A stretch of DNA of 23,247 nt, from positions 1 to 23,247 of IMG/VR virus record IMGVR_UViG_3300006735_000273, one strand, 5' to 3'. The notes under the pieces were generated by a model. It searched no databases and had not been told where the DNA came from. It saw only the letters and a list, made by a program, of their open reading frames with translations. The DNA comes from a virus. The position numbers and the translations under genes are program-made. Position 1 is the first letter of the stretch. Each line of letters opens with the position of its first letter. Positions 1 to 23,247 of this stretch are shown one piece after another.

Positions 1-921
1 CGATACTAATTTCTTCTTACCCAATACTTCTTGTGAAATATAGTCTAAAGACATTGAAGGTAATGTTCCTCTTTGAGAGTCATTCCATTGTCTTTCAAAT
101 GCTAAGTCTAGTGATAGAGTTATCCTACCGTTGATAGGTTGTTCAATAGGAGTAAAGCCTTTTTCACCATAAGCAAAAGAAAAACCATCCTTGCTCTTTT
201 TGATTCCTTTAATGTGGCCTGTTGGCGACATAATAAGAGGATTCAATCCAACTGCACACGCTCTTTCTAATAACTTAGGAATATCTGCAAAGTGTCCAAA
301 CCATGCAATAAGCATATCTGGGTCTTTTACAATCATTGTAGTCATAAAAGATTCAATCATATCTTTTTCATTGTCAAAAACCCATGAGTCATATTTTGGT
401 AATGATTTGCTAATTGATTTGTGCATTTCACCTGTGTATAAATTTTCTTCATATTCATTAGGAAACCAAGCCCACTGATAATACTCTTTATCATAATTAT
501 CATAAACAACGATAGTAGTAATCTTATCATGGTGTTCGCCACCTTGCGCCCATTCCATATCCCAATACCATTTACGCATTTCATATTCGGGCATTTTATC
601 TAATTCATCAACACAGTATCTAAAGTGATGAGGAACATCTGCTTCAAAGGTTTGACCGAACATTTTCTTTGCGTTTTTAATATCAAAAGATGTTTCTACA
701 TAAACCCTTTTAAGCGGCTGTTTATCAATATTAACCCACTCGCCACGAATATACTCAAAGTTCCTAGTAATATACTTAGACGCTTTGTATTCTCTTGGCT
801 CATTAGCCTCTTCCTTAACATAAAAATAAGGCCGAAAATCCTCCAATGCGTATTTCTTTTCACCGTTCTCTCTCCATGATTTATAGATGGTTTTACCATC
901 ATTACATTTACTTATTATCAT
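1..921 (-). CDS. polB: Family B DNA polymerase, N-terminal exonuclease part (3' end beyond the window)
   Basis: The first 307 codons of a replicative family B polymerase are present and the gene runs off the left edge, so the polymerase palm is not visible. The exonuclease half shows an Exo I-like WYWDMEWAQ (Asp-x-Glu), an Exo II-like region AWFGHFADIPKL with the expected acidic residue, and SLDYISQEVLG, which resembles the segment before Exo III in archaeal PolB (for example SLDAVAEELLG). The chosen ATG is 6 bases after GGTGA, which is formed over the end of the PCNA gene. An ATG at 927 is followed at once by a stop. It lies directly downstream of PCNA, its expected processivity partner. The family call is firm. 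Whether the polymerase domain is intact cannot be judged here. Confidence 0.88.
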   Translation of the reverse strand, partial: MIISKCNDGKTIYKSWRENGEKKYALEDFRPYFYVKEEANEPREYKASKYITRNFEYIRGEWVNIDKQPLKRVYVETSFDIKNAKKMFGQTFEADVPHHFRYCVDELDKMPEYEMRKWYWDMEWAQGGEHHDKITTIVVYDNYDKEYYQWAWFPNEYEENLYTGEMHKSISKSLPKYDSWVFDNEKDMIESFMTTMIVKDPDMLIAWFGHFADIPKLLERACAVGLNPLIMSPTGHIKGIKKSKDGFSFAYGEKGFTPIEQPINGRITLSLDLAFERQWNDSQRGTLPSMSLDYISQEVLGKKKLVS

Positions 922-927
922 TTACAT

Positions 928-1707
928 TCACCCGCTTATATGTGGTGCTTTTAGTAGCATCCTATCATTAGATACTAATAAAAGTGGATGGTCGTCTTTC
1001 ATATAGACATTAACCATTTGGTCGCTCTTAAAGAAAGCATACACCGGACTACTGAACTCAACAGTAGCAGGTTCTCCTAATGGGAAAACAGGTGTAATAA
1101 CTTCTTCATATTTGTTTGTTGCATCTTGTCTTGTAGATACAGTTAAGACATTTTCATTGAAATCTAATTTATAGACTCCGCTTTTAACTAATTCGCAGTT
1201 CTTTATTGTTTCTTTGAATTGAGGTTGAGTTAATACAAAAGCCCCTTCAAACTTAGATTTACCAAAATTAAATAAAGTTTGAGGTTGAACCTCATATCGT
1301 ATATGATTTAACATGTTCTTTAATCTACTAATAGCGTCTGCATTAGGGTGCAACACTACTAAAGGAATAGACGCAGTTCTATTTGTTCCATGAGGTTCTG
1401 TTGTAATTGTAATAAAATCACCCACATTAAAATCAACTACTCCGCCAAAAGACTTTAGATAAGGAATAATTTTCATGCTATCAACACAAAAATCACCATC
1501 TACGCTTTCTCCTTCTAAGGGAATATCAATCTTTACACAGAAAGAGGGGCTACCGTTCCAAACACTTAGAACGCCGTCTTTAACATAAAGACAGGCGTAT
1601 GTGCCTAAATTGGTGTTTCCAAAACCACTATTAGTAGTTCCTTTTCCCTTAACCATAACGCTTTCTAATGCTTCTCTTAGGTCGCTTGAATCTACTTCAA
1701 ACTTCAA
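928..1707 (-). CDS. pcn: PCNA-like DNA sliding clamp (TTG start)
   Basis: The 259-residue length is near the usual 245-260 of PCNA. The N-terminus (residues 1-18) is an amphipathic helix region like the first clamp domain. The C-terminus has DDHPLLLV followed by a strand ending in LKAPHIS, matching the PCNA pattern D-x-P ... LAPRI. The clamp would encircle DNA and tether PolB, ligase and the clamp loader. No ATG occurs before codon 18. A TTG at 1707-1705 overlaps the stop of the upstream ATPase gene as TTGA and has GAGGG about 8 bases upstream, so TTG is chosen as the start. The sequence is divergent; a beta-clamp-like fold is the alternative, but the C-terminal PCNA signature and the RFC and PolB context favour PCNA. 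Confidence 0.75.
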   Translation of the reverse strand: MKFEVDSSDLREALESVMVKGKGTTNSGFGNTNLGTYACLYVKDGVLSVWNGSPSFCVKIDIPLEGESVDGDFCVDSMKIIPYLKSFGGVVDFNVGDFITITTEPHGTNRTASIPLVVLHPNADAISRLKNMLNHIRYEVQPQTLFNFGKSKFEGAFVLTQPQFKETIKNCELVKSGVYKLDFNENVLTVSTRQDATNKYEEVITPVFPLGEPATVEFSSPVYAFFKSDQMVNVYMKDDHPLLLVSNDRMLLKAPHISG

Positions 1708-2528
1708 ATCAAACCCTCACGCAATTCAGGAATACCGTTCCAAGAAACCTTACCTGCACCAACAGTTAATGATTCCCAAGACTTACCTACAAGTTCTGTA
1801 TTGGTTTTACTGCTTAACAGTTCAGCCTTATACACAACATCATTCTTCTTGCGTGTTCTTCGGGTTGTAATAATTTGATGGAGATAATCTCCCCAATTAT
1901 GCCAGTTTGGTTTAGAACCAATTACTTCTCCAGTTGCTCCGTAATCAGCCTTTGAATGCGTAATATAGATTTGGTCGCAATTTAGATTCTTGCACATCAT
2001 CAAAAGGGAATAAAAAGGAGCGTTTCGCTTTCCCCATTCAAACTTCATCTTTTGTGGTTTTCCAATCTTTGAACTTCCAGTTACATGAAGTGTGCAACAA
2101 TCTAGCCACTTATCAATTCCATCAAATACAAACAAAACATCTTCGCCTTGCTTAATCTTTTCTTTAACAAAGAGAACAAAGTCTTCGGAGTTTGCTTCGG
2201 ACTTTTGAATATCTAATTCACCGTTATCATTTCTTACTTCAGGATTCCATAGTGTAATTCTATCGGAACATTCATGGTTTTGTCGCCATGTTGGTTCGCA
2301 TCCATCATCCCAGTCTAAAACATAGATTTGCTTATTAGGAAAATCTAAGGCTAATCCGCTTTTAACTGTCTTAGGTTCTCCCCAAATACCGCAGATTAAT
2401 CGGTTGTTTCTTCCAAGTCGTTCTTCTGTTTGCTTCGTCAATTTGCTTTGAAAGGCCAATACTCTTGCATTGTTTATTACCCCTTCATCTACTGCTTTTT
2501 TCTTATTATTATTGCTTGTTAATCCCAT
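1704..2528 (-). CDS. RecA/Sak4-like P-loop ATPase with a degenerate Walker A
   Basis: A 274-residue protein with a RecA-like ATPase core. The Walker A region at residues 47-59 reads GIWGEPKTVKSGL, where the usual glycine before Lys-Ser is Val55. A hydrophobic strand VLFVFDGIDKW at 131-141 supplies the Walker B aspartate. The arrangement resembles AAA_24/Sak4-type single-strand annealing ATPases and RadA-like proteins of viruses, which act in recombination-dependent replication. That role is inferred from family resemblance and from the neighbours SSB, PCNA and PolB. GGTGA lies 5 bases before the ATG and overlaps the stop of the upstream small gene. The gene ends in a TTGA overlap with PCNA. 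Because of the altered P-loop, the choice among RecA, RadA and Sak4 subfamilies is open. Confidence 0.6.
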   Translation of the reverse strand: MGLTSNNNKKKAVDEGVINNARVLAFQSKLTKQTEERLGRNNRLICGIWGEPKTVKSGLALDFPNKQIYVLDWDDGCEPTWRQNHECSDRITLWNPEVRNDNGELDIQKSEANSEDFVLFVKEKIKQGEDVLFVFDGIDKWLDCCTLHVTGSSKIGKPQKMKFEWGKRNAPFYSLLMMCKNLNCDQIYITHSKADYGATGEVIGSKPNWHNWGDYLHQIITTRRTRKKNDVVYKAELLSSKTNTELVGKSWESLTVGAGKVSWNGIPELREGLI

Positions 2529-2532
2529 AATA

Positions 2533-2790
2533 TCACCATTCTGTTATTAGTTCTTTATTCAGTATTTCTAGTCGCTTACCTTTTAGGTTAGACCACGCCC
2601 GAATAAGCGTGTTTAGGTCTGTTAATGAATCACATACATATCTACACTCTTTTGTGCCGATATGTAATTTAGTCCAATAAGTTCCTTCTTCTTTGTCATT
2701 CTCTTTCCAAGTTACGAAATCAACCGTTTCTAGGTCAATTAGATAACTATTTGCTTTTAATAAATATCTATTTTCTTTTATGTCTTCCAT
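2533..2790 (-). CDS. Small protein of unknown function behind a structured leader
   Basis: An 85-residue acidic protein with no recognised domain. Alternating hydrophobic and charged residues (YLIDLETVDFVTW near 16-28, TYWTKLHIGTKECRYVC near 37-53) suggest a small beta-rich fold, followed by a helix near 57-80. The start ATG has a strong GGAGGG ribosome binding site, but that site sits inside the 3' arm and loop of a perfect 6-bp hairpin (2797-2812). This is the only gene in the window with a long, hairpin-rich untranslated leader. It is followed closely by the Sak4-like ATPase and PCNA genes, so the leader could affect expression of this replication cluster. The function is unknown. Confidence 0.7.
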   Translation of the reverse strand: MEDIKENRYLLKANSYLIDLETVDFVTWKENDKEEGTYWTKLHIGTKECRYVCDSLTDLNTLIRAWSNLKGKRLEILNKELITEW

Positions 2791-2796
2791 TTTTAT

Positions 2797-2947
2797 TTCC
2801 CTCCAAAGGGAATAGGCTTCGCACCTATTTGAGTCTCAATTACTTCCACAAGTTCAAACTTACACTTGTTATATGCTTATTCCCGACATGAAATCTGTAA
2901 TGTCGCCAACACATCATACCGCAACTAACGAACTGGCTAAAAAGCCA
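2797..2947 (-). promoter_or_regulatory. Hairpin-rich non-coding leader, candidate structured RNA
   Basis: The 194-base gap between the single-strand binding protein gene and the 85-codon gene holds five perfect short inverted repeats: 2797-2812 (6-bp stem, loop of 4), 2811-2829 (6 bp, loop 7), 2848-2869 (6 bp, loop 10), 2884-2905 (6 bp, loop 10) and 2934-2947 (5 bp, loop of 4 T on the transcript). The first covers the GGAGGG ribosome binding site. The second contains GCGAAGC on the minus strand, a sequence known to form a very stable mini-hairpin. A riboregulatory leader, a processed small RNA or a replication-linked element are all possible. The function is not known; the hairpins themselves are directly visible. 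Confidence 0.5.
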
Positions 2948-2984
2948 ATACGACATTTCTACGGGGGAATAATCGGAATATCAA

Positions 2985-4202
2985 TCAAAACCAGTCAAAG
3001 TCCTCTTCAACAGGTTGAGATACTTCAACAGCAGAACCATGTTTAATTACACAGTAAATACCTGCAACATTGATTGTTACGGGTTCTACTCCCTCATCAG
3101 TAGTTCTTTGGCTTGTTCGGCCAACAACAATAACTGATGAACCAATACCGAAATCAAGTTTCAAGTGGTTAGGAATCCAACAAGTTGTAATTCCATCACT
3201 TTCATAATCTAGTTCAGCATTAAGGTCGGTAATATTAATGATTCTATTACCATTCTTTGTAGGAGTCATATTCATATTACAGACAGTTCCATCTGTTACT
3301 ATAAATCGCTCTTTAGAAGGTAATGCTTGCCTACTAATATGTGCTTTATTCAATTCAACAAGAGGAACAAGATGAGAATTGAAGTTGTTTCTTAGACAAT
3401 CTTCAAAGTCAAAGTCCTTCATGTCTCTATACAAGTCATTTTCAGTGTCCATATCTGCATTCAAAGTAAGTGAATCAAAGGTCATTTGTTTAGCACCATA
3501 AATATCAGTTCCATTAGAACCAAGAACACATAAGAAATGACACCATTCAAAACTGTTTGGTGCAAAATCTACTCCGCCTTGATTCTTGTATGAAAAGTAA
3601 TATGGTTTCATTTCACCCGTTCCCAAAGAACCAAAGAAAACACCGCTTCTTCGCATTTGTTCAGGAGGAAGAGGCTTTCCGTAGTTATTATTCTTACCAC
3701 CGTTCATATAAACAGCAGTAGCATCTAAAGGAATATAGAAGCGACCATCTTCTGTTTCTTCTGCACCCGCAGGTAAAGTAGTTACAGTTTTCTCTTCATA
3801 TTCATTATTATGGTAGCGAGATACAACCCACTTACCAAGAGCATTTTGATTAGCAACGGCAACAATACCCTTTTCTAAGGCATTGTCAGCATCACGAATA
3901 AACTCTTCTTTTGCTTTCATTCTGTTCCAAGCCATCATATCTCTCGGTGCATCTAAAGAAACAAAGAAACCAAACGCTGCTTTGTAAAAAGAGTCGTCGC
4001 TTCCGTTTTCCGATGTTGTTTCCGATTGTTGGCTTCTCTTAGCATTAGCCACAAAGTTACGCCAAAGACCCTTACTAATTGGGTTTGTCATTTCAATGCT
4101 GTTTTCCGAGCAAATCTCTTCAAACTTAGCCATACCTTCTTCTGCTGTAAGTCCAATGACTTCAGCACCTTTTGTTATTTCATTCTTCATATTTTCATCC
4201 AT
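2985..4202 (-). CDS. Probable RPA-like single-stranded DNA-binding protein
   Basis: A 405-residue protein. The C-terminal third (about 310-390) has an OB-fold-like strand pattern including GSSVIVVGRTSQR and VTINVAGIYCVI, which resembles archaeal RPA. The extreme C-terminus EEDFDWF is an acidic tail with a terminal aromatic residue, as in many viral and bacterial SSB proteins that recruit partners through that tail. Residues 1-75 are helical and polar. The gene lies between the clamp loader and the recombinase/PCNA/PolB genes, where an SSB is expected. The start ATG is preceded by GGAAGTGA with 6 bases spacing, and an A-rich 39-base gap separates it from the RFC stop. No zinc cluster is evident. 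The assignment rests on fold pattern, tail and context rather than clear sequence identity. Confidence 0.5.
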   Translation of the reverse strand: MDENMKNEITKGAEVIGLTAEEGMAKFEEICSENSIEMTNPISKGLWRNFVANAKRSQQSETTSENGSDDSFYKAAFGFFVSLDAPRDMMAWNRMKAKEEFIRDADNALEKGIVAVANQNALGKWVVSRYHNNEYEEKTVTTLPAGAEETEDGRFYIPLDATAVYMNGGKNNNYGKPLPPEQMRRSGVFFGSLGTGEMKPYYFSYKNQGGVDFAPNSFEWCHFLCVLGSNGTDIYGAKQMTFDSLTLNADMDTENDLYRDMKDFDFEDCLRNNFNSHLVPLVELNKAHISRQALPSKERFIVTDGTVCNMNMTPTKNGNRIINITDLNAELDYESDGITTCWIPNHLKLDFGIGSSVIVVGRTSQRTTDEGVEPVTINVAGIYCVIKHGSAVEVSQPVEEDFDWF

Positions 4203-4241
4203 GTTAATTCACTTCCGTTTTTTTTTGTTTTTTGTTCAATT

Positions 4242-5150
4242 CTATGATAATTGTCCTATTAACCAAGAGGCTAATACTTTTGGAGTCATAGTGGTTGAAC
4301 GCCATTCGCTTTCTCCAATAGTTCTAAGGATTTTAAATTTCAATGTATTCTCTAATTCTGCTTTAATTACAGCATCATGTAGCCCAATACAGATTTCACG
4401 GATGGAAAGCCCATCGTGTAGTAAATTGTGTATTGAGTCTAGTGCAAGGTTATTTTTATTTACAATTTTCATTAATAATTTATTATATTCGTCTAAACCA
4501 ATATCAATTTGAGTCTTGAGGGTGGAATTGCTGGCTTTTGCCGCTTGTAGTTCCGTAATCGCCCTCCGCATATCACCGTTCATAGCATATATAAAGGAGT
4601 CCAATTCATTTTGGGAGTATTTATTTATACCTTCTCGTTGAAGGATTGATTGTAATACTTGTAAGATTGCCTCATTAGAGAGAGGCTTGAAATGATAATT
4701 TGCACATCTACTTTGAAGCGCAAAGATAATCTTATTTCTATCATTACAGGTAATAATGAAACGAACATTGTTTGCATAACGCTCCATAATCCTCTTCAAA
4801 GCATTTTGAGCATCTGTTGTCATACCATCCATTTCATCTAGTAATACAATTCTAAATGGAACACCGCCAATAGTTCCGCTTTGGGCGGCATTTTTAATTG
4901 TTGTTCTAACATTTTCTAAACGCCTATCATCCGACGCATTTACTTCTATAAAATTATCTTGGAAGGCATCTCCTAAGATTTCTTTTGCTATAACTAATCC
5001 GGCTCCTGTTTTACCATTTCCCGGATTTCCGTATAATAAAAGATTAGGTATATTACTTTCTTCTATCCAACCGATAGCATCTAAATTAAAGTGTTCTTGT
5101 CCTATAATTTCAGTAAGTTTATTCGGTCTGTATTTTTCTGTCCATAGCAT
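4242..5150 (-). CDS. rfcS: Replication factor C small subunit (clamp loader ATPase)
   Basis: A 302-residue AAA+ ATPase with the full clamp-loader signature. It has an N-terminal WTEKYRPNKLTEIIGQ (RFC box II), Walker A GNPGNGKT at 41-48, Walker B LLDEMD at 103-108, sensor 1 Asn in ITCNDRN near 133-139, and the SRC arginine-finger motif at 147-149. The C-terminal collar region follows. It loads PCNA on primed DNA using ATP. The start at 5150 is chosen because GGAGGAATAAAAATG precedes it and the conserved N-terminus begins there; an in-frame start at 5204 would add 18 unlikely residues. It overlaps the upstream 81-codon gene by 32 bases. Identification is certain. Confidence 0.95.
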   Translation of the reverse strand: MLWTEKYRPNKLTEIIGQEHFNLDAIGWIEESNIPNLLLYGNPGNGKTGAGLVIAKEILGDAFQDNFIEVNASDDRRLENVRTTIKNAAQSGTIGGVPFRIVLLDEMDGMTTDAQNALKRIMERYANNVRFIITCNDRNKIIFALQSRCANYHFKPLSNEAILQVLQSILQREGINKYSQNELDSFIYAMNGDMRRAITELQAAKASNSTLKTQIDIGLDEYNKLLMKIVNKNNLALDSIHNLLHDGLSIREICIGLHDAVIKAELENTLKFKILRTIGESEWRSTTMTPKVLASWLIGQLS

Positions 5151-5364
5151 TTTTATTCCTCCATATATTTGTATTGTGTATTTTACACCAACCATTCTTT
5201 TCAAATCTTTTGTTTCTGAGCAACTGCCCTATTTGATTAGATGTGAATGAGTTTGTTCTATTAGATGGGGTTTCTTTTTCAAGTTCCGCCATTATTTCTT
5301 TACAAGTCATTTCTTTATCTTGTAGGATGTTTTCTATTCTATATACTAATTTTCTTGTTCTCAT
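5119..5364 (-). CDS. Small winged-helix-like protein
   Basis: An 81-residue basic protein. Residues 1-60 resemble a winged helix-turn-helix: helix RKLVYRIENILQD, helix EMTCKEIMAELEK, then SNQIGQLLRNKRFEKNGW, where a recognition helix is followed by a short wing. It could bind DNA as a regulator, but no target or family is identified. The start has GGAGGAG 5 bases upstream and overlaps the stop of the RFC large-subunit-like gene by 4 bases. The last 10 codons overlap the RFC small subunit gene in another frame. It sits between two clamp-loader genes. The gene is well supported by its ribosome binding site; the winged-helix call is by pattern only. Confidence 0.55.
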   Translation of the reverse strand: MRTRKLVYRIENILQDKEMTCKEIMAELEKETPSNRTNSFTSNQIGQLLRNKRFEKNGWCKIHNTNIWRNKNAMDRKIQTE

Positions 5365-6203
5365 AGAAACTCCTCCAATGATGATTGTTTTATCCTAATC
5401 GGGTCAGTTTTTCTTCTTCTTCTTTTTTCGCCTATTTTAAGGAGACGGCATTCTCCATTATTTAATTTCTTTTTGGCGTGTTCTTTGAACTCGTTATCCA
5501 TAAGAAGTTGCTGTAAGACCTTTGGGTTTTTTACTCCAAGTCGTCTTGATAGTCTAGGTATTTGAGAATACTTTTTTCTTATAGGCATATTTAATCTATC
5601 AAAAGAATTACCTCCATGAGAATAAGAAAGCATCTCATAGAAATACCTTTGACTCCAACGGCGTTTTACTACGCCATCAATAAAAATTAATCTATTTGGG
5701 TGCATATTTTCAACTAGCCAAGATAGTATTTGAGTATCTGCTGGCTTGTTGAAGAGTAATAATTTAGCCATTAAATCTCTATCCTTTTCTTTAAGAAATC
5801 CCCTTACTAAAGAATAGGTATCACGCTCAAATGAAAAGGGGCTTAGTGAGTGGGGTGCTGTCTGTTCAATGGATTCTCTTAGGTAATTCTTAGAACCTGC
5901 TCTTTTAATCTTACACATATCCTTTATTTCTTTAGGAACTGATTTTTCATTTATAGAAGTCAATACTACTTGACCTGTATAGTTCCTAATAATATTTAGA
6001 ATGCTGTCCTTATCAGGTTTAAAGTGAACATCTTCAATAATAATTCCATGCTCCACAGGAAATGAACCTACATCAAAATCAATATCATTAGCATAGAGGA
6101 CTACTGGGTTTTCTACAAATGTAAGTGCTTTGGTTGATTTGCCCGTTCCTGTTTTGCCTGTTATTAATATGGTTCTATTATTATTCATAGTAGTTAATCC
6201 CAT
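5361..6203 (-). CDS. P-loop ATPase with C-terminal PIP box, candidate divergent RFC large subunit
   Basis: A 280-residue protein with a perfect Walker A, GKTGTGKST (16-24). A Walker B-like strand GIIIEDVHF lies at 53-61. VVLTSINEKSVPKEIKDMC (79-97) resembles the sensor 1 region of archaeal RFC large subunits, which reads like ILTANDPYSVPRELR. The C-terminus is QSSLEEFL, a consensus PCNA-interacting peptide (Q-x-x-L-x-x-F-L) at the very end, where archaeal RFC large subunits also carry one. A basic patch KRRRRK comes shortly before it. It lies directly upstream of the wHTH-like and RFC small subunit genes. The inference is a large clamp-loader subunit; another PCNA-bound ATPase is possible. 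The start overlaps the upstream stop as TAATG, with GGGGTAA before it. Confidence 0.6.
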   Translation of the reverse strand: MGLTTMNNNRTILITGKTGTGKSTKALTFVENPVVLYANDIDFDVGSFPVEHGIIIEDVHFKPDKDSILNIIRNYTGQVVLTSINEKSVPKEIKDMCKIKRAGSKNYLRESIEQTAPHSLSPFSFERDTYSLVRGFLKEKDRDLMAKLLLFNKPADTQILSWLVENMHPNRLIFIDGVVKRRWSQRYFYEMLSYSHGGNSFDRLNMPIRKKYSQIPRLSRRLGVKNPKVLQQLLMDNEFKEHAKKKLNNGECRLLKIGEKRRRRKTDPIRIKQSSLEEFL

Positions 6204-6601
6204 TAAATTACCCCTTTCAATTCAAATATTCTTTCCATTCCTTCGGCAGTTTTATGTTTGTGATTAGATATTAACTCAACTAATTCTCTAAACTCTACCC
6301 ATTCACCTTTAGCATGGGGTAGATTTTCGGGAACTAGTTCTGTTAGTTTAAACAAGTTCTTGATTCCTCCAATTTTAAGAATTGGTTTTGGCCGACTTTT
6401 ACTTTCTTTTTGTTTAATACTACAAGTGATTTGGTGCTGTGCTAAACTCCTATTAACCCCTTCAAGGAAAATAGAGTCTGCTCTAATTACTAATTTAAGC
6501 CTTACTCTATAACCCATAAGAGAATCAGTCGCTCTTTCAATATTAAAATCTACCTTAGATGAACTAAGTAAGATTCCAATTAACATTTCTTTACTGAACA
6601 T
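6203..6601 (-). CDS. LAGLIDADG-like domain protein, probably catalytically degenerate
   Basis: A 132-residue protein resembling a single LAGLIDADG domain. It starts with LIGILLSSSKVDF (7-19), in the position of the LAGLIDADG helix. The strand-rich RVRLKLVIRADSIFL, LAQHQITCSIKQK and PILKIGGIKNLFKLTELV follow. A C-terminal EFRELVELISNHKHKTAEGMERIFELKG resembles the usual end of this fold (spread over 103-130). The catalytic Asp expected at the end of the first helix is replaced by Ser, so nuclease activity is doubtful. It may be a domesticated DNA-binding remnant or a regulator. It is embedded between replication genes as a free-standing gene, not inside an intron or intein. The start ATG has AGGA upstream and lies 5 bases after the histone-fold gene stop. 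Confidence 0.45.
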   Translation of the reverse strand: MFSKEMLIGILLSSSKVDFNIERATDSLMGYRVRLKLVIRADSIFLEGVNRSLAQHQITCSIKQKESKSRPKPILKIGGIKNLFKLTELVPENLPHAKGEWVEFRELVELISNHKHKTAEGMERIFELKGVI

Positions 6602-6606
6602 AAAAA

Positions 6607-7050
6607 TCAGTCCTGTATATATTCAATGTTTGAAGGCCAATATCCAGTAGGAGCAGTATTAGTTTCAAGCCAATAAAAGTGAGCCGCAGTTATACGACTA
6701 TCTCCTCTTTCTACCGCACTATTATGAGCATTACTTACTAGATTACAAATAGCAGTTTCTACCCATTCTGCAATAAAATACTTTGCTTGATTAGAAATCT
6801 GTAAATCAGTGCTTTCTTTGATTAGTTGAGTGACATTAATTTTAGTGGTAGGTTTGTGAGTTTCTGTCTTTGGTTTTTCAGGTGTAATGATTTTACCGTC
6901 TTTAACAAATGGACAGTATTTTTGTAGAATTAATTTAGGTCTACCTTGTTCATGCAGAATATTCTTCAAGTGAGCATTTCCCTCGTTATCTATTCTAATA
7001 CACCTATATGTGACTGTATCTATAATTGTCATATCTCCCTGTTGAATCAT
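6607..7050 (-). CDS. Histone-fold protein with an extra N-terminal domain
   Basis: A 147-residue protein. Residues 71-130 match the archaeal histone pattern: INVTQLIKEST (helix 1), QISNQAKYFIAEWVETAIC (helix 2 start), SAVERGDSRITAAHF (loop and helix 3 start, matching RKTIKAEDI in HMfB). Residues 1-60 look like a small beta domain, linked by a Pro/Thr/Lys-rich segment at 57-70. Such a protein could package viral DNA, compete with host histones, or act like NF-Y-type histone-fold regulators. The role is inference. It starts in a 4-base ATGA overlap with the upstream gene, with GAGGGATGA before the ATG. The histone-fold assignment rests on motif spacing. Confidence 0.6.
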   Translation of the reverse strand: MIQQGDMTIIDTVTYRCIRIDNEGNAHLKNILHEQGRPKLILQKYCPFVKDGKIITPEKPKTETHKPTTKINVTQLIKESTDLQISNQAKYFIAEWVETAICNLVSNAHNSAVERGDSRITAAHFYWLETNTAPTGYWPSNIEYIQD

Positions 7051-7433
7051 TCTTCATCCCTCGCTTGTTCTAATAGTGCTTTAATTAAAGATAGGTCATG
7101 TCCTTTTTCAAGAAGGGTAATTGCTGTTAAAAGAATCTGCTTATATCTTTGCTCTCCTTCAATATCAACTTGAGTCGTTAATCCCAAGTGTTGAATAATC
7201 TTTTGCTTTGCGTTTTTTCTTTGATAACTATATTCTCCTTGTTGGTGCATAAGAACATGTCTTCTTTGATATAAAGAATCCATATTACATCTAATAACTG
7301 TTAAATTAGTTTTACACTGTCTTAGTCCTTGATTAACTTGCCTCATAGACATTTCCGATATTTTATAGTTTTTACCAAAAGCCCCAGTCATATATTTTGT
7401 ATTCCATTTTGCTGCATTTTCATCTGCTTTCAT
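7047..7433 (-). CDS. Protein of unknown function
   Basis: A 128-residue basic, mainly helical protein with no recognised domain. Residues 25-75 contain many Arg, Gln and Asn (RQVNQGLRQCKTNL, YQRRHVLMHQQGEYSYQRKNAK), which would suit nucleic-acid contact. The C-terminal 40 residues form a predicted helix pair ending in Asp-Glu-Glu; these last codons also encode the ribosome binding site of the next gene. The start overlaps the ligase stop as ATGA with GGAGAG 8 bases upstream. Its position between ligase and the histone-fold gene suggests a DNA-related job, but nothing in the sequence defines it. Confidence 0.65.
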   Translation of the reverse strand: MKADENAAKWNTKYMTGAFGKNYKISEMSMRQVNQGLRQCKTNLTVIRCNMDSLYQRRHVLMHQQGEYSYQRKNAKQKIIQHLGLTTQVDIEGEQRYKQILLTAITLLEKGHDLSLIKALLEQARDEE

Positions 7434-8971
7434 TCTAATCTCTCCACATCTTGTAAGGTATTAATATCTGCAACGAACTTATCATCACGAATACGAACAC
7501 ATCTAGGAAACCTTAGACCTAAATTGTCCTTTTCATCTCTTGAAACTAAATCAGCCTTTACTTCTAAGACTACAATTGGTGAAACAAAGAATCTCCCGTT
7601 ATCAAAAGACTCAACATTTCTTCGCAAGGTATTAGTCAAATTGACTAAATCGCTATCGGAGAAGCCTGTTCCGCACCATCCAACTGAATGATAACCATTA
7701 TTAGCCCTCACGCCTAGTTCATAAGTGCCGAAAACATTGGCTCGCTTTCCTTCTCCGTATTTAGCGGAAAGGACAACAACATCAAGGTTTATTTGCGGAG
7801 GTTTGTATTTAGCCCAGAAAACGGAGCGTTTTCCTGATTGATAAGGTTGGCTTGCATCTTTAACGATGATTCCTTCAAAGCCTTCATTGATTGCGTCATG
7901 GTAAAAGGCCATAATGTCGCCTTCTGTAATTCGGTGTGCTTGATTAGGCAGGTCTTTCATTCTCACCAACCTATCAGTGTATGATAAATCCATAACTGTT
8001 TCGCTATTGAGCATGAGACAATCAAAAATAACCCATTCTACTTTGACTCTTTCCATAGCCTCTTGGATATTCTTAGAATGAACCCTTGTTCCCATCTGTT
8101 TATGAGGAGCAGGTGCGCCATTTTCTAGAATAGGGTAGATTTCACCGTCTAAAATTGCATTATTTATCTCATATTCTTGCACTAATTCTACAACATCGGG
8201 GAATTGATGAGTGACGATTTTACCTTTACGGTTAAAAATCATCGTCTTCTCGCCCTCAATATGTATTTGATACCTATTACCATCGTATTTATAATCAACA
8301 ACAAAATCAGTCGGCCATTTATTCATCGGAACTTCTTTAGCAAGCATAGGCTTGATGAACTTTCCGTAAGTTAAATTACAAGGAGGATTATTACCCGCTT
8401 CATAATACTGACAAACTACTTCAACAGAATTGAAGTTCAAATGTTTCTTTACATCTGCTTGCTTCTTATTGTAGTATTTAGCAATAATCTTAGTGACTGT
8501 TCCAATGTTCATTCCATTACGGGGAGTTCTAAGCATATATCTGACAAACCAACGACGAGCGTTGGCTGACATAGCCAATACTGATTCTTCAATCATTTTA
8601 AACTCATTAGAATCAATTTTTCCACAGTCCATTTCTAATAAGCGAAGAACATATTGAACCGAAAAGTTTCGTTGCTTCTCGGCGGATATATCTAAAAAGT
8701 AAATGGCTTCGCCTAAATCATTATGAGCCGCCATTAAACCTTCTATTTCATCATCAAATACATCAAATATTTTAGCCATCCATTTCTTTGCTTTGGCTAA
8801 TCCTAAGTTATTTGCATTTAGTTCATCTTTATTTAAGATTGTCAATACTAATGATGTATTGCTTTTCTGTGTATTAAAACTCTCCAAATCCCGTGAAATC
8901 CGAGTTATTTGTTGAGTCTGTATCATTTGGTCTGTCGCTTGTAGCATTCTGCTCATATTTTCCCATGTCAT
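7430..8971 (-). CDS. lig: ATP-dependent DNA ligase
   Basis: A 513-residue archaeal/eukaryotic-type ligase that seals nicks using ATP. The adenylation motif is DYKYDGNR with Lys228 as the AMP acceptor. Motif Ia-like NRKGK is at 247-251, motif III ILDGEI at 273-278, motif IIIa VIFDCLML near 314-321, motif IV EGIIVK at 366-371, motif V WAKYK at 386-390, and a C-terminal OB domain follows. The N-terminal 200 residues are the helical DNA-binding domain, a little shorter than in cellular archaeal ligases of about 560 residues. The start is supported by GGTGA 7 bases upstream, but this ATG lies 98 bases inside the preceding small gene in another frame. The activity is certain. Confidence 0.95.
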   Translation of the reverse strand: MTWENMSRMLQATDQMIQTQQITRISRDLESFNTQKSNTSLVLTILNKDELNANNLGLAKAKKWMAKIFDVFDDEIEGLMAAHNDLGEAIYFLDISAEKQRNFSVQYVLRLLEMDCGKIDSNEFKMIEESVLAMSANARRWFVRYMLRTPRNGMNIGTVTKIIAKYYNKKQADVKKHLNFNSVEVVCQYYEAGNNPPCNLTYGKFIKPMLAKEVPMNKWPTDFVVDYKYDGNRYQIHIEGEKTMIFNRKGKIVTHQFPDVVELVQEYEINNAILDGEIYPILENGAPAPHKQMGTRVHSKNIQEAMERVKVEWVIFDCLMLNSETVMDLSYTDRLVRMKDLPNQAHRITEGDIMAFYHDAINEGFEGIIVKDASQPYQSGKRSVFWAKYKPPQINLDVVVLSAKYGEGKRANVFGTYELGVRANNGYHSVGWCGTGFSDSDLVNLTNTLRRNVESFDNGRFFVSPIVVLEVKADLVSRDEKDNLGLRFPRCVRIRDDKFVADINTLQDVERLE

Positions 8972-9101
8972 TGTTAATCACCTTTTCATTTTTATTTATT
9001 GTTATTACCAGTTCTTTTAATAGGCTACTGATTTTCCCATCATGCTTTTCGGCATAAGTCCACATAGCATTTGCTAAATAAACCCAATCTTCTTTTTTCA
9101 T
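8874..9101 (-). CDS. Small protein of unknown function overlapping ligase
   Basis: A 75-residue protein. Residues 1-42 form a helical, charged N-terminal part (KKEDWVYLANAMWTYAEKH and a second helix); the rest is polar, low-complexity Asn/Asp/Ser/Thr. That second part is written in a different frame over the first 98 bases of the ligase gene, so its composition may be dictated by the ligase. The start has the module GGTGAAGAAGAATGA, giving a strong ribosome binding site and a 4-base overlap with the upstream gene. No family is recognised. The good start signal argues for a real gene despite the long overlap. Confidence 0.55.
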   Translation of the reverse strand: MKKEDWVYLANAMWTYAEKHDGKISSLLKELVITINKNEKVINNDMGKYEQNATSDRPNDTDSTNNSDFTGFGEF

Positions 9102-9448
9102 TCTTCTTCACCGTCAGGCTCATTTAATCTTTGTAAGAGTCTTAAGAAATTGTGCATCATTTGTTCAACAACTACCATTTCTTCTTGTAATCCCCTTTCC
9201 ATAAATCGGTGCATCATATGAATCATAGATGCTTGAGTCATAGCGGGTGCTAATTTGGCTAAAGAATTGTTATTATAAATCTCCCAATAACAAACGAATG
9301 ATGCTCTAGCCAAATAGTTTCCTTTTACTACATCATTATAACCTGCGTTAAAATGGTCTAGTGCGTAGTCTTTTAGACGCTTCTTATTTTGTTTAGCCCA
9401 CTCGTCAAACTTCTTATTGTTTGTTGTAATTAAATATAATTTATTCAT
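9098..9448 (-). CDS. Protein of unknown function, helical
   Basis: A 116-residue helical protein, rich in Met, Asn and aromatic residues in its second half (MTQASMIHMMHRFMERG near 69-85). There are no signal peptide or membrane segments and no recognised domain. It starts at the ATG at 9448, which has GGTGA 5 bases upstream; an in-frame ATG four codons earlier lacks a properly spaced site. It ends in Asp-Gly-Glu-Glu-Glu, codons that double as the ribosome binding site of the following gene. It sits among small genes between a PC4-like gene and ligase. Confidence 0.6.
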   Translation of the reverse strand: MNKLYLITTNNKKFDEWAKQNKKRLKDYALDHFNAGYNDVVKGNYLARASFVCYWEIYNNNSLAKLAPAMTQASMIHMMHRFMERGLQEEMVVVEQMMHNFLRLLQRLNEPDGEEE

Positions 9449-9704
9449 TCTTTTCACCATCCATAAACTCTCTCATAGCCTGATAGAACTTACCGAAACA
9501 AAGGTCAATATGTTCTTTTTGAACTCTACAACCTCTACCACCTTTAGGCGGAACTGTCATTTCATCTTCAACGAATTGTGCAAATAAATCAATTATCTTA
9601 CCTGCACAACTACCAAATCTAGGAACTGCATTGTTCCCATATTGTCTCTCTTCATTTGCTTTTCTCAAACTAATTTTAGCCTGAACTTCACTTACTCTTT
9701 TCAT
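9441..9704 (-). CDS. Protein of unknown function
   Basis: An 87-residue basic protein. There is a polar N-terminal helix (residues 1-22) and a central helix AGKIIDLFAQFVEDEM. A Gly/Arg-rich turn VPPKGGRGCRVQ follows, then a C-terminal helix IDLCFGKFYQAMREFM. No family is recognised. The helix-loop-helix arrangement is faintly like a small DNA- or protein-binding fold, without support from motifs. The ATG at 9704 has AAGGAGAG 7 bases upstream, which decides it over a TTG one codon earlier. It overlaps the PC4-like gene at its start by 17 bases and the next gene at its end by 8 bases. Confidence 0.6.
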   Translation of the reverse strand: MKRVSEVQAKISLRKANEERQYGNNAVPRFGSCAGKIIDLFAQFVEDEMTVPPKGGRGCRVQKEHIDLCFGKFYQAMREFMDGEKNE

Positions 9705-9900
9705 CAATCTCTCTCCTTAGTATATCTAATAATAATTTTGCTTCTTCCATGTTCAAACGAACACCTTTGTTTGTTGGCTTATCATTTCTAAACCAACGAA
9801 TATCCAAGACTTCAATATTCCAATATTTGCCCCTTTTAACTTTACAGTCCATAGTAGCATCACGGACAATTGTTCCTATTACAGTTAATTCATCACTCAA
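9688..9900 (-). CDS. PC4-like single-strand DNA-binding transcription coactivator (TTG start)
   Basis: A 70-residue protein resembling the PC4/Sub1 core. The strand KYWNIEVLDIRWFRND is followed by KPTNKGVRLNMEEAKLLLDILR, matching the PC4 pattern of a VDIR-like strand, then KPTKKGISL and a C-terminal helix. PC4 folds dimerise and bind single-stranded or melted DNA at promoters and forks, and some phages encode them. The preferred start is TTG at 9900, 6 bases after GGGGTG and overlapping the upstream stop as TTGA; a GTG at 9909 overlaps the ribosome binding site itself. With TFB and the histone-fold protein it forms a group of eukaryotic-like transcription factors in the window. The family call rests on motif resemblance. 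Confidence 0.6.
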   Translation of the reverse strand: MSDELTVIGTIVRDATMDCKVKRGKYWNIEVLDIRWFRNDKPTNKGVRLNMEEAKLLLDILRREIDEKSK

Positions 9901-10307
9901 CTCATCCACCCCTGTTTGAACTTATCTAGTTCTTGTTTAGAAGTAAAATAGCGGGGTGTGTCTAATTCATCAAGGCGATTAACTACCCAACATACTCCGC
10001 CTAAAGACGATACTTGAACTACTTCAAATTGGCCGTCATTAACTTCAATAACTTCAGCCGTATTTACTTCAGGAACTAAACCATATTTCTTAGTTATTTC
10101 CTTCGCTACTTCATGAATATTTTCAACTACATATTTGATAATATGCGCTCGTTGAATGGGTATTTTAGGTGCTACTTCTATTGCTAACTCCCCAGTCATT
10201 TTACAAACAATACATTTGTTTCCTTTACAAATAGGGCAATTAACTCTTGCTTTATGAGGGGCAGGTAAAGTCACTGTAATTGCTTTTTTCTTATTCAACT
10301 TCTTCAT
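9897..10307 (-). CDS. Zinc-ribbon protein of unknown function
   Basis: A 136-residue protein with a basic N-terminus (KKLNKKK). A zinc knuckle follows at 24-40, reading CPICKGNKCIVCKMTGE, like one DnaJ-type C-x2-C-x-G repeat pair. Residues 55-75 form a helix (IIKYVVENIHEVAKEI), and the C-terminal half is beta-rich (EVVQVSSLGGVCWVV). The function is unknown; a nucleic-acid or protein-binding adaptor is possible. The ATG at 10307 is almost abutted by AGGAGGG, so a TTG at 10298, better spaced, may be the real start. It overlaps the end of the preceding zinc microprotein by 17 bases. Confidence 0.6.
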   Translation of the reverse strand: MKKLNKKKAITVTLPAPHKARVNCPICKGNKCIVCKMTGELAIEVAPKIPIQRAHIIKYVVENIHEVAKEITKKYGLVPEVNTAEVIEVNDGQFEVVQVSSLGGVCWVVNRLDELDTPRYFTSKQELDKFKQGWMS

Positions 10308-10398
10308 CCCTCCTAAGTTTATCTAAACACTCTTGACACATACCGTATCGGCGCATATAATAGGCATTACATTCTTCTTTACATAAAGAACATTCCAT
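10291..10398 (-). CDS. Zinc-finger microprotein (35 aa)
   Basis: A 35-codon gene with two cysteine pairs (MECSLCKEEC at the start and MCQECLDKL at 20-28), which would bind one zinc between Cys3/Cys6 and Cys21/Cys24. Its ATG overlaps the stop of the preceding 36-codon gene as TAATG, and that stop is preceded by AGGAGAGTGAAG, a good ribosome binding site. It ends overlapping the next gene. Its exact role is unknown. It is one of several such microproteins in the window. Confidence 0.6.
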   Translation of the reverse strand: MECSLCKEECNAYYMRRYGMCQECLDKLRRDEEVE

Positions 10399-10508
10399 TA
10401 CTTCACTCTCCTTGTTTCAGGAACTAAATGCCCTTGAAGATTTCTAACAAAAATAACCATTGTTCCATCTACATAAACAATAGTCATTCTTTCTATTTCT
10501 TTATTCAT
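10398..10508 (-). CDS. Small protein of unknown function (36 aa)
   Basis: A 36-codon gene beginning at an ATG that follows the strong module GGAGGAATAAATATG, whose TAA is the GroEL stop. The protein has a beta-hairpin-like core (MTIVYVDGTMVIFV) and a basic end (TRRVK). There is no recognised family. The TAATG overlap with the next microprotein suggests translational coupling. Confidence 0.55.
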   Translation of the reverse strand: MNKEIERMTIVYVDGTMVIFVRNLQGHLVPETRRVK

Positions 10509-10510
10509 AT

Positions 10511-12019
10511 TTATTCCTCCACTAATACCGCAACTTCCGTTGAATAAAACAACTGAGCAATAGACATAGCCGCTAAGAAACTATTCTTAGTTACCTTTAC
10601 AGGGTCATATACTCCTGCTTGATGTAAGTCAGAATACATATTTGTCAAGGCATTATATCCCATATTTTTGTTATTCTTTCTTAGATTAGTTAGTTCGTCT
10701 GCATCAAGTTCCTTAAATCCACCATTTTGTTTTAAAACTTCTAGTGGCTTAAGTAAAGCATCACTGAACCATTTCGGCATATCTCCATTATTAGCAATAT
10801 CAAACAAAGTCATACCGCCACCGAGAACAATACCTGATTCTAAGGCCGCCTTAGTTGCATTGAGAGCATCATCTAATCTTTCTTTTGTTTCTCTCATTTC
10901 CATAGTAGAAGAAGCACCAATTTGAATTGTTGCTACTCCACCATTTAAGCGAGAAATACGAGACTTAACTCTTGATAGTTCGTGTCCTTTAAGAGTCTTG
11001 GCTAATTCTTTAAGCCCATTAATTCTTTCTTTAGTGTCTCCTTCTCCACCAATAATAGTTGTTGTTTCTTTAGTGATTACTACCTTACTACAATTTCCTA
11101 AATCGGTTGTTGTAAATACTTTAGGGTCATCTTTGCTTTCTTCAACAAATACATTTCCTCCAATAAGAGTTTTAATATCAGTTAATTCATCAAGTTGAGC
11201 GTCACCAAAATTAGGAGACATGACTACTGCACATTGAACAGTTTTATTTACTAAGTTCATAACTAGATTGTTTAGTGCGCTACCATCCATTCCTTTACAG
11301 AATATAATTAGAGGTTGATTATTAGCAGCAGAAAACTCAAGTAAAGGCATAATGTCTGAAAACTTTCTAAGGCTTAAGTTGCTTAAGAAAATCAACGGGT
11401 TATCAAACTCAACCTTGCCGTTTTCAGTATTGCACATCAAATGACTAATATAACCCTCATTGATTTCCATACCTTCTCTATGAACCATTTCAGTATTGTA
11501 GTTCTTTGATTCTTCAACTGTGACAATACCATCTCTACCGACCATATTCAATGCTTCTTGTATAAGATTTCCTAAATACCTGTCATTGTTTGCAGCAATT
11601 GTGGCTACATTAAGAATATCGGTGTCTTTTACTTGAATAGTTCTATTACCTAATTCATACAATACTTCTTCTCTTAAGGAAAGAAGATTGTTATTCATAG
11701 CATGAGTAGATACTTTGTCATATTTCATTAAAGAATGACACAGTGCTTGAGCAAGAATACAAGCAGTAGTAGTTCCATCGCCTGATTTATCTTGTGCTTG
11801 ACTCGCTAGATTTTGAACCATTTGAATACCCATTTGAACATAAGGGTCTTCGTGACTAATATATTTAGTAATAGTCACACCGTCGTTAATAATAACGGGA
11901 GGGTTATTCTGTAAAATAACTGTCTTTGCTTGTGGCCCTAGCGTCGGTTTAACTGTATTTGCTACTAAATCAATTCCTTGTAATAGTTTTTCTTTGACTT
12001 CTTTTCCTTGTATAATCAT
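10511..12019 (-). CDS. groL: Group I chaperonin (GroEL/Hsp60-like)
   Basis: A 502-residue ATP-driven folding chamber subunit of bacterial type rather than a thermosome. It shows VKPTLGPQAKTVIL (23-36), NDGVTI (45-50), the ATP motif GDGTTTA (80-86), EGMEINEGYIS in the apical domain, LDDALNATKAALESG, and IVLGGGMTLF in the equatorial domain. All follow GroEL closely. It is shorter than E. coli GroEL (about 548), and the C-terminal Gly-Gly-Met tail is absent; the protein ends LVEE. It is encoded directly after a GroES-like gene with an ATGA overlap, as in bacterial groESL operons. It presumably folds viral or host proteins. A group I chaperonin in an otherwise archaeal-type gene set implies lateral acquisition. 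Confidence 0.93.
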   Translation of the reverse strand: MIIQGKEVKEKLLQGIDLVANTVKPTLGPQAKTVILQNNPPVIINDGVTITKYISHEDPYVQMGIQMVQNLASQAQDKSGDGTTTACILAQALCHSLMKYDKVSTHAMNNNLLSLREEVLYELGNRTIQVKDTDILNVATIAANNDRYLGNLIQEALNMVGRDGIVTVEESKNYNTEMVHREGMEINEGYISHLMCNTENGKVEFDNPLIFLSNLSLRKFSDIMPLLEFSAANNQPLIIFCKGMDGSALNNLVMNLVNKTVQCAVVMSPNFGDAQLDELTDIKTLIGGNVFVEESKDDPKVFTTTDLGNCSKVVITKETTTIIGGEGDTKERINGLKELAKTLKGHELSRVKSRISRLNGGVATIQIGASSTMEMRETKERLDDALNATKAALESGIVLGGGMTLFDIANNGDMPKWFSDALLKPLEVLKQNGGFKELDADELTNLRKNNKNMGYNALTNMYSDLHQAGVYDPVKVTKNSFLAAMSIAQLFYSTEVAVLVEE

Positions 12020-12234
12020 TCTTCCACTCCCAGTAAATACTCTACTTTGACAAATATAAGGTCATCATGCGTTGGTGAACGGTGTCTATCATCATAGAGA
12101 ACAATTTTTCCCTCTATCTCAGGATATTTAGGACATGAAAGCACTAAACCCCGACCATCAGTTTTAACCTGAATACCCATAGAAGAAGTAGAGTTTTCTA
12201 GTTCTATAATTGCATAATCACCTATTGCTTTCAT
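12016..12234 (-). CDS. groS: GroES-like co-chaperonin, shortened
   Basis: A 72-residue Cpn10-like protein; cellular GroES is about 97. It begins MKAIGDYAIIEL, like the first GroES strand. The mobile-loop region STSSMGIQVKT retains a hydrophobic tripeptide (IQV, where GroES has IVL) for docking on GroEL. GKIVLYDD resembles the core strand, and the end FVKVEYLLGVEE matches the GroES pattern of x-K-x-x-D-I-L-A-V. The roof hairpin appears shortened. Phage co-chaperonins are often this divergent. It is directly followed by the GroEL-like gene with an ATGA overlap, and its own ATG has GGTGA 6 bases upstream. Context and motif agree, so the call is good although identity is low. Confidence 0.72.
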   Translation of the reverse strand: MKAIGDYAIIELENSTSSMGIQVKTDGRGLVLSCPKYPEIEGKIVLYDDRHRSPTHDDLIFVKVEYLLGVEE

Positions 12235-12506
12235 TCTTCTTCACCTACATCATTTTCTGCTACACGAACCCATGCTTTCTTTCCTTCAGAAACCCATGTA
12301 TATACATGCGTCTTATAAAACTTATCAAGGTCTTTATCTTTTTGAGTTCTTTTAGACCAAGTAATTCCCATGTTATCTCGGCGTTTATTTAAATCATTTG
12401 GATGATTAGCCACATGTCTTTCTGTTCTCTCAGTAAGAGACATTTTTTCATATTCTCTCATAGGTATTTCTTGGTATTTGTGTGCATTACTGTCGCCTTC
12501 CTTCAT
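12231..12506 (-). CDS. Protein of unknown function between JAMM and GroES genes
   Basis: A 91-residue strongly charged protein. A basic, helical middle (TERTERHVANHPNDLNKRRD) is followed by WSKRTQKDKDLDKFYKTHVYTW and a strand-like AWVRVAEN. No domain is recognised. It has no cysteines, so it is not an obvious E2-like or zinc protein. The start lies in an ATGA overlap with the JAMM gene stop, behind GTGAAGAAGA. The end again forms the Gly-Glu-Glu-Glu/ribosome-site module of the GroES gene. Its position between the protease and the chaperonins suggests a protein-homeostasis link, without direct evidence. Confidence 0.6.
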   Translation of the reverse strand: MKEGDSNAHKYQEIPMREYEKMSLTERTERHVANHPNDLNKRRDNMGITWSKRTQKDKDLDKFYKTHVYTWVSEGKKAWVRVAENDVGEEE

Positions 12507-13108
12507 TCTTCTTCACTACTCCATGTTTGTGTTCTTGTATGAGAATTACTCTCATAAATATCTAGTTGATTAGGACTATTAACTGTCCAAAAACCATAAT
12601 GACCTTCACCGCCAAGAACATACGCAGTTTCCATCATAGGTTTATTATTAAATCCAGCAATATTTTGCCAAATTGAAACAGTATTAATATCTGTTCCGCT
12701 AAAATATGCCGCACCAAATGGGTGAGTATGAATCCAACAACGGATAGGAAATACTACACCATTAGGTAGTTCAAACTTTTCAAACTCTACATAGCCCGAA
12801 GAACCAGTTGTCACGAAACAATTATTCTTTCCATCAATAACAACTTGAACTTCAAGATTAGGTAGAATAACAGTGGATGCTTCCCAAATATCTGCATGAA
12901 AAGATAAATCATGCTGTGCAACATCTAATACATCTTCAAAAGGAACACCACAACTAATGGCGTTTTCAGTGGCGATTCTATTAAATGAATCTTCAATAAA
13001 AGTAATTGCTTCTTTTCTCATATCCTGCATTTGATTTTCATATTCAACCATCATTTCAAAATCCTTTATTAGTTTATCATCATTTTTATTTTCATTCCCA
13101 TTACCCAT
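12503..13108 (-). CDS. JAMM/MPN metalloprotease (deubiquitinase-like)
   Basis: A 201-residue protein with the full JAMM motif: His127 and His129 in IHTHPFGAAYFSGTD, Ser137 and Asp140. The spacing is identical to that of Rpn11-type enzymes (HSHP-x6-SGxD), so the zinc ligands and Ser are intact. The catalytic Glu should lie 40-60 residues earlier; Glu76 or Glu86 are candidates. Residues 1-55 are a helical N-terminal extension. JAMM enzymes cleave isopeptide bonds or trim residues after the Gly-Gly of ubiquitin-like precursors. Two genes upstream is an E1-like enzyme, and a ThiS/ubiquitin-like protein ending in GGNL is encoded at 20145. The start at 13108 is chosen for GGGGTGA 5 bases upstream over a GTG at 13117. 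Confidence 0.85.
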   Translation of the reverse strand: MGNGNENKNDDKLIKDFEMMVEYENQMQDMRKEAITFIEDSFNRIATENAISCGVPFEDVLDVAQHDLSFHADIWEASTVILPNLEVQVVIDGKNNCFVTTGSSGYVEFEKFELPNGVVFPIRCWIHTHPFGAAYFSGTDINTVSIWQNIAGFNNKPMMETAYVLGGEGHYGFWTVNSPNQLDIYESNSHTRTQTWSSEEE

Positions 13109-13113
13109 GATTT

Positions 13114-14082
13114 TCACCCCTGCATCTTGGCTTTCATCTTTGCTATACGCTTGGCTAACTTGGCCTGTTTTCGGGCCTTACGGCGTTCTCTACGGCTCAA
13201 TTTAACCGGCTTTGACTCGGCTTCCTTTCGGGCCTTAATCTCAATTGAGGCTCTCATAAGCATCTCTTCATGCTTAGGTTGTGTGCTATCAACCAACTTT
13301 TCTAAGCGGGTTGCGATAACTCCGTATGAACGATTATACCTATTTCGGGCTTGGTCTATTGAAAGTTCATAAAAGTTACAAACTAAATCATAATCTTCTT
13401 CTTCTGTCCAACGAGGGGTATAAGTTTTCTTAGCCTTTGTTGTTTTCTTCCGAGGCTTTGGCGATTCTGCTGGTTTTGTTGCATTCTTAGCCGCTTTCTT
13501 ATTCTTAGTCATGTTAATCTTATGATTATACATTCGTTGCTTTACAGCACTGGAACTCTTACCTATCTTTTCAGCGTAGGCAATTTGTTCTTTACCACTA
13601 GTAATGGTAAAGAGTCCAGCGTGTTCTTCTTCTGTCCACTTTTTATTGTGGATTCCTTTTCTGTTTGTTCTTGTTTTCATATTATTCACCATATTTTCTT
13701 TTATCTTATTCTTCAAGATTTCTTGTTGTTTTTGAACTGCTTTTTCAATTTGTAGTCTTTCATTGGTGGGGTTGCAGTTCTTTATAACCCACTCAACTTG
13801 TTTAGCATTAATTGTTCTACCAAATAATTCTTTGAAACCTTGTTTTGTTTTCTTTTGGCCTAAAGAATTAAGGAAACAACCATGTATGTAATCAATTTCT
13901 TCTTGTGTATAAGGTTGTTTCAAAATAACCGTTCTGAAGTGTGTAGAAAGCCCATTTGCATTTTTCTTAGTGTTAAACTTTTTATTAAAACCAGTGGCTA
14001 TTCTAGCCCAAGTCCATTGGTAAGCAGTTCGCTTTACTACAATATAAGCATTCATTTCATCAGTCCAATTAAACTTATTCAT
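13114..14082 (-). CDS. Myb/SANT-like repeat DNA-binding protein with basic tail
   Basis: A 322-residue, very basic protein. Three to four Myb/SANT-like helical repeats are visible near residues 4-50 (NWTDEMNAYI ... WARIATGF), 57-101 (PYTQEEIDYIHGCF), 147-188 (KKWTEEEHAGLF ... KSSSAVKQRMYNHKI) and 223-263 (PRWTEEEDYDLV ... SYGVIATRLEKL). Repeats 3 and 4 are the clearest, with W-T-E-E-E and a third helix of the S-x-x-x-V/I-x-x-R type. A Lys/Ala/Pro linker at 191-222 and a Lys/Arg tail at 294-320 resemble chromatin proteins. It probably binds DNA as a regulator or architectural protein. It sits between the E1-like and JAMM genes, overlapping the E1 gene by 4 bases behind a strong GGTGGTGA site. 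Confidence 0.6.
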   Translation of the reverse strand: MNKFNWTDEMNAYIVVKRTAYQWTWARIATGFNKKFNTKKNANGLSTHFRTVILKQPYTQEEIDYIHGCFLNSLGQKKTKQGFKELFGRTINAKQVEWVIKNCNPTNERLQIEKAVQKQQEILKNKIKENMVNNMKTRTNRKGIHNKKWTEEEHAGLFTITSGKEQIAYAEKIGKSSSAVKQRMYNHKINMTKNKKAAKNATKPAESPKPRKKTTKAKKTYTPRWTEEEDYDLVCNFYELSIDQARNRYNRSYGVIATRLEKLVDSTQPKHEEMLMRASIEIKARKEAESKPVKLSRRERRKARKQAKLAKRIAKMKAKMQG

Positions 14083-14636
14083 ACATTCACCACCATATAT
14101 TCTCGCACTTCTTCATCATTCATATATCTTTGAATCCATTGTGCGCCAATTCCTGCAATTGCGACTTGCATGAAATGAACATTCTTATTTGTTCCATCCC
14201 ATGAATCTCCTTGACATGAATATGACCTATCATCACCCGCTAAAAGCATATCATACATTTTTGGGTCGGCCTTATGACTCACAAGTGCGGCGTTCCTACC
14301 TTGCGCTCTTAAGTCAAGCCATTTAAGACTTGTGTTGTATAAAGTTCTTCTTACTCCCAAGTTATCAACACAGCAAATCACCAAATCATATCCTGTCATT
14401 TGTCTTTCAGTTAATACTGGGTATTTACTGAAATGTTCAACTGATTTGTAAGAATCCATCATAACACTTGCTTTATTCTGTCCAACATGAGACTTCTTAA
14501 AGTTTTGGTAAGTTAAGTTCTTTGCTTCTACACTATCGGGGTCTGCAACAGTAATGTTATACATTCCCACTTTATCTAAGAACTGAACCAAAAATGACCC
14601 AATCCCGCCTGTTCCTATAATTAATATTTTTCTCAT
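14079..14636 (-). CDS. E1-like/ThiF-family adenylyltransferase
   Basis: A 185-residue Rossmann-fold enzyme of the ThiF/MoeB/E1 superfamily, which adenylates the C-terminal glycine of ubiquitin-like proteins. It has GTGGIGS (8-14), Asp32 in VADPDSV, Asn40-Leu41 and Gln44 in NLTYQNF, VGQNKA (51-56) with Lys55, and ICCVDN (87-92) with Asp91 followed by Arg96/97. The conserved Arg of the NLxRQ motif is Tyr43 here. Cys141 in SYSCQ is a candidate catalytic cysteine, in a place resembling that of ThiF proteins of the PRTRC type. There is no CxxC zinc site and no fused domain, and it is shorter than MoeB (about 250). The start has GGAGGAATAAATATG. It heads an array with Myb-like and JAMM genes. Confidence 0.85.
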   Translation of the reverse strand: MRKILIIGTGGIGSFLVQFLDKVGMYNITVADPDSVEAKNLTYQNFKKSHVGQNKASVMMDSYKSVEHFSKYPVLTERQMTGYDLVICCVDNLGVRRTLYNTSLKWLDLRAQGRNAALVSHKADPKMYDMLLAGDDRSYSCQGDSWDGTNKNVHFMQVAIAGIGAQWIQRYMNDEEVREYMVVNV

Positions 14637-14638
14637 AT

Positions 14639-14776
14639 TTATTCCTCCTTAATTTCTCCACATTTAGTGCAGGTATATTCATCTACTCTTTCTTCAATTT
14701 TTACTGCATCAATACCATATCCATCCCAAAAGGAATCAATATAACTGTCAGTCTTTTTCCATTTGTGTTCACACAT
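14639..14776 (-). CDS. Zinc-ribbon microprotein (45 aa)
   Basis: A 45-residue protein with an N-terminal Cys2-x-His4 and a C-terminal CTKCGE at 36-41, which together could hold one zinc. The middle (SYIDSFWDGYGIDAVKIEERV) is acidic. The ATG at 14776 is chosen because AAGGTGAATAAG precedes it; an in-frame extension to 14851 would run back into the MazG gene without a ribosome binding site. It ends KEE and shares the GGAGGAATAA module with the E1-like gene start. The role is unknown. Confidence 0.6.
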   Translation of the reverse strand: MCEHKWKKTDSYIDSFWDGYGIDAVKIEERVDEYTCTKCGEIKEE

Positions 14777-14786
14777 CTTATTCACC

Positions 14787-15113
14787 TTAAAACGATTTAC
14801 CATGCATAAACTCACGGCTTTTATTATATTCAATCTTAGCGAGAATCGCACCCGCTATATCTAAATCTTTACCAAACGCATAATCCATAATACGAATTAC
14901 TGCGTCTGCTAATTCTTCTTCTAGATTAGTAAACTCCATTATCTTATTTGATGAAGGGTTTCCTTCTCTTAAGGCTTCTAAAGCCTCACTAATCTCGGCG
15001 TGAATTAACGCCATTCTTTCACCATCATTCACTTCTCCTTTCCAGAATCCATGTTCAACGGCATTCTTGTAAATCTGCTTTGCTATTTTATTCCATTGTT
15101 TTTCAAATGTCAT
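14787..15113 (-). CDS. MazG-like nucleotide pyrophosphohydrolase
   Basis: A 108-residue all-alpha NTP pyrophosphohydrolase. The metal-binding E-x3-E and E-x2-D pattern is visible: HAEISEALEALREG (near 38-51) and EEELADAVIRIMDYA (near 64-78), followed by the C-terminal helix AKIEYNKSRE. The family hydrolyses (d)NTPs to monophosphates, cleaning the pool or altering host signalling nucleotides. In viruses it often accompanies nucleotide metabolism genes, here a ribonucleotide reductase 2.7 kb upstream. A single domain of typical length is present. The start is in an ATGA overlap with the upstream zinc protein, behind GGAAGTGA. Confidence 0.85.
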   Translation of the reverse strand: MTFEKQWNKIAKQIYKNAVEHGFWKGEVNDGERMALIHAEISEALEALREGNPSSNKIMEFTNLEEELADAVIRIMDYAFGKDLDIAGAILAKIEYNKSREFMHGKSF

Positions 15114-15286
15114 ACTGTCACTTCCTTTCTAAACTTTTTAGGAGTGCATTTACCTTTATGATAAATTGACACTTCTAATTGAGTTGGTTTTTCAACAACG
15201 ATTCGGGCGCATTTTCTACATACTCCCATATCGCATTTTTCATTGTCGCACTTTGTAGTGCCTTTTATTCCACATATACATTCCAT
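15110..15286 (-). CDS. Cysteine-rich zinc-binding small protein
   Basis: A 58-residue protein with seven cysteines: Cys3, Cys5, Cys13, Cys18, Cys23, Cys26 (in CDMGVCRKCAR) and Cys47 (in HKGKC). The arrangement suggests one or two zinc sites of a treble-clef or RING-like type. No specific family can be named. A RING-type E3 role is conceivable given the E1-like gene nearby, but it is speculative because the spacing does not match a canonical RING. The ATG at 15286 follows GGTGAATAAT, which includes the stop of transcription factor B; the GTG three codons earlier is part of that ribosome binding site. Confidence 0.6.
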   Translation of the reverse strand: MECICGIKGTTKCDNEKCDMGVCRKCARIVVEKPTQLEVSIYHKGKCTPKKFRKEVTV

Positions 15287-15287
15287 A

Positions 15288-16142
15288 TTATTCACCTATT
15301 TTATTCAATTCTTTTCCTTTTATTTCTTCTAATGAAACACCCAAGAGTTCAAGAATTGCTTTTGTTTGTCTCCAAATAATCCATCTTGAAAAGCCGGTTG
15401 CTTCTGTGATTTGTTGTTTTTTAATATCTGTTCTTACATAGATATTAGCGGTTATCCATATAATAGCCGCATAGTATGACCTTCCTTTATTAAAAGTAGA
15501 GTCTTGTATTTTAGGCTCAAAGTGTTCTAATACTTTGAGACACTGGCGAGAGAACTCCAAATCCACTGATAACTTACTTAATGTTTGATTAAGTAAATAC
15601 TGAGGATTTACTGGAGTATAATTCACGCTATTGCGAAATAACTGATTTATTCTTCTTACCAGTTTTTTGACTACTTTAATATTGGGTTGAAACTCTTTAC
15701 AAACATCATTAAATGTATAAGGTGTTCCGTTTTCTTTCAAAGCATAATAAACAACAGCAGTTGCTCTTGCTTCGTAAGGACTACGCCCAAAAGCACTTTT
15801 ATTGTGTAATTGCATATAAAGAGTCTCTACTCTTTCTTTTAGATTTAGTTGAGGAGCCACTTGCGATAGCACCATATTACAGTGCATAATACCCATTTGG
15901 ATATGTTTAGGAGTTACACTGTTCTTTCCAAATCTATTGAACTTGAAAGAACCTTTACCCGTTATGACAGAACCTAGTTGCCCTTTATCGGCGGAGTGTT
16001 TTACAACACCTGTTGTATTTAAAATATGCACAGTTTCTTCAAACATCTCAGTGACTAATACTAATCCGCAATCAGCGCAGACTTTCTCGCCTAAGTTTTC
16101 ATCAAAAGTATTTTCTTTACAGCCACATTCATCGCAAATCAT
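15288..16142 (-). CDS. tfb: Transcription initiation factor B (TFB/TFIIB homologue)
   Basis: A 284-residue archaeal TFB that bridges TBP at the TATA box and RNA polymerase. The N-terminal zinc ribbon is ICDECG (Cys3, Cys6) and VCADCG (Cys22, Cys25). It is followed by the B-reader/linker region (about 35-80) and two cyclin-like repeats (about 80-165 and 175-262). GRSPYEARATAVVYYAL lies in the first and GRSYYAAIIWITANIYV in the second. A viral TFB could redirect host polymerase to viral promoters. The ATG at 16142 is preferred: it has GAGTTGAT 4 bases upstream and begins just before the ribbon. An in-frame ATG at 16163 lacks a ribosome binding site. A perfect palindrome with a TATA-like centre lies about 30 bases upstream (16172-16186). 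Confidence 0.92.
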   Translation of the reverse strand: MICDECGCKENTFDENLGEKVCADCGLVLVTEMFEETVHILNTTGVVKHSADKGQLGSVITGKGSFKFNRFGKNSVTPKHIQMGIMHCNMVLSQVAPQLNLKERVETLYMQLHNKSAFGRSPYEARATAVVYYALKENGTPYTFNDVCKEFQPNIKVVKKLVRRINQLFRNSVNYTPVNPQYLLNQTLSKLSVDLEFSRQCLKVLEHFEPKIQDSTFNKGRSYYAAIIWITANIYVRTDIKKQQITEATGFSRWIIWRQTKAILELLGVSLEEIKGKELNKIGE

Positions 16143-17304
16143 CGTTATCAACTCTATATTCATTCGGTTTAGTCGTAATATACGACTTAATGGTATTTAC
16201 TATTTTTATTGTCATTGAGTCATTTAGTAATGCTAATGCTCTTCCTGCAAATTGGTCGCCTAAAGGAGAACCTTCGGACATATTATCTATACAAATCGGC
16301 CCACGCCAAGAAGGTTCAATAAGTCTTTGTTCCCTTATTTCTTTACCTTCTTCGTCTTCACCGACTACTACTAATTCTTGCTTAGGTTGCCAGATAAAGG
16401 TTGAAACCATTTGAATACCTGATTTATATTTATTATTTGTGAGTTTCCAATCATAATGTTTTCCACGAATATATAGTTCAAGTAAAGTTCCATCATCATC
16501 ATATACTGCGGTTAATCGGCCTTTGTATTGAGTAAGCATATCATTCACTAATTCAATCGCTCTTTCATCTACAATGTCCTGCATTCTGTTTTGTTGTAGA
16601 AATGCAATCATAATTTTTAATTCTGAATCAGTTGGTGAACGACCCATTAAACGCTTATACAGCGTAGCAGGAGCAAGTCGTTTCCATTTACCTCTTGACT
16701 TTCCATGAATATAGAAATTACAATAAGTATCTAATTGTTGTGGAGTAATTTCTCCCCAAACACCGTCGCTAATTTCCATAGCAAGCATCTTATCATCAAT
16801 TTGAACTACATTAAGACGCACATCAATTCTTTCATAATCTTCGTGAAAATGATAAGGCGCACGATTTTCCATGCAATATTTTACATTCTCAGGTAATTGT
16901 AATGTTGCATATAAACCTGATAATAATTTAGCAGGTTCTGTTTCAAAACAAGATTTAAAGGTTACTCTTGCTAATGCCGAAGCAATTGTAGCAAGACTAT
17001 ATGATTTACCGTTTAATTGATACCTAATTCCCGACCTTGATAGAACTACTGGGCAACCACCAATCATAATAATATGATTAAATGTTTCACCGAATTGGAT
17101 TGCAGAACGATAGTAGCGTCTTCTACGGCCACCTCTAGTAGATAGACAGGATTTCCAAAAAGATTCTAATCCTGCTTGAACAGGGTCTTTTTCGCTTCTA
17201 ATAAAACTTACACTATATTCTTCAGGAAAGTCATATGAAGCACAAGTTATCTTGGTTGAATAATATTGGTTACTATCATCTGGTTTACTTATCTTTAATT
17301 TCAT
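16129..17304 (-). CDS. Protein of unknown function (391 aa)
   Basis: A 391-residue soluble protein, the largest here without a recognised domain. An Arg-rich stretch GGRRRRYYRSA (58-68) precedes a small beta region (IIMIGGCPVVLSRSGIRYQL, spread over 78-97). The centre is helical. The C-terminal 110 residues are beta-rich (RLTAVYDDDGTLLELYIRG, MVSTFIWQPKQELVVV) and end with a helix (GDQFAGRALALLNDSM). There are no membrane segments, signal peptide or clear catalytic motif. It is directly upstream of tfb and overlaps it by 14 bases; the start follows GATGTGATATA. A DNA- or RNA-binding role would fit the basic patch but is not shown. Confidence 0.75.
   Translation of the reverse strand: MKLKISKPDDSNQYYSTKITCASYDFPEEYSVSFIRSEKDPVQAGLESFWKSCLSTRGGRRRRYYRSAIQFGETFNHIIMIGGCPVVLSRSGIRYQLNGKSYSLATIASALARVTFKSCFETEPAKLLSGLYATLQLPENVKYCMENRAPYHFHEDYERIDVRLNVVQIDDKMLAMEISDGVWGEITPQQLDTYCNFYIHGKSRGKWKRLAPATLYKRLMGRSPTDSELKIMIAFLQQNRMQDIVDERAIELVNDMLTQYKGRLTAVYDDDGTLLELYIRGKHYDWKLTNNKYKSGIQMVSTFIWQPKQELVVVGEDEEGKEIREQRLIEPSWRGPICIDNMSEGSPLGDQFAGRALALLNDSMTIKIVNTIKSYITTKPNEYRVDNDDLR
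16172..16186 (-). promoter_or_regulatory. Palindrome with TATA-like centre upstream of tfb
   Basis: GTCGTA-TAT-TACGAC on the minus strand is a perfect 6-3-6 inverted repeat inside the 3' end of the 391-codon gene. It is about 30 bases before the preferred tfb start. Its centre GTATATTAC resembles a TATA box at the right distance for a short leader. It could be an internal promoter with an overlapping operator, or chance within coding sequence. Confidence 0.3.
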
Positions 17305-17308
17305 TATA

Positions 17309-17470
17309 TCACATCATATAGACATTTCTGTCATCATTATCACACCTATCGTGTATTTCTTTTTTAATTTCTTCTGCGTTGAGCAACTGCCCACCACATA
17401 CCCGACAACGAGTTGCTATCGGTTTATTCCTACGCTTGTTGTGCGTATATTCGGGATTCTTCTCTTTCAT
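17309..17470 (-). CDS. Zinc-finger microprotein (53 aa)
   Basis: A 53-codon gene. A basic N-terminus (HNKRRNKP) is followed by CRVCGGQLL at 22-30 and HDRC at 40-43, a Cys2-x-x-Cys ... His-x-x-Cys zinc site of the kind seen in small phage adaptor and toxin-regulator proteins. GAGGAATAAC precedes the ATG. The first 41 bases overlap the end of the upstream gene in another frame. The function is unknown. Confidence 0.6.
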   Translation of the reverse strand: MKEKNPEYTHNKRRNKPIATRCRVCGGQLLNAEEIKKEIHDRCDNDDRNVYMM

Positions 17471-17804
17471 TGTTATTCCTCAATTTATCTATTGTTATTT
17501 CTCTATCTTTGCAGATACGGCATCCATCACCTTTACAATTTACTTTGTGATATTCAAGTGTCTCTCTTGTTTTTTTATATTCACGGATAATATATTGGTT
17601 AAAACCAATAGTGATTGCTTCCTCTATATCCCATAAACATTCCTTTAAAGTAGTATTTAACCTATGTATTTTTTCTCTATCATCTAATAAAGATGATGAG
17701 ACATTTATTGCTAATCTTATTCTACTAAGAGATTTATCTGGAAAGTCTCTTATCATTGTTATTACTGTATCTAAATACTCTTCATAATTTTTGAAGAGTT
17801 TCAT
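17430..17804 (-). CDS. Helical protein with a Cys cluster, unknown function
   Basis: A 124-residue helical protein. Residues 1-90 contain long amphipathic helices (EEYLDTVITMIRD, INVSSSLLDDREKIHRLNTT, YIIREYKKTRETLEY), suggesting a bundle or short coiled coil. NCKGDGCRICKD near 92-103 offers three cysteines, with His89 as a possible fourth zinc ligand. The ATG at 17804 has AGGTGA 6 bases upstream, which decides it over a GTG three codons earlier that lies within that site. It starts shortly after the RNR stop, so it is likely co-transcribed with it. Confidence 0.6.
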   Translation of the reverse strand: MKLFKNYEEYLDTVITMIRDFPDKSLSRIRLAINVSSSLLDDREKIHRLNTTLKECLWDIEEAITIGFNQYIIREYKKTRETLEYHKVNCKGDGCRICKDREITIDKLRNNNEREESRIYAQQA

Positions 17805-17817
17805 AATTTTCACCTAA

Positions 17818-19680
17818 TTATATTTCACAAGCCCCACCTGCACAGGCTATTTCACCTGACAAGTCAGTATCATCTTGTAATTCAACTATTTTCTTTAAAT
17901 CAACTGATTTAAGTGATTCACTTAATTTATTGTAAGTTGCTTCATCACAAGTTTCAAAGGGTGCTTGAGTATAAGTTCCTCCATCATACGGAAGAACAGA
18001 CAGTCCATTATAATAATGTCGGTTTAACCACATCCAATCTGCAACAGATTCCCATTCTCCCTCTTTAATTGAAATTGTGGCTGAAACATTGTGTGTATTT
18101 AATCCATCGTTATGTCCTGCCCGAACCCAGCGAATACTAAAGTTCTTAACTCTTTCTAATAAATCAAATACTGATTCGTGCCGAACAATTGCATTTTCTG
18201 GGGATTTTTGAGGCACTGAAATAACCGCCTGTGCGTGTGGATTGAAATACTCATCTTCAACCAGTTCGGGGTGATTTTCTGCAAGATAAGAATATATTGC
18301 TTCGTTCTTTCCTACTCTTAATCTTCTAATGTAATATTCATCATGGTAGGCATGAATACCGCTACTTGTTCCTAGAACCAAACTTGTAGTTCCAGCAGGT
18401 TTTACACAAGTTGTTCTTGAAGCGGGTTTGATTCCAATTATCTTTGCAACCTTTTCATTTTCTTTCTTTACTTCATAAGCGGCCATTTCTAAATCTAAAT
18501 GTTCTACAACATTAGAAGCAATTCCTGTCATTGATACACCTAATAGGGCATCTTTTTCAGTTGCTTTGCGCCATACTTCTCTTAAATAATGAAAATCAGT
18601 ATAACCTGCTTGTAATGTTCCTAAGAAAGCGGCGGCAGAAACTCTTGATTCTAAGTCTGCTTGGTCTTCAATGTCCGAAGCATTAACTTCTGTTAAATTA
18701 CAAAATTGATATGGTCTTAGTGCAATTTCACAACATGGATTAGTTCCCCAGTCTTTATCATTATTAAAATAAATCCCAGGTTCTCCAGAACCAGATGCTT
18801 TAATTCTGTTCCACAAATCCATAAAGAACTCTTTAGTTACCCTATGTCGCAATAAAACAGCAGAATTGTTTGCTCTACCTCTTTGTGGGTTGTTTTCCCA
18901 CCAATTACCCGCTTTAGCACCAATCATTCCCATATCATCAGCACTAAATAGGCTAATCATAGCGGCACGACGAATACCTCCACTTAATACGGCATCAGCA
19001 ATATGACACATAATATCATGACACATAATAGAATTAAGAGCACTTTCTCCACATCTTTGTAGAATACCTTCTACTTTAACGAGACATTCTCTTAATGGTT
19101 GTGGGCCGGGCGCTTTTCCACCAGATGTTTTTAATAGACTTCCTTTCGGTCTAATATCAGAATAATCAAAAATTGGAGTTGATGTTCTAATTCCCATATA
19201 ACATTCCATAAGGGTTTTAACAGCATCAGCCCAACCTTCTATTGAGTCGGCAATTAAATATCGTCTTTGACGATTTGGATTAGGCATTTTTAATTCAGGT
19301 AGTTCTTCAACATGGTGTCGTTGAACAGAATAACCTACACCTGTTCCGCCTAATAATAGGAACATGGCTTCGCTAAAAGCAAAATAAGAATCAATCGGCA
19401 TGTATGCACAATTATAAACCCTGTTTGGGCTAATTTCAATTGGCTTACCACCAAATTGCATAGAGCGCATAGATGGTAATACTTTCTTTGTTCTTACAAA
19501 GTGTTCATACACTTGTCTAATATCATCTTCTAGCATTGGATATGTTTTGATGTGCATGTTCATATTTCTTTCAACAATTTCATCCCATGATTCTCTCCGT
19601 AAGATTTCTGGGTTGTATTTCGCATACTTCATATGCACTGTAATATCGCTTAAAATTTTTGTATTGGGGGCTTGAGTCAT
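17818..19680 (-). CDS. nrdJ: Adenosylcobalamin-dependent class II ribonucleotide reductase
   Basis: A 620-residue enzyme converting ribonucleotides to deoxyribonucleotides with a B12-generated thiyl radical. All expected cysteines are present: Cys91 in VYNCAYMP and Cys327 in RPYQFCNLTEVN form the active-site reducing pair. Cys316 with Glu318 in NPCCEI is the thiyl/acid pair; the 11-residue spacing to Cys327 equals that of the Lactobacillus RTPR. The tail CAGGAC (Cys613 and Cys618) is the shuttle pair. KPAGTTSLVLGTSSGIH is the conserved phosphate-binding loop. It is shorter than RTPR (about 739), like other compact viral forms. The ATG at 19680 follows AGGTG with about 6 bases spacing. Its product supplies dNTPs to the replisome genes of the window. 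Confidence 0.95.
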   Translation of the reverse strand: MTQAPNTKILSDITVHMKYAKYNPEILRRESWDEIVERNMNMHIKTYPMLEDDIRQVYEHFVRTKKVLPSMRSMQFGGKPIEISPNRVYNCAYMPIDSYFAFSEAMFLLLGGTGVGYSVQRHHVEELPELKMPNPNRQRRYLIADSIEGWADAVKTLMECYMGIRTSTPIFDYSDIRPKGSLLKTSGGKAPGPQPLRECLVKVEGILQRCGESALNSIMCHDIMCHIADAVLSGGIRRAAMISLFSADDMGMIGAKAGNWWENNPQRGRANNSAVLLRHRVTKEFFMDLWNRIKASGSGEPGIYFNNDKDWGTNPCCEIALRPYQFCNLTEVNASDIEDQADLESRVSAAAFLGTLQAGYTDFHYLREVWRKATEKDALLGVSMTGIASNVVEHLDLEMAAYEVKKENEKVAKIIGIKPASRTTCVKPAGTTSLVLGTSSGIHAYHDEYYIRRLRVGKNEAIYSYLAENHPELVEDEYFNPHAQAVISVPQKSPENAIVRHESVFDLLERVKNFSIRWVRAGHNDGLNTHNVSATISIKEGEWESVADWMWLNRHYYNGLSVLPYDGGTYTQAPFETCDEATYNKLSESLKSVDLKKIVELQDDTDLSGEIACAGGACEI

Positions 19681-19682
19681 TT

Positions 19683-20063
19683 TTAACACCTGTATTTGCT
19701 TCTTTTAGGTAATTTATCAAGAGTAGTAAATGAATATAACCAATTTTTTCCATCAGTTATAACCCATTCTTTCTCTTCTAGGAATACCCATTCCTTAAAG
19801 TGCAGGATAGCGTCTTTACCACATGAATTAAGTAATTCTTCTGTGGATAGAAAGACACGCCCTGCGTAGTCTATCCGAGTAGTGCCGTCGGCATAAATGT
19901 AGCCCTTCTTTCCGAGGGCCAATTTGTGCATCGGGGGGTAGAAGTCGGGCTTTACTACTGCTAAATCATTTATAATTAAAGCGGAGGCATAACGCCATCC
20001 CTTCAAATCTAGCATAATTTTTAGTCCATTTTCGTTAATAAAATTGTTTAAATCGGGTGTCAT
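19683..20063 (-). CDS. Protein of unknown function upstream of RNR
   Basis: A protein of 126 residues from the ATG at 20063, or 134 from an ATG at 20087. Neither start has a well-spaced ribosome binding site: GGGTG abuts the first, and the second lies in the 3' arm of a terminator-like hairpin, so the shorter form is preferred. The sequence is mixed alpha/beta with several aromatic strands (GYIYADGTTRIDYAGRVFL, HFKEWVFLEEKEWVITDG) and a basic C-terminus (PKRSKYRC). No family is recognised. The stop is 2 bases before the RNR ATG, suggesting co-translation. A small accessory of nucleotide metabolism is possible but unsupported. Confidence 0.6.
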   Translation of the reverse strand: MTPDLNNFINENGLKIMLDLKGWRYASALIINDLAVVKPDFYPPMHKLALGKKGYIYADGTTRIDYAGRVFLSTEELLNSCGKDAILHFKEWVFLEEKEWVITDGKNWLYSFTTLDKLPKRSKYRC

Positions 20064-20068
20064 CACCC

Positions 20069-20114
20069 AAAAAAGGGGATAAGCCATAGGCTGACTAAAC
20101 CTATGCCTTACCCC
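20069..20114 (-). terminator. Hairpin plus T6, terminator or attenuator before the RNR genes
   Basis: On the minus strand GGGG-T-AAG-G-CATAGG (5' arm) pairs with CCTATG-G-CTTA-TCCCC across a 9-base loop. This gives 14 Watson-Crick pairs, one G-T wobble and one G-G mismatch, followed at once by six T. It lies after the ubiquitin-like gene stop (20145) and before the gene preceding RNR. A weaker 5-bp hairpin at 20127-20142 comes just upstream. Archaeal polymerase terminates at T tracts, so termination or partial read-through is plausible. A regulatory role for RNR is inferred only from position. Confidence 0.6.
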
Positions 20115-20144
20115 CGAAGGAAGAAAGTAGAAATTACTCTACCT

Positions 20145-20351
20145 TCAAAGGTTTCCTCCGACAATTGCGGGTGTCAAATCAACTGATGTTACTTCATCCC
20201 AGTTAATTGATGCGATTTCTTCTCTAGCAACCATTTCACCATCAATAAAAGCCCAATGGGTCGGGTGGTTGTTAATTTGTTCAATAATGGCTTCATTGTC
20301 CATCATTACTTCTGTGTGTCCTGTTTCATTCATAATTCTTAATTTAATCAT
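20145..20351 (-). CDS. ThiS/ubiquitin-like beta-grasp protein with masked C-terminal Gly-Gly
   Basis: A 68-residue protein with a beta-grasp-like order: strand KLRIM, turn NETG, strand HTEVMM, helix NEAIIEQINNH, strand WAFIDGEMV, a turn region and strand TSVDLTPAIVGG. It ends GGNL, so the di-glycine needed for activation is capped by two residues, as in ubiquitin precursors. The distance from Met1 to the Gly-Gly is 66 residues. From memory this equals E. coli ThiS, and the last 33 residues align with it without gaps, sharing V-x-R-E and the I-x-G-G end. A matching E1-like enzyme (14079) and JAMM protease (12503) lie in the same window. It has its own TATA box and a downstream terminator-like hairpin; GGAAGTGA precedes the ATG. 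The similarity needs structural confirmation. Confidence 0.6.
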   Translation of the reverse strand: MIKLRIMNETGHTEVMMDNEAIIEQINNHPTHWAFIDGEMVAREEIASINWDEVTSVDLTPAIVGGNL

Positions 20352-20390
20352 CTTAATTCACTTCCTGTGTGTTCTCTCTACTTCTTCCAA

Positions 20391-20400
20391 GTATATAAAG
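20391..20400 (-). promoter_or_regulatory. Archaeal TATA box for the ubiquitin-like gene
   Basis: CTTTATATAC on the minus strand lies about 40 bases before the start codon of the 68-codon gene, in a 56-base intergenic gap. Transcription would begin about 25 bases downstream, leaving a short leader that holds GGAAGTGA. This is the cleanest intergenic TATA box seen in the window. Confidence 0.6.
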
Positions 20401-20407
20401 GAGTTCA

Positions 20408-20566
20408 CTACTCTAAGGGGTAGTCGGCCTCCGATATTGCCGCTATTGCAGATAATCCTCCAATGCCTGTCGCTATTACAGCAGTAGCAACAACCGCTTT
20501 TTTTCCGAATCCAAAAATTGATTTTAGCCATTTCTTTTCTTCTTCATTGAACCATTCTTTAGTCAT
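20408..20566 (-). CDS. Small single-pass membrane protein (52 aa)
   Basis: A 52-codon gene. A charged N-terminal helix with aromatic residues (EWFNEEEKKWLKSIF) is followed by GKK and a hydrophobic, Ala/Gly/Ile-rich segment at about 23-44 that is long enough to span a membrane. A short acidic tail follows. Such small membrane proteins in viruses may be holin-like or membrane-anchoring; the function is not determined. The ATG overlaps the upstream stop as TAATG, behind GGAGATGGAG. Confidence 0.6.
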   Translation of the reverse strand: MTKEWFNEEEKKWLKSIFGFGKKAVVATAVIATGIGGLSAIAAISEADYPLE

Positions 20567-20985
20567 TACTCCATCTCCTTCATAATTTTAACAATACGAG
20601 TATTAAGCAAAGTTATTTGTCTTTGTATTTTCTCTTCAAACTTATTTATCTTATCTAACAATTCAGATGTTAAAGACTCAATCTTTACTGCGTTTTTCTT
20701 CTCAATTTCAGAAAGTAATTCTTCATTGATAATTTGATTCATAATATTATTTACTTCTGCACCGATAATAGAAGGAATATTGTCCATCCATTCTTCAGTT
20801 TTAATGAGTCTGTTTTCTAGATTTTTAACGATATTTTCTTCTCTTTCTTGAAAGCGAATCATTTGCGTTTCCTTCTTTCGTTGATTAAAACACTCATAAC
20901 ATTGTGTTTCCCATCTTGCTGAATTAGAAGAACGGGTAATAAATAACTCTTTACAAGTTCTACATGTTTTTTGTATTCCTACCAT
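20566..20985 (-). CDS. Zinc-ribbon plus coiled-coil protein
   Basis: A 139-residue protein. The N-terminal zinc ribbon has CRTCKELF (Cys8, Cys11) and CYECF (Cys29, Cys32). From residue 36 to the end it is a long charged helix with heptad-like spacing (IRFQEREENIVKNLENRLIK, IESLTSELLDKINKFEEKIQ), so probably a coiled coil. It may act as an oligomeric adaptor. The function is unknown. The start carries the GGAGGAATAAATATG module, and the stop overlaps the small membrane protein gene by one base, suggesting they work together. Confidence 0.65.
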   Translation of the reverse strand: MVGIQKTCRTCKELFITRSSNSARWETQCYECFNQRKKETQMIRFQEREENIVKNLENRLIKTEEWMDNIPSIIGAEVNNIMNQIINEELLSEIEKKNAVKIESLTSELLDKINKFEEKIQRQITLLNTRIVKIMKEME

Positions 20986-20987
20986 AT

Positions 20988-21251
20988 TTATTCCTCCCTA
21001 TCCATTTTCTCAAATGCTCGGTTTTCTTCTAGATAGCCTGTAAGAATAGCGTCCATCTTTTCTTGTAGGTTATCAATAATACCTGCAATTGTTCGTCGGT
21101 GTAGGCTAATCCAAATACGGTGATGTGTATTCACCATTACTTTAGGTTCATCATTCTCGTTTTGAGTAATAATAATTGGAGGCATTTCCTCCGTATTTAT
21201 TACTCTAAACTCTACTGGCTTCGGTTGGTTATTATTATTTAACATATTCAT
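20988..21251 (-). CDS. Protein of unknown function (87 aa)
   Basis: An 87-residue protein. The Asn-rich N-terminus (MNMLNNNNQPKP) looks flexible. It is followed by two strands (VEFRVIN, PPIIITQNE), HHRIWISLHRRT near 43-54 and an acidic C-terminal helix (IIDNLQEKMDAILTGYLEENR). There is no recognised family. The first ATG is in an ATGA overlap with the upstream gene and has GGGAG about 7 bases before it; a second ATG two codons later is also possible. It ends DREE, forming the ribosome binding site for the next gene. Confidence 0.6.
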   Translation of the reverse strand: MNMLNNNNQPKPVEFRVINTEEMPPIIITQNENDEPKVMVNTHHRIWISLHRRTIAGIIDNLQEKMDAILTGYLEENRAFEKMDREE

Positions 21252-21616
21252 ATCATCATCTCCCTTTCTTCTGTTAATACAACTGGGTGTTGAAAGAACC
21301 TTGATTCAAGTTCTCCGTCTTCGTTGTAAATATCGCCCACTAAATGTTCTTTAGCGAACTCAAATGCTTCTTGCGTAATTGCATATTCTTTTTGAAATGC
21401 TACCGGACTAATATCAAATAGCCGTATATTATGCTTTTTAAACTCACGATATAGTGATAAGCATAGTGATTTAATCGCATTAGGTAAATGCTCATCAGTA
21501 TTATACCCCACTCCATGTGCGTCTAAAGCATCTTGTAATTCTTTTTTCGTTTGAATACCTTCTCTAAAGAGGGTATTTAATATAATTGTCTCTCTCGTTT
21601 CTCTATTTGAAAACAT
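21248..21616 (-). CDS. Protein of unknown function with possible winged-helix N-terminus
   Basis: A 122-residue protein. The N-terminal half has helices RETIILNTLFRE, KKELQDALDAHGV and HLPNAIKSLCLSLYREFK, a pattern that could form a winged-helix domain. The C-terminal half is alpha/beta with many aromatic and acidic residues. No family is recognised, and the winged-helix idea is weak. It is the first gene after the tRNA, has TATA-like CTTTATAAG about 50 bases upstream and GAGGAATAAAA before the ATG, so it probably begins its own transcript. Confidence 0.6.
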   Translation of the reverse strand: MFSNRETRETIILNTLFREGIQTKKELQDALDAHGVGYNTDEHLPNAIKSLCLSLYREFKKHNIRLFDISPVAFQKEYAITQEAFEFAKEHLVGDIYNEDGELESRFFQHPVVLTEEREMMI

Positions 21617-21664
21617 TTTTATTCCTCATTGTTAATTGCCCGTTGAAACAGGACTTGATGACCC

Positions 21665-21673
21665 CTTATAAAG
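21665..21673 (-). promoter_or_regulatory. Probable archaeal TATA box downstream of the tRNA
   Basis: CTTTATAAG on the minus strand lies in the 104-base gap between the tRNA and the 122-codon gene, about 50 bases before its ATG. The gap also contains a 5-bp hairpin at 21676-21691 followed by T-rich sequence, which may end the tRNA transcript. Confidence 0.45.
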
Positions 21674-21710
21674 AACGGAAAAACCCTTCCGGTATCTAAA
21701 AGTTGGTCTT

Positions 21711-21814
21711 AATCAATAAATGGCGGGCATATCAGGATTTGAACCCGAATCTTCGGCTTAGAAGGCCAAAATGCTATCCTATTACACCATACGCCCATGA
21801 GCCATTTATTGATT
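21711..21814 (-). repeat. 14-bp perfect inverted repeat enclosing the tRNA gene
   Basis: AATCAATAAATGGC at 21711-21724 is the exact reverse complement of GCCATTTATTGATT at 21801-21814. On the transcript the 5' leader would pair with the 3' trailer, including the CCA end, extending the acceptor stem by 14 bp after a 4-base 5' bulge (TCAT). The distal arm also contains the stop codon of the upstream 118-codon gene. Confidence 0.7.
21721..21796 (-). tRNA. tRNA-Arg (anticodon UCU), CCA encoded
   Basis: A complete 76-base cloverleaf. The acceptor GGGCGTA pairs with TATGCCC (one G-T). The D stem is GTGT/GCAT with wobble pairs. The anticodon stem TTGGC/GCCGA encloses the loop CTTCTAA with anticodon TCT. 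There is a 4-base variable loop, a T stem TCGGG/CCTGA around TTCAAAT, discriminator G and an encoded CCA. It reads AGA and, by wobble, AGG; in the visible part of polB 9 of 12 Arg codons are AGA or AGG, so it matches viral codon preference. The 5' end lies 10 bases after the stop of the upstream gene. No intron is seen. Confidence 0.95.
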
Positions 21815-22162
21815 TGCATACGCTGAAGCCAACTGTAAGGCGTTCATTGTATTCTTGGTTTGGATTATTACATCAATCCGATTTAGGTCGTCTTTGGGGT
21901 TTCTATCCACCCCATTAACGATAAGTTCTGCAACAATTTGTGCTAATTTTTGCTGACTTACGCCCGCCATTGTGCGAGTTAATTCGTCTTTCAAGTGGTC
22001 TTTGTATTGTTCTTGAATTAAACAATCCATGCATTCTATCCTTTCCATAATTTCTAAACGGTAATTAGGAACTTCATAATACAGTTCTCCATGACATTTT
22101 TCGCATGGTTCATCATGGTGTTCTAGTGAGTTTAGATAGTGTTGTTCTTTTGGTGAGTTCAT
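21806..22162 (-). CDS. Zinc-ribbon protein of unknown function
   Basis: A 118-residue protein. The N-terminal zinc ribbon has CEKCHGE (Cys20, Cys23) and CMDC near 44-47. It is followed by a helical C-terminal part (QLAQIVAELI-like helix, TKNTMNALQLASAYANQ). No family is recognised. A Cys-x2-Cys adaptor or nucleic-acid-binding role is possible. The start follows GGGGTATAAATATG. The stop TAA is inside the inverted repeat that flanks the tRNA, so the gene and tRNA are likely on one transcript. Confidence 0.65.
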   Translation of the reverse strand: MNSPKEQHYLNSLEHHDEPCEKCHGELYYEVPNYRLEIMERIECMDCLIQEQYKDHLKDELTRTMAGVSQQKLAQIVAELIVNGVDRNPKDDLNRIDVIIQTKNTMNALQLASAYANQ

Positions 22163-22164
22163 AT

Positions 22165-22278
22165 TTATACCCCTGTTGGATAATTTTGATTATTTTTACA
22201 TGTTTCGCAGATACTTTCATATCTTGTAAAGTTATTACAATTTTGCGTTTGACAAGGTGTTGATATTGCTCCACACAT
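22165..22278 (-). CDS. Cysteine-rich microprotein (37 aa)
   Basis: A 37-codon gene with Cys2, Cys9, Cys14, Cys24 and Cys27 (CETCKNN), enough for one zinc site. The ATG overlaps the upstream stop as TAATG, behind GGAGGACTTT, and the stop lies 3 bases before the next ATG. The function is unknown; the tight packing and ribosome binding site support it as a gene. Confidence 0.55.
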   Translation of the reverse strand: MCGAISTPCQTQNCNNFTRYESICETCKNNQNYPTGV

Positions 22279-22541
22279 TAAAAGTCCTCCGTTAATGAGA
22301 ACAACTTAACTCGCTTTTGATTCCAATACTGGAGAGCAATCATAGCAGTAATACATAGATTATAATTCTTTGCTGACTGATTAACAAAATACTCGTCTGT
22401 CGCCATTTGATATAGTAATTTAGCGGCTTGAATCTTTTCCAAAACAATTTTTTCGTCTATTGCTTCCCAACGATTACCGTATTCTTGCTTCAAAGTATTT
22501 AGAACTCTTTCTTCCATCTCACTGTGTCCGTATTTATTCAT
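22278..22541 (-). CDS. Protein of unknown function (87 aa)
   Basis: An 87-residue helical protein. It has an acidic N-terminal segment (GHSEMEERVLNTLKQEYG), a helix with KIVLEKIQAAKLLYQMA-type periodicity in the middle and a C-terminal helix (NLCITAMIALQYWNQKRVKLF). No domain is recognised. The ATG at 22541 has GGAGGATTC just upstream and overlaps the preceding zinc microprotein stop by 4 bases. An extension to 22589 would read through that gene without a ribosome binding site. Confidence 0.6.
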   Translation of the reverse strand: MNKYGHSEMEERVLNTLKQEYGNRWEAIDEKIVLEKIQAAKLLYQMATDEYFVNQSAKNYNLCITAMIALQYWNQKRVKLFSLTEDF

Positions 22542-22654
22542 ACTGAATCCTCCGCTTTGTTTTTTAGTTCTGTCAAACACCCATAACAATATGGGCGTTT
22601 CTTACTTACTACTGTATTACATCCGATACATCGGCTTTGTATTTTAATTTTCAT
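22538..22654 (-). CDS. Zinc-ribbon microprotein (38 aa)
   Basis: A 38-codon gene with two Cys pairs, CIGC at 9-12 and CYGC at 23-26, a minimal zinc ribbon with basic residues around it (SKKRPY). It starts with the GGAGGAATAAATATG module 3 bases after the preceding stop. The end overlaps the next gene as ATGA. The function is unknown; a nucleic-acid-binding or adaptor role is possible. Confidence 0.6.
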   Translation of the reverse strand: MKIKIQSRCIGCNTVVSKKRPYCYGCLTELKNKAEDSV

Positions 22655-22656
22655 AT

Positions 22657-23247
22657 TTATTCCTCCATTAGTATTTTAGGGTATTTTGGTTTCCTTGCAT
22701 TATAAGCACGAATGCCTACATTGTATTTTTTAGCAACCCAATTTACCGGAAACCATTCGGGTTGTCTATCTTTGCGCCATTCGGCTATACGCCATTTACC
22801 TTCAAGGTAATAATGACGATAACTGGCGATAACAAAATCCCAACCAGTCCAGTTAGGGTTTTGCTGTGAATATTCATCTAAGTCAATTCTATAAGAATCA
22901 TCCATAGCAATAGATACTGGCGTTAATCCGCTATGAGGAACACTGAAAGAATCATTCTCTTCTAAATGTTTCATTCCATTGATAATTCTATCATGTGAAC
23001 CATGTCTTTTACCATAACGATAAGTGTATTCTTCACAAAGAGCCACACCATGTTGATAAAGCCAATGAAAGTTAGCGATAGATTGCCTCGCCCAAATGGT
23101 TGAGGGGTGGTTTAGCATCGCTGGCTTCATTAATTCCATCCCCAACCTAAAGTGAAAAGCCTTAAGGTCTTTCAATTGAGGTTCTTTACCGTATGTTTGA
23201 ACATATTTAAAGTAAAGAATGTTAGTATGAAGCATTTGACATGTTTC
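22657..23247 (-). CDS. Conserved phage/virus protein of unknown function (5' end beyond the window)
   Basis: At least 196 codons, open to the right edge. The core HPSTIWARQSIANFHWLYQHG followed by CEEYTYRYGKRH (spread over about 43-77) and a C-terminal AYR-type motif (SYRHYYLEGKWRIAEW) belong to a family frequent in tailed phages of marine and other bacteria. Family members, as I recall them, begin with a CDKHVVKM...E-x-A-Q-M-L-type segment. The last bases here encode ETCQMLHTN, so the apparent ATG at 23235 is internal and the true start lies outside. The biochemical function of the family is not known to me. The gene ends MEE and shares its stop region with the next ribosome binding site. 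Confidence 0.75.
   Translation of the reverse strand, partial: ETCQMLHTNILYFKYVQTYGKEPQLKDLKAFHFRLGMELMKPAMLNHPSTIWARQSIANFHWLYQHGVALCEEYTYRYGKRHGSHDRIINGMKHLEENDSFSVPHSGLTPVSIAMDDSYRIDLDEYSQQNPNWTGWDFVIASYRHYYLEGKWRIAEWRKDRQPEWFPVNWVAKKYNVGIRAYNARKPKYPKILMEE

Follow-up and report, generated by a model that had tools for sequence, protein, structure and literature searches.

The stretch of DNA analysed here, called the window below, comprised 23,247 nucleotides, positions 1 to 23,247 of the IMG/VR virus record IMGVR_UViG_3300006735_000273. On its minus strand, at 20145..20351 (stop codon included), it encoded a protein of 68 residues, MIKLRIMNETGHTEVMMDNEAIIEQINNHPTHWAFIDGEMVAREEIASINWDEVTSVDLTPAIVGGNL*. 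We refer to this protein as Ubl, a putative ubiquitin-like precursor with a predicted beta-grasp fold, based on its translation, homologues, AlphaFold and Foldseek. Two GGA codons at 20154..20159 (minus strand) encoded Gly65-Gly66, and were followed by a C-terminal tail of two residues, Asn-Leu (20148..20153, minus), which, given the variable tails of the homologues, is predicted to be removed by cleavage. Upstream of the Ubl ATG there was a sequence resembling a ribosome-binding site, AGGAAGT (20360..20366, minus), with a purine-rich counterpart in the homologues. The same strand encoded a minimal ThiF/E1-type adenylyltransferase of 185 residues (E1, 14079..14636) and a JAMM/MPN+ metalloprotease of 204 residues with a GTG start (JAMM, 12503..13117).

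Profile matches in the window were to GroEL, ThiF and ribonucleotide reductase, and further ORFs were read by us as presumably clamp-loader, ligase, PCNA-like and TFB-like genes. A bacterial-type GroEL (502 residues) with a GroES-like neighbour, at 10511-12234, adjoined the JAMM gene; GroEL/GroES have already been described for magroviruses. Judging from gene content, the viruses carrying Ubl appear to be magroviruses (Magrovirales), tailed viruses of Poseidoniales. Poseidoniales, as the proposed hosts, belong to the most abundant archaea of the surface ocean. The gene content fits the Magrovirales described as viruses of Poseidoniales (PMC10768690). The main texts searched of magrovirus papers after the founding one made no mention of ubiquitin or ThiF.

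The first-pass annotation had compared Ubl with the sulfur carrier ThiS of Escherichia coli, whose sequence we confirmed against PDB 1f0z. The position of the Gly-Gly was as claimed, at residues 65-66 in both proteins, and the ungapped alignment gave exactly nine identities over the last 33 residues, including V-x-R-E and I-x-G-G. Over the whole length, 12 of 66 residues were identical without gaps. This likeness was equalled by ~0.2% of shuffles in which the GG was kept fixed. When scored with the Ubl profile, nine of 1000 shuffled ThiS sequences reached the score of the real one. Since the real score falls within the tail of the shuffled controls, the pairwise likeness to ThiS is weak by itself. 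The ThiS family (PF02597) had no match at an E-value of 0.1 in 21 viral records, in a search in which the controls matched, and the window Ubl differs from the ThiS-family end by its two residues beyond the GG. The length shared with ThiS is a likeness in size only, and that Ubl is ThiS itself is unsupported, with neither a ThiS-family profile match nor a thiolation partner found in the 21 records.

It is the homologues that provide the decisive evidence for Ubl, the pairwise likeness to ThiS being suggestive only. A first scan of IMG/VR with Ubl recovered 80 loci with 59-84% identity. Together with the loci found through other queries, these formed a set of 94 distinct ORFs from marine viral contigs, all 94 of which had the Gly-Gly followed by 0-4 C-terminal residues. 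The GG was therefore invariant, and the tail varied both in length and in sequence (SL, NY, Y, C, HC and NEEE, among others), with 19 of the 94 ORFs ending exactly at GG. Among the 84 distinct coding sequences, the tail had two residues in 59, one in eight and none in 17. The conserved core consisted of N-E-T-G-H-T, H-P-T-H-W-x-F, R-E and V-D-L-T-P-A-I-V-G-G, and the GG was retained even in diverged members (for example ...LLMPGMQGGGNQ). The gene was under purifying selection, with a median pN/pS of 0.29 for the 84 coding sequences.

The two Gly codons of the window read GGAGGA, resembling the core of a Shine-Dalgarno sequence, and the GG could have been kept merely as a ribosome-binding site for the downstream gene. 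Against this, only 27 of the 84 coding sequences had GGAGGA, and the next start codon in the window lay 58 bases past the Ubl stop. GGA, GGC, GGT and GGG were all used at each of the two positions, so the GG is conserved as protein. This codon usage rules out the Shine-Dalgarno explanation, to which we assign a negligible probability.

Outside the marine viral contigs, matches were scarce. INPHARED phages gave no match to Ubl or JAMM, and a nucleotide search returned only chance pieces. In cellular genomes there were only two Ubl matches, on two contigs of a single metagenome-assembled genome labelled Altibacter (EAC109), which are probably due to viral contamination of the bin.

Ubl is confidently predicted to have a beta-grasp fold. 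AlphaFold2, run on the Ubl alignment (shallow, with a Neff of 1.8), gave a model with a pLDDT of 88 and the elements E-E-H-E-E-H-E, in beta-grasp order. Foldseek listed 50 matches in the PDB, all of them ubiquitin-like or sulfur-carrier chains (ubiquitin, SUMO, NEDD8, ISG15, MoaD-type proteins and TtuB) or complexes of these, with the best TM-score among them (0.54/0.56) for the sulfur carrier TtuB. The E-values were modest (about 0.015-0.08 in the PDB, at best 1.3e-3 in BFVD), as expected because Ubl has just 68 residues. Among the viral models of BFVD, the better matches included ubiquitin-like proteins of giant viruses and phage tail tip proteins. Both checks suggested in the first-pass annotation, for an invariant GG with a variable tail and for a fold of the ubiquitin/ThiS type, thus had a positive outcome. 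A sequence-profile search of the PDB with Ubl gave nothing significant.

No family naming Ubl was found in Pfam, NCBIfam, PADLOC or PHROGs, where the only recurrent weak match was PinA, the Lon protease inhibitor of phage T4. PinA was the best Pfam match, obtained for 19 of 42 Ubl members with a best E-value of 1.4e-4, and T4 PinA scored 13.9 bits with the Ubl profile over residues 8-50 (window 20202-20330), compared with 10.8 bits for the best shuffled copy. The window Ubl itself reached 17 bits with PinA (PF10465), below the curated cut-off of 27, and a chance match is expected from the best of 24,736 models. The match spans 43 residues and omits the invariant C-terminal part of Ubl, and a relationship with PinA would leave the GG, the E1 and the JAMM unexplained. 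We consider such a relationship very improbable. For a comparison of folds, the PDB search returned no PinA relative.

The E1 was recognized by the Pfam ThiF model (1.6e-18) and by profile matches in the PDB, the best being UBA5 (3.6e-9), which activates a protein modifier, followed by MccB, Cap2, UBA3 and MoeB. In NCBIfam, ThiF models were the best matches, far below their cut-off, and the model for the SAMP-activating E1, which has a cut-off of 450 bits, gave a score of 32. Invariant in the E1 alignment were G-x-G-G-I-G, the Rossmann nucleotide-binding motif, as well as N40, K55, D91 and Cys141. The last of these (codon at 14214..14216, minus) lies in an S-C-Q motif and is a candidate catalytic or structural Cys. 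Among 124 distinct E1 ORFs, 121 had S-C-Q; the other three were two E1s of crAss-phages and one ORF that was cut off. Tyr43 (codon at 14508..14510, minus), also invariant in the alignment, presumably occupies the position of the phosphate-contacting Arg of ThiF/MoeB-type enzymes (Arg73 in MoeB). The N-terminal segment of MoeB is, as we take it, absent from the viral E1. Due to this absence and to the Tyr replacing the Arg, adenylation by the E1 is not assured.

The JAMM gave a Prok-JAB match of 0.007, and profile matches to AMSH-like proteases and Rpn11. Its AlphaFold model had a pLDDT of 84. MPN folds dominated the Foldseek results, led by Rpn11, AMSH, CSN5 and PfJAMM1, with low TM-scores. 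Of 117 distinct ORFs, 116 had the complete active-site motif H-T-H-P-x6-S-x2-D (12689..12730, minus), and the remaining one was cut off. E89 (codon at 12851..12853, minus), a candidate catalytic Glu, was invariant in the alignment together with H130, H132, S140 and D143, giving the site E ... H-x-H-x7-S-x2-D. The motif was still intact in 20 distinct Ubl/JAMM pairs in which Ubl already ended at GG, suggesting that JAMM does more than trim tails, as expected for deconjugation. Many proteins of these viruses, among them those encoded in the window at 12503-13117 (JAMM), 12231-12506 and 9098-9460, ended in Glu-Glu-Glu directly ahead of an overlapping next gene. These common ends look like the in-frame translation of a Shine-Dalgarno sequence and not like a shared tail signal.

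The three genes were strictly coupled. All 30 long Ubl-bearing viral records carried both E1 and JAMM. Where an E1 locus had 7.5 kb or more of upstream sequence, Ubl was on the same strand (174 of 174 loci), and where it had 3 kb or more downstream, JAMM was present (250 of 250 loci). The E1 loci overlap in part, some contigs contributing several of them, and they all belong to related viruses, so these counts show strict co-retention, not independent gains. The constant co-occurrence may partly reflect shared ancestry. It had been proposed from the tail alone that Ubl needs a protease, and this gained strength from the JAMM and E1 in the same window, both kept with Ubl at every testable locus.

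The coupling also bears on a non-covalent role of Ubl in tail or capsid assembly, similar to lambda tail protein I with its JAB/NlpC partner, protein K. A precedent for such a role is phage tail protein I, a Ub-like domain that is paired with a JAB protein (PMC1779556), and models of tail tip protein J were among the BFVD matches of Ubl. Counting against it are the presence of an E1, strictly coupled to Ubl, and the gene neighbourhood, which is one of ribonucleotide reductase and chaperonin genes and no tail module. We therefore regard an assembly role as improbable.

Our preferred explanation, which we consider probable, is that the product of the Ubl ORF is the precursor of a ubiquitin-like modifier supplied by the virus, and that Ubl, E1 and JAMM form a three-gene kit conserved in magroviruses. 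What we computed were the predicted fold of Ubl, its invariant GG and variable tail, the identity of E1 and JAMM with most of their active-site residues, and the coupling of the genes. Tail cleavage, adenylation, conjugation and the targets of the viral Ubl we infer by analogy. CsRpn11, a JAMM protease of the archaeon Caldiarchaeum, cuts a ubiquitin precursor precisely behind its GG and is active on conjugates as well (PMC6043591), and the scheme of trimming, activation, attachment and release follows from the analogy with CsRpn11 and its substrate CsUb. JAMM would cut off the tail of 0-4 residues and expose the Gly-Gly, which the minimal E1 would adenylate. The activated Ubl could then be joined to viral or host proteins, either directly or via a host factor, and the same JAMM could undo the attachment. 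We propose direct attachment or a host factor because no virus-encoded E2 was detected: a search with UQ_con in 21 viral records gave no match, though the controls gave none either. A more specific version, which we hold tentatively, is that the kit serves a self-contained, E2-independent and reversible tagging of archaeal-host or virion proteins during infection, with the active site of the E1 reorganised around a Tyr.

The main rival is that Ubl is a sulfur carrier, which JAMM would mature and the E1 would adenylate, with a host sulfurtransferase forming the thiocarboxylate and the sulfur going into tRNA, DNA or a metabolite. Models for a JAMM-matured sulfur carrier are QbsE/QbsD/QbsC and CysO/Mec+, and some archaeal Ubls serve both as modifier and as sulfur carrier. 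This possibility is consistent with the ThiS-like length and C-terminal half of Ubl, with TtuB having the top TM-score among the PDB matches listed, and with ThiF models being the best for the E1 in NCBIfam, yet far below cut-off. In addition, ThiS/MoaD-type systems with JAB genes exist as a precedent (PMC1779556). In contrast, Ubl had no ThiS-family match, and neither an ATP_bind_3 thiolase nor a rhodanese or PAPS reductase was found in 21 long viral records, in searches in which the controls matched. Thiolation enzymes could come from the host. Overall, we judge a sulfur carrier to be a real but unlikely possibility. Because Ubl, the activating enzyme and the protease are all virus-encoded, the virus probably either tags proteins or moves sulfur with a kit of its own.

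The kit is best regarded as a virus-borne version of known Ubl-E1-JAMM systems and should not be classed as ThiS. In the thioquinolobactin system QbsE/QbsD/QbsC, which functions in siderophore biosynthesis, the sulfur carrier ends in GG plus two residues, is trimmed by a JAMM protease and comes with an E1. The tail, JAMM and E1 are thus alike in the viral kit, whereas for the viruses no thiolation partner was found. Archaeal cells are known to carry out ubiquitin-like tagging; from archaeal mobile elements, it is mainly deconjugating proteases that are known. CsUb/CsRpn11 of Caldiarchaeum subterraneum likewise combine a beta-grasp precursor having residues past the GG with a JAMM/Rpn11-type protease, but CsUb has a nine-residue tail and a full E1/E2/RING cascade (PMC6043591), compared with a tail of 0-4 residues and no E2 found for the viral Ubl. 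SAMP1/UbaA/HvJAMM1 of Haloferax volcanii are similar in having a Ubl, a single E1 and a JAMM in Archaea, without a known E2 (PMC4443979). They are cellular, and the viral E1 is far from the SAMP-activating type by the NCBIfam score given above. Borgs carry JAMM proteases (deSAMPylases) on an archaeal mobile element, mostly in multiple copies and in one Borg with a SAMP (PMC12660748), unlike the one conserved Ubl/E1/JAMM set of magroviruses.

Bacterial E1-E2-JAB anti-phage systems (Cap2/Cap3, Bil) share the E1 profile likeness and the logic of JAMM deconjugation; they are host defences with an E2, whereas the magrovirus kit is virus-encoded and has no detected E2. In crAss-like phages (crAss001 gp76/gp77), a phage E1 stands beside a weakly PRTRC_A-like protease, in a PRTRC-like arrangement. 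Their E1 is larger and has an N-terminal extension, the Ubl profile had no match in two crAss-like phages with an E1, and the magrovirus JAMM matched no INPHARED phage. At two crAss-like loci, the E1-type gene directly followed a JAB/PRTRC_A-like gene (L193, 4256-6654; L194, 3551-5660).

Kept together across magroviruses, Ubl, E1 and JAMM would suggest an archaeal virus with its own tagging or sulfur-transfer cycle. The kit also offers a test of the minimum for Ubl activation, since its E1 has 185 residues and lacks the usual Arg and no E2 was detected, and its three short, expressible genes come with sharp predictions. One record, IMGVR_UViG_3300021958_000021 (184,733 bases), had two different Ubl/E1/JAMM sets and about twice the normal magrovirus length, and possibly represents two viruses joined in assembly.
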